Of a stretch of 64,000 bases of DNA, positions 1 to 64,000 are shown piece by piece. Position numbers and translations under genes: made by a program. The first letter of the stretch is position 1. Each line of letters opens with the position of its first letter. The DNA comes from Litchfieldia alkalitelluris (GTDB taxonomy: Bacteria; Bacillota; Bacilli; Bacillales; Bacillaceae_L), in the NCBI RefSeq assembly GCF_002019645.1, contig NZ_KV917374.1, forward strand, positions 2,740,696-2,804,695. The letters are read 5' to 3'. Below the pieces are notes generated by a model. It was not told the DNA's origin. It saw only the letters and a list, made by a program, of their open reading frames with translations, and searched no databases.

Positions 1-2
1 TT

Positions 3-356
3 CGTCGAAGAATAGCAGCAGTATTACAGCCATTAGTTAAAAATGTTAATCTTGATTTAGTTGATGAAATAGGTTATCGATCAGTAACGATTGGTTTCCC
101 AATCTTTACTCTTGGAGCACTTATTTTTGCAATGATATGGGCCCAGATTGCCTGGACAAGATTTTGGGGCTGGGACCCCAAAGAAGTGTGGGCATTAATC
201 ACATGGCTTTTCTATGCAGTATTTCTTCATTTAAGACTATCAAAAGGGTGGCATGGTGAAAAATCCGCATGGCTAGCAGTGATTGGATTTGCAATTATTA
301 TGTTCAATTTAATCTTTGTAAACTTAGTTATTGCCGGATTACATTCATATGCATAA
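3..356 (+). CDS. resC: Cytochrome c biogenesis protein ResC/CcsA, C-terminal part
   Basis: This is the 3' end of a heme-handling membrane protein of the CcsA/ResC family; the frame is open from the left edge, so the start lies outside the window. About 117 residues are visible. They include the tryptophan-rich heme-binding segment (WGWDPKE, with a preceding AQIAW) that defines the family, then two hydrophobic segments and a short tail ending HSYA. ResC works with ResB in delivering heme to the outside for attachment to apocytochrome c. It is followed by resD and resE as in B. subtilis, but with a 1-kb gap and its own terminator in between, so resDE probably need a separate promoter here. Confidence 0.93.
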
Positions 357-382
357 AAAAAGACCAATTTGGTCTTTTTTTA
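355..382 (+). terminator. Intrinsic terminator after resC
   Basis: An inverted repeat (AGACCAA/TTGGTCT) flanked by an A-run and followed by seven T lies directly after the resC stop codon. It would end the res(A)BC transcript and, being A-rich on the left side, may work in both directions. Confidence 0.8.
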
Positions 383-572
383 TTGCTCTGTAAAATCTAT
401 CTTATACAGATGTAAATATATTATAAAACTTTCCATGTGAGCGCTTGTTCTTGAAGTTATTTAACATATAGACACCCATGATCGTTTGATTCGGACTATG
501 GTTATATTAAGGGTTTGCTTGGTGCTTAGTTAAAATGATCAGGAATTTAGGTGATTCCCAGTGGCTTTAATA

Positions 573-1040
573 CAGTTGCCGAGGGGAAAATAGGGAGGAA
601 ATAAATCATAGCCCCTCTATGATCCAGTTGCCGAGGCGAAACCAAGGAGGAAGTGAATCATACGCCTTCTATGATTCAGTTGCCGAGGCGAAACCAAGGA
701 GGAAGTGAATCATACACACTCTATGATCCAGTTGCCAAGGCGAAGCCAAGGAGGAAGTGAATCATACACACTCTATGATCCAGTTGCCAAGGCGAAAATA
801 AGGAGGAAGTGAATCATACGCCCTCTATGATCCAGTTGCCGAGGCGAAACCAAGGAGGAAGTGAATCATACGCCCTCTACGATCCAGTTGGCAAGGCGAA
901 AATAAGGAGGAAGTGAATCATAGCCCCTCTATGATACAGTTGCCGAGGCGAAGCCAAGGAGGAAATAAATCATAGCCCCTCTATGATCCAGTTGCCGAGG
1001 CGAAACCAAGGAGGAAGTGAATCATAGGACCACACTTTGA
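573..1040. repeat. Tandem minisatellite, nine copies of a 52-bp unit
   Basis: Units begin with CAGTTGCC or a one-base variant at 573, 625, 677, 729, 781, 833, 885, 937 and 989, exactly 52 bp apart. Each unit carries GGAGGAAGTGAATCATA and ends in TATGATC. ATCATA and TATGAT form a 6-bp hairpin whose 7-nt loop varies between copies (for example CGCCCTC, CACACTC, GCCCCTC). The period is not a multiple of three and no long frame runs through it, so it is not coding. The flanks at 383-572 and 1041-1074 hold nothing recognised. Confidence 0.95.
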
Positions 1041-1074
1041 GGTAGTTGCCCCAAGTAGGTTTATCCCCAAACTG

Positions 1075-1190
1075 GTCTTCAGGGTAGACTCCAATCCAAA
1101 GATAATATTCGAACCATGGAGAATGAAAATGTTTATTCCACAGTGAATGGAATTCCCCACCCTAAGTATTTTCAGGGGTAAACTTAAGAT
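1075..1190 (-). repeat. Collapsed remnant of dispersed repeat B
   Basis: Read on the minus strand, this segment has the two outer edges of the dispersed element seen complete at 29562, 51742 and 52507: the edge around CCTGAAAATACTTAGG and the edge around AAACATTTTCATTCTCCATGG. The GC-rich core between them is missing. It looks like a deletion product. Downstream, 1191-1396 is AT-rich resD upstream sequence with no promoter I can call securely. Confidence 0.6.
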
Positions 1191-1396
1191 AAATCCCTAG
1201 TAATTTTCGTTTCATGGAAAATTATGATAAATTTGTGTCAAGGCTATTTATTATTAATTATATTGTGACAAATGTTATAGAACTTTGTGTCTTTATTATG
1301 TACGATAATGTTGTCTTAAGTTTTTTATATTTTCATTGTAAATAAACAGATATTTAACGATTGTAGCTTGCTGCAATCTCATTTGGAGGGTTAAGA

Positions 1397-2113
1397 ATGG
1401 AAAAGGAAGCAAAAATTCTTGTAGTTGATGATGAAGAACGTATTCGTCGCCTATTAAAAATGTATTTAGAGAGAGAAAATTATCAAATTGACGAAGCTGA
1501 AAACGGAGAAATAGCATTAGAGAAGGCAATCAATTCTGAATATGACTTAATATTGTTAGACCTAATGATGCCAGGAAAAGACGGAATCGAGGTATGTAAG
1601 GATATACGTGAAAAGAAATCCACTCCAATTATTATGTTAACAGCTAAAGGAGAAGAAACTAACAGAGTTCAAGGCTTTGAGGTTGGAACTGATGACTATA
1701 TTGTTAAGCCATTTAGTCCACGTGAAGTTGTATTAAGGGTAAAAGCTTTACTTAGAAGATCTTCACCAACTTCTTTTTTACAGACAGAAACGACAACTAA
1801 GGATGTTATTGTTTTCAGTCACTTAACGATTGACAATGACGCACACAGGGTTACTGCTGATGGGAAAGAAGTCAGTTTAACCCCTAAGGAATATGAATTA
1901 TTATTATTCCTTGCCAAAGCCCCGGATAAAGTATATGACCGTGAGGCTTTATTAAAAGAGGTTTGGCATTATGAATTTTTTGGAGACTTGAGAACAGTAG
2001 ATACACATGTGAAGCGACTAAGAGAAAAATTAAATAAAGTATCACCAGATGCTGCTAAAATGATTGTTACTGTATGGGGAGTAGGCTATAAATTTGAGGT
2101 TATAAATGAATGA
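1397..2113 (+). CDS. resD: Response regulator ResD
   Basis: ResD is an OmpR/PhoB-class response regulator that activates genes for aerobic and anaerobic respiration and cytochrome assembly. The receiver domain covers about residues 5-120, with the acidic pair D11/D12, the phosphoacceptor D55 (in [10 protein letters not shown]), the switch threonine in MLTAK and the conserved K104 in VKPF. A winged-helix DNA-binding domain follows at about 135-235 ([12 protein letters not shown], then [13 protein letters not shown]). At 238 residues it has the family length. The ATG at 1397 is preceded by TTTGGAGGG. It overlaps resE by 4 nt, so the two are translationally coupled. The assignment rests on the domain content and on the resC-resD-resE order. 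Confidence 0.96.
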
Positions 2114-3897
2114 TGTTTTGGCGAAGTGTAGTAGGTAAGCTATGGATTACCATACTTTTACTAGTTTCCTTTGTACTATTTATATTAACGGTTCTTCTCC
2201 TCCAACATTTTGAGAACTTTTTAGTAGACGAAACAGAAGCTGACTTAAATCAGTTAGCAACAAAAATAGCAACGACAATCGAAAATTATGAAGATAAAGA
2301 TGTAGCGCGATCGATTGCGTGGGAATTTGCTGATGATGTAACAAAAGTTTTAATTATCTATGATGAGGAAACCTACTGGTATTCTCCTGAATTAGATTCA
2401 ATTGGGAACTTACCTATTTCATATTTTATGGATGATCCGGAGTTGGAAAAAGTATTCTCAGAGGATAAGACCGTAAGTGAGAAAAAGTATTTAACTGATT
2501 CAACGTTAAAATCACAATTTCCGGATCAGATGTTTGTTGTTGGTGCTCCTCTTCATTTCTCAAGCGGTAAAACTGGAGCTGTATTCTTGTATCAATCGTT
2601 AAATATTGTTGAAGAAACATCACGACGGACAACAAGCTTCATTTATTTAGCCGCAGGAGTTGCAATTATCTTAACAACCATTTTTGCTTTTTTCCTGCTT
2701 ACTAGGATTACTGCGCCTTTAAGGAAAATGAAAGAAGCAGCGTTTGAACTTGCTAAGGGGAAGTTTGATACAAAGGTTCCAATACTTACGAATGATGAAA
2801 TAGGGGAACTTGCAACTGCTTTTAATCAAATGGCACGACAATTAAAATTTAATATTAATGCCGTTAACCAAGAGAAAGAACAACTTTCTAGTATCTTATC
2901 AAGTATGGCAGATGGTGTAATTACCTTAAATAGAGATGGAACGATATTAATTACGAATCCTCCGGCAGAGCGTTTTCTACAAGCATGGTATTACCAACAA
3001 GGGATGAAAAATAACCCTGGTGAAGAGCTGCCATCAGAAATTCGAGAGTTATTCCAAAAAGCTGTAAGCTTTGAGAAGGAACAGGTAACCGAAATCAATT
3101 TACAGGGGAGAAATTGGGTTATTTTGATGAGCCCACTATATAACCAAACCTATATTCGTGGGGCTGTGGCAGTTCTTAGAGACATGACTGAGGAAAGACG
3201 TTTGGATAAGTTACGTAAAGATTTTATTGCAAATGTTTCACACGAACTTCGTACACCAATAGCAATGCTTCAAGGATATAGTGAAGCAATCATTGATGAT
3301 ATTGCCAGCACTGAAGAGGAGAAAAAGGAAATTGTTAAGGTTATTAATGATGAGTCATTAAGAATGGGAAGACTTGTTAATGAACTTCTTGACCTCGCAC
3401 GGATGGAAGCAGGACACATTACTTTAAATAAAGAAGACGTAAATCTTGATCATTTCATTGAAAAGGTTATTCGTAAGTTCCAAGGACTTGCAAAGGACAA
3501 GGGTATTCATTTGAAATCGATAAAAAATCAATCAGAGCTTGGATATCTTCTTATCGATGTTGATCGAATTGAGCAAGTTTTAACCAACTTAATCGATAAT
3601 GCAATTCGCCACACAGATGAATTCGGTTATGTGACTTTAACTAGCACTGCTCAAGAAAATGGTGTTTTGTTTGAAATCTCGGATTCAGGAACAGGTATAC
3701 CAGAGGAAGATCTTCCATTTGTATTTGAGCGTTTCTATAAAGCTGATAAAGCTAGAACAAGAGGCCGTTCAGGTACAGGACTTGGGCTAGCAATTGCGAA
3801 GAATATTGTCGATTCACACAACGGTGAAATATCAGTACACAGCAAAATAAACGAAGGAACGACATTTACCTTCTTTTTACCCCGAAAATATGAGTAA
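2110..3897 (+). CDS. resE: Sensor histidine kinase ResE
   Basis: ResE is the membrane sensor kinase and phosphatase for ResD. Visible domains in order: TM1 at about residues 11-31; an extracytoplasmic sensor region to about 172; TM2 at about 176-198; HAMP at about 199-250; a PAS domain at about 255-360; the HisKA helix with phosphorylated H378 in NVSHELRTP; and the HATPase domain with N-box NLIDNAIRH (N496 region), DSGTGI and GTGLGLAI. At 595 residues it matches the family. ATGATG at 2110 offers two adjacent starts; the first overlaps resD by 4 nt. Control by oxygen limitation or nitric oxide is known for B. subtilis ResE and is inferred here. Confidence 0.95.
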
Positions 3898-3930
3898 TTT
3901 GATTGTTTGTGCCGAGAATTCTTGTTTCAT

Positions 3931-3965
3931 AAGAAACATTTCTAGTAGAAATGTTTCTTTTTTAT
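3931..3965 (+). terminator. Intrinsic terminator after resE
   Basis: AAGAAACATTTCT and its complement AGAAATGTTTCTT form a strong hairpin with a short loop, followed by a T-run. It separates resDE from the cobalamin-controlled locus. Confidence 0.88.
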
Positions 3966-4029
3966 AGAGTTTAGTTATAGACATTTGTTTAAATACTTGC
4001 TAAGATAAGGTGAATTTTATAATAGTTTT

Positions 4030-4225
4030 ATAATAGGTGGGGTTGTTCTCATTGATAACAACCCCTTAAAAGGGAAGTCGGTGTAAATCCGGCGCGGTCC
4101 CGCCACTGTAAATTGATTATTCTCTAAACAAGTGCCACTGTCAACATTGATGGGAAGGCTTAGAGAATGGGAATCATAAGCCAGGAGACCTGCCTATTAG
4201 TGTATCACCAATTATTTTCTACGCG
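4030..4225 (+). promoter_or_regulatory. Cobalamin (AdoCbl-type) riboswitch aptamer
   Basis: The segment has the hallmarks of a class I cobalamin riboswitch: an AAAAGGGAAGTCGGTG core at about 4067-4082, then TCCGGCGCGGTCCCGCCACTG at 4088-4108, and the invariant B12 box AGCCAGGAGACCTGCCT at 4179-4195. It lies 200-400 nt upstream of a surface-protein and ECF-transporter operon on the same strand. Cobalamin riboswitches repress B12 synthesis and uptake genes when the coenzyme is plentiful, which fixes the likely substrate of the operon below. Confidence 0.95.
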
Positions 4226-4230
4226 GATAG

Positions 4231-4324
4231 AAGGAGGTGTAAGGCATTTTTAGCTTGAGATTTTTCAAATTTCTCGCTGATTTTATGCGTTACAGCAATC
4301 TCCTTTAGGGAGATTTTTTTTTGT
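4231..4324 (+). terminator. Riboswitch expression platform: terminator with possible antiterminator
   Basis: AATCTCC and GGGAGATT (4297-4315) form a hairpin followed by nine T, a clear intrinsic terminator 105 nt before the first gene. AAGGAG at 4231-4236, just after the aptamer, can pair with CTCCTT at 4300-4305 and would break the terminator stem. This fits transcription attenuation: ligand bound, terminator forms; ligand absent, antiterminator forms. The pairing was found by eye and not folded. Confidence 0.75.
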
Positions 4325-4428
4325 TTAATAGGTTTTTTTTACTATTTTCTAAAACTAGTTAGTAAAAGAAACTAGTAAAACGCAATTGATTTAAAAATTA
4401 AATACGTCTAAAGTAAAAGGGGAAAAAA

Positions 4429-6306
4429 ATGTCTAGAAAAATTACTACATCTTTTATTGCTTTTGCATTTTTGCTAATTCAGCTTTCATTCTTTTATCCT
4501 GTACAAGCATTAGCTCAGGCAGTTGACACAGCTAATCTAGTAGTAGAAGATAGCACTGGGAAAATTTTAGCAGAGGGCGATTTAGAAATAACTGAGGATT
4601 CAACAGCCCTTACATTATTACAAAACTTAGTTGGAACTGAAAATGTTGAACTAGATTACTATGAAGATAAACCCTATATTGTAGGAATTAATGGATTAAA
4701 CTCTTACTCTGATGAAGTTGGTTTTCATTATTGGTCAATTATCTATAATGGGGAGTATTCTGAGCTTGGTGTTTCAGAAATCGTCCCAAAAGCTAATGAT
4801 GTCATTCAGTTTGTGTTTGTTACATGGTTTAATGAACCAGTTGCCGAGCATGGAACAGTTACGATCAAAAATGGCTCTAGTGTATTAGTCGATTCGGAAA
4901 GCTTTGAAATTACGGAAGGTAAAACTGCCTTGGATGCTCTTAAGGAGGTCGTAGGCGAGGAAAATGTATCAATTGTGGATGATCCAACCTATGGTGCTTA
5001 TATTACAGGGATTAATGGGATTATGTCTGAAGGAACGTATTATTGGGCTTTCTATGTAAATGGTGGATTTGCAGAAGAAGGCATCGGTTCTTATCAAGTT
5101 CAACCTGAAGATGAGCTGTTATTTGAATATGTTTCTTGGGATACAACAACTCCTGAAGATCCTGGTACTGAGGAACCTGAACCAACAGATCCTGAGGAAA
5201 TAGATCAAACGGAGCTTAATAACAAAGTGAAGGAACTACTTCCAGTTACAAAGAACTATTTATTAAATGCTGGTATCAATACTGCATGGGAAGCAATTGC
5301 GATTTCACAATTTGATGGAAGTGTTCCTGCTTCATACCTAACAGCTGTAAAACAAGAATTAAGAGATAAAGAAGGAACTTTCCGTAATGTCACGGACTAT
5401 GAACGTCATGTTTTAGGTATATCAGCAGCTGGAGGTAATCCAACAGATATAGAAGGATATAACTTAATTGAAAAAATTTATAATAATGAGCGTATGACAA
5501 ATCAAGGCTTAAATGGGCCAATCTTTGCTCTTATTGCATTTGATAGTAAACAATTTGAGATCCCAAGTGATGCACTTTGGACAAGAGATAAATTAATTAC
5601 TTATATCCTTGATGCTCAAAATACGGATGGTGGATTCGGCTTGTTTGGAAGTACGTCAGACGTTGACGTAACTGCGATGGCTCTTTCTGCACTAGCTAAC
5701 TACCAAGATAACAATCGTGTAAAAGAAGCAACTAATCATGCTTTAGCTTGGTTGTCATCAGTTCAAAATGAAAATGGAGGTTTCTCATCTTCAAATGGTG
5801 AAGCTAGTGAATCAACAGCTGAAGTGATTATTGCTCTTTCTTCATTAAAAGTAAATCCTATGGACGAGATGTTCACAAAGGAAAATGGCAACTTAATCAG
5901 TCATTTACTTCAATTTGGACTAGAAGATGGACAATTTAGCCATTTAATAGATCAAGGTGGAAATGATATTGCAACAGAAAAGGCATTCTTGGCTCTTGTA
6001 GCTTATAATCAATTCTTAGCAAGTAAAAACTCTGTATATGACTTCACACTTACACCAGTTATCGATGTTGAGGAGGAAGTGAAGCAACCAGAAGTTTCTA
6101 AACCAAACCCAGTGAAAGAGGCTCCAACCGAAAGTGAAACACAACAACCTTCGTCTGACGATCAACAAAAGGATTCTGATTCAGATGTGGGGCATCCATT
6201 GCCTAATACAGCAACTTCAGCGTATAATGTATTATTAATTGGATTGTTACTTTTAGTAGTTGGTGTAGCTTTTTACACTTATAGTAATAAAAGAAAGTTA
6301 ATCTAA
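4429..6306 (+). CDS. Cell-wall-anchored intrinsic-factor-like protein (2x DUF4430, alpha-toroid, LPNTA)
   Basis: This 625-residue surface protein probably binds cobalamin or a related corrinoid. It has a signal peptide (1-30, cut near ALAQA). Two DUF4430/transcobalamin-like beta domains follow, at about 34-134 and 142-237, each with a YYW/FHYW-x-YxNG core and ending F(V/E)(F/Y)V(T/S)W. After a Pro/Glu linker comes a helical domain (about 260-560) with prenyltransferase/terpene-cyclase-like repeats (AQNTDGGFG, TAMALSALANYQ, VQNENGGFS). An acidic linker leads to LPNTA (591-595), a hydrophobic helix and a KRK tail, a sortase signal of the LPNTA kind. Animal intrinsic factor and transcobalamin join the same two folds in the opposite order. 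The first gene after the cobalamin riboswitch, it has the Shine-Dalgarno AAAGGGG. Function is inferred; the domains and context are visible. Confidence 0.85.
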   Translation: MSRKITTSFIAFAFLLIQLSFFYPVQALAQAVDTANLVVEDSTGKILAEGDLEITEDSTALTLLQNLVGTENVELDYYEDKPYIVGINGLNSYSDEVGFHYWSIIYNGEYSELGVSEIVPKANDVIQFVFVTWFNEPVAEHGTVTIKNGSSVLVDSESFEITEGKTALDALKEVVGEENVSIVDDPTYGAYITGINGIMSEGTYYWAFYVNGGFAEEGIGSYQVQPEDELLFEYVSWDTTTPEDPGTEEPEPTDPEEIDQTELNNKVKELLPVTKNYLLNAGINTAWEAIAISQFDGSVPASYLTAVKQELRDKEGTFRNVTDYERHVLGISAAGGNPTDIEGYNLIEKIYNNERMTNQGLNGPIFALIAFDSKQFEIPSDALWTRDKLITYILDAQNTDGGFGLFGSTSDVDVTAMALSALANYQDNNRVKEATNHALAWLSSVQNENGGFSSSNGEASESTAEVIIALSSLKVNPMDEMFTKENGNLISHLLQFGLEDGQFSHLIDQGGNDIATEKAFLALVAYNQFLASKNSVYDFTLTPVIDVEEEVKQPEVSKPNPVKEAPTESETQQPSSDDQQKDSDSDVGHPLPNTATSAYNVLLIGLLLLVVGVAFYTYSNKRKLI

Positions 6307-6324
6307 ATCAAAATACTAAACATG

Positions 6325-6358
6325 GCTGACTTCAAAAGATCTTCTTTTAAGTCAGCTT
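6325..6358 (+). other. Intercistronic hairpin in the cobalamin locus
   Basis: GCTGACTT(C)AAAAGA and TCTTTTAAGTCAGC form a long stem 18 nt after the surface-protein stop codon. The sequence after it (TTCATTATTGTT) is only moderately T-rich. It could be a leaky terminator or a processing/stability hairpin that lets the first gene be expressed at a different level from the transporter genes. Confidence 0.6.
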
Positions 6359-6446
6359 CATTATTGTTGTCATAAAAGTCTATATTGGAAAAACACTAAG
6401 GAACAACCTGTATCGAAAAAATCCGATTTTAGGTGGTGAGAGTTAA

Positions 6447-7178
6447 ATGTCACTTAGAAAAATACAAATTCTTATCATTTCTTTATTACTTCTGCTTGTA
6501 ACCGGATGTTCTACTGGTCATTCGCAAGATTCAATGAGCGCTACTGACCATCAAAATCGTCAACTCTATTCAAGTGAAAAGAACGCAGATAATATAGTGA
6601 AAAGCAGAAATGAAGAATCAGAAAATACAACCAAAGCAAATGAAACTTCTGAGACTAATCAGGAAAAAGAAAAAGAGAAAACAGAGAGTCAATCTGAGCA
6701 ACAAGAAAATACAGTGAAAAATACGACACCGCCTAATGAACAAAAAAAGGAAGAAACAAAAGAAAGTACGAAGAATACAGATACAAATACAAAAAAGACA
6801 ACTACACAAAAAAAACAGGATACAACAAAGGAAAAAACGACAACCACTCCTGAAGAAAAAGAGTTTGTCAGTATAACGATTAATGGAAAAGAAACGATTC
6901 TTTCAAAAACAAGGGTAGCATATCAATCAGGTGATACGGTATTAAAAATCCTTCAAAGAGTGACAAAGGAAAAAGGTATACCACTAAGTGTCAGAGGAAA
7001 TGGAGGAACTGCCTATGTTGAAGGAATAAATAACCTATTTGAATTTGATTACGGTCCTGAAAGTGGATGGATATACAAAGTGAATAGCGTGTCACAAAAC
7101 ATAGGTGCCGGGGCAAGTGAAATTAAAAGTGGAGACGAAATCAATTGGATTTATATTGAGAAATATGGAGAAAACTAG
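6447..7178 (+). CDS. DUF4430 lipoprotein, probable cobalamin receptor
   Basis: This 243-residue lipoprotein has a lipobox ending VTGC21. A long, low-complexity, Lys/Glu/Thr/Asn-rich spacer (about 30-143) follows, then a single DUF4430/transcobalamin-like domain at about 144-243 with the typical SGWIYKVN core and a closing EINWIYIEKY strand. The spacer would hold the domain away from the membrane and inside the wall. It lies 140 nt after the wall-anchored DUF4430 protein and overlaps the start of the ECF T-component gene, which suggests a membrane-proximal binding protein that hands substrate to the importer. Shine-Dalgarno GGTGGTGAG precedes the ATG. The substrate is inferred from the riboswitch. 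Confidence 0.85.
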   Translation: MSLRKIQILIISLLLLLVTGCSTGHSQDSMSATDHQNRQLYSSEKNADNIVKSRNEESENTTKANETSETNQEKEKEKTESQSEQQENTVKNTTPPNEQKKEETKESTKNTDTNTKKTTTQKKQDTTKEKTTTTPEEKEFVSITINGKETILSKTRVAYQSGDTVLKILQRVTKEKGIPLSVRGNGGTAYVEGINNLFEFDYGPESGWIYKVNSVSQNIGAGASEIKSGDEINWIYIEKYGEN

Positions 7179-8055
7179 TCTGAGATTTCATTTTTACCAT
7201 CCAATCGTTCATTTAATATACTTTTTAGGATTAATGGTATTAGCTACGTTAATTTCTCATCCTGGTTATTTAACCATTTTTCTGTTACTACTCATCATTT
7301 TACAGTTCACTTATAATGGTGGGCGCCAGCTTAAAAACTGGTCTGTTTACATTGTGTTATTGCTACTTTTTATAATTATTATTAATCCACTCATGAATCG
7401 ACGCGGAAGTCATATTTTATTTTATCTTGGTGAAAACCCTATTATGTTAGAAGGTCTTGTATATGGCATTAGGATGGCATTATCATTAGTTTGCATTTTG
7501 TTTATTTTCTTTGTATTTAATGTCATATTAACGGATATTAAGTTGTTTTATTTATTTGGTAAAATTGCCCCTAAGTCTGCACTGTTATCAATACTTACTA
7601 TGCGTTTTGTTCCTCTTCTTAAGAGAAGGTTGAATGAAATTATAATGGTTCAGCGTAGGAGAGCAATTACTACAGATCATGGTAAATTAAAACAAAAATT
7701 ACGTTCTGGAATGATCATTATTCAGGTTTTATTAACATGGTCATTAGAAGATGCGATACAAACAGCAGATTCAATGAAGGCTAGAGGTTATGATAGTAAA
7801 GCTAGATCTATGTATCAACGTTACTATTTCACATCAAGTGATTTAATCACGATAGGTTCATTGCTGTTTCTTATATTGATCATTCTTTTTGGTTTTTTAA
7901 ATTTTGGAAGCGGAAATTTAACCATTTATCCAGAATTACAATTAAAAGCGATATCGGGCTCAGAAGTGTATTTTCTACTCCCATTTTGTTTATATATTAG
8001 TTTACCGTTATTGATCGAATTAAAGGAGTGGATAAGGTGGAAATTTTTCGCTTAG
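7165..8055 (+). CDS. ECF transporter T component (transmembrane coupling protein)
   Basis: EcfT proteins couple the two ATPases to the substrate-binding S protein in energy-coupling-factor importers. This one has about six hydrophobic segments and the coupling-helix signature SMKARGY, with a second basic motif at VQRRRAITT. The frame is open further upstream to 7105, but that part lies inside the lipoprotein gene and reads as non-membrane sequence. I take the ATG at 7165, which overlaps the lipoprotein gene by 14 nt. The product has 296 residues. Its place between the lipoprotein and the ATPase gene gives a dedicated (group I) ECF system, not one sharing a housekeeping module. Confidence 0.9.
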   Translation: MEKTSLRFHFYHPIVHLIYFLGLMVLATLISHPGYLTIFLLLLIILQFTYNGGRQLKNWSVYIVLLLLFIIIINPLMNRRGSHILFYLGENPIMLEGLVYGIRMALSLVCILFIFFVFNVILTDIKLFYLFGKIAPKSALLSILTMRFVPLLKRRLNEIIMVQRRRAITTDHGKLKQKLRSGMIIIQVLLTWSLEDAIQTADSMKARGYDSKARSMYQRYYFTSSDLITIGSLLFLILIILFGFLNFGSGNLTIYPELQLKAISGSEVYFLLPFCLYISLPLLIELKEWIRWKFFA

Positions 8056-9704
8056 AACAGATAGAATTCTCTTATCCTGAGCAAAAAGATCAAATCTTAA
8101 ATGGAATAAATCTATCAATTCAGCAGGGTGAATTTGTTGTTTTATGTGGAAAAACAGGTTGTGGGAAAAGTACATTGTTGAAGCATTTAAAACCAGAACT
8201 AACCCCTATTGGCACAAGAAGAGGAAACATCTATTATTTCAATCAATCACTCGAACATACTAATGCGAGCAGGCTTATTTCTGAGGTTGGGATGGTGTTC
8301 CAAGATCCTGAGAATCAAATTGTAATGGATGAAGTCTATCAGGAATTAATTTTTGGTATGGAGAACATGGGAATTGAAAACGACGTTATGAGAAAGCGTT
8401 TGGCGGAACTCGTACAATTCTTTGATTTAGATTCTTTATTGTATAAAAAAACATATGAAATATCGGGTGGGCAAAAACAGATGATCAATTTGGCATCAAT
8501 TCTTCTTTTGCAGCCAAAGGTACTTCTGTTGGATGAACCAACATCCCAATTAGACCCAATCTCTTCAAAAGAATTTATTCAACTTCTTTATCGAATCAAC
8601 CAGGAGTTTGGCATAACAATTATTATGGTTGAACATCGTATAGAGGAAGTTCTTCCATTAGCCGATCGCCTTATTTTATTAGAGCAGGGAAAAATCATAT
8701 ACGATGGTCAACCTAAGGATGTCATTTATGATTCTTTGAGTAGTTCAAATAATTTTTTTAAACCATTTATTCCTTCAATTTCAAAGCTGTTTTTAGAGGT
8801 AGAGGAAAATGTGGAATCAAGTGCTATACCACTGACAGTAAAGGAAGGGAAAAAGTGGATAAGTGAACTTACTATCAATTATGCGAAAGAATTGACAGAC
8901 CAAAAAATTATCAATAATAAGGAAGTCCTTATAAATTGTAAACATGTATATTTTCGGTATAGTCGTGATAGTGCATATATTCTAAAAAACTTAAATTTAG
9001 CAATAAATAAGGGCGACTTTTTTTCAATAGTAGGTAAAAACGGGTCAGGAAAGTCAACACTATTAAAAGTTTGCGGTCTCTTACTAAAGCCTGAAAGAGG
9101 GAAGCTGTTTTATAAAGGAATGTCTAGCCGAGCAACAAAAGAAAACATCTTACAAAAGGAAGTAGCATACCTTCCGCAAAATCCTAAATCCTTCTTTACA
9201 CAAGATACTTTAAAAGAAGAGTTATCATTTCAGGCTGAGCAATTGGATATAGAAAATAGAAACACCACTATCTCGGTGATTGTTAATCAATTTAACCTTC
9301 AGAAAATATTAGATAGACATCCGTATGATTGTAGTGGGGGAGAACAACAAAAGGCTGCCTTAGCATGTTTATTATTAAGTGATCCGGAAATTCTCTTTAT
9401 CGATGAACCTACTAAAGGATTAGATCCAACAGCAAAAGAACAACTGGGCCAGTTACTACAAGATTTACATAAAGAGGGCAAAACCATTGTCATGTCCACT
9501 CATGATATCGAGTTTGCAGCAAGGTACTCTACAAGAAGTGGGATGATTTTCGATGGTGATCTAACAGCTATTGGTTCGTCTGCTGGCTTTTTCAAAGGAA
9601 ATTACTTTTATACGACATCAATCAATCGGATAACAAGAGATCATCCTGGACTTGAGGCGGTCACAATTGAGGAGGTTAGGGAGAAATGGGAAATGCCAAG
9701 GTAG
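8037..9704 (+). CDS. ECF transporter ATPase, two ABC domains fused
   Basis: One chain carries both ATPases of an ECF importer. Domain 1 has Walker A GKTGCGKST (about residue 41), signature SGGQKQ and Walker B LLLDEPTSQ. Domain 2 (from about 300) has Walker A GKNGSGKST, signature SGGEQQ, Walker B ILFIDEPTKG and a switch histidine in STHD. The start is a GTG. The frame opens with GTG at 8028, but GGAG at 8024-8027 is correctly spaced (9 nt) only for the GTG at 8037, giving 555 residues. It overlaps the T-component gene by 19 nt and the S-component gene by 19 nt, so the three are tightly coupled. Confidence 0.92.
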   Translation: MEIFRLEQIEFSYPEQKDQILNGINLSIQQGEFVVLCGKTGCGKSTLLKHLKPELTPIGTRRGNIYYFNQSLEHTNASRLISEVGMVFQDPENQIVMDEVYQELIFGMENMGIENDVMRKRLAELVQFFDLDSLLYKKTYEISGGQKQMINLASILLLQPKVLLLDEPTSQLDPISSKEFIQLLYRINQEFGITIIMVEHRIEEVLPLADRLILLEQGKIIYDGQPKDVIYDSLSSSNNFFKPFIPSISKLFLEVEENVESSAIPLTVKEGKKWISELTINYAKELTDQKIINNKEVLINCKHVYFRYSRDSAYILKNLNLAINKGDFFSIVGKNGSGKSTLLKVCGLLLKPERGKLFYKGMSSRATKENILQKEVAYLPQNPKSFFTQDTLKEELSFQAEQLDIENRNTTISVIVNQFNLQKILDRHPYDCSGGEQQKAALACLLLSDPEILFIDEPTKGLDPTAKEQLGQLLQDLHKEGKTIVMSTHDIEFAARYSTRSGMIFDGDLTAIGSSAGFFKGNYFYTTSINRITRDHPGLEAVTIEEVREKWEMPR

Positions 9705-10372
9705 GTATTATTTTTCTAATTGCCTTTCCACCTCTTTTATTACTTTTGTCCTTTATTCTACAAAATGAATTTTTTCTTATATTTGGAATGGGCATATTAA
9801 TTACCTCATTATTTGTATTTTTTCGGTCGTTTGAGAAAAGACCGATTGATGCAAGAGAAATTGTGTTATTGGCTACTATTTCTGCAATTGCAGCAGTAAG
9901 TAGAATCCCTTTCTCAATGCTACCGAGTGTGCAACCAACGACATTCATAATTATAGTAAGCGGAATTGTATTTGGTGCAGAAAGTGGTTTTTTGATTGGG
10001 GCGGTTGCCGCTCTTGTATCGAACATCTTTTTAGGACAAGGCCCATGGACACCTTGGCAGATGTATAGCTGGGGAATGATAGGGCTAATTGCAGGACTAT
10101 TACGTCATACAGTTTTCATGAAGTCAAAAATAGGACTTGCTGTATATGGAATTGTTGTAGGTTTTGCATTTGGTTGGATTATGAATTTATATTTTTTAAT
10201 TGGGTTTATCAAAGATGTTTCATGGAAAGAGTTTATTGCCTATTTTGCAACAAGCTTTTATTTTGATCTTGGGCATGCCATCTCAAATTTATTTTTTATT
10301 CTAATCTTTGGATCTGCTTGGATTAAAATAATGACGAGGTTTAAAGTGAAATATGGTCTTTTAACAAAATGA
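9686..10372 (+). CDS. ECF transporter S component, probable cobalamin binder (CbrT-like)
   Basis: This 228-residue membrane protein is the substrate-specific subunit of the importer. It has an N-terminal helical hairpin, then the conserved S-component block with QPTTFIII, GFLIG and SNIFLGQGPWTPWQM, and further helices. The GQGPWTPWQM region resembles S proteins associated with cobalamin or its precursors. With the riboswitch upstream this points to cobalamin, but a corrinoid precursor such as cobinamide, or a lower-ligand base, cannot be excluded. Start ATG 9686 follows GAGGTTAGGGAG and lies inside the ATPase gene. It is the last gene of the operon. Confidence 0.85.
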   Translation: MGNAKVGIIFLIAFPPLLLLLSFILQNEFFLIFGMGILITSLFVFFRSFEKRPIDAREIVLLATISAIAAVSRIPFSMLPSVQPTTFIIIVSGIVFGAESGFLIGAVAALVSNIFLGQGPWTPWQMYSWGMIGLIAGLLRHTVFMKSKIGLAVYGIVVGFAFGWIMNLYFLIGFIKDVSWKEFIAYFATSFYFDLGHAISNLFFILIFGSAWIKIMTRFKVKYGLLTK

Positions 10373-10382
10373 TTAAATTCTT

Positions 10383-10408
10383 AGCTTGAACTTTCAAGCT
10401 TTTTTTTG
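10383..10408 (+). terminator. Intrinsic terminator of the cobalamin uptake operon
   Basis: AGCTTGAA and TTCAAGCT form an 8-bp inverted repeat directly followed by eight T. Confidence 0.85.
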
Positions 10409-10621
10409 TTTGTATTTACATTGATTCCTGTTTTATTGAGATGACCTCGAACTTCCATCCTATTGCCTCCTTTAGTTCACCACCTATTAATCTCTCTTAT
10501 TTATTCTAAAAGCGTCTAGTTTACTTGATTAGCGGGGAGTTACTTTACTTAAATTAACAAATTATTATTCCCAATTCTGTTAGTAATCATGTATGATAGA
10601 GATGAAATTATTCGGGGGTAG

Positions 10622-10648
10622 TGTAACTTTTTTTGGGGGAAATACGAC
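10622..10648 (+). promoter_or_regulatory. Candidate SigX-type autoregulatory promoter
   Basis: TGTAAC (10622-10627) and CGAC (10645-10648) are separated by exactly 17 nt, the arrangement reported for SigX-dependent promoters in B. subtilis. They lie 30 nt upstream of sigX itself, as expected for an ECF sigma gene that activates its own operon. The rest of 10409-10621 shows nothing I can name. Confidence 0.75.
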
Positions 10649-10677
10649 TAATTGGTTGAACAGGGAGGTTAAAAGGT

Positions 10678-11229
10678 ATGGACGCCGTGTTTCAAAAACT
10701 ATATGAAAAATATCATCACGATGTCTTTTCTTTTTTATTTTATATGGTCAAAAATCGCGAACAAGCTGAGGATCTTGTTCAAGAAGTATATATAAGAGTA
10801 TTAAAATCCTATGACCGATTTGAAGGGAAAAGCAGTGAAAAAACGTGGCTGTTTTCAATTGCGAGACATGTAGCAATCGACTCATTTAGAAAACAAAAGG
10901 GCTGGAAGCAAAAAATCATGGAATCGTTTGATTGGAATAAACAGCAGGTTCAAGATTTTGCTCCATTACCTGAGGAAATCGCTGTTCAAAATGAACAAGT
11001 ACAAATGATGTATAAATGTCTTGATAAATGCACGGTTGACCAGCGAATGGTGTTGGTATTGCGTTATATTCAATCATTATCGATAAATGAAACGGCAGCG
11101 GCCTTAGACTGGACAGAGAGTAAGGTAAAAACAACTCAACATCGTGCTCTAAAGGTGTTAAAGGGTTATATGGAAGAATTGGGAGTAAAGGAGGGAGCTT
11201 TTGATGAAAAGGTCAGAGTGGAGCGATGA
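10678..11229 (+). CDS. sigX: ECF RNA polymerase sigma factor SigX
   Basis: SigX directs transcription of envelope-modifying genes in response to cationic peptides and wall stress. The 183-residue protein has region 2 (residues about 8-75: AEDLVQEVYIRVLKSYDRFEG, SSEKTWLFSIARHVAIDSFRK) and region 4 (about 110-165: DQRMVLVLRYIQSLSINETAAAL, ESKVKTTQHRALKVL). It is close to B. subtilis SigX in both blocks. The ATG at 10678 follows AGGGAGG. It overlaps the anti-sigma gene by about 26 nt, so the pair is co-translated. The position after resE is also that of B. subtilis sigX. Confidence 0.95.
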   Translation: MDAVFQKLYEKYHHDVFSFLFYMVKNREQAEDLVQEVYIRVLKSYDRFEGKSSEKTWLFSIARHVAIDSFRKQKGWKQKIMESFDWNKQQVQDFAPLPEEIAVQNEQVQMMYKCLDKCTVDQRMVLVLRYIQSLSINETAAALDWTESKVKTTQHRALKVLKGYMEELGVKEGAFDEKVRVER

Positions 11230-12436
11230 ACAACTAGAGCAACTTTTAACACAAATGCCACCAATGAAGGATAACCGCAATCCACAGGAAATTTACCAAA
11301 ACATCTCCTTGCAAGTAAAAAAGAAAAGAAAAACAACTTGGGTTGTTCCAAGTATCGCAGCAGCGGCAGCCTTAATACTGTTTTTTGTCCTAAGTCCATC
11401 ACTTTTCAATAATCTGAATTCAGGGCTTGAGTCCTCTGAATCTAGTAGTGATCAAGAACGAGTAGCAGAACTGTCAGTAGGTGATCAGGGAGACGAAGAG
11501 GCTGGTATTGCTTCGATTAAAGAAGAAGATAGTGCTAAAAATGTTGGTGAAGAAGAGATGACGATTATGCAAGAACCCAGTAAAACGCATCTTGTCAATG
11601 AGGAAGATCTTGTTAATCAAACATTACTTACATTTACCGTACCTGTTTTTGCAGGACAATTTTATACAACTGTGAGTGTCTTAACTGAAAATGATGGTCA
11701 AACATCAGTTCAAAAATACAATGAGACCTTACCGTTATTAAATAATCTTCTTCTTGAAAAACAAGCAATCTGGGGGATTGAGCCATTCGCTGTAGACTAT
11801 TTGCGCTTTTCAGAAGAAACAGATTCTAATGGTATGAAAAATGTAATTGTTGACATACCGTCAGAAACAAATACTGCATCATTTTCGTCTGCTGAAGCGG
11901 GTGTATTTGATGCAACAATGACTAACTCATTTCGCTGGCTTACTGAAGACTATAATCATGTTGTTTATATGAAAGATGGTAAAATTGGGGCTGAAATTGG
12001 TCAAAGTGGATTTGTTACAGATTCTTTGGAGATTGAAAAAAATCGTAAGTTGGGATATTTTTATCTAAAAAATGAAGGTTCAGAACAGTCGTTTCTCATC
12101 TATTCAATGAGCCCATATAAGACGATCGAAGAAGCTTTTACAGCTATGAGAAATCCAGAAGGTTTGGGTGATTTTTCTCTTGAACCATCTATACCAACTG
12201 AAGCAATGTTTTATCTTAAAGAAGATGAACAAGGAGAAAATCTTACAGTCACATTTGAAAGTCCAATTGAAGATAATGAGCATTATCAAATAGCATTTGA
12301 AGCCATTCTTCTTACCGCTAAAGAGTTTGGGTTTAAAACAGTAACCTTTGAAGGGAATATGGATCGTGTAGGAAATGTCATCTTAGGAGAACGTACTACT
12401 GTTCCAGTTGCCCCAAATCCGATTGTACTAAATTAA
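11204..12436 (+). CDS. rsiX: Anti-sigma-X factor RsiX
   Basis: RsiX is a membrane protein that holds SigX inactive. The N-terminal cytoplasmic part (1-43) carries the sigma-binding region, a single TM helix follows at about 45-65 (VVPSIAAAAALILFFVL), and the outer part of about 340 residues is acidic near the membrane and then folds into two related-looking alpha/beta halves. The ATG at 11204 sits 8-9 nt after GGAGG; a TTG at 11201 is a less likely start. It is 410 residues, somewhat longer than B. subtilis RsiX. It overlaps sigX, the usual order sigma then anti-sigma. Confidence 0.92.
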   Translation: MKRSEWSDEQLEQLLTQMPPMKDNRNPQEIYQNISLQVKKKRKTTWVVPSIAAAAALILFFVLSPSLFNNLNSGLESSESSSDQERVAELSVGDQGDEEAGIASIKEEDSAKNVGEEEMTIMQEPSKTHLVNEEDLVNQTLLTFTVPVFAGQFYTTVSVLTENDGQTSVQKYNETLPLLNNLLLEKQAIWGIEPFAVDYLRFSEETDSNGMKNVIVDIPSETNTASFSSAEAGVFDATMTNSFRWLTEDYNHVVYMKDGKIGAEIGQSGFVTDSLEIEKNRKLGYFYLKNEGSEQSFLIYSMSPYKTIEEAFTAMRNPEGLGDFSLEPSIPTEAMFYLKEDEQGENLTVTFESPIEDNEHYQIAFEAILLTAKEFGFKTVTFEGNMDRVGNVILGERTTVPVAPNPIVLN

Positions 12437-12450
12437 TTAAATTATTGTTG

Positions 12451-12478
12451 AAGCTGTCCAGTCATGGACAGCTTTTTA
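12451..12478 (+). terminator. Intrinsic terminator after rsiX
   Basis: AAGCTGTCC and GGACAGCTT form a 9-bp stem with a 6-nt loop, followed by a short T-run. Confidence 0.88.
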
Positions 12479-12865
12479 GCTTTATTATAGTTGCACTACA
12501 TACTTTGGTTTGTATATCCTACCACTCCACCTATATTTTCGTGTAAGAAGTCTGGTAGCGAAATGTACCCTTGTATGATAAAGGAGCAAATGGCTTAGAG
12601 TACAAATTATCGGGTTTTCACTAAACAAAAAGGACCGAGTTTTGGCCGGTTTTTCTTATGATTGAATATCCTACTTAAAATCTTAAAATCGATTTTATAA
12701 ATTTTTCTTACATATTTTAAGAAATGATGTCAAATAATGAAAGGGTGTTTGTTTTGACAGCCTGTTAAAAACAAAGGGGTGTATTAACAAGCGATAGCAT
12801 GGTTCTAAAATGAGACAGGCATACATATGATACTTAGCAACATGAATTATTTTAGGAGGATTATA
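12479..12865 (+). other. Intergenic region before the M23 peptidase gene
   Basis: A weaker hairpin with a T-run lies at about 12630-12657 (GGACCG...CCGGTTTTT). Near the gene, CATATGATA at 12824-12832 fits the -10 pattern CATAnnnTA of sporulation sigma K, and the overlapping CATACATAT at 12820 resembles a sigma E -10. No convincing -35 partner was seen for either, so a sporulation promoter is only suggested. Confidence 0.35.
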
Positions 12866-13834
12866 ATGTTAATGCAAAATACATACTACCGTGTGGCATT
12901 GATAGCCATGTTGGTATTCATTTTAGGTGGATTATTTCTAGCTGGAAATTCGACGAGCGCGAATACATCCTTTAAAGAAGGAACAGATCATTGGGTATGG
13001 CCAGTTGTTGGTGAAATAACAGATACATTTGGAACGAGACACGGTAGACATATGGGATTAGATATAGCTGCACCTTATGGTACAGAAGCAATTACAGTAG
13101 ACGAGGGAATCGTCAATAAGTCATATTATTCAAATACATATGGTCACGTAGTATTTATAGGTCATCCTAATGGATTAGAGACAGTATATGCACATTTAAG
13201 TAAACGGAATGTGGATGAAGGTGACAAAGTTAAGATTGGCCAAAAGATCGGAGAAGTTGGTAGTACAGGTGTATCGACGGGTGATCATTTACACTTTGAA
13301 GTACATATAGGTGAGTGGAATTATGAAAAGGATAATGCAATTGATCCATTAACTGTATTAAATGAAAAGAAATTTCTAGCAGCGATTGATGATGAAGAAA
13401 ACGAGGAGCAGCGTAAAGAAATGAAGTTAGCAGCGATTGAACATATTGAAAGTGTACACTCATCAGCAATATTGATTAATGAAGAAAAAGGGTTAATAGA
13501 TGATTCGATTGCAGTTTCGAATCATCATGAACAAATTGAAACGAAAGAAATAACAATTAAGCCAAACCAAACTCTATGGGATTTGGCAAATGAATATAAT
13601 GTAACGGTTGAGTCTATTATGAAATCAAATCAATTATCTTCGACTTTATTAGTAGTCGGGCAAAAACTAGTGATAGAGCCAAAGCATAAAAATAAGTATA
13701 TTGTTGAGGCTGGAGATTCACTATTGAAAATTTCTAAGGAATTTGGAATTTCTGTTAGTGAACTTCGTGAATTAAATAATCTGACTGGTGATTTAATCTT
13801 CCCAATGCAAGAATTAGTTGTTAAGAAAGAATAA
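12866..13834 (+). CDS. M23 zinc metallopeptidase with two LysM domains
   Basis: This is probably a peptidoglycan hydrolase or spore-envelope protein. From the ATG at 12866 it has 322 residues: an N-terminal membrane anchor or signal (about 9-28), an M23/LytM domain at about 42-165 with all metal ligands (H62 and D66 in RHMGLDIA, H141/H143 in DHLHFEV), a charged linker, and two LysM motifs at about 227-270 and 275-318. The start is placed by AGGAGG at 12854; the frame extends upstream to 12827 without a ribosome site. It stands alone where serA sits in B. subtilis. A sporulation role (compare SpoIIQ and LytH, both M23 proteins) is possible but not shown. Confidence 0.85.
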   Translation: MLMQNTYYRVALIAMLVFILGGLFLAGNSTSANTSFKEGTDHWVWPVVGEITDTFGTRHGRHMGLDIAAPYGTEAITVDEGIVNKSYYSNTYGHVVFIGHPNGLETVYAHLSKRNVDEGDKVKIGQKIGEVGSTGVSTGDHLHFEVHIGEWNYEKDNAIDPLTVLNEKKFLAAIDDEENEEQRKEMKLAAIEHIESVHSSAILINEEKGLIDDSIAVSNHHEQIETKEITIKPNQTLWDLANEYNVTVESIMKSNQLSSTLLVVGQKLVIEPKHKNKYIVEAGDSLLKISKEFGISVSELRELNNLTGDLIFPMQELVVKKE

Positions 13835-13908
13835 ACAGAAGCTAAACTGCATTGACCAACCTGAAAACTGTAGAATCCGACCAGGAAGTTTACATCCGGT
13901 TGAAGCGG

Positions 13909-13940
13909 GCTGGAGCTTTCTATGAGCTAGATGCTCCAGC
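13909..13940 (+). other. Inverted repeat between the M23 and PHP genes
   Basis: GCTGGAGC (13909-13916) and GCTCCAGC (13933-13940) form a perfect 8-bp stem. No T-run follows, so it is a poor terminator; the sequence resembles the GGAGCTAGA end of dispersed repeat A and may be a decayed copy. Confidence 0.45.
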
Positions 13941-14055
13941 TAAACAATCAGCTTGTATAAAAGAACTTTTGTAAAATTTGAAAAAATCCCTCTTGCAATC
14001 ATTGTATTTAAAGGTAAGAATAGGTATAATGATAAAAAAATTAGGGGGAAAAGGT

Positions 14056-14868
14056 TTGCTTACAGATTATCATAACCATTTAGAGCGAGGAACACTTACA
14101 CTACCATATTTGAAACAGTTTACAGACGAGGCCGCCCAAAAAAAAATAGAGCATTTTGGGATTTCTGAGCATGCCTATCATTTCTATCAAACAAAGAATA
14201 TTCTAAGTAACCCATGGGTTGATGAACGACGTTTTTATGACATGAAAGATTATGTTGCTTTGTTCCAACAAGCATGGAATCAGCAAATTGACGTGAAAAT
14301 GTCAATAGAAATGGATTATACTCCTGGAAAGCACCAAGAAATGAAAGAGTTTATCAAGGCATATGATTTTGACTATGTAATTGGTTCTATTCACTGGGTA
14401 GATGATTTTGGTATTGATTTAGCTGAATATAGAAAAGAGTGGGACCGAAGAGATCTATTTAACACATATGAAAAATACTTTGATCAAGTTGTTACTCTAG
14501 CAGAATCTAATTTATTTGATATTGTAGGTCATCTTGACTTAGTTAAAATTTTTAAATATATACCAAATGATGTGGAATTTCTATTACATCAGTATGATCG
14601 TGCTACAACAGCATTAGCTAACTCGAAAACCTGTGTTGAAATCAGCACGGCAGGACTTCGTAAACCTATTGGAGAATTATATCCTGACCCTAGATTACTT
14701 CAAATGTGTTTTGATAAAAAAATCCCTATTGTTTTATCTTCGGATGCACATGTCCCTGGTGATGTAGGCGCGGACTACGACCAAGCAATTGATTTAGCTA
14801 AGTCAATTGGATATGACAGTCTAGTAACTTTTGAAAAGGGTGAGAGAAAAGAAGTGCCAATTGGATAA
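14056..14868 (+). CDS. PHP-family histidinol-phosphatase-like hydrolase
   Basis: The product is a PHP-domain metallophosphoesterase of the HisJ/HisK type; histidinol phosphatase of this group removes phosphate from L-histidinol phosphate in histidine synthesis. Metal-binding motifs are visible at DYHNHLE (H6, H8), GISEHAY, GSIHWVDDFG, GHLDLV and near the C-terminus SSDAHVPGDVG. I take the TTG at 14056 because AGGGGG at 14043-14048 is spaced for it and the protein then starts LTDYHNH as in the family; the frame is open back to 13978. At 270 residues it has the usual length. No other his gene apart from hisC lies in the window, so a different phosphoester substrate is possible. Confidence 0.82.
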   Translation: MLTDYHNHLERGTLTLPYLKQFTDEAAQKKIEHFGISEHAYHFYQTKNILSNPWVDERRFYDMKDYVALFQQAWNQQIDVKMSIEMDYTPGKHQEMKEFIKAYDFDYVIGSIHWVDDFGIDLAEYRKEWDRRDLFNTYEKYFDQVVTLAESNLFDIVGHLDLVKIFKYIPNDVEFLLHQYDRATTALANSKTCVEISTAGLRKPIGELYPDPRLLQMCFDKKIPIVLSSDAHVPGDVGADYDQAIDLAKSIGYDSLVTFEKGERKEVPIG

Positions 14869-14930
14869 ATTGCGATGATGCAATGGGAGTCATAGATTCA
14901 CCTATGTTTGTAATCAAATAGTATAGAAAC

Positions 14931-14970
14931 GGAGTCGGATTTTATTTTTAATAAAACTTGACTCCTATTT
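14931..14970 (+). terminator. Probable terminator after the PHP gene
   Basis: GGAGTC...TTTTAT and ATAAAA...GACTCC form an interrupted stem of about 12 bp, followed by TATTTGT. The tail is weak. Nothing else is recognised up to the fer terminator. Confidence 0.5.
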
Positions 14971-15084
14971 GTAGTTATAAAGAAAAATTCTGAATTAGTA
15001 GTGCTATTCACTTATAATCGACCGCTTATTCCCACGTGTATTTCAATTTAGGTCTTCAGGGAAGAGAATTATCTAATCTTAACA

Positions 15085-15122
15085 TAAAAAAGGGCTGACC
15101 TTTTTAATAAAGATCAACCCTT
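15085..15122 (-). terminator. Intrinsic terminator of fer
   Basis: On the minus strand AAGGGTTGATC and GGTCAGCCCTT form a stem followed by a run of T, immediately after the fer stop codon. Confidence 0.85.
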
Positions 15123-15132
15123 CAAATTAGTT

Positions 15133-15778
<646 letters not shown>

Positions 15779-16840
15779 ATGAACATTTCATATCGTTCAC
15801 TTATTTTATTATATTGCATTCACCAAATAAAATGTGAAAGGTCAATTTATGGGGTGTTTCATATTCTTACTGGGAAGAAGTCATCTCAAACAATTGTTGA
15901 TGGCGAGTTCTTCCAGCTATCACCGTTATTTAGTGTGCTAAAAAAACTTAAAAGAATTGAATTTATCAAACATATTGATGAATTATCAAAAAAAAACTTA
16001 ATTGAAGCAGTCGATGAAAATATATACAAGCTCACGACAAATGGACAACAAACTTTAGAGCAACATAGTTCTTTAATTGTTCCTGCGTATATAAATGGTT
16101 GGAAGTACTACGATGCAGGTATACAATTTTGGCAGAGGCTCTCACTAATCATTCAGGTTCTATCGAACTTAATACGTGATAAACGGAATTATATTACAAT
16201 ACAACAAGATCAACATATACTAACCTGGGCAAAGCAATACCTGTTGACTAGAAAAGAATCTAAACAAGAATTAGCTAGTGCCATCTACAAGGAATGTGAG
16301 GAGTGTCTCTCTGTATTATCTGAGGACGATGCAATGATTTTCGTACTAAGGCTTTCTAGCTCAGGAAGAATTGGTTACACTAATCAACAAATTGGTTCGA
16401 TGCTTTCTTTAGATGAAGAGCAAGTTGAAATATACTTTATGAACGTTATCCACTTTATGTTAATGAGGATTGAACATGATCCATTAACATTTCCGAATCT
16501 TGCAGAGATAAAATCAACAATACCTAATCGTAAATACTCTTTAACTGAATCAACAGCTAAGACACTTGACCTTTTAAATCAAGGGAATTCTCTTGAAAAT
16601 ATAGCCTTTCTAAGGCGCCTAAAGTTGAACACTGTTGAGGATCATATCGTGGAAATAGCTCACCATGTAGAGGCATTTAAGATTGAACCATATGTTTCTA
16701 AAGAAAAACAAGAAGAAATAATAAAAACGCAAAAGGCTCTTGATACGCTAAAATTAAAACGGATCAGAGAAGCGCTCCATTTTGATGTTTCATATTTTGA
16801 AATTAGGTTAGTTCTTGCAAAAAGTGGGGTAAACGAATGA
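15779..16840 (+). CDS. ypbB: YpbB, helix-turn-helix partner of RecQ
   Basis: This 353-residue protein of unknown precise function is always found next to recQ in bacilli. The C-terminal third (about 245-335: [40 protein letters not shown]) is a helix-turn-helix of the type seen in helicase-associated proteins, and an earlier segment ([18 protein letters not shown]) has a second HTH-like look. It overlaps recQ by 4 nt, so the two products are made together, which supports a physical or regulatory link with the helicase. Start ATG 15779 follows AGGTGG. Confidence 0.88.
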
Positions 16841-18369
16841 AACTAGAAGAAGTACTTTATCAGAGGTTTAAATATAAAACCTTTCGAGAGGGGCAGAAGT
16901 TAATTATTGAAGATGTACTAAAAGGGAATGATGTAGTTGCTATGCTACCGACAGGTGGTGGAAAATCAATTTGTTATCAGTTACCTGCTTATGCTTTGGA
17001 TAAAGGGACTGTCTTAATTGTTTCACCTCTTTTATCTCTTATGGAGGATCAGGTATACCAATTAAGACAAAAGGGAGAAAAAAGAGTTGTCGCAATTAAT
17101 AGCTTTCTATCACCACAGGAAAAGAAATATGTTTTTTCGCAACTGAAAAATTATAAATTTATTTATGCATCTCCTGAAATTCTTCAATCCAAGTGGGTTG
17201 TAGACCAACTGATGGTACTTGATATATCGTATATTGTCATTGATGAAGCTCATTGTATCTCACAATGGGGACATGACTTCCGTCCGGACTATTCCCGGCT
17301 TGGTGAAATAAGAGAGTCGCTTAAGAACCCACCCTGTATAGCACTTACAGCAACGGCAACAAATGAAGTTATTGAAGATATTGTACAATGCTTGAAACTT
17401 AATGATGTGAAAAGGCATCTCTACTCCGTTGATCGTAAAAACATTTCCTTTATTGTGGAGAAGGTGGATCATTATCAAGAAAAGCTAGAAAAGTTAAAAA
17501 GTTTAGTTCAATCACTTGAAGGTCCTGGGATTATTTACTTTTCTAGCAGAAATTCTGCCGAAAGTGTCACGAGGTATTTGATGGATGCTGGAATAGAGAA
17601 TGTAGCTTATTACCATGGTGGGATAGAACATGAACAAAGAATGCTTATCCAACAACAATTTATTCATAATCAATTAGAGGTCATTTGTAGTACAAACGCA
17701 TTTGGCATGGGTGTTGATAAGTCAAACATCCGTTTTGTTATTCATTTTCACTTTCCTACACAGTTAGAAAGTTATCTTCAGGAAATTGGAAGAGCGGGAA
17801 GAGATGGAGAACAAAGTGTCGCGGTTTTATTATTTAGTAATCATGATTATGAGTTACCCGAATTATTAATTACGAATGATTTGCCTACACTTGAACAGAT
17901 ACAGATGGTCATGGAGTATATGAGTAGAATGATTGAAAAAGATGGTAAACTATCCATTACAAGAGACGTAGAAACCAGACTATGCCAAGAAAATATCATA
18001 GCAGAAACTGTGTGGCGTTTTATAAGATACCATTTAGAGAAAGCATCGATTATCCAACATCAAGTAATCCATGCTACTTTTGATATTAATTCAATTTCAA
18101 GATACATTCATCAAAAGGCACGAGAACGAATTCAATACAAACAATCAAAGCTTTATTTTATGGAAAAGTGGATTAAAACTGATCAATGCCGAAGATTGGA
18201 GATATTGAACTATTTTGGAGAAGAACTTAGCAATAAACCAAAAGATTGCTGTGATAATTGCTCGAAAGATCTCTTATCAAATAATCTGTCAAAGTATAAA
18301 AAAAGAGTAAGGTGGAAGCCTCTTGATTGGAGACAGGAATTCCGAAGTATTCTTTTAAAGGATGAGTGA
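16837..18369 (+). CDS. recQ: ATP-dependent DNA helicase RecQ (RecS type)
   Basis: RecQ is a 3'-5' DNA helicase in recombination and fork repair. The N-terminal Q-motif FREGQ (Q20), Walker A TGGGKS (K43), DEAH box (136-139, followed by [13 protein letters not shown]), SAT-like TATAT, and motif [12 protein letters not shown] are all present. The RecQ zinc site is visible as [13 protein letters not shown] and CCDNC near 445-475. At 510 residues it stops after the zinc/winged-helix part and has no HRDC domain, as in B. subtilis RecS (ypbC). It overlaps ypbB by 4 nt. Confidence 0.95.
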
Positions 18370-18379
18370 GAAGCATTAA

Positions 18380-18961
18380 ATGAATCGACAAGCTGATATG
18401 ATTAAAAATATGCCTAATCGGGAGATTATTTATCATTTATATTTAACACAATGTATTTTATTAATAATATCTATTGTTTTAGGTGTTATGTTGTTTGATG
18501 ATTTTTCTTCATTTAAAAACCTGTGGAAAATTGATACCAAGATTATTGTGATTGGTGGGGCGGTAGCCCTTAGTGTGATTTTGATTGACTTTATTCTCTC
18601 AAAATGGTTACCTAAGGAAATGTTAGATGATGGTGGAATTAACCGTCTTTTATTTCAGAATTTAAACATTATCCATATATTCTTTGTTTGTTTTATAATC
18701 TCCTTTACGGAAGAATTACTATTTCGAGGTGTTCTTCAAACACATTTTGGATTAATTATTGCAAGCCTTATATTTGCTTTATTACATGTAAGGTATTTAT
18801 ATAAATGGGTATTACTACTTGCAGTTATTTCATTAAGCTTTTTATTAGGGTATGTTTATGAGTTAACACAAAACCTTTGGATAACAATCTTTGCTCATTT
18901 TCTAATTGATTTTGTCTTTGCGGTGAAAATCAGACTAGACTATTTAAAAGGCCTTAACTAG
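18380..18961 (+). CDS. ypbD: CPBP-family intramembrane metalloprotease
   Basis: This 193-residue membrane protein has about six TM segments and the CPBP (CAAX protease and bacteriocin-processing) motifs: E111-E112-x3-R116 in FTEELLFRG, H136 in ALLHVRY and H173 in IFAHFLIDF. These are the glutamates and histidines that carry out intramembrane proteolysis in the family. Substrate unknown. It follows recQ by 10 nt and precedes ypbE by 10 nt, so it is in the ypbB-recQ-ypbD-ypbE operon. Confidence 0.88.
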   Translation: MNRQADMIKNMPNREIIYHLYLTQCILLIISIVLGVMLFDDFSSFKNLWKIDTKIIVIGGAVALSVILIDFILSKWLPKEMLDDGGINRLLFQNLNIIHIFFVCFIISFTEELLFRGVLQTHFGLIIASLIFALLHVRYLYKWVLLLAVISLSFLLGYVYELTQNLWITIFAHFLIDFVFAVKIRLDYLKGLN

Positions 18962-18971
18962 GAGGTAAATT

Positions 18972-19667
18972 ATGAGTGATAAAAATGACAATTATAAAGA
19001 ACTTACACAAGAAGAATTTGATCAGTTAGACGGGCAAGAAAACCACTTACCACCCAGAAGTGATCTTCATAACACAAAAAAGAAAAGAACAATCTTTAAA
19101 ATAAAATATCCTATTGTTCGATTGTTAGGCCTTTTCTTTATTTTATTAATTTTAACTATATTTAGTTCAACCCTATATCTGAAAAATCAGTCCTCTAGTG
19201 ATAAAGCCAATAGTGAAATACTTAATCCAAATGTAGAAAAAATAAATTATGCGCAAAAGACCAGTGATGACGAAAAGAAAGTAGAAAATGAAGTAATCAC
19301 GAACGCTACATCTGAGTCTATGGAAGAAGAAAAAGAGGACACAGGTAATGAAGAAGAAAAGGATACAAATACAGTAAATGAAGAAGAACATAAAACTGAC
19401 GATCCTTCCAAAGTAAAGAAGGAGACAGAATCTACAGATACAAATCAAGAAAGTGTTGTTTCGGAGCCTGAAGTTAATCGGGAAATTGAATATGAGGTTA
19501 AATATCATACTGTAAAAGAAAAAGAAAATTTGTACAGAATTTCACTACTATACTATAAATCTAGAGACGGTGAGTCACTCATTAAGAAATGGAACAATCT
19601 AAATGGCACCGAGGTGTATGTAGGCCAAGTACTAAAGATTCCTATCCAAATTGACGAGAAGAAGTAA
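18972..19667 (+). CDS. ypbE: Membrane-anchored LysM protein YpbE
   Basis: The 231-residue protein has a cytoplasmic N-terminus, one TM helix at about 46-66 (IVRLLGLFFILLILTIFSS), a long acidic Glu/Lys/Thr linker (about 80-175) and a C-terminal LysM motif at about 178-228 (YHTVKEKENLYRISLLYY, VGQVLKIPI). The single-pass topology would put the LysM at the cell wall. Strong Shine-Dalgarno TAGGAGG at 18959. Function unknown; last gene of its operon. Confidence 0.85.
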   Translation: MSDKNDNYKELTQEEFDQLDGQENHLPPRSDLHNTKKKRTIFKIKYPIVRLLGLFFILLILTIFSSTLYLKNQSSSDKANSEILNPNVEKINYAQKTSDDEKKVENEVITNATSESMEEEKEDTGNEEEKDTNTVNEEEHKTDDPSKVKKETESTDTNQESVVSEPEVNREIEYEVKYHTVKEKENLYRISLLYYKSRDGESLIKKWNNLNGTEVYVGQVLKIPIQIDEKK

Positions 19668-19674
19668 AGAGATT

Positions 19675-19708
19675 AATCCCGAGAAGAAGATGTCTCGGGT
19701 TATTCTTT
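19675..19708 (+). terminator. Intrinsic terminator after ypbE
   Basis: AATCCCGAGA and TCTCGGGTT form a 9-bp stem followed by ATTCTTTATT. The T-run is imperfect. Confidence 0.7.
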
Positions 19709-19779
19709 ATTGCTTCTAATTGATGTACAGGCTCATATTATATTAAACAGCAAATTTACTAAAACATTCATAACATAAG

Positions 19780-19811
19780 AAACCCCAAGGATTTTTATAT
19801 ATCCCCAGGGT
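19780..19811 (-). terminator. Terminator of the cotJ operon
   Basis: On the minus strand CCCTGGGGAT and ATCCTTGGGG pair with a few G-T wobbles, then TTTCTTATG. It starts 8 nt after the cotJC stop. Confidence 0.6.
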
Positions 19812-19818
19812 AAAATAA

Positions 19819-20388
19819 TTAAAAGATCTTTTTCTTATCTCGTTCATCTTTTAGTATTTCAACAGCTTCTCTGAAACGTTGGGAGTGTACGATTTCACGC
19901 TCTCTCAAAAATCTTAAACTATCATTCAGGTCAGGATCATCACTCATATTGATAATCCATTGATAAGTAGCCCTTGCTTTTTCTTCCGCGGCAATATCCT
20001 CATATAAATCAGCGATTGGATCACCTTTTGCTTGAATAAAGCTTGCTTGCCATGGAACACCGGCAGCGTTATGGTAAAATAATGCACTGTCATGATTAAC
20101 GTAGTGAGCATCAATTCCAGCAATCTTTAATTGCTCAGGGGTAGCATCCTTTGTAAGTTTATAAATCATTGTTGCAATCATTTCTAAATGTGCAAATTCC
20201 TCGGTTCCAATATCATTAAGTAATCCAATAATCTTATCTGGAATGGTATATCGTTGATTTAAGTATCTTAAGGCAGCAGATAATTCTCCATCGGCTCCAC
20301 CATATTGTTCGATTAGGTATTTTGCTAGAAGGGGGTTACACGTACTAACCTTAACGGGATACTGTAGCTTTTTTTCATAAACCCACAT
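19819..20388 (-). CDS. cotJC: Spore coat protein CotJC, manganese-catalase family
   Basis: CotJC is a spore coat component with the fold of manganese catalases. The 189 residues form a ferritin-like four-helix bundle with metal-ligand motifs EEFAHLEM, a middle H and EEKARATYQW, then REREIVHSQRFREA. This is the glutamate/histidine pattern of dimanganese catalase, so peroxide removal is possible. It is last in the minus-strand cotJA-cotJB-cotJC operon; cotJB ends 50 nt before its start. Expressed in the mother cell in B. subtilis. Confidence 0.93.
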   Translation of the reverse strand: MWVYEKKLQYPVKVSTCNPLLAKYLIEQYGGADGELSAALRYLNQRYTIPDKIIGLLNDIGTEEFAHLEMIATMIYKLTKDATPEQLKIAGIDAHYVNHDSALFYHNAAGVPWQASFIQAKGDPIADLYEDIAAEEKARATYQWIINMSDDPDLNDSLRFLREREIVHSQRFREAVEILKDERDKKKIF

Positions 20389-20438
20389 TCAATAACTCCT
20401 CCTTTAAACAAGGTTTTGGTGCAAAATCAAAAATATTA

Positions 20439-20699
20439 TTAAACCTGCCAAGGCCATGGACTATCATCCCAATTCCATTGATAGCTGGAATAGCTGTGTC
20501 CATATTGGAGTAATGGATGAAAGTTTGCTTCAAACTGCTTAGCGATTTTCTTACGAAGAAGGGCCATATCATTAAATTGTTTAATGGCATCATAATCCTC
20601 AGGATGAGTATCTAAATAAAGTGTTAATTCTACTAAAACAAAGTCTACTGCTTGTAATTCTTCAAGCAACGCATAATACTCAGGTGGCATTTTCTTCAT
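20439..20699 (-). CDS. cotJB: Spore coat protein CotJB
   Basis: This small (86-residue) coat protein is mostly helical in the first 65 residues (EYYALLEELQAVDFVLVELTLYLD, then AIKQFNDMALLRKK) and ends in an aromatic tail rich in Trp and Tyr (YSSYQWNWDDSPWPW). It overlaps cotJA by 4 nt. In B. subtilis CotJB is needed with CotJA and CotJC for coat assembly. Confidence 0.92.
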   Translation of the reverse strand: MKKMPPEYYALLEELQAVDFVLVELTLYLDTHPEDYDAIKQFNDMALLRKKIAKQFEANFHPLLQYGHSYSSYQWNWDDSPWPWQV

Positions 20700-20929
20700 T
20701 CTGATACCTCCCTTTTTCCTTTCTCATATGGATTATAATAGGGGTCGTAAAACGGTTTCCAAAGAGTTCCAGCATATAAAGCTTCCTTCGGGCTGAATTG
20801 CGGAAGGTTCGGTGGTTGAAAACCAATCACAATGTTTGGTGGTATAACATATGTCTTTTTAGGGATTGGTCGGCACGGATCAAATGGACTAGAGTAAGGT
20901 ACGTAACTCTTCCTAAAAGGGTGCTGCAT
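20696..20929 (-). CDS. cotJA: Spore coat protein CotJA
   Basis: This 77-residue coat-associated protein is rich in proline and tyrosine (PYSSPFDPCRPIPKKTYVIPPN, then QPPNLPQFSPKEALYAGTLWKP). The first gene of cotJABC, it starts with ATG 20929 after GGAGG on the minus strand. It has one cysteine in DPCRP, which could form cross-links. Confidence 0.92.
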   Translation of the reverse strand: MQHPFRKSYVPYSSPFDPCRPIPKKTYVIPPNIVIGFQPPNLPQFSPKEALYAGTLWKPFYDPYYNPYEKGKREVSE

Positions 20930-20970
20930 AACATTACCTCCAATTCAAAATGTTCAAAAGGTGTCAATTC

Positions 20971-21001
20971 ATGCTTATGGAAAAACATAATTGTTTATGA
21001 C
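20971..21001 (-). promoter_or_regulatory. Candidate sigma E promoter of cotJABC
   Basis: On the minus strand GTCATAAA (complement of 20994-21001) and CATAAGCAT (complement of 20971-20979) are 14 nt apart and resemble the -35 and -10 of mother-cell sigma E promoters. It lies about 40 nt before cotJA. Known sigma E control of cotJ in B. subtilis supports it. Confidence 0.6.
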
Positions 21002-21096
21002 ATGTAGTTGAGAAAAAATGGTAAATGAAGTCTTCGAATAAATTAATTGTATGGCTGGAACTTTTCTCACATAGTAGTCTTATAGGGGGGAGTGTC

Positions 21097-21486
21097 GTGA
21101 ATAAAAAAATATTTCAATTAATAATTGCATTTGGATCTGGCTATTTAATGATTTCTTCTATTCAGATATCTGTTCCATTTGAATTTAAAGAGTTTATTGT
21201 TCAACTTGTTTTAAGTCCATCCTCTTTCTTTTTATTTATGATATATTTTTTGATTAGCTTTTTTTTACATGCTATTTTAATAAAAGATGTAATTGAAAAA
21301 ACGAATCTGTTAAAATACGGAAGAAAAGTAAACACAATCTCATTATTATTATGTTATAGTGTCTTTATTAGTATAGTAATCCTATGTTTAATAAGTTTTT
21401 GGCAAACAATGATTTTGGTTATTTTTTCAGTAATATATGGAGCACTTTCAACAGATTTGAAAAAGCAACCAATGAGTGTCGAGTAG
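21097..21486 (+). CDS. ypbF: Small membrane protein YpbF-like
   Basis: This 129-residue protein has four predicted TM segments (about 4-22, 31-57, 75-97, 99-118). No catalytic motif is visible and the function is unknown. I take the GTG at 21097, just after GGGGGGAG at 21085-21092; the frame is open back to 21025, where the sequence is less hydrophobic and has no ribosome site. The symbol rests on position directly before ypbG and similar size and topology, not on a recognised motif. Confidence 0.68.
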   Translation: MNKKIFQLIIAFGSGYLMISSIQISVPFEFKEFIVQLVLSPSSFFLFMIYFLISFFLHAILIKDVIEKTNLLKYGRKVNTISLLLCYSVFISIVILCLISFWQTMILVIFSVIYGALSTDLKKQPMSVE

Positions 21487-21497
21487 GAGGAAAAATT

Positions 21498-22274
21498 TTG
21501 TTTGGAATATTGGTATTAATCTTGATTGCTTTATCGGTATTTATATTTATGATTTTTGAGGCTAAGCAGAATAATGTAGTTAAAACAACCCTTGAATTCG
21601 ATACATTTCCTAAAAGTTTTGGAGATATAAAGCTTTTTTTTATATCTGATATTCATAAAAGAACAATTTCACAGAAAATTATTGAACAAGTGAAAGGGAA
21701 AGCGGACTTAGTAGTTATTGGTGGAGACTTGTGTGAAAAAGGTGTACCTTTTTCAACTATCAAGTATAATATAAGTCAGTTAAAATCAGTTGCACCAACC
21801 TACTATGTATGGGGCAATAATGATTATGAAGTTGATTATCATGAGTTAGATTCTTTATTGATCTCAGAGGGAGTAATCATTTTAGATAATACTGCGGCTA
21901 TATTTGAGTCTGAAAGTGGAGATAGTTTTTCAATTCTAGGAATTGACGATCTCAAATCAGGAAGACACCGTTTGGATTTTGCTTTAATGGATGCGGGAAC
22001 GAATCCATCATTTAAAATACTTACTGCACATGATCCCGAAATAATGAAGGAAGTAACTCCTGAACAAAAAATTGATCTTGTTCTTTCTGGACATACGCAT
22101 GGGGGACAAATTAGAGTTTTTGGTGTCGGTTTATTTAAAAGAGGTGGTATTGAAACCATCGGTCAAACAAAATTGTTGATTAGCAATGGGTATGGAACTA
22201 CTCAGCTTCCTCTTAGATTAGGAGCTCCACCAGAAACACACCTAATAACAATACAATCAAAAAGTGGAAAATAA
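21498..22274 (+). CDS. ypbG: Membrane-anchored metallophosphoesterase YpbG
   Basis: This calcineurin-like phosphoesterase has an N-terminal membrane anchor (about 2-22). All five metal motifs are visible: ISDIHK, GGDLCEKG, GNNDYE (GNND in place of GNHD), AHDPE, and SGHTHGGQIR. The substrate is not known; relatives cleave UDP-diacylglucosamine or phosphodiesters. The start is a TTG at 21498 set by AGGAGG at 21485-21490, giving 258 residues; a longer frame to 21384 lies inside ypbF. It begins 11 nt after ypbF, so they form an operon. Confidence 0.9.
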   Translation: MFGILVLILIALSVFIFMIFEAKQNNVVKTTLEFDTFPKSFGDIKLFFISDIHKRTISQKIIEQVKGKADLVVIGGDLCEKGVPFSTIKYNISQLKSVAPTYYVWGNNDYEVDYHELDSLLISEGVIILDNTAAIFESESGDSFSILGIDDLKSGRHRLDFALMDAGTNPSFKILTAHDPEIMKEVTPEQKIDLVLSGHTHGGQIRVFGVGLFKRGGIETIGQTKLLISNGYGTTQLPLRLGAPPETHLITIQSKSGK

Positions 22275-22367
22275 ACCAAGGTGTCTATATTTTACACATC
22301 TTGGTTTGTTCGTTATAATAACGATAAAGCAAGCTATGGGCTTCATTTTAACTTGGAGGCTTCCTAA

Positions 22368-23273
22368 ATGTTATCTCAAGAAGGTAAATATAATATAAAA
22401 GCAATATCAAAAATGTTAGGAATTCAAGCAGGTACTTTACGTGCTTGGGAAAGAAGATATAAAATGATTGCCCCAACACGCAATGAATCAGGGCACAGAC
22501 TTTATAGTGATGAACACGTTAGAGTATTAAAATGGTTGATTGATAAAGTAAATAAAGGATTTACAATTAGTCAAGCAGTTTCTATTTTAGAAAGCACAAA
22601 ATTATCAACAGGGTATTCCGAGAACGAGAAGGTGGAGGAATATTCACTCCAGCTTCAGAACGAATTATTAGAGGCCTTAATTAGCTTTGATGAGCACCAT
22701 GCACATGAGCTAATGAATAAGGCATTTAGTATGTATACAATAGATAAGGTAGTTATTGATATACTAGGTTCATTACTCGTACAGATTGGACATCTGTGGG
22801 AAGATAAAAAGATTACAAGTGCGCATGAACGTTTTGCATCATCATTCCTTAGGTCAAGAATTGGTATGATCCTCCATAATCTACCTGTAAATGGAATGCT
22901 TCCAAAAGTGGTATCAGTTTGCGGGCCAGGTGAGTGGCATGAATTGGGACTTCTAATATTTACATTATACCTACGACGAAAAGGCTTCGAGGTTATTTAT
23001 ATTGGGACAGGCATTGCTGATGGTGACCTAGAAATTGTACTTGATGAAATCAAGCCGAAATTCCTCTTCATTTCTTGTACAATGCCAGGTAATGTTGATA
23101 AAACTCTTGAACTTGTAGATAGCTTAATTAAATCTTTTCCCTCTCTTCATATTGGATTAGGTGGGGCAGCCTTAACAAATGCAGAACATCGTTTAATAAG
23201 TACCTATCAATCGTTGATTGTTGGCGAAAAACAGTCACATTGGGATGAATGGCTTATACAAAAATTAAAGTGA
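22368..23273 (+). CDS. MerR-type regulator with B12-binding domain (CarH/LitR-like)
   Basis: The 301-residue regulator has a MerR winged helix at about 8-75 (YNIKAISKMLGIQAGTLRAW, YKMIAPTR) and a two-part cobalamin-binding domain: a four-helix cap (about 90-175) and a Rossmann B12 domain (about 180-300) with E-W-H191-E-L-G, the ExHxxG form of the cobalt-ligating motif. This is the layout of CarH, which represses genes in the dark with adenosylcobalamin and lets go in light. The cap motif Wx9EH of CarH is here W144-x9-E154-R155: the histidine that becomes the second ligand in light-exposed CarH is an arginine. Shine-Dalgarno TTGGAGG. It stands alone between ypbG and mecB. Confidence 0.88.
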   Translation: MLSQEGKYNIKAISKMLGIQAGTLRAWERRYKMIAPTRNESGHRLYSDEHVRVLKWLIDKVNKGFTISQAVSILESTKLSTGYSENEKVEEYSLQLQNELLEALISFDEHHAHELMNKAFSMYTIDKVVIDILGSLLVQIGHLWEDKKITSAHERFASSFLRSRIGMILHNLPVNGMLPKVVSVCGPGEWHELGLLIFTLYLRRKGFEVIYIGTGIADGDLEIVLDEIKPKFLFISCTMPGNVDKTLELVDSLIKSFPSLHIGLGGAALTNAEHRLISTYQSLIVGEKQSHWDEWLIQKLK

Positions 23274-23392
23274 AATAAAAGGTTAACCTTATATAGTGGT
23301 TTTTGAAAAAATCACTGGAATTTTAGAACCATCTTAAATTCATTTCATAAACTGTGAATAGGAAGTTGGCGTGACGGTAGGGAGGGGAATTT

Positions 23393-23983
23393 ATGCGTCT
23401 CGAACGCTTAAATTATAATAAAATTAAAATATTTTTAACTTTCGATGACTTGATGGAGCGTGGTCTGACAAAAGAGGATCTATGGCACGACTCTTTAAAG
23501 GTACACCAATTATTTCGAGATATGATCGAAGAAGCAAGTGAGGAACTTGGCTTTGAAGCACATGGCGCCATTGCAGTTGAGGTATATTCCCTACAGGCAC
23601 AAGGAATGGTTGTCATTGTTACGAAGGATGTTGAGAGTCAAGAATTAGATGATGACTTCTCTGATGATTATATAGAAATGCAAGTAACCCTTGACGAAAG
23701 TGATGATATTCTCTATGAGTTTGAAACCTTTGAAGATGTGATTCAGCTATCTTCAAGATTAGTGCCATTAAAAATTCATGGTGGAAAACTATATTCTTAT
23801 AATGAGAAGTTTTATTTATTATTTGAAGAAGAGATTTTTATAGATTCAGAAAACGTTATTGCTATTTTAGCTGAATTTGGAAGTTCAGCGACTCTTACAA
23901 AGTATAAAGTTCATGAATATGGTAAGATTATTTTTATAGAGGATTGTTTAATAAATGTTTTTGACCATTTTCTAAAAAAGTAA
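23393..23983 (+). CDS. mecB: Adaptor protein MecB (MecA paralogue)
   Basis: MecA/MecB adaptors bring substrates to the ClpC-ClpP protease. The 196-residue protein has the N-terminal substrate-recognition domain (MRLERLNYNKIKIFLTFDDL, ERGLTKEDLW, about 1-80), an acidic linker (about 85-105) and the C-terminal ClpC-binding domain (about 110-196, FEDVIQLSSRL, YKVHEYGKIIF). At this locus B. subtilis has ypbH (mecB); the classic mecA lies elsewhere. Start ATG 23393 follows AGGGAGGGG. Confidence 0.9.
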   Translation: MRLERLNYNKIKIFLTFDDLMERGLTKEDLWHDSLKVHQLFRDMIEEASEELGFEAHGAIAVEVYSLQAQGMVVIVTKDVESQELDDDFSDDYIEMQVTLDESDDILYEFETFEDVIQLSSRLVPLKIHGGKLYSYNEKFYLLFEEEIFIDSENVIAILAEFGSSATLTKYKVHEYGKIIFIEDCLINVFDHFLKK

Positions 23984-23997
23984 GAGGTTAAAGGTGA

Positions 23998-24103
23998 CGA
24001 CTCAAATGGTGCCTAACATAAGTGATTGATTACTTCCGCATTGAACACGGATGCATAGGAAGGGATAAGCATTTATGTGCCAGTTTGAGTCCGTTTTTTT
24101 TTG
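23998..24103 (+). ncRNA. Candidate structured RNA or complex terminator after mecB
   Basis: GACTCAAA (23999-24006) and TTTGAGTC (24084-24091) close a 93-nt domain that ends in CG and nine T. Inside are AAGTGA-TTGA-TTACTT and a GCAT/ATGC stem stacked on TTCC/GGAA (about 24031-24062), so at least three helices can form at once. A simple terminator needs far less. I do not recognise the family. The rest of the gap to gudB (24104-24354) has a GCCCGGGC palindrome at about 24277-24284 and a TATACT box at 24294, otherwise nothing named. Confidence 0.45.
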
Positions 24104-24354
24104 AGATACAATAAAAATGAAAATTCACCTCAGGATTTTCAGTGATTGGAAAAAAGGAGAAAGAATCGTTAGCTAGTTAGCTAAAGTACACTTATTTGTG
24201 TTAATATAATGATTGTAATGCCATAGGTTGAAATCGCTTACTTTTAACGAAAAAACCCACTTTTTTATCTATGCACGCCCGGGCACAAGGATGTATACTA
24301 TGCTTTGGGGTCGTTATTTGCAAGTACCTTTGAAAATTATTGGGAGGTTAACAA

Positions 24355-25635
24355 ATGGTAGCCGATAAACATAAGGACAACAATGAAAAGAAGGAAGAAA
24401 AGTTAGATGTCCTAAGGTCAACACAAACTGTAATACATAAAGCATTAGATAAATTAGGTTATCCGGAAGAGGTCTATGAGTTATTAAAAGAACCAATTCG
24501 TATGATGACTGTTAAAATACCAGTTAGAATGGATGATGGATCTGTAAAGATATTTACAGGCTATAGAGCACAACATAATGATGCAGTTGGACCAACAAAA
24601 GGGGGGATTAGATTTCACCCTAATGTTAGTGAAAAAGAAGTTAAAGCACTATCAATATGGATGAGTCTAAAGTGTGGCATCGTAGACCTGCCTTATGGTG
24701 GTGGTAAAGGTGGGATCGTTTGCGATCCTCGAGATATGTCATTTCGTGAATTAGAACGATTAAGCCGTGGATATGTGCGTGCAATCAGTCAAATTGTAGG
24801 GCCTACAAAAGATATACCTGCTCCGGATGTATTTACAAATTCACAAATTATGGCGTGGATGATGGATGAGTATAGTCGAATTGATGAATTCAACTCTCCT
24901 GGATTTATTACAGGTAAACCTCTTGTATTAGGAGGTTCACATGGAAGAGAGTCTGCAACAGCCAAAGGTGTGACAATATGTATTCGTGAAGCAGCAAAAA
25001 AACGAGGAATTGTACTAGAGGGTGCTCGTGTAGTTGTTCAAGGGTTTGGGAATGCAGGTAGTTACCTTGCGAAATTTATGCACGATGCAGGGGCAAAGAT
25101 TGTTGGGATTTCAGATGCTTATGGTGGACTGTATGATGAAAATGGTTTAGATGTTGATTATTTGTTAGATCGTAGGGATAGCTTTGGAACAGTAACAAAA
25201 CTATTTAATGATACAATAACTAATAAAGAATTACTTGAGCTTGATTGTGATATCCTTGTTCCAGCTGCGATTGAAAATCAAATTACCGAGGAAAATGCTT
25301 ACCAAATTCGTGCAAGTATTGTTGTTGAAGCTGCAAATGGGCCAACTACATTAGAAGCAACTGAAATTCTAACACAAAGAGGTATATTGTTAGTTCCAGA
25401 TGTGCTTGCAAGTGCTGGTGGAGTTACGGTTTCTTATTTTGAATGGGTTCAAAATAATCAAGGTTACTATTGGTCAGAAAGTGAAGTTGAAGAAAGATTA
25501 GAAACAGTTATGGTTAAGTCTTTTAATAATATATATGATACATCTGTCACCAGAAGAGTTGATATGAGGCTTGCAGCATACATGGTTGGAGTAAGAAAAA
25601 TGGCTGAAGCTTCTCGCTTTAGAGGATGGATCTAA
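24355..25635 (+). CDS. gudB: NAD-specific glutamate dehydrogenase GudB
   Basis: This enzyme converts glutamate to 2-oxoglutarate and ammonium for catabolism. The 426 residues show the catalytic and substrate motifs GGIRFHP, YGGGKGGI, PAPDVFTN and the NAD-fold VVQGFGNAGS. Family length is normal. In laboratory B. subtilis 168 gudB carries an inactivating 9-bp duplication that repeats VKA; here the site reads EKEVKALSIW with a single VKA, so the enzyme should be active. Shine-Dalgarno GGGAGG. It stands alone with its own terminator. The paralogue RocG has similar motifs; the position before ypdA supports gudB. Confidence 0.92.
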   Translation: MVADKHKDNNEKKEEKLDVLRSTQTVIHKALDKLGYPEEVYELLKEPIRMMTVKIPVRMDDGSVKIFTGYRAQHNDAVGPTKGGIRFHPNVSEKEVKALSIWMSLKCGIVDLPYGGGKGGIVCDPRDMSFRELERLSRGYVRAISQIVGPTKDIPAPDVFTNSQIMAWMMDEYSRIDEFNSPGFITGKPLVLGGSHGRESATAKGVTICIREAAKKRGIVLEGARVVVQGFGNAGSYLAKFMHDAGAKIVGISDAYGGLYDENGLDVDYLLDRRDSFGTVTKLFNDTITNKELLELDCDILVPAAIENQITEENAYQIRASIVVEAANGPTTLEATEILTQRGILLVPDVLASAGGVTVSYFEWVQNNQGYYWSESEVEERLETVMVKSFNNIYDTSVTRRVDMRLAAYMVGVRKMAEASRFRGWI

Positions 25636-25669
25636 GTCATTAGACAATATAATTTGCGTTATTTTAGAG

Positions 25670-25704
25670 AATCCCCTATGATTTTAAATAGGGGATTTTT
25701 TTAT
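25670..25704 (+). terminator. Intrinsic terminator after gudB
   Basis: AATCCCCTA and TAGGGGATT form a 9-bp stem followed by seven T. Confidence 0.92.
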
Positions 25705-25803
25705 TTCTTTTACCAGAATGTATATAATTTGTATCAAGTTTTTGTGCTAGCACCAGGCGCCTCGGCGCTTTTCTTATAGAGTATCGCAATAGAGGTGAAA
25801 CGA

Positions 25804-26769
25804 ATGAAGGAAGAAAAGGTAATTATTATAGGTGGTGGTCCTTGTGGATTATCTACAGCTATTGCCCTTCAAGAAATTGGGATAGATGCTCTGATTATTG
25901 AGAAGGGGAATATTGTTAATAGTATTTATCAATATCCAACCCATCAAACTTTCTTTAGTACAAGTGAAAAGTTAGAGATAGGGGATGTTGCTTTTATAAC
26001 AGAAAATAGGAAACCGGTTCGAAACCAAGCATTAGCTTATTATAGAGAAGTTGTTAAACGTAAAAATCTTCGAATTCAATCCTTTGAAAAAGTTAATCAA
26101 GTGACTAAACAGAATGAACATAGATTTTTAGTTGAGTCAAATATGGGGAAATACCAAGCGGATTATGTAGTTATTGCGACTGGCTATTATGACCATCCCA
26201 ATTACATGAATATCCCTGGTGAAGAACTAGATAAGGTGTTTCATTACTTCAAAGAGGGTCATCCTTATTTTGATTGTGATGTAACAGTTATAGGTGGGAA
26301 AAATTCAAGCGTGGATGCAGCTTTAGAACTAAACAAGGCTGGAGCCAGGGTTACTGTACTTTATAGAGGGCATGAATATTCTTCAAGTATTAAGCCATGG
26401 ATATTACCTGAGTTTGAATCGCTTGTGCGTGCTGGGTTCATTAAGATGGAATTTGATTCACATGTAAGGGAAATTAACGATGATAGTGTTATTTATGAGA
26501 AACACGGCATCACTCATAAAATTAAGAATGATTTCGTGTTTGCGATGACCGGGTACCATCCTGACCATAACTTTCTAAAAAGAATGAACGTTATGATTGA
26601 TGAGGAGACAGGAAGGCCGTTCTTCAACGAAGACACAATGGAAACTAATGTTAAAGGGTTATTTATTGCTGGAGTTATTGCTGCAGGTAATAATGCAAAT
26701 GAGATATTTATAGAGAATGGAAGATTTCATGGGCAATTAATTGCAGGGAAGATTGGAAGTGTGCTTTAA
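25804..26769 (+). CDS. ypdA: Bacillithiol disulfide reductase YpdA
   Basis: YpdA is a flavoprotein that uses NADPH to reduce oxidised bacillithiol, the low-molecular-weight thiol of bacilli. The FAD site GGGPCGLST is at the N-terminus, the NADPH site VIGGKNSSVDAAL near residue 165, and the second FAD motif near VKGLFIAGV. It has no CxxC redox pair, in line with the family. Start ATG 25804; GAGGTGAAACG just before it is the ribosome site, so an in-frame GTG inside that site at 25795 is unlikely. 321 residues. Confidence 0.93.
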   Translation: MKEEKVIIIGGGPCGLSTAIALQEIGIDALIIEKGNIVNSIYQYPTHQTFFSTSEKLEIGDVAFITENRKPVRNQALAYYREVVKRKNLRIQSFEKVNQVTKQNEHRFLVESNMGKYQADYVVIATGYYDHPNYMNIPGEELDKVFHYFKEGHPYFDCDVTVIGGKNSSVDAALELNKAGARVTVLYRGHEYSSSIKPWILPEFESLVRAGFIKMEFDSHVREINDDSVIYEKHGITHKIKNDFVFAMTGYHPDHNFLKRMNVMIDEETGRPFFNEDTMETNVKGLFIAGVIAAGNNANEIFIENGRFHGQLIAGKIGSVL

Positions 26770-26838
26770 AGGCATTTTGTAATAAGTATGTTGGTGTTAA
26801 ATCTTTAAGGTTTAGGAGTCTATCCTGAAAAAAGAAAT

Positions 26839-26985
26839 GCGGAAGGCGCTCGTTCATCGGCGACAGGCATAAGACGAGTCGGCTAGAAGGTTGCTTTTTA
26901 ACCTTCTTGCCGGATTGACTTAGACCCGAGAGCCGATAGCACCTGGAGCTAGACACAAAGCTAAGTATAATTTTTCATCCTCCAT
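26839..26985. repeat. Dispersed repeat A, copy 1
   Basis: This roughly 120-bp element begins GCGGAAGGCGCTCGTTCATCG and ends in GAGCCGATAGCACCTGGAGC, so its ends are complementary and fold into a long hairpin with an inner AGAAGGTT/AACCTTCT stem. A second copy lies at 51564. Both continue into the same AT-rich tail (AAGCTAAGTATAATTTTTCAT). It has no coding capacity. Confidence 0.88.
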
Positions 26986-27042
26986 CCTGAAAATACCTAG
27001 GTCAGAGAGTTCCAATTCCCTTACTAATGCCCAAAGCCCTAC

Positions 27043-27640
27043 AAAGGGAATGAAAAGCGTTGTTTGATTCCCTTTCTCATGCCAAAAGCTCAACAAAGGG
27101 AATGAAAAGCGTTGTTTGATTCCCTTTCTCATCCCAAAAGCTCAACAAAGGGAATGAAAAGCGTTGTTTGATTCCCTTTCTCAGGCCAAAAGCTCAACAA
27201 AGGGAATGAAAAGCGTTGTTTCATTCCCTTTCTCAGGCCAAAAGCCATCCAAAGGGAATGAAAAGCATTGTTTGATTCCCTTTCTCAGGCCAAAAGCTCA
27301 ACAAAGGGAATGAAAAGCGTTGTTTCATTCCCTTTCTCAGGCCAAAAGCCATCCAAAGGGAATGAAAGCATTGTTTGATTCCCTTTCTCAGGCCAAAAGC
27401 TCAACAAAGGGAATGAAAAGCGTTGTTTGATTCCCTTTCTCATGCCAAAAGCCATCCAAAGGGAATGAAAAGCATTGTTTGATTCCCTTTCTCAGGCCAA
27501 AAGCCATCCAAAGGGAATGAAAAGCGTTGTTTCATTCCCTTTCTCATGCCAAAAGCCATCCAAAGGGAATGAAAAGCATTGTTTGATTCCCTTTCTCATG
27601 CCAAAAGCCATCCAAAGGGAATGAAAAGCGTTGTTTACCG
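27043..27640. repeat. Tandem array of 12 hairpin units, 52-bp period
   Basis: Units start with AAAGGGAATG at 27043, 27095, 27147 and so on to 27614; one unit lacks a base. Each unit holds the inverted repeat AAAGGGAAT/ATTCCCTTT around a GC(G/A)TTG loop (33 nt), then a 19-nt linker CTCATGCCAAAAGC plus CTCAAC or CATCC. The linkers come in only two main versions that alternate irregularly, and the loop alternates GCGTTG/GCATTG. It is not coding and not CRISPR. The first units follow a repeat-B edge (CCTGAAAATACCTAGGT). Confidence 0.95.
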
Positions 27641-27702
27641 AGCATTTTTATTTGTGTAGGCATACATTATATAACGCTATAAACCTGTTCTCTTATAGAT
27701 AG

Positions 27703-28674
27703 CTATTGCTTAAATAGTTCTTGTAGGGAATTCCCATTTTTATTGTTTTCAAGGGCGATTAACAATTTCAGTCTTGCTTTTTGACCGTTAAGTCCATTTG
27801 AAAAGATAACACCTAACTCTTTTAATTGTTTTCCGCCACCATCATAACTATAAATATCTTCAACAAAGCCATTAAAGCATCTTGATACCAAAACCACTGG
27901 AACATCGTTTTTAATGAGATTGTTCAATCCGCCAACCATCGCAGGTGGTAGGTTCCCTTGTCCTAAGGCCTCTATAACTAAGCCATCTATTCCTAATTTT
28001 TTTATTGCTTCTAATAAAATACTATCCATGCCAGCGTATGCTTTGAGCAGCATTACATTTTTTGTTATTGAGTCGATGTCAAACGTTTGTCTATTTAAAG
28101 GAGTTTGATAAAAGGAAACCCCTCTTTTTGTTACAATTCCAATAGGGCCGTATTGTGGACTTTGAAATGTGGCTACATTACTGGTATGCGTCTTTGTCAC
28201 ATTGCGGGCAGTGTGGATTTCATCATTAAGAACCACTAAAACGCCTTTACCTCTAGCATCCTCACAAGCTGATACTTTGATAGCGGAAATTAGATTATAT
28301 AGACCATCTGCTCCAAGTTCGTTACTAGACCTCATTGCACCAGTAACAACAATAGGAGCGTTTGAAGAAATGGTTAAATCTAAAAAATAAGCAGTTTCTT
28401 CAAGGGTATCAGTTCCATGTGTAATGACCACCCCTTCAAATGAATCTTGCATAATTTTTTCTTTGATTGTCTTTGCCATAATTAGCATTTCATTTTCGGT
28501 AATGTGTGGAGAGGGCAAATGGAATAACTCAACTACTGTAATATTAGCAAGTTTATTTATTGAACCTGTGGATTCGAGAAGGGGATTCTGCCTATCTTGT
28601 TGGACTGTTCCAGTGGATTTATCCTCCTTCATTGAAATAGTACCACCTGTATGTATAAGTAAAATTTTTTTCAT
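27703..28674 (-). CDS. ansA: L-asparaginase (type I, AnsA)
   Basis: AnsA hydrolyses asparagine to aspartate and ammonia. Both catalytic threonine motifs are present: HTGGTISM at the N-terminus and VITHGTDTLEETA near residue 85. Type I cytoplasmic form: there is no signal peptide. I place the start at ATG 28674 because AAGGAGAAG sits directly upstream; a longer frame to 28689 would begin inside that site. 323 residues. Lies convergent with the hairpin array and divergent from prsW, in the B. subtilis order. Confidence 0.93.
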   Translation of the reverse strand: MKKILLIHTGGTISMKEDKSTGTVQQDRQNPLLESTGSINKLANITVVELFHLPSPHITENEMLIMAKTIKEKIMQDSFEGVVITHGTDTLEETAYFLDLTISSNAPIVVTGAMRSSNELGADGLYNLISAIKVSACEDARGKGVLVVLNDEIHTARNVTKTHTSNVATFQSPQYGPIGIVTKRGVSFYQTPLNRQTFDIDSITKNVMLLKAYAGMDSILLEAIKKLGIDGLVIEALGQGNLPPAMVGGLNNLIKNDVPVVLVSRCFNGFVEDIYSYDGGGKQLKELGVIFSNGLNGQKARLKLLIALENNKNGNSLQELFKQ

Positions 28675-28904
28675 AAACTTCTCCTTCATTTGGGTTATAA
28701 AAACTAGAATTTATTCTGGTTAAACGATTTCCAATTCATGATTCTCATGTTACGATAAAGTTATCTCATTCACAATGGAATTTTAAAAATTAGGTCTAAT
28801 TATATTATAAGATTTTACTACTAAGTAAATAAAAAAGTAGATTGAAAAGCACTACTTTCTAATAAGTGATAAATGGGAAATGATTCTATGAAATGAGGAA
28901 TCGT

Positions 28905-29555
28905 ATGTTAGCTGTGATTTCGGCAGGGATTGCACCTGGGCTAGCTTTACTAAGTTATTTTTATTTAAAGGACCGTTATGATTCAGAGCCTATCTCGATG
29001 GTTTTTCGTGTATTTATTTTTGGAGCAATCCTCGTATTTCCTCTTATGTTTATCCAATATGTGTTTCAGGTAGAAGGGCTATTTGTCACGCAATTCTCTC
29101 GGGCATTTATTGCTACCAGTTTGTTAGAGGAATTTTTTAAATGGTTTATTTTGATGTATATCGTATACCAGCATATCCAATTTGATGAGCCTTATGATGG
29201 AATTGTATATGGTGCATCTGTTTCTTTAGGATTTGCCACGTTTGAGAATATTTTGTATTTACTTGCACATGGTGTAGAGTTTGCAATTGGAAGGGCGTTA
29301 CTACCTGTCTCTAGTCATGGTTTATTTGGTGTTATAATGGGCTATTATCTTGGAAAAGGAAAATTTGCGCTTAAAGATAATAGAATGAAGTGGATTTGTT
29401 TATCAATATTAGTTCCGTTTTTACTACATGGGACATATGACTATATTTTATTAACTCAAGAACGTTGGATATTTTTTATGCTTCCTTTCATGTTATTTTT
29501 ATGGTGGTTAGGTCTTAGAAAAGTAAGGATTGCCAGATTATCGTTCTTAAAGTAA
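28905..29555 (+). CDS. prsW: Intramembrane protease PrsW (site-1 of RsiW)
   Basis: PrsW is a multi-pass protease that starts the destruction of anti-sigma factor RsiW and so turns on SigW under envelope stress. Family motifs are visible: EEFFKW (paired glutamates), [33 protein letters not shown] and LLHGTYD, with about eight TM segments. The ATG at 28905 gives [12 protein letters not shown], matching B. subtilis PrsW from its first residues, and GAGG lies 6 nt upstream; the frame is open to 28893. 216 residues. The sigW/rsiW genes are not in this window. Confidence 0.94.
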
Positions 29556-29561
29556 CGTCTG

Positions 29562-29795
29562 TCCTGAAAATAACTAAGGATGGAAAGTTCCACGAGCTGC
29601 GATCCACTTGCTTTCCGCGGGGTGGTCCGTGAGCCTCCTCGTCGCCTTTAGCTCCTGTGGGGTCTCACGAAACCGCTAGATCGCACAGGAGTCGAGTGGC
29701 TCTCCGATCCGTACACACTGTGGAATAAACATTTTCACTCCATGGTACGAAATACTTATCTAGCATAAAGCTCTACCCTGAAAAATACTTAGGTA
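29562..29795. repeat. Dispersed repeat B, copy 1
   Basis: A 230-bp GC-rich element starts CCTGAAAATAACTAAGG, contains GCTGCGATCCACTTGC, CCGCGGGGTGGTCCGTGAGC and GGGGTCTCACG, and ends at CCATGG plus another CCTGAAAAATACTTAGG. Complementary blocks (GGTCCGTGAG/CTCACG..ACC) fold the core into stems. Other copies lie at 51742, 52507 and 52726, with decayed ones at 1075 and 45697. Confidence 0.85.
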
Positions 29796-29873
29796 GCAGT
29801 TCAATCGCTGAGGACATGATAATAATTTAACTTCAACATTAATCCTTGATTCATCAAAATATAATAAAGTGAG

Positions 29874-29902
29874 AAAAGTCTAGTTATACTAGGCTTTTTT
29901 TG
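29874..29902 (+). terminator. Terminator-like hairpin upstream of sleB
   Basis: AAAGTCTAG and CTAGGCTTT pair around TTATA and are followed by a T-run. It probably ends the prsW transcript after the repeat. The remaining 29903-30111 is sleB upstream sequence; a TGAATA at 30039 could be a sigma G -35 but no matching -10 was found. Confidence 0.65.
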
Positions 29903-30111
29903 TGTTTAAGACCATATAGTGAGGTTTCCACAGGACGTTCTTCCAATGACATGTAATGTCTTATCCGTCCCTAATTCGCATCTTGGTGCTTTATTCGAAG
30001 ATTTGCGATTTTTAAAAAATACCGATTTTCAATGTTATTGAATAAAAAACACAACATTACAGAAAATACATGTAAGTTTATATAGAAATTGGTTAAGGAG
30101 GTAAATCAATA

Positions 30112-31311
30112 ATGAACTCAAAATTGTTCATAACATTACCCGTTATGGTTTTCATCTTAGCACTAGGAATATTTGGAGGAAGTAATTTCCATCAAGCACA
30201 TGCATTTTCAGAACAAATTATTCAAAGAGGTGCTACAGGTGATGATGTCATCGAGTTACAATCCAGACTCCAATACAATGGGTACTACCATGGGGAAATT
30301 GATGGAGTTTACGGATGGAGCACATACTGGGCAGTACGTAATTTTCAGAAGGCGTTTGGACTAAAAGATGTAGATGGTTTAGTTGGTCAAAAAACAAAAG
30401 AAATGTTAAATAGAGCCACTAAATATAATCGTGACTTTGTTTATGCTAACTTGAAAAAAGGTAATCGTTTTACGCACTATGGTGGTGTCCCATGGGATAT
30501 ACAATCAGCACCGTCAGCAGAAACGATTGAAAAAGGGAAGAAAAGCTCAGAAGCTAGAAAAACTGAATATGAAGCTAAATATAAGGCGCAAGGCGGAAGT
30601 TCACCACAAGAAAGTGGTAGTGAACAACCCAAAGATGGCGAATCGCCACAAGGAGATCAACCACAAGGTCAAGGACAAGAACAAGAACAAGGCCAAGAAC
30701 AAGGACAAGAACAAGGTCAAGGACAAGAACAAGGTCAAGGACAAGAACAAGGTCAAGGACAAGAACAAGGACAAGGTGAAGGTCAACAGAATAATGAAGG
30801 ACAAGGTGGAGAAGCAGCGCAAGAAACTCCACCAGCAGAAGCTCAAGAACCACAAGGAGATAATGAGAATCAAGGGGGAGATGGTGGTGAACAGGCTGCA
30901 GAAGAAGAGCCGGCCGAGTCTCCTGGCCCAACAGCAGTAAATGTGCCTGGAGGGTTCTCTCAAAATGACATTCAATTAATGGCAAATGCAGTATATGGTG
31001 AAGCGCGTGGTGAGCCATACATTGGACAGGTTGCAGTTGCTGCAGTCATCTTGAATCGATTAGAGAGTCCAACATTTCCAAAGACAATTTCAGGAATTAT
31101 TTTTGAACCATTAGCGTTTACAGCTGTTGCAGACGGTCAGATTTGGTTAACACCAAATGAAAAAGCTAAAAAAGCTGTATTGGATGCCATAAATGGAATG
31201 GATCCAACTGAAGGGGCAACTTATTATTTCAATCCAGATACTGCAACAAGTAAGTGGATATGGGGTAGACCTCAAATTAAAAAGATCGGGAAGCACATTT
31301 TCTGTAGATAG
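30112..31311 (+). CDS. sleB: Spore cortex-lytic enzyme SleB with expanded linker
   Basis: SleB is a germination lytic transglycosylase that degrades cortex peptidoglycan carrying muramic lactam. It has a signal peptide (about 1-31), a peptidoglycan-binding domain at about 36-105 (RGATGDDVIELQSRLQYNGYY, DGVYGWSTYWAVRNFQ), a long linker (about 150-280) and the C-terminal Hydrolase_2 catalytic domain (about 282-399: NDIQLMANAVYGEARGEPYIGQ, with the catalytic glutamate in YGEARGE). At 399 residues it is about 100 longer than B. subtilis SleB. The excess is the linker, built of repeated GQGQEQ-type blocks. Strong Shine-Dalgarno AAGGAGG. Forms an operon with ypeB. Confidence 0.94.
   Translation: MNSKLFITLPVMVFILALGIFGGSNFHQAHAFSEQIIQRGATGDDVIELQSRLQYNGYYHGEIDGVYGWSTYWAVRNFQKAFGLKDVDGLVGQKTKEMLNRATKYNRDFVYANLKKGNRFTHYGGVPWDIQSAPSAETIEKGKKSSEARKTEYEAKYKAQGGSSPQESGSEQPKDGESPQGDQPQGQGQEQEQGQEQGQEQGQGQEQGQGQEQGQGQEQGQGEGQQNNEGQGGEAAQETPPAEAQEPQGDNENQGGDGGEQAAEEEPAESPGPTAVNVPGGFSQNDIQLMANAVYGEARGEPYIGQVAVAAVILNRLESPTFPKTISGIIFEPLAFTAVADGQIWLTPNEKAKKAVLDAINGMDPTEGATYYFNPDTATSKWIWGRPQIKKIGKHIFCR
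30661..30790 (+). repeat. Coding tandem repeat in sleB linker
   Basis: The linker is encoded by imperfect 18-bp (and 12-bp) direct repeats of CAAGGTCAAGGACAAGAA, all in the same frame. The repeats are long and regular enough to change copy number by slippage without a frameshift, because every unit is a multiple of three. Confidence 0.9.
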
Positions 31312-31325
31312 AAAGGTGAGTGACT

Positions 31326-32672
31326 ATGCTTCGAGGAATTTTCATTACTATATTAACAATAGGGATAATCGGAACATCATACTGGGGATACAAGGAGCAT
31401 CAAGAGAAGAACGCTGTATTAATACAAGCCGAAAATAATTATCAGCGTGCCTTTCATGATTTAACCTATGAGATAGATCTATTACATGACAAAATTGGTA
31501 CTACATTAGCAATGAATTCGAGGGACTCTTTGTCACCTGCATTAGCAGATGTATGGAGAGTGGCTTCAGAGGCCCAATCTGATGTTGGTCAGCTACCATT
31601 AACTTTACTTCCTTTTAATAAAACTGAGGAGTTTTTGGCAAATATCGGCGATTTCAGCTATCGTGCAGCTGTGAGAGACTTAGGGAGTGATCCTTTGTCT
31701 GAAAAGGAATATAAAACATTGCAGCAGCTTTATTCTAATGCAGAAGATATACAAAAGGAACTACGAAAAGTCCAGCATCTTGTTATTGAAAACAATCTAA
31801 GATGGATGGATGTTGAATTAGCTTTAGCTTCAGGACAAAAACAAGCTGATAACACGATTATAGATGGGTTTGAAACTGTTGAAAAAAATGTTGAAGCGTA
31901 TACTGAGAGTGACTTTGGTCCATCATTTTCAAGCTTGAAGAATAAAGAAGGAGAATTTGCTAACTTAGAGGGAAATAAGATAGATGAAAAGAAAGCCCAA
32001 CAAGTAGCTAAAGACTTCTTAGGATTAAAAGGTGATGTTGTAGCGGACGTTACAGAGAATGGAGATGGGTCGAAACTTGGATTTTACAGCTTAAGAATTG
32101 ATGATCCAGATTCAAAGTCGGAAATTTTTATGGATATTACAAAAAAAGGCGGATACCCAATCTGGGTTATTCAACACAGAGATGTTAAAGAAGCAAAAGT
32201 AAGTTTAAATGAAGCATCTAATAATGCTGTGAAATTTTTAAGAGATCATAATTTTGAAAATCAAGAGTTATTTGAAAGTGCTCAGTATCAAAATATTGGT
32301 GTATTCAATTTTGTAGCAGTAAAAGATGGGGTAAGAATATACCCAGATTCAATTAAGATGAAAGTAGCTCTGGATGATGGGCATATTATTGGATTCTCTG
32401 CGAAGGAATTCCTTCAAAACCACAAAGAACGTGAAATTCCTAAGCCGTCTATAACATTGGAAGATGCAAGAGATAAAGTGAATCCTAATCTAGAGGTTAT
32501 GGAAGATCGATTGGCTCTTATTGTTAATGACTTGGAAGAAGAAGTACTGTGTTATGAGTTCCTAGGTGTGATTAATAATGACACCTATAGACTCTATATA
32601 AATGCAGAAACAGGTTTTGAAGAAAAAGTAATTAAATTAAAAAATGCAGAACCACTATATAACCAATCTTAA
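31326..32672 (+). CDS. ypeB: Germination protein YpeB
   Basis: YpeB is needed for SleB to be made stable and placed at the spore inner membrane. It has one N-terminal TM/signal helix (about 3-20), an elongated helical N-domain (about 30-200, FHDLTYEIDLLHDKIGTTLA) and a C-terminal part with PepSY-like repeats (about 215-440, KAQQVAKDFLGLKGD, LNEASNNAVKFL, LEDARDKVNP). 448 residues from the ATG at 31326, which has AAAGGTGAG correctly placed; a GTG at 31320 is less likely. It begins 14 nt after sleB. Confidence 0.94.
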   Translation: MLRGIFITILTIGIIGTSYWGYKEHQEKNAVLIQAENNYQRAFHDLTYEIDLLHDKIGTTLAMNSRDSLSPALADVWRVASEAQSDVGQLPLTLLPFNKTEEFLANIGDFSYRAAVRDLGSDPLSEKEYKTLQQLYSNAEDIQKELRKVQHLVIENNLRWMDVELALASGQKQADNTIIDGFETVEKNVEAYTESDFGPSFSSLKNKEGEFANLEGNKIDEKKAQQVAKDFLGLKGDVVADVTENGDGSKLGFYSLRIDDPDSKSEIFMDITKKGGYPIWVIQHRDVKEAKVSLNEASNNAVKFLRDHNFENQELFESAQYQNIGVFNFVAVKDGVRIYPDSIKMKVALDDGHIIGFSAKEFLQNHKEREIPKPSITLEDARDKVNPNLEVMEDRLALIVNDLEEEVLCYEFLGVINNDTYRLYINAETGFEEKVIKLKNAEPLYNQS

Positions 32673-32682
32673 GATTTTTCTT

Positions 32683-32719
32683 AAAAGGGAAAGCGAAATA
32701 TGCTTTCCCTTTTTTTTAT
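32683..32719 (+). terminator. Intrinsic terminator after sleB-ypeB
   Basis: AAAAGGGAAAGC and GCTTTCCCTTTT form a 12-bp stem followed by a run of T. Confidence 0.95.
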
Positions 32720-32800
32720 TACGTGATTTAATATTAATATAATGAAATCATTATTATGGGATGATCGAGTGTTTGAAAGATATAGGAAGAGTGATAAAAA

Positions 32801-33463
32801 TTGTTAAGAATTGGAGATACAATCACCTTAGAGACGATAGACACTCTTTATAGTGAGAGATACCGATGCCGTTTAGTTGAAACAAATCAAAAGAAATTAT
32901 ACATTGATTACCCAATTAATGAAGTTACAGGGAAATCAACTTTTTTTATGAGAGGAACCATTCTAAAAGCTTCATTTGTTGGAGCAGATAATTCTGTTTA
33001 TTCTTTTAACACAGAGGTTATCGGGCGTACCATGAAAGAGATTCCAATGGTAATTATCGACTTTCCATCCATTACTGGATTTACAAAGATTCAACGCAGA
33101 CAGTTTGTTAGAATAGAGGTTAATGTTGATGTAGCCGTTCATTCTCTGTTAGGAAAATTTTCCCCGTTTGTTACCTTATCCACCGATATTAGTGCTGGAG
33201 GCGCATCAATTGTCATACCAAAAGATGTCATATGTCAACCAGGGGAAGAATTAACCACATGGTTTGCATTACCTATTTCAGGTGAAAATCATTTTTTAAC
33301 CCTACGAAGTAAACTAATCAGAACGATTGAGGGAGACGGTGACACAAGAAGAGCTTCAATACAGTTTGTCGGGATTTCAAATCATGAGATGCAAACGATA
33401 ACGAAGTTTTGTTTTGAAAGACAACTTTCGCATCGAAAAAAAGGGTTACAAGAATCAGAATAA
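32801..33463 (+). CDS. ypfA: c-di-GMP receptor YpfA (MotI/DgrA, YcgR-type PilZ)
   Basis: The protein binds cyclic di-GMP and, in B. subtilis, slows the flagellar motor through MotA. A YcgR-N-like domain covers about 1-95 and a PilZ domain about 97-210. The two c-di-GMP contact motifs are intact: R100-x3-R104 (RQFVR) and D129-x-S131-x2-G134 (DISAGG). Starts with a TTG at 32801 after AGGAAGAG. 220 residues, family length. First gene of a run leading to cmk. Confidence 0.93.
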   Translation: MLRIGDTITLETIDTLYSERYRCRLVETNQKKLYIDYPINEVTGKSTFFMRGTILKASFVGADNSVYSFNTEVIGRTMKEIPMVIIDFPSITGFTKIQRRQFVRIEVNVDVAVHSLLGKFSPFVTLSTDISAGGASIVIPKDVICQPGEELTTWFALPISGENHFLTLRSKLIRTIEGDGDTRRASIQFVGISNHEMQTITKFCFERQLSHRKKGLQESE

Positions 33464-33514
33464 AATTAGCTATTCTTTCGCATAATAGGAATAAAAATGA
33501 TGGAGTTGTGCGAA

Positions 33515-33697
33515 ATGAAGAGGTTTGAGCAAATTTTACTAAAATTAGTTATTATTCAGTTTGTTTTTTTGTTAACTGCTCAAGTGATTTTATTATATAC
33601 ACCATTTTCACCATATTTTTCAAAAATGATAGATTATGAAGGAGTTAATAAATCAGAAGCTCCACAAACAATTGAGACCTTTTTTCATGATAAATGA
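33515..33697 (+). CDS. ypfB: Small membrane protein YpfB (DUF5359)
   Basis: A 60-residue protein with one TM helix (about 9-30, LLKLVIIQFVFLLTAQVILL) followed by YTPFSPYFSKMIDYEGV. This matches the small YpfB family seen between ypfA and cmk. The ATG at 33515 has GGAG nine nt upstream; an earlier in-frame ATG at 33497 has no ribosome site. Function unknown. Confidence 0.85.
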   Translation: MKRFEQILLKLVIIQFVFLLTAQVILLYTPFSPYFSKMIDYEGVNKSEAPQTIETFFHDK

Positions 33698-33764
33698 TTT
33701 CTTATCATGTTAAACTAGAAATGAAGGGTATTATTAAAAGTAGAACCAGGGGGACCATTTAGTC

Positions 33765-34436
33765 ATGACTAATCGTATTTCAATAGCAATTGATGGACCA
33801 GCTGCTGCTGGGAAAAGTACAGTTGCGAAAATCATAGCAAAAAAACTTTCTTACATATATATAGATACTGGTGCAATGTATCGTTCATTAACACATAAGG
33901 CTATCCAACTTGATGTCAATCTAGAAAACGAAGAAAAATTAATCAATATCTTACTTGATACAAAAATCGAATTAAAGCCTTTCGAAAATGGACAGCTAGT
34001 GTTCGTTGATGGCGAAGATGTGACAGAAGCTATTAGATCTAATATTGTCACAAATTCGGTCTCTATTGTTGCAAAGCATCGATTAGTGCGAGAAGAAATG
34101 GTAGCGAGACAGCAACAATTTGCATCCGATGGAGGAGTAGTGATGGATGGAAGAGACATCGGAACACACGTCCTGCCAAATGCCGAGCTTAAAGTATTTC
34201 TTTTGGCATCTGTTGAAGAAAGAGCTGTCCGTCGCCATGAAGAAAACATTTCAAAAGGGATTGAATCTTATCTAGAAAACTTAAAAGAGGAAATTGCACA
34301 AAGAGACAAACTTGACTCTGAGAGGGAAGTAGCTCCTCTTAAAAAAGCGGAGGATGCGATCGAAATTGATACAACATCCCTTTCAATAAATCAAGTTGTT
34401 GACCAAATCATGAACCTTGTAAGTGAAAGGACTTGA
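33765..34436 (+). CDS. cmk: Cytidylate kinase
   Basis: Cmk phosphorylates CMP and dCMP to the diphosphates for nucleic acid and lipid precursors. The P-loop GPAAAGKST is at residues 10-18, followed by [10 protein letters not shown] (nucleotide site), [19 protein letters not shown] and the lid-region RRHEE and RDKLDSERE. 223 residues. Start ATG 33765 follows AGGGGG. The next gene, plsC, begins 4 nt after it. Confidence 0.96.
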
Positions 34437-34440
34437 TCTG

Positions 34441-35022
34441 ATGGATTTTTATATTTTCGCACGAGAAACAGTTCGTACATTTATTACTCCGTTTTATAGA
34501 ATTGAAGTCATTGGACATGATAATATACCTGAATCTGGACCAGTAATTATTTGTTCAAATCATATTGATAATTTAGATCCACCAGTGGTAGGAATTTCTG
34601 TAAAAAGACCTGTTCACTTTATGGCAAAGGAAGAACTTTTTAAAGTACCAATCTTAGGGAAAATTATATCCAAGACACATGCTTTTCCTGTAAAAAGAGG
34701 GATGAGTGATCGGGATGCTTTAAGAAAAGCACTTAAAGTTCTTAAGGATGGAAATGTCTTAGGGTTATTTCCAGAAGGAACAAGAAGTAAAGATGGAAAA
34801 CTAGGGAAGGGACTAGCAGGAGCTGGATTTTTTGCACTTAGATCTGAAGCTACTGTCATTCCATGTGCGGTAATAGGACCGTATAAGATGTTTGGGAAAT
34901 TAAAGGTAGTGTTTGGAGAGCCTATCTCCATGGAAAAGTTAAGAGAAGAAAAAGCTTCACCAGAATTCGTTACAGATCAAATCATGAATGGAATCGGACA
35001 ATTAATTGAAAAATATAAATAG
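34441..35022 (+). CDS. plsC: 1-acyl-sn-glycerol-3-phosphate acyltransferase PlsC
   Basis: PlsC makes phosphatidic acid by acylating lysophosphatidic acid at the membrane. The catalytic H-x4-D box is SNHIDNLDPP, and the substrate-binding motifs FPEGTRSKDGKLG and VIPCAVIG are present. 193 residues from the ATG at 34441, which has AAAGGA upstream; a GTG at 34423 lies within cmk. Sits between cmk and ypfD, as in B. subtilis. Confidence 0.92.
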   Translation: MDFYIFARETVRTFITPFYRIEVIGHDNIPESGPVIICSNHIDNLDPPVVGISVKRPVHFMAKEELFKVPILGKIISKTHAFPVKRGMSDRDALRKALKVLKDGNVLGLFPEGTRSKDGKLGKGLAGAGFFALRSEATVIPCAVIGPYKMFGKLKVVFGEPISMEKLREEKASPEFVTDQIMNGIGQLIEKYK

Positions 35023-35064
35023 TTTAAGAGTTTGTACTTGACAAAAAGTAGCATTTATTAGAAG

Positions 35065-35092
35065 TTTAATAAAAGAAGTTTTTTTATTAAAA
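35065..35092 (+). other. AT-only inverted repeat upstream of ypfD
   Basis: TTTAATAAA and TTTATTAAA pair around AGAAGTTTTT between plsC and ypfD. It may be a weak terminator for cmk-plsC or part of the ypfD leader. A TTGACA at 35039 just upstream could be a -35 element, without a clear -10. Confidence 0.35.
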
Positions 35093-35248
35093 GGCGTTGT
35101 TTGATATCTAATATTAGCATAGCCAAAAATAATAATCTTTCCTTTTCGTTTTTGTTAACAAAAAGGAGTAAATGATACATTTGCAAGACAATAACACATG
35201 AAGAGATTAACAGAATAGTGTCAAGCAAGTGGACTTAAGGAGGTAAAA

Positions 35249-37458
<2,210 letters not shown>

Positions 37459-37967
37459 ACTAATTAATTGCATATTAATTGGGTAACTAGCGATAAATAA
37501 ATAAGCGGAAGTTTTTCCGTTAATTGCAGATTATAGCTGGTTTTTGGGGTAATAGGGTGAGTTTTTCCGCCTACATAAAGCAAAATTACCCATTTTCAAG
37601 GATTGAAAGTCAAATTAGAGAAATTTCTCCCTCTATTTAAGTTATTTTCAATGCTGTTTATTAATTTAGGGGAATTTTCCCCTCTATTTTTATTTACTGC
37701 GTAGTAAAGGTTTACTACACATCTCCGACTTGCTTATTGCACATAACTGATTCGTTATTTGAATTAGTCTAGCATAGAATGGCATATTTGCGGATTATTC
37801 TTGTAAATAGTTAAAAAGTACTATGATTATTCTAACAACGCAATTCATAACCCTTCTAGCAGATGTACAAAAATATTTGTACACCTGCCTATTTGCCGTG
37901 CTAATTATGATGTTAATTCCTCTGTTAAAACCTATAAAATCACCATAAAATTTTGATACAATCAATG
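37459..37967. other. Intergenic region after fni with small palindromes
   Basis: Four short inverted repeats are scattered here: GCGGAA/TTCCGT (about 37503), AGGGGAA/TTCCCCT followed by CTATTTTT (37668-37692, a possible fni terminator), TGTACAAA/TTTGTACA around AATA (37864-37883), and AT-rich pieces. Two GTTTTTCCG-like segments near 37510 and 37563 suggest decayed repeats. No coding frame with a ribosome site was found. Confidence 0.5.
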
Positions 37968-38009
37968 AAAAAAAAGAGATGGAAATTAGCATGCTAATTT
38001 CATCTCTAA
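37968..38009 (-). terminator. Terminator of ypzI (minus strand)
   Basis: On the minus strand AGAGATGAAATTAGC and GCTAATTTCCATCTCT form a long stem with one bulge, followed by eight T. Confidence 0.85.
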
Positions 38010-38088
38010 AAGGTGTGTTATTTCGTATTTTCTCCATTTCAAGTGAACGGGATTAGATTTATATCTACAAGTTTTTTTTACTATGGAA

Positions 38089-38223
38089 TTAGTGTTTGTT
38101 TCTTTCTCTAGCTGCCTCTGGACCTTCCATCTTTGTCGCTCCAGGATTGTGTAATTCAGGATCACGATCTGCTCTAACTACACCTTTTTCTCTTAACTTC
38201 TGTTCTTGACGGTCTTTTCCCAT
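38089..38223 (-). CDS. ypzI: YpzI family small protein
   Basis: This short gene of 44 codons encodes a very charged protein, MGKDRQEQKLREKGVV at the start and MEGPEAARERNKH at the end, with a DRDPELHNPGATKMEGP core. The pattern matches the YpzI family of bacilli, whose function is unknown. It has AGGGAATCT before the ATG and a strong intrinsic terminator 80 bp downstream, both on the minus strand. Its place between fni and yphA also fits. No signal peptide or TM segment. Confidence 0.85.
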   Translation of the reverse strand: MGKDRQEQKLREKGVVRADRDPELHNPGATKMEGPEAARERNKH

Positions 38224-38397
38224 TTAGATTCCCTACTTTCTGATTTAATATCTTAGCTTAACAGTAACTTTTAATAACAATTTAAGCTACTTTTAGTGTT
38301 TCATCGATGTTCTGTTGCTATTCTTTAATCTTTGCATGAGAAAATGGACTAACTTTTATGATTTTAACCAATAATGGGAATGATAGGAGGGTGGAAG

Positions 38398-39006
38398 ATG
38401 GAGGGGCTTTATTTTTATTGGATAGCATGGATAGCTTGGACATATGCGACGTTTATATTAGAAAAAAACAGATTAAGGATTTTGTTTTCTGCTTTTATCC
38501 TTATTGTTATTATTCTCTCACCATATCAGTTTGTATTTAGTACATTTAATGTTAATGCAGTTCATCTATTAATATTGGCTATATCGTTTATTTTAATAGC
38601 CAAAAAAACAATGATACAAAAAGTATATTTATTAATATGTTCGCTAACGATAACTATTGCATATGTATCGTTTCAACTCTTTGAATTATTTGATCCAATT
38701 TGGCTGTTTCTAGACCGAAAATGGATGCTTGCCTTCGTTCTTGTATATTTGTCACTTATGTTGGCAAAAGGAAGAAAATCCAAGGTAATGAGTCTGTTAA
38801 TAGGAAGTTGTCAAGGTGAGCTTTTGTATGGGTTTGTTATTAATAAATTTCGTTTCAATTATGAAATTGGCTCCCTAGTTTTCCTAGATGTTTTATCAAT
38901 TTCGCTACTAATTGTATTCATTTGGTTGAAATTGGAATCATTCATTCAAAATATTGATGAAACGCTTCAAAAAAATGCTAAAGGAGAAACTAGAATCAAT
39001 GAATGA
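38398..39006 (+). CDS. yphA: Polytopic membrane protein YphA
   Basis: This 202-residue integral membrane protein has about six TM segments and no catalytic motif. The ATG at 38398 is set by AGGAGG seven nt upstream; the frame extends to 38374 without a site. It overlaps the yphB frame and lies before der, the YphA position in B. subtilis. Function unknown. Confidence 0.82.
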   Translation: MEGLYFYWIAWIAWTYATFILEKNRLRILFSAFILIVIILSPYQFVFSTFNVNAVHLLILAISFILIAKKTMIQKVYLLICSLTITIAYVSFQLFELFDPIWLFLDRKWMLAFVLVYLSLMLAKGRKSKVMSLLIGSCQGELLYGFVINKFRFNYEIGSLVFLDVLSISLLIVFIWLKLESFIQNIDETLQKNAKGETRINE

Positions 39007-39895
39007 ATATACATATCCCATTTTGTTTGGGTTAGTCTTTGGTGTTATGACAAGAGTATATATGCTCCGGACAGATTATCGGCAATATCCAACCTATTTA
39101 CATGGAAAGATTATTCATATTGCATTAGGATTTATAGCGGCAGGTTTAGGTGCTGTTGCAGTACCATCTATTATGGAACAAGAGTTTACAGCCATTACAT
39201 TCTTAACTATTGCTGCATCTCAATTTAGAGATGTGAGGAATATGGAACGAAATACGTTAACAGAATTAGATCATTTTGAGCTTGTAAAAAGAGGAAGTAC
39301 ATACATTGAGGGTATTGCGGTAGCTTTCGAAAGTCGAAATTATCTCGTTATTTTTACCTCATTCGCTTCAACGTTCGCATATTTGGTTTGGAATGTATGG
39401 GCGGGTATTCTTACGGGTATTATCGCTGTAATAATTTCTAAGCGATTAATGGCTGGAGGGAGATTAAAAGATATAGTTGATATTGAATTCCATAAACCTC
39501 GTTTTGAAGGTGCTGGATTGTATGTTGATAATATTTATATTATGAATATTGGATTACCAGCGAGACAAGAAGAAGTTCTGAAGTATGGTATGGGGTTTAT
39601 TCTTAAGCCAAAAAACTTTAATGTGCGTTCAACCATTGCAAATTTAGGACAAAGGCAAGCAATTTTACATGATGTTTCTACTGCCTTGGGTGTTTATAGA
39701 GATTCGGGTACACCTGCACTTGTTCCTTTAGCCAAGCGTGATCTTGATGATGGAAGAGTAGGAGTCTTCGTTTTACCACAAGAAAAGGATATTGAAAAAG
39801 CGATTGCTGTGATTGGACAAGTTCCTACATTAGAGAACGCAATTCGAATGCCCACTGAAGCTAAGGCAAACAAGAAGGGACGGCGTTTGGAGTGA
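38999..39895 (+). CDS. yphB: YIEGIA family membrane protein YphB (SeaA)
   Basis: The diagnostic YIEGIA motif is present (STYIEGIAVAFESRNY, about residue 103). The 298-residue protein has an N-terminal TM region, a few further hydrophobic segments (to about 165) and a soluble C-terminal part. In B. subtilis the gene is linked to spore envelope assembly. Start is uncertain: ATG 38999 gives MNEYTYPILFG, with GGAG 13 nt upstream; ATGs at 38975 and 38954 are also in frame. Overlaps yphA by 8 nt and the next gene by 4 nt. Confidence 0.85.
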   Translation: MNEYTYPILFGLVFGVMTRVYMLRTDYRQYPTYLHGKIIHIALGFIAAGLGAVAVPSIMEQEFTAITFLTIAASQFRDVRNMERNTLTELDHFELVKRGSTYIEGIAVAFESRNYLVIFTSFASTFAYLVWNVWAGILTGIIAVIISKRLMAGGRLKDIVDIEFHKPRFEGAGLYVDNIYIMNIGLPARQEEVLKYGMGFILKPKNFNVRSTIANLGQRQAILHDVSTALGVYRDSGTPALVPLAKRDLDDGRVGVFVLPQEKDIEKAIAVIGQVPTLENAIRMPTEAKANKKGRRLE

Positions 39896-40077
39896 ATTTA
39901 GAGAAATATATACTTGCTATTATTACGACAAACCCATCTAAAGTAACAGGTAGTACTGCTATATTTACATGTCAGACGAAAGAAGAGATGGAGCAGGTAG
40001 CAGGTAATCTTGAAGCGATTTTGGATGGTATAGCACATGGTTTAAGTGATGAACTATATGTTATTGTAAAGCATTAG
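39892..40077 (+). CDS. YIEGIA-associated small protein (capping complex subunit)
   Basis: The 61-residue protein follows yphB with a GTGA overlap, starting at a GTG. It has an ACT-like pattern of strand-helix-strand (YILAIITTNPSKVTGSTAIF, then MEQVAGNLEAILDG, then LYVIVKH). NCBI-type annotation calls such proteins the capping complex subunit for YIEGIA; I infer this from position and size. No TM segment. Confidence 0.7.
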   Translation: MNLEKYILAIITTNPSKVTGSTAIFTCQTKEEMEQVAGNLEAILDGIAHGLSDELYVIVKH

Positions 40078-40127
40078 CTTCATTTAATGTTGCTTTTACT
40101 AGTAATTCTGATAGAATATAAAAGTTA

Positions 40128-40156
40128 GCCCTTCTATTTGATGAAGGGTTTATTTC
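40128..40156 (+). terminator. Probable terminator after the yphAB unit
   Basis: GCCCTTC and GAAGGGT pair around TATTTGAT and are followed by TTATTTC. Confidence 0.6.
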
Positions 40157-40230
40157 ATACATATCACATAGTTTTACATATAATTGATAGTATAAAAATT
40201 ATATTACAAAAAAGAAAGGGTGATTTACTA

Positions 40231-41541
40231 ATGGTGAAACCAGTAGTTGCAATTGTTGGAAGGCCTAATGTAGGTAAATCAACTATTTTTAATCGAATAG
40301 TAGGAGAAAGAATTTCAATAGTGGAAGATGTTCCAGGAGTTACTAGAGATCGTATATATAGCTCTGGTGAATGGTTGAATCAAACGTTTAATATTATTGA
40401 TACGGGTGGTATCGAAATTGGGGATGAACCATTCCTCGCACAAATTCGCTATCAAGCCGAAATTGCAATTGATGAGGCTGATGTCATTATCTTAATGACC
40501 AATAGTCGTGAAGGGGTTACAGCTGCAGACGAAGAGGTTGCAAAGCTTCTGTTCCGTTCAAAGAAACCGGTTGTACTAGCTGTAAATAAAGTAGATAATC
40601 CTGAAATGCGAGAAGCTATTTATGATTTTTATTCATTAGGATTTGGCGAACCTTTTCCAATATCGGGTTCTCATGGTCTAGGTCTAGGTGACCTATTAGA
40701 TGCAGTTATTGAACATTTTCCTAAAAAGGGTAATGTAGAAGAAGATGATGATAAAATTCGATTTAGTTTGATTGGCCGACCAAATGTTGGGAAATCTTCA
40801 TTAGTTAATGCCTTATTAGGAGAAGAACGAGTTATAGTAAGTGATATTGCTGGAACTACAAGAGATGCAATTGACACAGAATATAAATACAATGGAAAAG
40901 AATATGTGATTATTGACACTGCTGGTATGAGAAAAAAAGGAAAAGTGTATGAAACAACCGAAAAGTATAGCGTTTTACGAGCGTTAAGAGCCATTGAACG
41001 TTCTGATGTTGTGTTAGTTGTCCTTAATGGGGAAGAAGGAATCATTGAGCAAGATAAGAAAATTGCTGGCTATGCACATGAAGCCGGTAGAGCTGTTGTT
41101 ATCGTAGTGAACAAATGGGATGTGGTGGAAAAAGACGAGAAAACAATGAAGGAATTTGAACAGAAAATTAGAGATCACTTTTTGTTCCTTGACTATGCAC
41201 CTATTGTATTTTTGTCGGCAAAAACTAAAAAAAGAATTCATACATTAATACCAATGATTGAATTAGCTAGTGAAAATCATGCGTTAAGAGTAGAGACAAA
41301 TGTTTTAAATGATGTCATAATGGATGCAGTTGCAATGAATCCAACTCCAACGGATAAAGGCAAAAGACTGCGGATTTACTACGTAACTCAAGTTGGTGTA
41401 AAGCCTCCTACCTTTGTTGTGTTTGTAAATGAACCGGAGTTAATGCACTTTTCATATGAACGCTTCTTAGAAAATCGGATTCGCGACGCTTTTGGTTTTG
41501 AAGGTACACCTATAAAACTTTTTGCAAGAGCGAGGAAATAA
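40231..41541 (+). CDS. der: Ribosome biogenesis GTPase Der (EngA)
   Basis: Der is an essential tandem GTPase needed for 50S subunit assembly. Two G domains: the first with GRPNVGKST (residue 10), DTGG and NKVD; the second with GRPNVGKSS (about 182), [10 protein letters not shown] and NKWD; then a KH-like C-terminal domain (about 350-436). 436 residues, family length. ATG 40231 follows AAAGGGTGA; the upstream extension to 40138 has no ribosome site. Confidence 0.97.
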
Positions 41542-41565
41542 GATTGATAATGGGGTGTGAACATC

Positions 41566-42600
41566 GTGAAAATTTTAGTAGTTGGTGCTGGGAGTTGGGG
41601 TACAGCCCTATCAATAGTATTGGCTGATAATGGACATGAAGTAAGATTATGGGGACATAAACAAACGCAGATAACTGAAATTAATAATTTAAATACGAAT
41701 GAATCGTATTTACCTGGCATAAAGCTACCTGAAGAAATTATCGGATACGATGATTTAGGAATTGCGTTAAAGGATATAGATACAATTGTCCTCGCGGTGC
41801 CAACTAAGGCTATTAGAGAGGTATTAAAACAAGTTTCCGATATCTCAGAGGATCCTTTAACAATTATTCATGTTAGTAAGGGGATTGAACCGGATTCATT
41901 AAAGAGAATTTCTGAAATTATTGAAGAAGAAATGCCCGAGAAAAAATTAAAAGATGTGGTTGTTTTGTCTGGTCCAAGTCATGCTGAGGAGGTTAGTTTA
42001 AGACATCCTACAACAGTAACCTCTTCATCAAAGAATTTGGAAGCAGCAGAATATGTTCAAGATTTATTTATCAATAAGTATTTTCGGGTTTATACCAACC
42101 CCGATGTCATTGGGGTTGAAATTGGTGGTGCCTTAAAGAACATTATTGCTTTATGTGCTGGTATTACTGATGGATTGGGATACGGCGACAATGCAAAAGC
42201 TGCCTTGATTACACGAGGATTAGCTGAAATTGCAAGGCTTGGTACTAAGCTAGGCGCAAATCCGTTAACATTCTCAGGATTAACAGGTATTGGGGATTTA
42301 ATTGTTACCTGTACAAGTGTGCATTCTAGAAACTGGCGAGCAGGAAACTTACTTGGAAAAGGACATAGTTTAGACGAAGTGCTGGAGAGTATGGGAATGG
42401 TTGTCGAAGGTGTAAGAACAACGAAAGCCGCATTTCAATTAGCACAGAAAGTTGATGTGAGTATGCCTATTACATTTGCTTTGTACGATGTGCTATTTAA
42501 TGGGAAAAACCCTAAGGATGCAGTTGACTCGTTAATGGGTAGGTTAAGAACACACGAAATGGAAGATCTAGCAAATATCCTTGGAGATCGGATGATTTAA
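41566..42600 (+). CDS. gpsA: Glycerol-3-phosphate dehydrogenase [NAD(P)+] GpsA
   Basis: GpsA reduces dihydroxyacetone phosphate to sn-glycerol 3-phosphate for membrane lipids. The NAD fold GAGSWGTAL is at the N-terminus, [10 protein letters not shown] and SGPSHAEEV in the middle, and the catalytic region [33 protein letters not shown] follows, nearly as in B. subtilis. The start is a GTG at 41566, eight nt after GGGGTG; another GTG at 41557 overlaps that site. 344 residues. Downstream of der, as usual. Confidence 0.96.
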
Positions 42601-42617
42601 GATGCACAAAGTAGGCG

Positions 42618-42651
42618 TTCATCTGCATAACATATGTTGAGTGCAGATGAA
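42618..42651 (+). other. Perfect 10-bp inverted repeat after gpsA
   Basis: TTCATCTGCA and TGCAGATGAA pair around a 14-nt loop, 17 nt past the gpsA stop, with no T-run after it. Between it and the terminator at 42885 there is only AT-rich sequence with no gene recognised. Confidence 0.55.
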
Positions 42652-42884
42652 GGAGGACTGCTATGGTATCTAAAAATTTAAGCTTAAGTGTCTTTTTTAT
42701 ATAGAACATTAATAATTATAGATAATCAAATTTAATGTAGAAAACATTTTAGATAAAAAATATTCACCATTTAAAAATAGATTTATAAAAGATAGGCATT
42801 AGACGATACAAGAAGGTCCACATTCGCATAAAGTGTAACGTAGTACTTTCAGAGTTGAACTTGGTATGGGTAAATATTGTTTTT

Positions 42885-42923
42885 AACTGAAGTGAGATGC
42901 CCCTCTTACTTCAGTTTTTTTTG
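42885..42923 (+). terminator. Intrinsic terminator upstream of yphE
   Basis: AACTGAAGT and ACTTCAGTT form a 9-bp stem followed by eight T. It lies 285 nt after gpsA and would end der-gpsA transcription. Confidence 0.88.
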
Positions 42924-43018
42924 TTCAATTCTAAAATGGTGTGATATAATATTTTTCGGACAAGCATAAGTTACAAGACTAATAGCTGGTGCGAGTAAAT
43001 ATAGAGGAGATGTATTGA

Positions 43019-43222
43019 ATGACACCTGGGTTAATAAAAATGTGGATTTCATTAGCTGCAATGGGATTTATGTTTATTGCGGTTATCGGAATATATTTTA
43101 GTAGATATAAAATAAAAAGTGGAATATTTAAGGCACTAATTGCTGGAATCGCCTACTTTTTCATGGTATTAGCAGGGATTATTATTTTCTTTGTTGTAAT
43201 TAGTGGGCCGGTAAGTGATTAA
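43019..43222 (+). CDS. yphE: DUF2768 membrane protein YphE
   Basis: This 67-residue protein has two TM helices (about 6-27 and 36-61) separated by a short basic loop (SRYKIKSG). The size and sequence style match the DUF2768/YphE family. ATG at 43019 with AGAGGAGATG upstream. Function unknown; sporulation-linked position between gpsA and spoIVA. It is followed at once by yphF. Confidence 0.82.
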   Translation: MTPGLIKMWISLAAMGFMFIAVIGIYFSRYKIKSGIFKALIAGIAYFFMVLAGIIIFFVVISGPVSD

Positions 43223-43244
43223 TATGAACAGAGGAATTGTAAAA

Positions 43245-43964
43245 ATGAAATCATTAAAAAATTACATATTCTTTAGTTTACTTATTCTTATATTATCAGG
43301 CTGCATGTATCCTCAAGATAAACTTGTACAAAACCAAGTGCCATTTGAACATCAAATCGAATCAGTTCAACAGGCAGTCGATCGCTTTCGCGAAGCAAAT
43401 AATGGATTACTCCCAATCAAAACAAAAGACATGGAAACGCCTATTTATCAAAAATACCCAGTGGAGTTCAATAAACTGATACCACGGTTTATCCAGGAAC
43501 CGCCTGGATCTGCTTTTGAAAGTGGGGGTGTCTATTTGTATGTTATTGTTGATCCAGAAACGAATCCAACAGTTAAGCTATTTGATTTGACTATAACTGA
43601 AAAGATTAGGGATTTAAAGCTGAGACTAGATGTATACCGTAGAGAAAATGGTTATCCTCCTATTAAGGAAGTTATTGATCCAGCCTATTTTATTGTCGAT
43701 TATTCTAAATTAGGCTTAAAAGAAGAACCATATGTTGTCAGCCCGTTTACTGGTAATAATTTACCGCTCATTATTAATAATGAAGTGGAAGTATTTGTTG
43801 ATTATCGTATGGATTTATATCAGTCATTGAATAAGCATGAACACAATTTTAACGAGGGAGATGATATTCGGAGTCTCCTTGTTGACAATTCAATGTTTGT
43901 CCCTGCATATTCAGTTCCTTATACAATCAATTCAATAAATGAACCAATTTTCTTAAAAAAATAG
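43245..43964 (+). CDS. yphF: Lipoprotein YphF (DUF3939-like)
   Basis: This is a 239-residue lipoprotein with a signal peptide ending in the lipobox LILSGC20. The mature part is mixed alpha/beta with two similar stretches (RFREANNGLLPIK, then RLDVYRRENGYPPIK). I take the ATG at 43245 (GAGG 10 nt upstream); the frame is open to a GTG at 43215 in yphE, but starting there would give an unusually long signal n-region. Function unknown; same neighbours as B. subtilis yphF. Confidence 0.82.
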   Translation: MKSLKNYIFFSLLILILSGCMYPQDKLVQNQVPFEHQIESVQQAVDRFREANNGLLPIKTKDMETPIYQKYPVEFNKLIPRFIQEPPGSAFESGGVYLYVIVDPETNPTVKLFDLTITEKIRDLKLRLDVYRRENGYPPIKEVIDPAYFIVDYSKLGLKEEPYVVSPFTGNNLPLIINNEVEVFVDYRMDLYQSLNKHEHNFNEGDDIRSLLVDNSMFVPAYSVPYTINSINEPIFLKK

Positions 43965-43968
43965 TTAT

Positions 43969-44012
43969 AAACCCTTCCTTAATGAATAGAATCTAAAGGA
44001 AGGGTTTTTATT
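43969..44012 (+). terminator. Intrinsic terminator after yphEF
   Basis: AAACCCTTCCTT and AAGGAAGGGTTT form a 12-bp stem followed by TTATTT. Confidence 0.92.
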
Positions 44013-44063
44013 TACATTATTTTTCAATTTTTAAAGGGGTTCTAAAATTATTTTTGACATCTA

Positions 44064-44094
44064 GTCATAATTAAGTAGGACAACGTCATACATA
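44064..44094 (+). promoter_or_regulatory. Candidate sigma E promoter of spoIVA
   Basis: GTCATAAT (44064-44071) and CATACATA (44087-44094) match the -35 and -10 of sigma E promoters with a 15-nt spacer. It is about 70 nt before spoIVA, a gene known to be under sigma E. Confidence 0.75.
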
Positions 44095-44164
44095 TATAGT
44101 GTCCTAGATGAATTAATTGACGGATATTTTTATCCCAGGAACTCTAAGATCAGGAGGGGATCAC

Positions 44165-45643
44165 TTGGAAAAGGTAGATATTTTTAAGGATATCGCTGAG
44201 CGTACCGGTGGCGATATTTATTTAGGGGTCGTTGGTGCGGTAAGAACAGGTAAGTCAACATTCATTAAAAAATTTATGGAGCTAGTCGTTCTACCGAATA
44301 TCGGTAATGAAGCTGATAAAGCAAGAGCGCAGGATGAGTTACCACAAAGTGCAGCAGGTAAAACAATTATGACAACAGAACCAAAATTTGTGCCAAATCA
44401 AGCAATTTCAGTTCATGTTGGAGATGGTCTTGATGTGAACATTCGCCTTGTTGACTGTGTTGGTTATACAGTGCCTGGGGCAAAGGGGTATGAAGATGAA
44501 AACGGACCAAGAATGATTAATACTCCTTGGTATGAGGAACCAATTCCATTTCATGAGGCTGCTGAAATCGGTACTAGGAAAGTGATTCAGGAACACTCTA
44601 CAATTGGGGTAGTCATTACTACTGATGGAACAATTGGTGATATTCCAAGAAGAGATTATGTTGAGTCTGAAGGACGAGTAATCGATGAGTTAAAAGAAGT
44701 AGGAAAGCCATTTATCATGGTAATCAATACTGTCCAACCACATCATCCTGATACTGAAGCACTTAGACAGGAGTTAAGTGAAAAATATGATATCCCTGTT
44801 TTAGCAATGAGTGTTGAAAGTATGAGAGAAGGGGACGTATTCAATGTGCTTAGGGAAGCTCTTTATGAATTCCCAGTACTTGAGGTAAATGTAAATCTAC
44901 CAAGCTGGGTCATGGTATTACGTGAAGATCATTGGTTACGTGAAAGTTATCAAGACGCAGTAAAAGATACTGTTAAGGATATTAAGAGATTAAGAGATGT
45001 AGATAGGGTTGTTGGTCAGTTTAGCGAATATGACTTCATTGACCAAGCAGGTCTTGCTGGAATTGAGATGGGCCAAGGGGTTGCGGAGATTGATCTTTAT
45101 GCACCTGACGATTTATATGACCAGATATTAAAAGAAGTTGTCGGTGTAGAAATTCGCGGTAAAGATCACTTACTTCAGTTAATGCAAGATTTTGCTTACG
45201 CAAAGGCTGAATATGATCAGGTTGCTGATGCTTTAAGAATGGTAAAGCAAACGGGCTACGGTATTGCAGCACCTGCGCTAGCAGATATGAGCTTAGATGA
45301 GCCTGAAATCATCCGACAAGGTTCTAGATTTGGTGTTCGTCTAAAAGCCGTTGCTCCATCAATTCATATGATAAAAGTAGATGTAGAGTCAGAGTTCGCA
45401 CCAATTATTGGAACAGAAAAGCAAAGTGAAGAGCTTGTTAGATACCTAATGCAAGACTTTGAAGATGATCCACTATCAATTTGGAATTCTGATATTTTTG
45501 GTAGATCACTTAGCTCTATTGTACGAGAAGGAATTCAAGCAAAGCTTTCACTAATGCCTGAAAATGCTCGTTACAAGCTAAAAGAAACACTAGAAAGAAT
45601 CATAAACGAAGGTTCTGGTGGATTAATCGCAATAATCCTATAA
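44165..45643 (+). CDS. spoIVA: Stage IV sporulation protein A (coat basement ATPase)
   Basis: SpoIVA polymerises by ATP hydrolysis on the outer forespore membrane and forms the base of the spore coat. The 492-residue protein is almost identical to the B. subtilis one over long stretches. P-loop GAVRTGKST (about 24-32), Walker B region RLVDCVGY, the middle domain and the C-terminal polymerisation tail (RIINEGSGGLIAIIL) are intact. The start is the TTG at 44165, six nt after AGGAGGGG, so that the protein begins MEKVDIFKD; the frame is open to 44117. Monocistronic. Confidence 0.98.
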   Translation: MEKVDIFKDIAERTGGDIYLGVVGAVRTGKSTFIKKFMELVVLPNIGNEADKARAQDELPQSAAGKTIMTTEPKFVPNQAISVHVGDGLDVNIRLVDCVGYTVPGAKGYEDENGPRMINTPWYEEPIPFHEAAEIGTRKVIQEHSTIGVVITTDGTIGDIPRRDYVESEGRVIDELKEVGKPFIMVINTVQPHHPDTEALRQELSEKYDIPVLAMSVESMREGDVFNVLREALYEFPVLEVNVNLPSWVMVLREDHWLRESYQDAVKDTVKDIKRLRDVDRVVGQFSEYDFIDQAGLAGIEMGQGVAEIDLYAPDDLYDQILKEVVGVEIRGKDHLLQLMQDFAYAKAEYDQVADALRMVKQTGYGIAAPALADMSLDEPEIIRQGSRFGVRLKAVAPSIHMIKVDVESEFAPIIGTEKQSEELVRYLMQDFEDDPLSIWNSDIFGRSLSSIVREGIQAKLSLMPENARYKLKETLERIINEGSGGLIAIIL

Positions 45644-45646
45644 TGT

Positions 45647-45680
45647 AAAAGACTCCTTAAACTGAGGAGTCTTTTTTTTC
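45647..45680 (+). terminator. Intrinsic terminator after spoIVA
   Basis: AAAAGACTCCT and AGGAGTCTTTT form an 11-bp stem followed by T. Confidence 0.94.
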
Positions 45681-45696
45681 GTTTTCATTTAGAACT

Positions 45697-45821
45697 CCAT
45701 GCGAATAAGTATTTACACCAGGGAGTATGAAAAAAATGCATTCATCTAATGTGGAATGAGCGGAAAGCAAGTGGATCGCAGCGCATGGAACTCTCCAACC
45801 TTAGTTATTTTCATGGTATAC
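45697..45821 (-). repeat. Truncated dispersed repeat B, reversed
   Basis: Read on the minus strand it begins ATGAAAATAACTAAGGTTGG, passes GCTGCGATCCACTTGCTTTCCGC and jumps straight to TCATTCCACATT, missing the GGTGGTCCGTGAG to CTCACG core. It is an internally deleted repeat-B copy in the opposite orientation to the others. Confidence 0.75.
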
Positions 45822-45960
45822 TTGCATGCTATATTAATTCACACTATCGACTCTGTAAATGTTAACATACTGCATTGTAGCCGGACCTCTCATTAGGGGA
45901 ATCTAAAGAAGTGCATTTGGTTAAATATACCTAAATAGTAAAGAATCTACTCGAAAATTA

Positions 45961-45989
45961 TTGAATTATGTCTAATTATCGTTTATTAT
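45961..45989 (+). promoter_or_regulatory. Candidate sigma A promoter of hbs
   Basis: TTGAAT and TATTAT are separated by 17 nt and lie about 120 nt upstream of hbs, which would give the long leader typical of this gene. Chosen by eye; no mapping data. Confidence 0.5.
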
Positions 45990-46112
45990 AAGGCATGTCA
46001 GCATTTATTAATGATTTCGATGTATATAAGTCACTTAAAATGTGTAGAAAGATTAATGAATTGCACGTACCGTTGCATAAGTAATTTTTAGATTTGGGAG
46101 GAGGTGAATGGC

Positions 46113-46385
46113 ATGAACAAGACAGAATTAATTAATGCCGTAGCTGAAAGTACTGAACTTTCTAAGAAGGATGTAACTAAAGCTGTTGATGCTGTATTTG
46201 ACTCTATTTTAGAAACTCTTAAAAATGGTGATAAAGTACAATTAATAGGTTTCGGTAACTTTGAGGTTCGCGAACGTGCTGCTCGTAAGGGGCGTAATCC
46301 CCAAACTGGTGAAGAAATTGAAATTGCAGCTAGTAAAGTTCCTGCATTTAAACCAGGAAAAGCGTTGAAAGATGCTGTGAAATAA
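46113..46385 (+). CDS. hbs: DNA-binding protein HU
   Basis: HU is the main nucleoid-compacting protein. The 90 residues have the dimerisation helices ([20 protein letters not shown]), the body motif [21 protein letters not shown] with the DNA-bending arm and proline P63, and [12 protein letters not shown] at the end. ATG 46113 is set by GGAGGAGG; GTG 46104 is inside that site. In B. subtilis the next genes are mtrA-mtrB; here only mtrB follows. Confidence 0.97.
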
Positions 46386-46404
46386 TACATAATCACCTAA
46401 AAGT

Positions 46405-46447
46405 AAAAAAAGAGGAACCGTTTTTCTTAACGGTTCCTCTTTTTTTG
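46405..46447 (+). terminator. Intrinsic terminator after hbs
   Basis: AAAAGAGGAACCGTT and AACGGTTCCTCTTTT form a strong stem flanked by A-run and T-run; it could act in both directions. Confidence 0.96.
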
Positions 46448-46639
46448 CTTTTCATCTACCTAATATGCTAAAATTCATTTACTATAAGAAGGTTTTCATG
46501 GGACATGTTGACCGTTAAAATTTAAGAATACAATCCGGGTTATTTCGTTCATGAAAGTCATTGTTCATGTATCCTATTTAGCTCTTCTCATGAATGAATG
46601 AGAAACATTTGATTAATTCAAAACATGAATCATATTAGT

Positions 46640-46668
46640 TTGACAGATGTGGCTTTTTAAGAGATAGT
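46640..46668 (+). promoter_or_regulatory. Candidate promoter of mtrB
   Basis: TTGACA (46640-46645) and GATAGT (46663-46668) are 17 nt apart, about 46 nt before mtrB. It would give mtrB its own transcript in the absence of mtrA. The rest of 46448-46639 shows no remnant of folE/mtrA that I can see. Confidence 0.55.
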
Positions 46669-46714
46669 TATGTAAGATTAATATTAAGTCTTCTTAATAT
46701 AAGGGGAGAAACTA

Positions 46715-46948
46715 ATGAGTTCAAATGTAAATAGTAATGATTTTATTGTAATTAAAGCAATTGAAGATGGAGTAAATGTAATTGGCTTAACAAGAGGTAC
46801 TGATACGAGATTTCACCATTCTGAAAAGTTAGATAAAGGTGAAGTAATGATTGCCCAGTTTACCGAACACACATCTGCTATTAAAATTCGTGGTAAAGCA
46901 GTTATTCAAACTAGCCATGGTGAAATTGAGGCAGATGGAAGGAAGTAA
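46715..46948 (+). CDS. mtrB: Tryptophan RNA-binding attenuation protein TRAP
   Basis: TRAP forms an 11-subunit ring that, with tryptophan bound, wraps RNA carrying (G/U)AG repeats and shuts off the trp genes. 77 residues with the core pattern [20 protein letters not shown], the tryptophan pocket region [15 protein letters not shown], and RNA-contact residues in [11 protein letters not shown]. Shine-Dalgarno AGGGGAG. Its target leader lies 9 kb downstream at 55839. The usual partner gene mtrA (folE) is missing from this site. Confidence 0.97.
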
Positions 46949-47020
46949 GAAGCTAACAGGAATCGAACAGTAAAGGTGGAATATCGCTAAAACTCTTTTT
47001 TAGCTAAACACGTGTTTCAT

Positions 47021-47046
47021 AAGCAGGATATCCTGCTTTATTTTTT
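47021..47046 (+). terminator. Intrinsic terminator after mtrB
   Basis: AAGCAGGA and TCCTGCTT are inverted repeats followed by TATTTTTT. The rest of 47047-47373 holds nothing recognised apart from the hepS ribosome site. Confidence 0.8.
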
Positions 47047-47373
47047 ACTGTTTTACAATCCCTGTTCGCCTTATTACTAATTTTTCTTTATAAGCTATTT
47101 TTATAAAATACTTTCGTGTAATTGTATATCAGTTATTTGAAACTGTTTAATGAATATGTAACCTACTTTCAAGAAAAAGAGTTTGCTTAATATGGAAAAG
47201 TCTATTGATCAAAACAAAATACTACTTTAATACTCAAAACAGCTTTAAGCTATAGGGTGAAAACGGTTTAGCTTTAGAAAAAGCAAAAAAGAAATATATG
47301 TGTTATAATATATTTTGTTTTTAAGTTAATTACTACATAAGATAGATATAAACAGGGGAACAAGGGTGATTTA

Positions 47374-48192
47374 ATGCAGGACATCATTTCGAAAATAACC
47401 AATTTTAAGAAGCTTATTATAGAGGAGCTTAACCATACATATTTAACAAAACATTTAAATTCTCCTGTAATAGATGAAGACAAGCTTCTTTTGTTATATA
47501 CAATATTTGAAGAAATAGAAATTGGCGAGAGCGAAATTGAACAATATGCTTTAGCAACGATGCTTATCCAACTAGCCCTTGATACACATGATCAGGTTAA
47601 AACAAGATCAGTTAATCAATCAAATGAACTACTTGAAAATCAGTTAACAGTATTAGCTGGTGATTATTTTAGTGGTTTATATTATTCTTTTTTAGCCAGA
47701 ATAGGTGAGATTGGACTTGTTCGATCTTTGGCAGAGGGTACAAAGGAAGTAAATGAACAAAAAATAAAACTCTACCAAGGTGACTTGAAAAAAATTGACG
47801 CAATACTGAATTGTATAGAGTTGATAGAAGCTACACTTCTCAAAAAGGTAACCAAGTACTTTCATTTATCAAAATGGGATACGTTTATTTCAAAGTTTCT
47901 TCTATTAAAGCGGTTAGTAAATGAACGAGAAGCTTATTATCAAGGTAACCAATCAATTGTCGTTAATCTTGTGAAAAATATTATTAACGTTCGACCTGAA
48001 GCTAATCATACGGTGTCAAAAAGCAATGATGGTGTGTTACTATCTCTTGATTTGCAGATTTCGAATTTAAAAGAGTATTTAGTTAATTTTTTGACACAAG
48101 AACCGTCAATAAATAAAGTGCTACAGGAAAGAGTTCAGGACTTAGTTGATACTAAAACAGAACAGTACACAACTTTTAAATACAAAGGGTAA
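47374..48192 (+). CDS. hepS: Heptaprenyl diphosphate synthase component 1
   Basis: HepS is the small, non-catalytic subunit of the enzyme that makes the C35 side chain of menaquinone-7. It is 272 residues, helical, with the family blocks QLALDTHDQV and LAGDYFSGLYYSFLARIGEIGLVRSLAEGTKEVNE. It lacks the DDxxD motifs, as expected; these are in HepT, two genes on. ATG 47374 with AGGGTG upstream. Confidence 0.92.
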   Translation: MQDIISKITNFKKLIIEELNHTYLTKHLNSPVIDEDKLLLLYTIFEEIEIGESEIEQYALATMLIQLALDTHDQVKTRSVNQSNELLENQLTVLAGDYFSGLYYSFLARIGEIGLVRSLAEGTKEVNEQKIKLYQGDLKKIDAILNCIELIEATLLKKVTKYFHLSKWDTFISKFLLLKRLVNEREAYYQGNQSIVVNLVKNIINVRPEANHTVSKSNDGVLLSLDLQISNLKEYLVNFLTQEPSINKVLQERVQDLVDTKTEQYTTFKYKG

Positions 48193-48318
48193 TTTATTCA
48201 TCAATAGAGTAGTTTCCATGTTGCTGTTAAGGATATTAAATCAAGGTGTTTTTAGCCAACGTAATAAATAATCATTAGTAGAGTTCATTGAATATGGGTT
48301 GTAGAGGAAGGGTAAGAA

Positions 48319-49023
48319 ATGGGACAATCAAAAGAGGAACGTGTACATCATGTGTTTGAAAGCATCTACAAGAATTATGATAAAATGAATTCAGTCATTA
48401 GTTTTCAACAGCATAAAGCATGGCGGAAGGATACGATGAAAAGGATGAATGTCCAAAAAGGACAGGCTGCCTTGGATGTTTGCTGTGGTACAGCTGATTG
48501 GACAATTGCGCTTGCGGACGCTGTTGGTTCAAGTGGTAAGGTGTGTGGCCTTGACTTCAGTAAAAATATGCTGAAGATAGGTGAAAAGAAGGTCAAAGAT
48601 TTAAATTTGAAAAATGTTACCCTTGTTCATGGAAATGCAATGGAACTTCCTTTTGAGGATAATTCCTTTGATTTTGTAACAATTGGATTTGGGCTAAGAA
48701 ATGTACCTGATTATAAACAGGTACTTAAAGAAATGCATCGAGTCGTAAAGCCGGGTGGAAAAGTTGTATGCTTAGAAACATCACAGCCAACATTATTCGG
48801 ATTTAGACAAGTTTATTATTTCTATTTTAAATTTATAATGCCTCTTTTTGGGAAAATTTTTGCTAAAAGCTACAAGGAATATTCATGGCTTCAAGAATCA
48901 GCTAGAGACTTTCCGGGAATGAATGAACTAGCAGATCTCTTCAGAGAAGCTGGGCTTAAGGATGTTGAGGTCAAGCCCTATACAGGTGGAGTAGCAGCTA
49001 TGCACTTAGGTTACAAGAAATAA
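48319..49023 (+). CDS. menG: Demethylmenaquinone methyltransferase
   Basis: MenG (UbiE family) makes the last step of menaquinone, adding a methyl group from S-adenosylmethionine. Family motifs: [20 protein letters not shown] site [41 protein letters not shown], and [16 protein letters not shown]. 234 residues. Between hepS and hepT, the normal place in bacilli. Shine-Dalgarno GAGGAAGGG. Confidence 0.96.
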
Positions 49024-49078
49024 TAGAAGAGATATGAAGTTAAAGATCCTTCTTAAAGTTAGTTAAGGTGAAAAGTAC

Positions 49079-50041
49079 ATGAAACTAAAAATGATGTATT
49101 CTTTTTTAAATTCAGATATAAGTGTTATCGAAAAAGAGCTTGAAGCGACTGTTCAAGCTGATCATCCGATACTTAGGCAAGCAGGAGTTGATTTGCTTCA
49201 AGCGGGTGGAAAAAGGCTTCGCCCCGTATTCGTCTTATTAGCAGGGAAATATGGTGACTATGATATTCATACGATTAAGAACGTAGCAGTCGCTCTTGAG
49301 CTAATTCACATGGCCTCTTTAGTTCATGATGATGTCATTGACGATGCTGAGCTTCGTCGGGGAAAACCTACGATTAAAGCAAAGTATGATAACAGGATTG
49401 CCATGTATACAGGTGACTATCTGTTTGCTCGAGCTCTAGAATTAATGACCCAAATGCAAGATCCAAAAGCCCATAAAATTTTGTCACATACGATGGTTGA
49501 ATTATGTATTGGTGAAATTGAGCAAATCAAGGATAAATATAACTATAATCAAAATCTCCGAAATTATTTAAGGAGAATTAAAAGAAAAACAGCTTTGTTG
49601 ATAGCAGTTAGCTGCCAACTAGGTGCGATTGCGACAGACGTATCCGAGGAGATCCAAAGAAAGCTATTTTTATTTGGATATTATGTTGGTATGGCATTTC
49701 AGATTACAGATGATATTCTTGACTTTACCGCTACAGAGGAAGAATTGGGTAAACCAGCAGGAAGCGATTTATTACAAGGGAATATAACATTACCTGTTTT
49801 ACTTGCAATGCAAGACAAAGAATTACGTGCAAAAATAATTAGTGTCACAAGTACAACCTCTGTAAAAGAAATTCAGCCTATTATTTCAGCAATCAATTCT
49901 TCGAATGCAATCAATCAGTCATTAGAATTAAGTGATTTATACCTCAGAAAAGCATATTCTATTTTAGAAGAACTTCCAAAAAACAAATCAACAAGCACTT
50001 TGAATGCTATTGCTAAATACATAGGTAAGAGGAAATTTTGA
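49079..50041 (+). CDS. hepT: Heptaprenyl diphosphate synthase component 2
   Basis: HepT is the catalytic prenyltransferase subunit. First aspartate-rich motif VHDDVIDDAELRRG, second TDDILDFTATEEELGKPAGSD, with GGKRLRPVF and CIGEIEQ between. 320 residues. ATG at 49079 with AAGGTG upstream; an in-frame ATG at 49091 is possible. Acts with HepS. Confidence 0.95.
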   Translation: MKLKMMYSFLNSDISVIEKELEATVQADHPILRQAGVDLLQAGGKRLRPVFVLLAGKYGDYDIHTIKNVAVALELIHMASLVHDDVIDDAELRRGKPTIKAKYDNRIAMYTGDYLFARALELMTQMQDPKAHKILSHTMVELCIGEIEQIKDKYNYNQNLRNYLRRIKRKTALLIAVSCQLGAIATDVSEEIQRKLFLFGYYVGMAFQITDDILDFTATEEELGKPAGSDLLQGNITLPVLLAMQDKELRAKIISVTSTTSVKEIQPIISAINSSNAINQSLELSDLYLRKAYSILEELPKNKSTSTLNAIAKYIGKRKF

Positions 50042-50145
50042 TTATACAGTAGTTGACCAACTTAATTAATTAATGGTAATATTTTGGTTGGTTGGTCAAT
50101 TTTTGCCAGTCGGATTCATACATAACTTTTATGGGGTGGAGAATG

Positions 50146-50592
50146 ATGGAAAAGACTTTTTTAATGGTAAAACCAGATGGGGTACAGAGACAACTGATTG
50201 GGGAGATTATTTCTAGATTTGAAAGAAAGGGCTTTCAAATGGTGGGTGGTAAGCTTATGACTATCTCGGTTGATCTTGCAAAAGAACACTATGGTGAGCA
50301 TAGCGAAAGACCATTTTTTAAAGACTTGGTGGGCTTTATTACATCAGGCCCTGTTTTTGCAATGATTTGGCAAGGGGAAAATGTTATTGCAACTTCAAGG
50401 AAAATGATGGGAGTAACAAATCCAAAGGATGCAGATCCAGGTACAATTCGAGGAGATTTTGGACTAACAGTAGGAAAAAATATTATTCATGGTTCTGATT
50501 CTCCAGAAAGTGCTGTTCGTGAAATTCAGCTATTTTTCACGGCAGAAGAACAACAAGAGTATTCGAAACTACTAAACGAATGGATTTATTAA
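50146..50592 (+). CDS. ndk: Nucleoside diphosphate kinase
   Basis: Ndk balances nucleoside triphosphates by a phospho-histidine relay. It has [51 protein letters not shown] and the active-site histidine in [10 protein letters not shown]. 148 residues from the ATG at 50146; the frame is open upstream to 50092 and there is a second ATG at 50143. Lies between hepT and cheR, as in B. subtilis. Confidence 0.96.
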
Positions 50593-50617
50593 ATTAAAAA
50601 ATCGATATTTAAATGAA

Positions 50618-50660
50618 AAAGTGCCGTGGTATGAAGTAAATGTATCAGGCACTTTGTTTT
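50618..50660 (+). terminator. Intrinsic terminator after ndk
   Basis: AAAGTGCC and GGCACTTT pair across a 22-nt loop and are followed by GTTTT. Confidence 0.75.
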
Positions 50661-50723
50661 ACTAAATCTGCATTCTTTTCTGAGAATGCTTTAAAAAAGA
50701 ACAATTGAGATCAGGAGCAAATC

Positions 50724-51497
50724 ATGGAAGAAGATTATATCGAATTTATAAAAAAGGTGAAAAGTAAAACTGGTATAGATTTATCTCTCTATAAAGAAGC
50801 TCAGATGAAAAGAAGGCTTTCTTCATTATATGAAAAAAGAGGTTTTACGAATTTTAAGGAATTTTACGCTGGAATAAATAGTGATCAAAAACTATTACTT
50901 GAGTTTTTAGATAGAATGACAATCAATGTTTCAGAATTCTATCGAAACGGAAAAAGGTGGGAAGTTATTGAGGAAAAGATTATCCCCAATCTATTAAAGC
51001 GTAATAGTACAATCAAGGTCTGGAGTGCGGCCTGTTCTACGGGAGAAGAACCTTATACGCTTTCTATGATCCTTTCTAAGTTTATGCCAATGAACAAAGT
51101 CTCGGTGCTTGCGACTGACATCGATGAGAATGCAATTGCTCGTGCGAAACTTGGTCTGTATCCAGAACGCTCCTTAAAAGAGGTTCCAGATTCGATGAAA
51201 AGGAAATTTTTCTCTATAGATGATCAACTCTACAGGATAAGTGATGACCTAAAAAGGACTGTTACCTTTAAAAAACATAATTTATTAGCAGATGCATTTG
51301 AAAGTAAATTTGATTTAATTGTTTGTAGAAACGTCCTTATTTACTTTACAGACGAGGCGAAAAATCAGCTTTATCATAAGTTTAGTAATTCCTTAAAGCA
51401 GGATGGAATTTTATTTGTTGGCAGTACGGAACAAATCTTTACTCCGAGTTTATATGGACTTGAAACTGAGGACACTTTCATCTATAGAAAAAAATAA
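50724..51497 (+). CDS. cheR: Chemotaxis protein methyltransferase CheR
   Basis: CheR methylates glutamates of chemoreceptors for adaptation. N-terminal helical domain (about 1-75), then the SAM-binding domain with [33 protein letters not shown] and [13 protein letters not shown]. 257 residues, family length. ATG at 50724 with AGGAGC upstream. In B. subtilis aroF follows directly; here a 1.6-kb repeat island comes between. Confidence 0.95.
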
Positions 51498-51505
51498 CTT
51501 TTTAA

Positions 51506-51533
51506 GCTCATCATCTAGGTGAGTTTTTTTATT
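51506..51533 (+). terminator. Intrinsic terminator after cheR
   Basis: AGCTCATC and GGTGAGTT pair around ATCTA and are followed by T. Confidence 0.65.
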
Positions 51534-51563
51534 TCACTTTTTATAAGTCTACCCAAAAGAAAA

Positions 51564-51712
51564 GCGGAAGGCGCTCGTTCATCGGCGACAGGCATAAGAC
51601 AAGCCGGCTAGAAGGTTGTTCTTTAACCTTCTAGATGGATTGACTTATGACCCAGAGCCGATAGCGCCTGAAGCTAGACACTAAGCTAAGTATAATTTTT
51701 CATCCTCCATGG
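51564..51712. repeat. Dispersed repeat A, copy 2
   Basis: Same element as at 26839: GCGGAAGGCGCTCGTTCATCG at the start, AGAAGGTT/AACCTTCT in the middle, GAGCCGATAGCGCCTGAAGC near the end, then the shared AT-rich tail. Both copies have the same orientation and both are followed by repeat-B sequence and then the 52-bp hairpin array. Confidence 0.88.
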
Positions 51713-51741
51713 TGCTAATTTTAATTAGCATAGAAGTCTAC

Positions 51742-51989
51742 CCTGAAAATATCTTAGTTAGAGGAGTTCCATGAGCTGCGATCCACTTGCTCTCCGCGGG
51801 GTGGTCCGTGAGCCTCCTCGTCGCTTCCCTGAGCTACTGCGGGGTCTCACGAGACCGCTAGATCCCGCAGGAGTCAGGTGGATCTCCGCTCATTCCACAC
51901 TGAGGAGGAAACATTTTCATTCACCATGGTGCTAAATACTCATTTAGCATGGATGTCTCCCCTGAAAATACCTAGGTTGGCGAGTTCCA
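51742..51989. repeat. Dispersed repeat B, copy 2 (left flank of array)
   Basis: Full-length repeat B. The segment 51767-51970 is matched by 52532-52735 with only two differences that I can count over 204 bp, so the two flank the hairpin array as a long direct repeat. Confidence 0.9.
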
Positions 51990-52016
51990 TTCCCTTACTA
52001 ATGCCCAAAGTCTAAG

Positions 52017-52392
52017 AAAGGGAGTGAACGGAGTTGTTTGATTCCATTTCTCATGCCCAAAGCGCAACAAAGGGAATGAAAAGAGTTGTTTGATTCCCTT
52101 TCTCATGCCCAGAGCCCAACAAAGGGAATGAAAAGCGTTGTTTCATCCCCTTTCTCATGACCAAAGCCCAACAAAGGGAATGAAAAGAGTTGTTTGATTC
52201 CCTTTCTCATGCCCGAAGCCCAACAAAGGGAATGAAAAGAGTTGTTTGATTCCCTTTCTCATGCCCAAAGCCCAACAAAGGGAATGAAAAGCATTGTTTG
52301 ATTCCCTTTCTCATGCCCAAAGCCCAACAAAGGGAATGAAAAGCATTGTTTGATTCCCTTTCTCATGCCCAGAGCCTATGAAAGGGAATGAA
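52017..52392. repeat. Tandem array of 8 hairpin units, 52-bp period (second locus)
   Basis: AAAGGG starts at 52017, 52069, 52121, 52173, 52225, 52277, 52329 and 52381, exactly 52 bp apart. The inverted repeat AAAGGGAAT/ATTCCCTTT is the same as in the array at 27043. The linker here is mostly CTCATGCCCAAAGCCCAAC, so the two loci have diverged in the linker and homogenised within each array. The outer units are the most degenerate. Confidence 0.95.
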
Positions 52393-52506
52393 TGATATTC
52401 GAGACCGAAAGATCAGTAGTTGTCTAGTTGCTCTCCCCTCCACACTGAGTGAACAAAACATTTTCATTCTCCATAGTGCGAATATTAAATTTGCACGGGT
52501 GTCTAC

Positions 52507-52735
52507 CCTGAAAATAACTTTGGTTGTGGAGTTCCATGAGCTGCGATCCACTTGCTTTCCGCGGGGTGGTCCGTGAGCCTCCTCGTCGCTTCCCTGAGCT
52601 CCTGCGGGGTCTCACGAGACCGCTAGATCCCGCAGGAGTCAGGTGGATCTCCGCTCATTCCACACTGAGGAGGAAACATTTTCATTCACCATGGTGCTAA
52701 ATACTCATTTAGCATGGATGTCTCCCCTGAAAATA
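52507..52735. repeat. Dispersed repeat B, copy 3 (right flank of array)
   Basis: Near-identical to copy 2 from TTCCATGAGCTGCG to CTCCCCTGAAAATA and in the same orientation. Its left edge CCTGAAAATAACTTTGG differs from copy 2. It runs directly into copy 4, sharing the CCTGAAAATA edge. Confidence 0.9.
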
Positions 52736-52952
52736 ACCAAGGTAAGTGAGTTGCATTCGCTGTGTACCAATCGCTTTCCACGGGGCGGTTCGTGAGCCGC
52801 CTCGTCACTTTTGGCTCCTGCGGAGTCTCACGCTGACCGCATATCTCGCCGGAGTCGAGTGGCTCTCCGCTCATTCTACACTGAAGAGTAAACATTTTCA
52901 TTCTCCATGTACAAATGGTCGTTTTCATAAGGAAAAATACCCCTAGGTTTAT
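52726..52952. repeat. Dispersed repeat B, copy 4 (diverged)
   Basis: A third, more diverged tandem unit of repeat B with CGCTTTCCACGGGGCGG, GGCTCCTGCGGAGTCTCACG and AAACATTTTCATTCTCCATG. It shares the edge with copy 3, suggesting growth by recombination at the CCTGAAAATA edges. The remaining 52953-53169 is the AT-rich upstream region of aroF. Confidence 0.85.
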
Positions 52953-53169
52953 GAAGTACTAATTTTCTTTCCTCTATATTCAGTTTCAATAGGATTTCAA
53001 TTAAGAGATTATTAATATAAAATAAATAGCAAAATAAAATAGAATGTGAAAGAATAATTGATTAATTTCGGAAGAATTTATCAGTTTTTTCAAAAATATT
53101 CTACTCGTATACACATTTGTGTGATATATTGATACATAATTGCTTTAAAGTCATGAAGGGGGATATAAA

Positions 53170-54342
53170 ATGAGGTACTTAACCGCAGGAGAATCACATG
53201 GTCCACAATTAACAACGATACTAGAAGGAGTACCGGCTGGACTTAGTATAACACATGATGATATAGATATAGAGCTTGCACGTCGCCAGAAAGGACATGG
53301 TCGTGGAAGAAGAATGCAAATAGAAAAAGACCAAGTCCAAATTTTAAGCGGTGTAAGACATGGTAAATCATTAGGCTCGCCAATTGCACTTGTTGTCGAA
53401 AATAGAGACTGGACTCATTGGACGAAAATTATGGGTGCTGAGCCATTAGAAGATGGTACAGAAGACGAAGTGAAACGGAAAATCTCACGCCCGCGTCCAG
53501 GTCATGCTGATCTGAATGGTGCGATAAAATATGGTCATAGAGACATGCGAAATGTATTAGAGAGATCATCCGCTCGAGAAACAACGGTCCGAGTTGCTGC
53601 TGGAGCTGTTGCAAAAAAGTTATTAGCAGAATTAGGGATTAAAGTAGCAGGTCATGTAATTGAAATAGGTGGGATCAAGGCTAAGCAGATTCCTTACAAA
53701 GAATTAACAGAACTACAAGAAGTAACCGAGGCTTCGCCTGTTCGTACTTTCGATAAAAAAGTGGAGCAACAAATGATGGATGCAATTGATGAGGCGAAGA
53801 AAAACGGAGATTCTATTGGTGGGATTGTGGAAGTAATCGTAGAAGGTATGCCTGCTGGTGTCGGAAGTTATGTCCATTATGATCGAAAACTTGATGCTAA
53901 ACTTGCTGCAGCTGTCATGAGTATTAATGCATTTAAGGGAGTAGAATTTGGGATTGGGTTTAAAGCTGCAGAAATACCAGGTAGTAAGGTTCATGATGAG
54001 ATTATTTGGGATGAGGAAAATGGATATACAAGAAGGACTAATAATTTAGGTGGATTAGAAGGTGGTATGACTACTGGAATGCCAATCGTAGTAAGAGGGG
54101 TTATGAAGCCTATTCCAACATTATATAAACCTTTAAATAGTGTAGATATAGAGACAAAGGAAGTATTTGCAGCTAGTATCGAAAGATCAGATAGCTGTGC
54201 TGTTCCTGCTGCAAGTGTAGTTGCAGAAGCGGTAATTGCTTGGGAGATTGCATCGGCAATCGTTGAGCAGTTTGGGCAGGACCGAATGGATTTACTATTG
54301 AAAAATTTGAATGACAGTCGTGAGCATGCGAGGGGATTCTAA
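53170..54342 (+). CDS. aroF: Chorismate synthase
   Basis: This is the last step of the shikimate pathway, converting EPSP to chorismate with reduced FMN. Motifs: AGESHGP at the start, [42 protein letters not shown] and [16 protein letters not shown]. 390 residues. aroF is the B. subtilis name (aroC in E. coli). ATG 53170 with AAGGGGG. First gene of the aromatic supraoperon; its stop codon abuts the aroB start. Confidence 0.97.
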
Positions 54343-55425
54343 ATGGAAGAACTTCAAATTAAGACCAATTCAAAGCAATATCCCTTACTAATTGGATCTA
54401 ATATTCTTACTGAACTTCCTAGTTTATTAAAGAAAATGAAGGGTAAAATTTCTAAAATAATGATAATTACTGATGATACCATCAGTAATTATCATTTGCA
54501 GTCTGTACTTGAAATTTTGGAACCTGTCTATAAGTTAACATCCTTTATTATACCAAGCGGAGAAAAAGCAAAATCATTTGACTACTTCTATCAATGTCAT
54601 ACACATGCATTAAAAGAGAAATTGGACCGATCGTCATTTGTGATTGCGCTAGGCGGAGGTGTTGTAGGAGATTTAGCAGGATTTGTAGCTGCTACATATA
54701 TGAGAGGTATTCCTTTTGTGCAAATTCCAACCACTCTTTTAGCGCATGACAGTGCAGTTGGTGGTAAGGTTGCTATCAACCACGAACTTGGTAAAAATAT
54801 GATTGGTGTCTTCTATCAACCTGAAGCGGTTGTTTATGATGTATCTTTGTTAAAAACACTACCTGAAGCGGAAATGCGATCTGGTTTTGCTGAGGTTATA
54901 AAGCATGCTCTTATTAAGGATGTGGATTTATATCATTGGCTCCAAAAAAATATCTTATCTATGTCGGATTTGCAGGAAAAGAAGTTAGAGCATGTTATTT
55001 TGCAAGGAATTAAAGTGAAAGCTGAAGTAGTTGCGGAAGATGAGTTTGAAACTGGTATTCGTGCCATCTTAAATTTCGGTCACACTTTAGGTCATGCAAT
55101 TGAGGCGGAATTAGGATATGGTAAGATTTCTCATGGTGATGCTGTGGCAGTTGGGATGCTATTTGCAATTCGTTTGAGTGAAAGACATTATAATGTTGAT
55201 CTTTTTCAATCATCTTTTATCACTTGGTTTGAAAGCTATGGTTATCCAACTAACGTATTGAAAGAGCTAAATCCAGATTTATTAATTGAACGAATGAAGC
55301 GAGATAAAAAATCTGTAGAAGATAAAATTCGAATGGTTTTGATGCGAGAAATAGGCTCTGTTGAAGTGGTTGAGGTTGAAGAATCATTAATAAGATTGTT
55401 GCTAGAGGAGGCTTGTCATGGTTAG
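54343..55425 (+). CDS. aroB: 3-dehydroquinate synthase
   Basis: AroB forms 3-dehydroquinate from DAHP with NAD and a metal. Motifs: IPSGEKAK, ALGGGVVGDLAGFVAATYMRG, PTTLLAHDSAVGGK, the zinc-site residues in FAEVIKHALI, and ILNFGHTLGHAIE, all intact. 360 residues. It starts at the next base after aroF and overlaps aroH by 8 nt. Confidence 0.97.
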   Translation: MEELQIKTNSKQYPLLIGSNILTELPSLLKKMKGKISKIMIITDDTISNYHLQSVLEILEPVYKLTSFIIPSGEKAKSFDYFYQCHTHALKEKLDRSSFVIALGGGVVGDLAGFVAATYMRGIPFVQIPTTLLAHDSAVGGKVAINHELGKNMIGVFYQPEAVVYDVSLLKTLPEAEMRSGFAEVIKHALIKDVDLYHWLQKNILSMSDLQEKKLEHVILQGIKVKAEVVAEDEFETGIRAILNFGHTLGHAIEAELGYGKISHGDAVAVGMLFAIRLSERHYNVDLFQSSFITWFESYGYPTNVLKELNPDLLIERMKRDKKSVEDKIRMVLMREIGSVEVVEVEESLIRLLLEEACHG

Positions 55426-55783
55426 GGGAATAAGAGGAGCTACAACAGTTAGTGACAATAATGCTGAAGAGATGATTACAGCTACATATGAACTACTAGA
55501 AAAAATGATATACGATAACAAAATTAGTGCTTCTAATGTTGCACAAGTTTTGATATCTGTAACAAAAGATATCGATGCTGTATTTCCGGCAGCTGCCCTT
55601 CGGAAATTTGAGGATTGGTCATATGTTCCAGTAATGTGTATGCAAGAAATACCTGTTCCAGGTTCGCTTGAGAAGTGTATTCGTGTGATGATGACAGTTA
55701 ATACAGATACAGATCAAGACCAAATTGAACACATTTATTTAAAGAATGCTACAGTATTACGCCCAGATCTAAATATAAAATAA
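55418..55783 (+). CDS. aroH: Chorismate mutase AroH
   Basis: AroH rearranges chorismate to prephenate for Phe and Tyr. It belongs to the AroH/trimeric class, with VRGIRGATTV at the N-terminus, VAQVLISVTKDIDAVFPAAALR, PVMCMQEIPVPGSLEKCIRVMM (with the catalytic Arg and Cys). 121 residues. Strong site GAGGAGG. Last gene before the trp leader. Confidence 0.96.
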   Translation: MVRGIRGATTVSDNNAEEMITATYELLEKMIYDNKISASNVAQVLISVTKDIDAVFPAAALRKFEDWSYVPVMCMQEIPVPGSLEKCIRVMMTVNTDTDQDQIEHIYLKNATVLRPDLNIK

Positions 55784-55803
55784 TTATAAGTTTCTGATTA
55801 TTA

Positions 55804-55833
55804 TTGACAAATTTAGTGGAAATATAATACCAT
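55804..55833 (+). promoter_or_regulatory. Probable trp promoter (spacing unusual)
   Basis: A perfect TTGACA lies at 55804. TATAAT at 55823 is only 13 nt away, too short; TACCAT at 55828 has 18 nt and is the likelier -10. It sits just upstream of the TRAP-binding triplets and inside the normal distance for trp leader transcription. Confidence 0.5.
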
Positions 55834-55838
55834 ACAAG

Positions 55839-55982
55839 TAGTTAAGAGTAAGTTTAGAGTTTAGAAGAGTTTAAATTAAGAGTAGAGCTTAGGGTAGTCA
55901 AAGTATAGGTGCAAATATTAAGAGTATTGATATTGTATTATACTTTGTAGAGAATGAGTGAGTTTAGCTGAGGCGAGTTTAG
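55839..55982 (+). promoter_or_regulatory. trp leader TRAP-binding region, two clusters of (G/T)AG triplets
   Basis: Cluster 1 (55839-55897) has about nine to eleven TAG/GAG triplets, the last two inside TTAGGGTAG. Cluster 2 (55948-55982) has eight (TAG, GAG, GAG, GAG, TAG, GAG, GAG, TAG), mostly 5 nt apart, the ideal TRAP spacing. Between them CAAAGTATA (55899-55907) pairs with TATACTTTG (55939-55947). GGGTAG (55892-55897) is complementary to CTACCC (55999-56004), part of the terminator stem, so it can act as antiterminator; TRAP on cluster 1 would block it. Confidence 0.85.
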
Positions 55983-56000
55983 AATAAAAAAACAACTCCT

Positions 56001-56033
56001 ACCCAAAGACAAGTGTTTGTCTTTGGGTTTTTA
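56001..56033 (+). terminator. trp attenuator terminator
   Basis: ACCCAAAGACAA (56001-56012) and TTGTCTTTGGGT (56017-56028) form a perfect 12-bp stem with a 4-nt loop, followed by T. It lies after the TRAP region and before trpE. Mutually exclusive with the GGGTAG/CTACCC pairing. Confidence 0.95.
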
Positions 56034-56153
56034 TTATATAAGTTGCAAAGTCTTTATAAAGCTTTTTTTAGGATAGCTCAATGTTTAATTTTGATTTATC
56101 TTTTAGTATAGGCTTATAAAGAATAATTGCATTTGTATAAACACCTCCTAAAT

Positions 56154-56181
56154 CCTCATTCCCCATAGCTAATATGGAGGA
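56154..56181 (+). promoter_or_regulatory. Hairpin around the trpE ribosome site
   Basis: TCCCCATA and TATGGAGGA pair around GCTAA with one mismatch, so the trpE Shine-Dalgarno GGAGGAG sits in a local stem 9 nt before the ATG. This may add translational control on top of attenuation, as is known for TRAP in B. subtilis. Confidence 0.55.
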
Positions 56182-56189
56182 GTGATTAC

Positions 56190-57710
56190 ATGAAAAACAC
56201 CGATATTACCTCATTTTTATCAGATTCTATCAATTATAAAACCATTCCAGTTATTAAAAGATTTATTGTAGACACGTTGACCCCTATTCAAATTTTTCAA
56301 AATGTTGAACAGGAAGCCTCTTTTTTACTAGAAAGTAAGGATGAAGAATCTTCATGGTCGAGATATTCCTTTATCGGATTAAAACCTTTCCTGTTTATCC
56401 ATGAGAATAACGGGATCTATACAGTGAAAAATGAAAATCAACAACAACTAGCAAGACGCACTACGTTAAAGGAAGCATTTTCTTGGGTAGAGCAAACGTT
56501 AGCGATTAAAAAAGTAGATATGGATATCCCTTTTAGTGGTGGTGCAGTTGGTTATTTAGGATATGACTCGATTTCAACCTTTGAAAAGGTGGAGGAAAAT
56601 CCAAATAAGGACATAAATGTTAAGTCACAGCAATTTTTCTTTTGTGAAACAATTATTGCATATGACCATCATGAACGGGAAGTTATCTTTATCCATCAAG
56701 TTAGGTTAAACGGTAATGAGAATGAAAAAAGTAAAAAAGCGATACTAGAGCATGCATATTCAAAAATCAATATGTATATATCAAAAATCATGCAGCCGAA
56801 TACTGAGCCAGAGTTAATGTTAGAAAATGAGAACACTTATGATGTTTCTTTTGACAAAGTAAAGTCGAATTATAAAAAAGAGAAATTTATAGAAGATGTT
56901 AAAAAAATTAAAGAATATATTGCGGCAGGAGATGTTTTTCAAGCTGTCTTATCACAACGGTTTGAAGTCCCGGTTAATGTAAAGGGGTTTCAGTTATACC
57001 GGGTTTTAAGAACAGTAAATCCATCACCATATTTATTTTATATAAAGATAGACGATTTAGAAATAATCGGTAGTTCACCTGAGAGATTAATTAAGATTGA
57101 CAACAGTCATCTTGAGATCCATCCGATTGCTGGTACGAGAAGACGTGGAAGAACAAAGGAAGAGGACCTCGAACTTGAAGTTGAGTTAAAGAATGATGAG
57201 AAAGAGCAAGCAGAGCATTATATGCTTGTTGACCTTGCAAGAAATGATATTGGTAGAGTCGCAAAATATGGAAGTGTTAAAACACCTGTATTAATGGAGT
57301 TAGGTCGATTTTCTCATGTTATGCATCTGATTTCTAAGGTAACAGGTGAGCTGGATGAAAAAGTGGATCCAATTGATGCGTTAATTGCAGCTTTCCCTGC
57401 TGGTACTGTTTCAGGAGCACCAAAAATCAGAGCTATGCAAATTTTAAATGAATTAGAGCCTACATCACGGAATCTTTATGCTGGAACAGTGGCTTATATC
57501 GGGTTTGATGGCAATATTGATTCTTGTATTACGATTAGAACCATTATCTTAAAAGATGGAGTAGCATACGTACAGGCAGGTGCAGGTGTGGTTGCAGATT
57601 CTATCCCTGAATTAGAATGGAAAGAAACAAGAAATAAGGCAAGTGCTTTGATAAAGACAATAGAAATTGCAACAAAAACATTTAGTGAAGAGGAGGATCT
57701 TTATGTTTAA
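56190..57710 (+). CDS. trpE: Anthranilate synthase component I
   Basis: TrpE turns chorismate plus ammonia (from the amidotransferase) into anthranilate. N-terminal feedback region with LLESKDEESSWSRYSFIG, and the chorismate-binding core GDVFQAVLSQRF, PSPYLFYI, GSSPERLI, IHPIAGTRRRG, FPAGTVSGAPKIRAMQ, and the C-terminal VQAGAGVVADS. 506 residues. No trpG lies in this operon; in bacilli the subunit is shared with pabA in the folate operon. Overlaps trpD by 8 nt. Confidence 0.97.
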   Translation: MKNTDITSFLSDSINYKTIPVIKRFIVDTLTPIQIFQNVEQEASFLLESKDEESSWSRYSFIGLKPFLFIHENNGIYTVKNENQQQLARRTTLKEAFSWVEQTLAIKKVDMDIPFSGGAVGYLGYDSISTFEKVEENPNKDINVKSQQFFFCETIIAYDHHEREVIFIHQVRLNGNENEKSKKAILEHAYSKINMYISKIMQPNTEPELMLENENTYDVSFDKVKSNYKKEKFIEDVKKIKEYIAAGDVFQAVLSQRFEVPVNVKGFQLYRVLRTVNPSPYLFYIKIDDLEIIGSSPERLIKIDNSHLEIHPIAGTRRRGRTKEEDLELEVELKNDEKEQAEHYMLVDLARNDIGRVAKYGSVKTPVLMELGRFSHVMHLISKVTGELDEKVDPIDALIAAFPAGTVSGAPKIRAMQILNELEPTSRNLYAGTVAYIGFDGNIDSCITIRTIILKDGVAYVQAGAGVVADSIPELEWKETRNKASALIKTIEIATKTFSEEEDLYV

Positions 57711-58725
57711 AGAACTCTTAAAACAATGTGTTGAAGGAAAAGTATTAACAGAACAGCAAGCTTATGAAATGATGAATGAAATCATGATCGGAAATGCTAG
57801 CGAAAGCCAAATCGCAAGTTTATTATCGATTTTACGTCTTCGTGGAGAAACTGTTGAGGAAATGACAGGGTTTGCGAGAGCAATGAGAGCACATATGACA
57901 CCTCTTGAGTATGATGACGATATTATTGACACATGTGGTACAGGCGGAGATGGGTCGTCAACGTTTAATATCTCAACAGCATCAGCTATTGTGGTATCAT
58001 CTTTGGGGGTAAAAGTTGCAAAACATGGGAATCGTGCTGTTTCTTCAAAGAGTGGGAGTGCTGACGTTCTTGAGAAACTAGGAATCGAGACACAAGCTGA
58101 CCAAGCACAGGCGATTTCAGCTTTAAATGAAAAAGGAATGAGCTTTCTGTTTGCACCAATCTATCATTCTGCGATGAAGCATGCGGTGATACCACGAAAA
58201 GAAATCGGGTTTCGAACTGTTTTTAATCTATTAGGGCCATTATCTAATCCTGCTCGCTGTAAGAAACAAGTAATTGGAGTATATTCAACTGAGTATGCCG
58301 AAAAGATGGCCTACACTTTAAAGAATCTTGGTTCTGAGCATGTGCTACTTGTAACAGGGAGAGATGGACTTGATGAATGTACAATCACAGCTGAAACTGA
58401 TGTTGTCGAATTAAAGAATGGTGAAATTACTAGATATGTAATAAAACCTGAAAATGTAGGTCTTTCAAGAGGACGCAAAGAGGATATTATAGCAAGTTCA
58501 GTTGAAGAAAGTGCTTCCATTATTCATCAAATTTTTATGAATACAGCAAACGAAAGTGCCTTAAACATTGTCCTCTTAAATTCAGCAACTGCATTATATG
58601 TTTCTGGCAAAGTAGCGAACATTGAAGAAGGTGTAAATATAGCTAGAACTGCTATAAAAGATGGTACTGTAAAAGATCATTATATAAAGCTTCAGACACG
58701 AAAGGTTGAAGGATATGCTTACTAA
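57703..58725 (+). CDS. trpD: Anthranilate phosphoribosyltransferase
   Basis: TrpD attaches phosphoribose to anthranilate. PRPP-binding [35 protein letters not shown], and [27 protein letters not shown] are visible. 340 residues from ATG 57703, placed by GAGGAGG; the longer frame to 57667 lies in trpE. Overlaps trpC by 11 nt. Confidence 0.97.
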
Positions 58726-59473
58726 AATCATTGAACAAAAGAGGTATGAGGTTGAATCTCTTATTTTACCTGAAGTGAATATGGTAACAAGAAGATCGTT
58801 GTACCAAGCCCTTACCGATTCAAACAGAAGGCCTGCACTTATTGCAGAAATAAAGAAAGCATCTCCATCAAAGGGGCTCATTAGAAAAGAATTCGACCCA
58901 ATCGAAATTGCTCTTGAGTATAAAAAGGCTAGAGTTGATGCAATTTCTGTATTAACTGATGAAGAGTTTTTCAAAGGAGCCATACAATATTTAATCGATG
59001 TGAAGGACCAGGTTGAAGTACCCATCTTAAGAAAAGATTTTATCATAGATGCTAAACAAATAGAGCAAAGCTATAGGATAGGTGCTGATGCCATATTGTT
59101 GATTGGTGAAGTGCTTGAGCCAATACAGTTACATGAATATTATCAAGAAGCCTATGAAAAAGGTCTTGAGTGTCTAGTTGAAGTTCATTCACTTGAGACT
59201 CTTGAGGGGATATTAGGCATTTTCACTCCTAAAATACTGGGTGTTAATAACCGTAATCTCAAAACTTTTGAAACTAGCCTTTCACAAACAGAAGAATTAG
59301 TAAGACTCATACCAAAGGAAAGTCTGCTTGTTAGTGAAAGTGGTATTCACTCACCAGAAGATATAAACCTTGTTCGTGAATATGGGGCAGATGCTGTATT
59401 AATTGGAGAAGCTTTCATGCGTTTCCAATACCCGAGTGAAGGTATTTCCAAATTATATGGAGAAAAAATATGA
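58715..59473 (+). CDS. trpC: Indole-3-glycerol phosphate synthase
   Basis: TrpC closes the indole ring of CdRP. It is a TIM barrel with [72 protein letters not shown], and LVSESGI. 252 residues. The ATG at 58715 is inside trpD; a TTG three codons upstream is in frame. Overlaps trpF by 4 nt. Confidence 0.96.
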
Positions 59474-60111
59474 ATTCTATTGGAATAAAATATTGTGGTA
59501 ACAAATCGCTAGATGATTTAAAAATTACATCGGAGAGCAATGCAAATTATCTCGGATTTATTTTTGCGAATGGTAAACGGAAAATTAGCCCTAGCGATTT
59601 GGAAGCATGGTTAAAAGATGTGAATGTTGCATCTAAGACACTAGTAGGAGTCTTTGTTAATGGAACGATAGAGGAAATAGCTAATGTTTTATCTTTTGTG
59701 CCCTTATCAATCATCCAATGTCATGGTTCGGAATCAGTGCAAGAAGTAGTTGAACTTAAGGTTGCATTTAATAAAAAGGTATGGAAGGTCATTCACCATA
59801 AAGAAGATGCTATTAACTTAATGAAAGAATTTGATGGGATAGCTGACGGATATGTGATTGACAGCAAAGTAGGGAAGCAATGGGGAGGAAGTGGCATTGC
59901 CTTTGATTGGAGCTTTATTCCTCAATATGTTAACGAAGCTAGACGTCAGCAAGTCCCGTGCTTCATAGCTGGTGGGATTAACAAAGACAATATTCGGCAG
60001 TTATTATCTTACGACATAGACGGGATCGATGTTTCTAGTGGCATTGAATTAGAAAATGTAAAAAATAAAGAAATCATTACTATAATAGAAGAGCAGGTGA
60101 AGCAGAAATGA
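59470..60111 (+). CDS. trpF: Phosphoribosylanthranilate isomerase
   Basis: TrpF isomerises PRA to CdRP. It starts with [12 protein letters not shown] (catalytic cysteine in the KYCG/KICG position), then YLGFIFA, KRKISP, VGVFVN, IIQCHG, the catalytic aspartate in VIDSK, and [19 protein letters not shown]. 213 residues. Couples by 4-nt overlaps to trpC and trpB. Confidence 0.95.
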
Positions 60112-61304
60112 TAAAAGTACCAGATATTAATGGGAGATTTGGTGAGTTTGGTGGTAAGTTTGTTCCTGAAACCCTTATGCAACCATTAGAGGAGATCGAA
60201 TTAGCATTAAAAGAAGCTTTAGAGGACCCTGATTTTCGCAATGAATATTTCGATAATTTAAGAGAGTATTCAGGAAGACCAACTGCGTTAACATATGCAA
60301 AAAATGTAACTCAAAGATTAGGTGGAGCGAAAATTTATCTAAAACGTGAAGATCTTAACCATACAGGTGCACACAAAATTAATAATGCAATTGGTCAAGC
60401 ATTACTGGCAAAAAGAATGGGCAAGAAAAAAATCATTGCTGAAACAGGTGCAGGTCAGCACGGTGTGGCATCTGCAACAGTTGCAGCAAGATTTGGAATG
60501 GAATGTAAGGTGTTCATGGGGGAAGAAGATATTGCACGCCAGAAACTAAATGTATTTAGAATGCAACTCCTCGGTGCAGAGGTCATTCCTGTATCCAGTG
60601 GGAATAAAACATTAAAAGATGCAACAAATGAGGCTATTCGTTACTGGGTTTCAAACTGTACAGACCATTTTTATATTATCGGTTCTGTTGTTGGACCACA
60701 TCCATATCCTAAGATGGTTCGTGATTTTCAGCGAGTGATTGGTGATGAAGCTAGGGAACAGTTTTTAGAAAGAGAGGGAAAGCTACCGACGAAGATTGTG
60801 GCATGCGTAGGTGGTGGAAGTAACTCAATCGGAATGTTTTACCCATTTCTTGAAGATTCAGTTGAGATGATTGGAGTAGAAGCTGCTGGAAAAGGGGTTA
60901 ACACAGATCTCCATGCAGCAACAATTACTAAAGGAACAAAAGGAATTATTCATGGCTCACTTACGTACTTATTACAAGATGAATATGGACAAATAACTGA
61001 GCCATATTCCATTTCCGCAGGTCTTGATTACCCTGGGGTTGGGCCAGAACATGCGTATTTAGCAGATACAGGTAGGGTAAAGTATGAAAGTGTTACTGAT
61101 GCCGAAGCTCTTGATGCTCTTCAGCTTTTAACCCGTGAGGAAGGGATTATACCTGCAATAGAATCTGCCCATGCCCTTGCTAAGGCCTTTGAAAAAGCTG
61201 CTGAAATGAAACCAGATGAGACCTTATTGGTTTGTTTATCCGGACGAGGAGATAAAGATGTGCATTCTATTATGGAGGTCTTAGAAGGGGGAGTTGAGGC
61301 ATGA
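60108..61304 (+). CDS. trpB: Tryptophan synthase beta subunit
   Basis: TrpB joins indole to serine with [37 protein letters not shown] (lysine that binds PLP), [26 protein letters not shown], and SGRGDKD close the chain. 398 residues, very conserved. 4-nt overlaps on both sides. Confidence 0.98.
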
Positions 61305-62119
61305 GCTTAACATTTAACGATCGATTACCGGACGTAGATAAATTATTTATTCCTTTTATTGTAGCCGGTGATCCACATCCTGATGTAACTATTGAATTAG
61401 CACTTACATTGCAAGAAGCAGGTGCAGCTATTATTGAGCTAGGAATTCCATATTCAGATCCTTTAGCAGATGGACCAACGATACAAAGTGCTTCTTTAAG
61501 AGCTTTGAAAAATAACATGACACTAGAAAAGGCTATGGAATTAGTCGGAACAATGAGAAAAAAAGGTCTAAAAATTCCTGTTGTAGTCTTTACCTATTAC
61601 AATCCTGTGCTACAATTAGGAGAGAATCGCTTTTTTACGTTAGCGAATAAAAATGGCATTGATGGACTATTGATACCGGACTTACCTTATGAAGAAAGTG
61701 AGAATTTGCGTGAGCGATGTGAGTCTGAAAATGTAAAGTTTATCTCATTAGTGGCTCCTACCTCTTCAAAACGTATTGAAAAAATTGCTTCTAGTGCTCA
61801 AGGCTTTCTATATTGTGTATCTTCTTTAGGAGTAACTGGAGTTCGTGATTCATTAAATGAAGACGTCCTTGGTTTCTTAAGTGAAGTGAAACAATATAGT
61901 AAAATTCCAGTTGCTGTTGGATTTGGAATCTCCAATTCTTCACATGTAAAGCTCTTACAAGATCATTGTGATGGCATAGTGATAGGAAGTGCTCTTGTAA
62001 AGAAAATTGAAGAGTTAAATGGATCCCTGGTCGATCCGTCAACACGAGAAGCTTCATTAAAGGAATTCAAGGAATACGTAGAATCTATTATATCGCCAAT
62101 TAAACCTTGTGAGGTGTAA
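61301..62119 (+). CDS. trpA: Tryptophan synthase alpha subunit
   Basis: TrpA splits indole-3-glycerol phosphate and channels indole to Trp[32 protein letters not shown] (catalytic Glu and Asp), [23 protein letters not shown], and VAVGFGIS are visible. 272 residues. A 9-nt gap separates it from hisC. Confidence 0.96.
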
Positions 62120-62128
62120 GATAAAGGA

Positions 62129-63229
62129 ATGGAAATTAAAGCTCAATTATTAGACTTGAAACCATATCAACCAGGAAAACCAATTGAAGAAGTAAAAAGA
62201 GAATTTGGTTTAGAAAAAATCACAAAACTAGCATCAAACGAGAATCCATTTGGATGTTCAGAAAAGGTTAAGGAAGCAATCACAGCCAATCTTGATTCAC
62301 TTGCTTTATATCCTGATGGATATTCAACAGAATTAAGGCAAAAACTAGCTACCCATTTAAACGTAGAAGGTTCGCAGTTGATTTTTGGTAATGGTTCTGA
62401 TGAAGTCATCCAAATAATTTGTAGAGCATTACTAGCACCTGGAAAAAATACAGTAATGCCAGCACCATCTTTCCCACAATATAAGCATAATGCTGTGATT
62501 GAGGGAGCGGAAGTTCGAGAAATAGAGCTTATTGACGGAAACCATAACTTAACAGGTATGTTAGAAGCAGTGGATGAGAATACACAAATAGTTTGGATTT
62601 GTAGCCCTAATAATCCTACCGGTACATACGTAAATGAAGAAAGTTTATTTTCATTTGTAAGTAAGGTACCAAAGCATGTCCTAATTGTCATTGATGAGGC
62701 TTATTATGAGTATGTTGATGCGAGTGATTTTCCTGAAACCATTAACTTACTGAAAGATTATGACAATGTTATGATTCTAAGAACTTTTTCAAAGGCATAT
62801 GGTCTTGCTTCATTACGTATTGGATATGGAATTGGACCAAGTGCTTTAATCAACAAGATTGAACCAGCCAGAGAACCTTTCAATACGACAAGACTTGCTC
62901 AATTTGCGGCAACAGCAGCTCTTGATGATCAACAGTTTATTAAAGAGTGTGTTGAGAAAAATAATAAAGGGTTACAGCAATTTTATACGTTCTGTGAAGA
63001 ACACCAGTTGTCTTATTATAAATCTCAAGGGAATTTTATTTTAATTGATTTTAATCAACAGGGTGACACTGTTTTTCAATACTTATTACAGAGAGGATTC
63101 ATTGTTAGATCTGGAAATGCATTAGGTTTCCCGACTTGCGTTAGAATTACGGTAGGTACTAAGGAACAAAATCAAGAAATTATTAGCCTTTTAACTGAAA
63201 TGTTAGAAACGAAAAATGTAAGTATTTAA
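62129..63229 (+). CDS. hisC: Histidinol-phosphate aminotransferase HisC
   Basis: HisC is a PLP enzyme of histidine synthesis that in bacilli also serves Phe and Tyr synthesis, which explains its place between trpA and tyr[61 protein letters not shown], and the PLP lysine in [16 protein letters not shown] are present. 366 residues. Ribosome site is weak (AAAGGA too close to ATG). Confidence 0.96.
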
Positions 63230-63247
63230 CCTTAGAAGGCGAGGGTG

Positions 63248-63284
63248 GGAGAGAAATAAGCTCTTCTATTCTCGTTTTTTCTTT
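63248..63284 (+). terminator. Possible terminator between hisC and tyrA
   Basis: GAGAAATA and TATTCTC pair with one bulge and are followed by GTTTTTTC. The 120-nt gap is the largest inside the operon. It may lower tyrA expression. Confidence 0.45.
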
Positions 63285-63349
63285 AGATTCTGAATATTTA
63301 AACAGTTAAAAGAGTTTTTACCAGATGTTAGTGTATTGGGGTGGACGAG

Positions 63350-64000
63350 TTGAAAGGAAATGTCCTTATTATTGGATTAGGATTAATAGGAGGATCAATA
63401 GCATTAGCGATTAAGAAGGAACATCCCAATTGTTATATTTATGGGTATGATATCCAAGACGATCAACGAAAACTTGCGAAAACTTTACATGTAATTGATG
63501 AGATTGCAGTAGACTTAAGCGAAATTATATCTCTTTGTGACTTTATCTTTATTGCAGTTCCTGTAAAACAAACAGAGCTTATTATTGATGAACTTGCCAA
63601 ATTAAACTTAAAAGATTCGGCTATAGTAACAGATGTTGGAAGCACAAAAGAAAAAATTGTCATCAAAGCTGACCAACTTCGTGAAAAGGGGATATCATTT
63701 ATTGGTGGACATCCTATGGCAGGTTCTCATAAAAGCGGGGTAACGGCTGCGAAGGCACATTTGTTCGAAAATGCATTTTATATCTTAACACCTCACGACA
63801 AGCAGTCTCAGAAGGAGATTGCACAGCTTCGTTATTTATTAAATGGAACAAAAGCAAATTTTATTATACTATCACCGGGGGAACATGATCGAATTGCAGG
63901 GGTCATTAGTCATTTTCCGCATATTATTGCAGCAGGGCTGGTTCATCAAGCAAAAAACTACAGTAATGAGCATGATTTAGTGAGTAGGTTAGCTGCTGGA
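63350..64000 (+). CDS. tyrA: Prephenate dehydrogenase TyrA, N-terminal part
   Basis: TyrA oxidises prephenate to hydroxyphenylpyruvate for tyrosine. The gene is cut by the window end; 217 residues are seen. NAD site IIGLGLIGGSIALAI, then FIFIAVPVKQT, TDVGSTKEKIV, GGHPMAGSHKSGV and GEHDRIAGVISHFPHIIAA are family motifs. The start is the TTG at 63350, six nt after GGGGTGG. Follows hisC as in B. subtilis. The usual C-terminal ACT domain would lie beyond the window. Confidence 0.95.
   Translation, partial: MKGNVLIIGLGLIGGSIALAIKKEHPNCYIYGYDIQDDQRKLAKTLHVIDEIAVDLSEIISLCDFIFIAVPVKQTELIIDELAKLNLKDSAIVTDVGSTKEKIVIKADQLREKGISFIGGHPMAGSHKSGVTAAKAHLFENAFYILTPHDKQSQKEIAQLRYLLNGTKANFIILSPGEHDRIAGVISHFPHIIAAGLVHQAKNYSNEHDLVSRLAAG

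Follow-up and report, generated by a model that had tools for sequence, protein, structure and literature searches.

A candidate corrinoid-scavenging operon with transcobalamin-like surface proteins and a CbrT-type ECF importer in Litchfieldia alkalitelluris

Bacterial vitamin B12 uptake is called poorly understood in PMC5997447. The 64 kb stretch of L. alkalitelluris DNA that we analysed (the window) holds a cobalamin riboswitch followed, 5' to 3', by genes for a wall protein, a DUF4430 lipoprotein and the T, ATPase and S components of an ECF importer, and the question is whether these form a system that captures B12 at the wall and passes it inward. We are fairly confident that this is an operon for corrinoid scavenging, repressed through the riboswitch, in a host that is likely a B12 auxotroph, and that in it corrinoid would go from the wall protein to the lipoprotein and on to the CbrT-like S component.

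The locus and its five proteins

The riboswitch, the five genes and all features given below are on the + strand. The lipoprotein and T genes, the T and ATPase genes, and the ATPase and S genes overlap by 14, 19 and 19 nt, an arrangement as in a coupled operon, and a hairpin search found a terminator-like hairpin at the operon end (10383..10400). All elements listed in the original prediction were recovered on this single strand, with Pfam, Rfam and sorting-signal matches in agreement. In the host genome DUF4430 is confined to this locus (3 matches in a genome-wide profile search).

The wall protein (4429..6306, 625 aa) has a signal peptide, recognized by eye, then two DUF4430 domains, an alpha-toroid, a linker and an LPNTA signal. 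The first DUF4430 domain, transcobalamin-like and beta in fold (4519..4845), is delimited by profile matches and the structure model, and the second (4831..5154) by these and Pfam; together they score 81.4 bits over two stretches, with a cut-off of 23.8. The alpha-toroid (5200..6060) was located by Pfam, where Prenyltrans scores 32.7 bits, by profile search and by structure comparison. The LPNTA sortase motif is at residue 591 (6199..6213), within an LPxTATN sorting signal of 44 bits (cut-off 32). The ectodomain is matched by 4 plasmid records and 3 phage records, none of which covers 80 % of it in one place.

The lipoprotein (6447..7178, 243 aa) has a lipobox with Cys21 and one DUF4430 domain (residues 162-237, 60.5 bits against the cut-off of 23.8). 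Between them is a spacer of 119 residues, rich in T, E, K, S, N and Q (6510..6866), so the long spacer that had been predicted is there.

The importer genes encode a CbiQ-like T component (7165..8055; PF02361, 53 bits), an ATPase with two ABC domains in a single chain (8037..9704; Pfam and family profiles) and an S component of the cobalamin (CbrT) type (9686..10372; phmmer to 6fnp_A, 1.6e-18). A profile of the S component matched CbrT (6fnp) in the PDB at 4e-40, with the next match at 0.009, and no cobalt-type S was among its matches. By sequence homology above that to other S components, it is CbrT-type, and the dedicated ECF importer claimed for the locus stands.

The riboswitch in the host and across genomes

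The cobalamin riboswitch aptamer (RF00174; 4018..4211) covers the full model, 1-189, and scores 126.9 bits (gathering score 31.5; E-value 1.6e-31). No other Rfam match within the window reaches the gathering score, and in the host genome this is one of two cobalamin riboswitches. Downstream, a hairpin search found a terminator-like hairpin and then a T run (4297..4315), the likely expression platform, and folding of 4200-4330 gave z = -4.4. We infer from this layout that the riboswitch acts through transcription termination.

We then have the genome survey that was suggested for the combination of riboswitch, DUF4430 and ECF genes. The sample was 299 genomes of the host order, of which 115 have DUF4430; the association count uses 104, as 11 DUF4430 genomes without a listed position were left out, and genomes with several domains were each entered with at least one listed DUF4430 row rather than every row. 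Counts were made with covariance models because a text-pattern search missed many real riboswitches. An RF00174 match lies upstream of DUF4430, on the same strand and within 4 kb, in 95 of the 104 genomes (median 422 bp), where about 0.1 % would be expected by chance; of these matches, three (G124, G225, G288) score below the curated cut-off and five more are under 40 bits. The five genes are complete in 68 of 80 named loci of relatives, and with this conservation and that of the upstream riboswitch we exclude chance as the origin of the arrangement. A further listing, with a match in at least 43 of 44 genomes, was kept out of the adjacency counts.

There was no RF00174 match near DUF4430 in the remaining nine of the 104 genomes. 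Six of these were scanned against all of Rfam and had no cobalamin-class match (L098, L208, L213, L214, L220, L221), and yet L208 has the full operon. Beyond the order sample, 13 of 16 named loci from Paenibacillaceae and Clostridia, scanned as two sets (6/8 and 7/8), have a cobalamin riboswitch, placed directly before the toroid or DUF4430 ORF in 11 of the 16. At L164 it lies 1.4 kb 5' of a toroid ORF that is without DUF4430, at L172 it is downstream of the DUF4430 ORFs, and the locus scan found none at L127, L160 and L177.

Tether, host and the cargo of the operon

ECF S components bind their ligand directly, and to our knowledge a separate extracellular receptor that feeds one would be unusual. 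We propose the following course. At low cobalamin levels in the cell, transcription would be able to read through the terminator of the riboswitch. Sortase would fix the exported wall protein to the peptidoglycan, as its sorting signal suggests, and the two beta domains and the alpha-toroid would bind corrinoid, as homology and fold suggest. The lipoprotein has a further beta domain, which its long tether of low complexity would link to the outer face of the membrane; it would take corrinoid from the wall protein and give it to the CbrT-like S component, and the dedicated T and ATPase, judging by their homologs, would drive uptake.

The hand-off in this scheme can be compared with tether length. 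Where a toroid ORF is present, 89 of 93 loci have a DUF4430 spacer of at least 85 residues, and where it is absent none of 27 does, at a limit that was chosen after the ranges had been seen (7 duplicate genomes, L097 and L098 were left out, and the anchor was set at residue 25 where no lipobox was found). Four toroid-bearing operons have short tethers of 39-78 residues. When genomes were picked by a long DUF4430 frame, all eight had an adjacent toroid gene, against none of the twelve picked by a short frame, a comparison that was not fully blind since G225 and G288 are of the same genus as G124, where the toroid had already been seen; several surveyed loci, including this set, were hand-picked rather than a random sample. 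In four of the eight long-frame genomes the stretch lacks T and ATPase genes; the long tether thus goes with the toroid rather than with the motor. Within one genus (g18), G109 and G137 have both the toroid and the long tether, and G030, G163, G279 and G212 have neither. No riboswitch match lies near the latter four either, and their ligand may therefore be a different one.

This correlation is what a wall-to-membrane relay would predict, and the relay in the original prediction gains comparative support from it; the hand-off itself we infer. The stronger form of the proposal is a two-station B12 relay with tether length set by the reach to the wall-side partner, and with one chromosomal slot taken by either a pair or the relay. 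We put this form forward tentatively, at somewhat below an even chance. The slot, between resE and sigX, holds in relatives either the full operon or a minimal pair of a short-tethered DUF4430 protein and an S component, presumably driven by a shared ECF motor. In the tree of S components, bootstrap is not settled and the pair group has long branches.

Minimal pairs without a wall protein at the same locus, found in 15 relatives, would also suit a wall protein that stores B12 or acts as a competitor sink, with the lipoprotein alone feeding the importer, and so would the 140-nt gap with a hairpin between the wall gene and the rest, a weak signal (z -1.8). However, a plain store would not need a tether that is long with the toroid protein and short elsewhere, and we regard this explanation as unlikely, if still the strongest competitor to the relay.

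CbiC, a marker of corrin synthesis and the only one used, is absent from the host genome. The genome nevertheless has five matches to the B12-binding family PF02310, and pieces of a class II reductase, NrdJ, were found below the curated cut-off; its second cobalamin riboswitch precedes apparent class I reductase genes. The host is likely a B12 auxotroph. Across the 299 order genomes, CbiC is present in 5 of the 115 with DUF4430 versus 51 of the 184 others (Fisher 1e-7); we took the CbiC and DUF4430 lists as the same 299 genomes because their handles agree.

Cobalt or cobinamide could be imported here instead of finished cobalamin. The T component does score with CbiQ, on an L. brevis plasmid T-A-S genes lie close to a gene for adenosylcobinamide-GDP ribazoletransferase, and CbrT transports cobinamide too, as reported in PMC5997447. 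Against this, the S component is CbrT-like, with no cobalt type among its PDB matches, and in a host lacking CbiC cobalt alone would not help. We therefore think such a cargo improbable, and less probable than a store or sink. The domains by themselves are not specific for B12, as there are loci with DUF4430 and no S gene (L214, L215) and Vescimonas has DUF4430 and a toroid beside MoxR, DUF58, transglutaminase and dockerin genes, in a stretch that lacks any ECF gene.

Animal carriers, known systems and significance

For the comparison with animal B12 carriers, a PDB search with the single lipoprotein sequence gave no convincing relative. A profile of full-length lipoproteins was set aside after mostly chance matches driven by the spacer, and for this reason the beta-domain profile was made from wall proteins. 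It matched haptocorrin (4kki, 3.4e-7), transcobalamin (5no0, 5e-4) and intrinsic factor (2pmv, 1e-3), all three of the animal carriers. On profile evidence, DUF4430 is homologous to their beta domain. Foldseek matched the ectodomain model to transcobalamin as an isolated beta domain, 5no0 (E 5.2e-5, TMt 0.71), and 5np4, an entry titled as cyanocobalamin-bound, was matched at 8.6e-5.

The structure predicted for residues 31-544 of the wall protein has a pLDDT of 90.4 and a pTM of 0.60, and the mutual placing of beta domains and toroid is not fixed in it, so that one B12 site common to both is putative only. The toroid fold that had been expected was found, C-terminal in the model, and the reversed domain order (beta, beta, alpha) is borne out. 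VIA-align matched the predicted toroid to solved toroids, with no transcobalamin among the best 50 matches, all of which were other toroid-type entries. Foldseek with the ectodomain model matched transcobalamin 2v3n (E 4.1e-5) over 328 columns, more than the beta domain by itself could account for (aligned range not given).

By profile search the toroid sequence is nearest to squalene-hopene cyclases, and its profile, searched up to E 10, gave 59 PDB matches, among them no toroid from an animal B12 carrier. PF01122, which we take to be the sequence family of the N-terminal toroid of animal carriers, is absent from the Pfam matches of the wall protein at E <= 0.1. Because of these two results and the C-terminal toroid, we did not file the wall protein in the animal carrier family. 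It shares with intrinsic factor, haptocorrin and transcobalamin a homologous beta domain and the alpha/alpha toroid fold, but it has the reversed order, two beta domains, a wall anchor and a toroid of another sequence family. An alternative in which the toroid works as an enzyme, on corrinoids or on another surface ligand, with beta domains that merely target it, we consider very improbable, as a valine replaces the last acidic residue of DxDD, the squalene-cyclase motif, transcobalamin employs the same fold for binding only, and the operon around it has a cobalamin riboswitch and an S component of the CbrT type.

Several known systems are similar in part. The Isd haem relay of Gram-positives uses NEAT domains and leads from a wall protein through a lipoprotein to an importer. 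Our system would work alike if the relay is right, but it differs in folds and ligand, and a Pfam scan at E <= 0.1 found no NEAT family in any of the five proteins (for the ATPase, among the best 25 of 49 families). BtuFCD also captures cobalamin and imports it across the cytoplasmic membrane, as a classical ABC importer rather than an ECF system; no BtuF- or BtuC-type family is among the Pfam matches listed for the five proteins, and the host may have a second uptake route of this kind. ECF-CbrT of Lactobacillus delbrueckii has the homologous S component (6fnp), but there, according to PMC5997447, S shares one module, whereas here T and ATPase are dedicated and surface-protein genes lie upstream.

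The original prediction held that this architecture had not been described. We had to reject this, since the consulted sections of Burroughs et al. 2007 (PMC1796856) already give the architecture, the paralogue, the operon and a B12 role. They describe transcobalamin-like SLBB proteins of low-GC Gram-positives, for which B12 scavenging was proposed, with a signal peptide, a wall anchor motif and, in Bacillus, a toroid C-terminal to the beta domain, as well as a paralogous second protein and an operon with CbiO/CbiQ. The present locus is, by its sequence features, a member of this predicted class of B12-scavenging operons with transcobalamin-like SLBB (DUF4430) proteins: it has exported DUF4430, a toroid with a wall anchor, CbiO/CbiQ-like genes and a paralogue, and the host has no CbiC. 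The word riboswitch has no match in the text of PMC1796856, and its consulted sections contain no mention that we found of a CbrT-type S, a tether-toroid correlation or a common chromosomal slot. What we add is the riboswitch link, the five-gene conservation, the CbiC contrast, the resE-sigX slot and the tether-toroid correlation. We found no experimental test of the 2007 prediction in the literature.

A cobalamin riboswitch, an ECF importer and a bacterial relative of the animal B12 carriers are combined at this locus, a pattern that recurs in many genera. The pattern across genomes makes a wall-to-membrane hand-off of B12 directly testable, with predictions as to the binding domain, the purpose of the tether and which genes are dispensable. 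Burroughs et al. also proposed, in those sections, that animals acquired transcobalamin-like proteins from Gram-positive bacteria, and these operons offer living relatives in which that 2007 idea can be tested.

The operon and its likely substrate

The host genome (5.43 Mb in two contigs) carries the operon between two genes that, from our reading of the ORFs, we take to be resE (2110-3897) and sigX (10678-11229). The co-directional block begins after resE and ends before sigX. On one strand and in this order, we found a cobalamin riboswitch, a terminator-like hairpin, the wall protein, the DUF4430 lipoprotein, the T component, a double ATPase, the S component and another terminator-like hairpin.

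The S component matched CbrT (6fnp, the ECF-CbrT structure; PMC5997447) at 1.6e-18 with a single sequence and at 4e-40 with a profile, while the next chains in these searches came at 0.009 and 0.025. DUF4430 is carried by 115 of the 299 genomes of the order (52/116 genera), and 107 of these 115 have a cobalamin riboswitch match (53/58 and 54/57). For 95 of the 104 genomes with listed positions, the match lies on the same strand and at most 4 kb upstream of DUF4430. Weak matches (<40 bits) account for eight of the 95, three of them below the cut-off, and at three scanned weak-match loci (L097 in G124, L206 in G109 and L210 in G225) we found the AdoCbl class, RF01482. Nine genomes are without a nearby riboswitch. 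The scan covered six of them (G030, G050, G074, G091, G136, G163) and found no cobalamin-class match; the nine also include G212, G243 and G279. Tandem cobalamin riboswitches occur as well, with three in succession in one genome (G141:C1:2849107-2850139) and two preceding the operon in another (G011:C21:661-1224).

The original prediction held that this architecture had not been described before. That cannot stand, because the architecture, the operon and the scavenging role are in Burroughs et al. 2007. In its treatment of bacterial transcobalamin-like domains, most have signal peptides, with several Gram-positive anchors; in Bacillus the toroid may be C-terminal. The operons often include a second paralogue, and in general also CbiO/CbiQ-like genes; key B12 synthesis enzymes are usually missing from the hosts, and the likely role is given as scavenging of B12 or its precursors. 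We found no experiments on a bacterial DUF4430 protein in the literature searched.

Conservation and variants

From a single scan of the species collection we obtained 186 relatives and kept 80. The five-gene set is complete in 68 of the kept loci; the other 12 are without at least one gene, some of them being cut by contig ends. Genera represented include Heyndrickxia, Metabacillus, Neobacillus, Oceanobacillus, Sporosarcina, Paenibacillus, Aneurinibacillus and Clostridium, and the full set is also present on a 592-kb replicon of Latilactobacillus curvatus. Among loci of Paenibacillaceae and Clostridia, the riboswitch directly precedes the operon in 11/16. Several Paenibacillus have a wall protein that carries a toroid at either end and lacks an LPxT signal. 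The number of DUF4430 domains ranges from 1 to 10 in 88 toroid proteins, with 22, 55, 6, 1, 1, 2 and 1 proteins carrying 1, 2, 3, 4, 5, 6 and 10, respectively. Wall proteins with 6-10 domains (L094 6394-12585, L151 2412-9389, L093 8112-13217) look as if capture capacity had been multiplied.

Some Clostridia assemblies have the double ATPase and S as a single open frame of 876-892 aa (L176, L181, L182; 11822-14470), and for L182 Pfam confirmed both parts. On the Levilactobacillus brevis plasmid pPUL102_2 (L227), T-A-S genes lie near a transposase and adenosylcobinamide-GDP ribazoletransferase, which acts in cobamide salvage.

A minimal form also occurs among relatives: a DUF4430 protein of about 120-190 residues adjoins an S component, and genes for T and ATPase are absent. 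The median gap within these pairs is 9 bp (17 loci of the first set, including L097 with its separate toroid gene). Fifteen pairs are downstream of resE, twelve of these with sigX also found, which is the position of the full operon in the window. The full operon occupies this position in three other genomes (L071, L072, L106). The slot is empty in G015, G008, G001 and G004, where resE and sigX are 205-270 bp apart by subtraction, and in G009 and G011 the pair occupies the slot and the operon is located elsewhere. When 96 S components were placed in one tree, pair and operon types separated with support of 100/99, from a rough bootstrap. Operons in the slot require two changes on this tree, so by parsimony the operon would have entered the slot twice. 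Since the two forms share a slot, the minimal pair and full operon look interchangeable, with DUF4430 plus S as the least unit.

DUF4430 with a toroid was also found away from any sign of B12. On a Vescimonas fastidiosa plasmid (L225 4831-7996), such proteins are in a MoxR/DUF58/transglutaminase/dockerin cluster, with no ECF genes within the stretch. The toroid protein there is annotated 'terpene cyclase/mutase', a label likely to give rise to misnaming. At two other loci, L214 and L215, the DUF4430 proteins lack a neighbouring S component, and the genomes concerned (G050, G243) have no RF00174 match anywhere, so these proteins probably have a different function.

The lipoprotein tether and a proposed relay

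The spacer in front of DUF4430 has a median of 141 residues in operon lipoproteins (95-285, n=64 with a lipobox match) and 24 in the short DUF4430 proteins (15-35, n=16). Selecting by frame length, we compared eight genomes whose single DUF4430 frame is long with twelve in which it is short. DUF4430 has a toroid gene beside it in 8/8 of the former and 0/12 of the latter (Fisher by hand, 1/125970). Four of these long-frame loci (L206, L207, L210, L211) encode toroid, tethered DUF4430 and S, yet neither T nor ATPase within the stretch; the tether therefore accompanies the toroid and not the motor. Over 120 loci, in counts that ignore kinship, the spacer is at least 85 residues in 89/93 with a toroid vs 0/27 without. 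Within one genus (g18), two genomes have both toroid and long tether and four have neither; those four are also without a nearby riboswitch match.

A relay predicts a long tether only where there is a partner further out. The wall protein could instead be a plain store, but a store would have no need of a long tether, and the tether is long where the toroid partner is present. The sequence data establish which components are present, what they are homologous to and how they are linked in the genome, and give predicted folds for the wall ectodomain. In the most likely mode of action, the operon would be de-repressed at low cobalamin. A sortase would attach the wall protein. The surface proteins would bind corrinoid and hand it from wall protein to lipoprotein to S component, and ATP would drive uptake.

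B12 economy of the host

CbiC is present in 5/115 DUF4430 genomes vs 51/184 others, and a search for this corrin-synthesis marker did not find it in the host genome. The host has five B12-binding-domain matches, which we take to be MetH, methylmalonyl-CoA mutase, IcmF, a radical SAM protein and a MerR-type regulator, the last confirmed by Pfam families. The regulator (22368-23273; PF13411, PF02607 and PF02310, two of them B12-binding families) is in the same window as the operon, and resembles B12-based light sensors such as CarH.

A second cobalamin riboswitch (L085 9749-9938; C1:1041748) is followed by genes reading as class I ribonucleotide reductase (L085 10077-13401). Elsewhere, nrdJ, for the B12-dependent reductase, is split into three pieces (L191 2572-6428, C1:2621571-2625427). 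A closely spaced pair of group I introns sits in the first gap and its surroundings, and the second gap, of about 1.2 kb, had no Rfam match. With the riboswitch before the class I genes and NrdJ encoded elsewhere, B12 supply may possibly set the choice between the two reductases. Taken together, the missing CbiC, the B12-binding domains, NrdJ and the second riboswitch indicate that the economy of this genome is that of a B12 scavenger.
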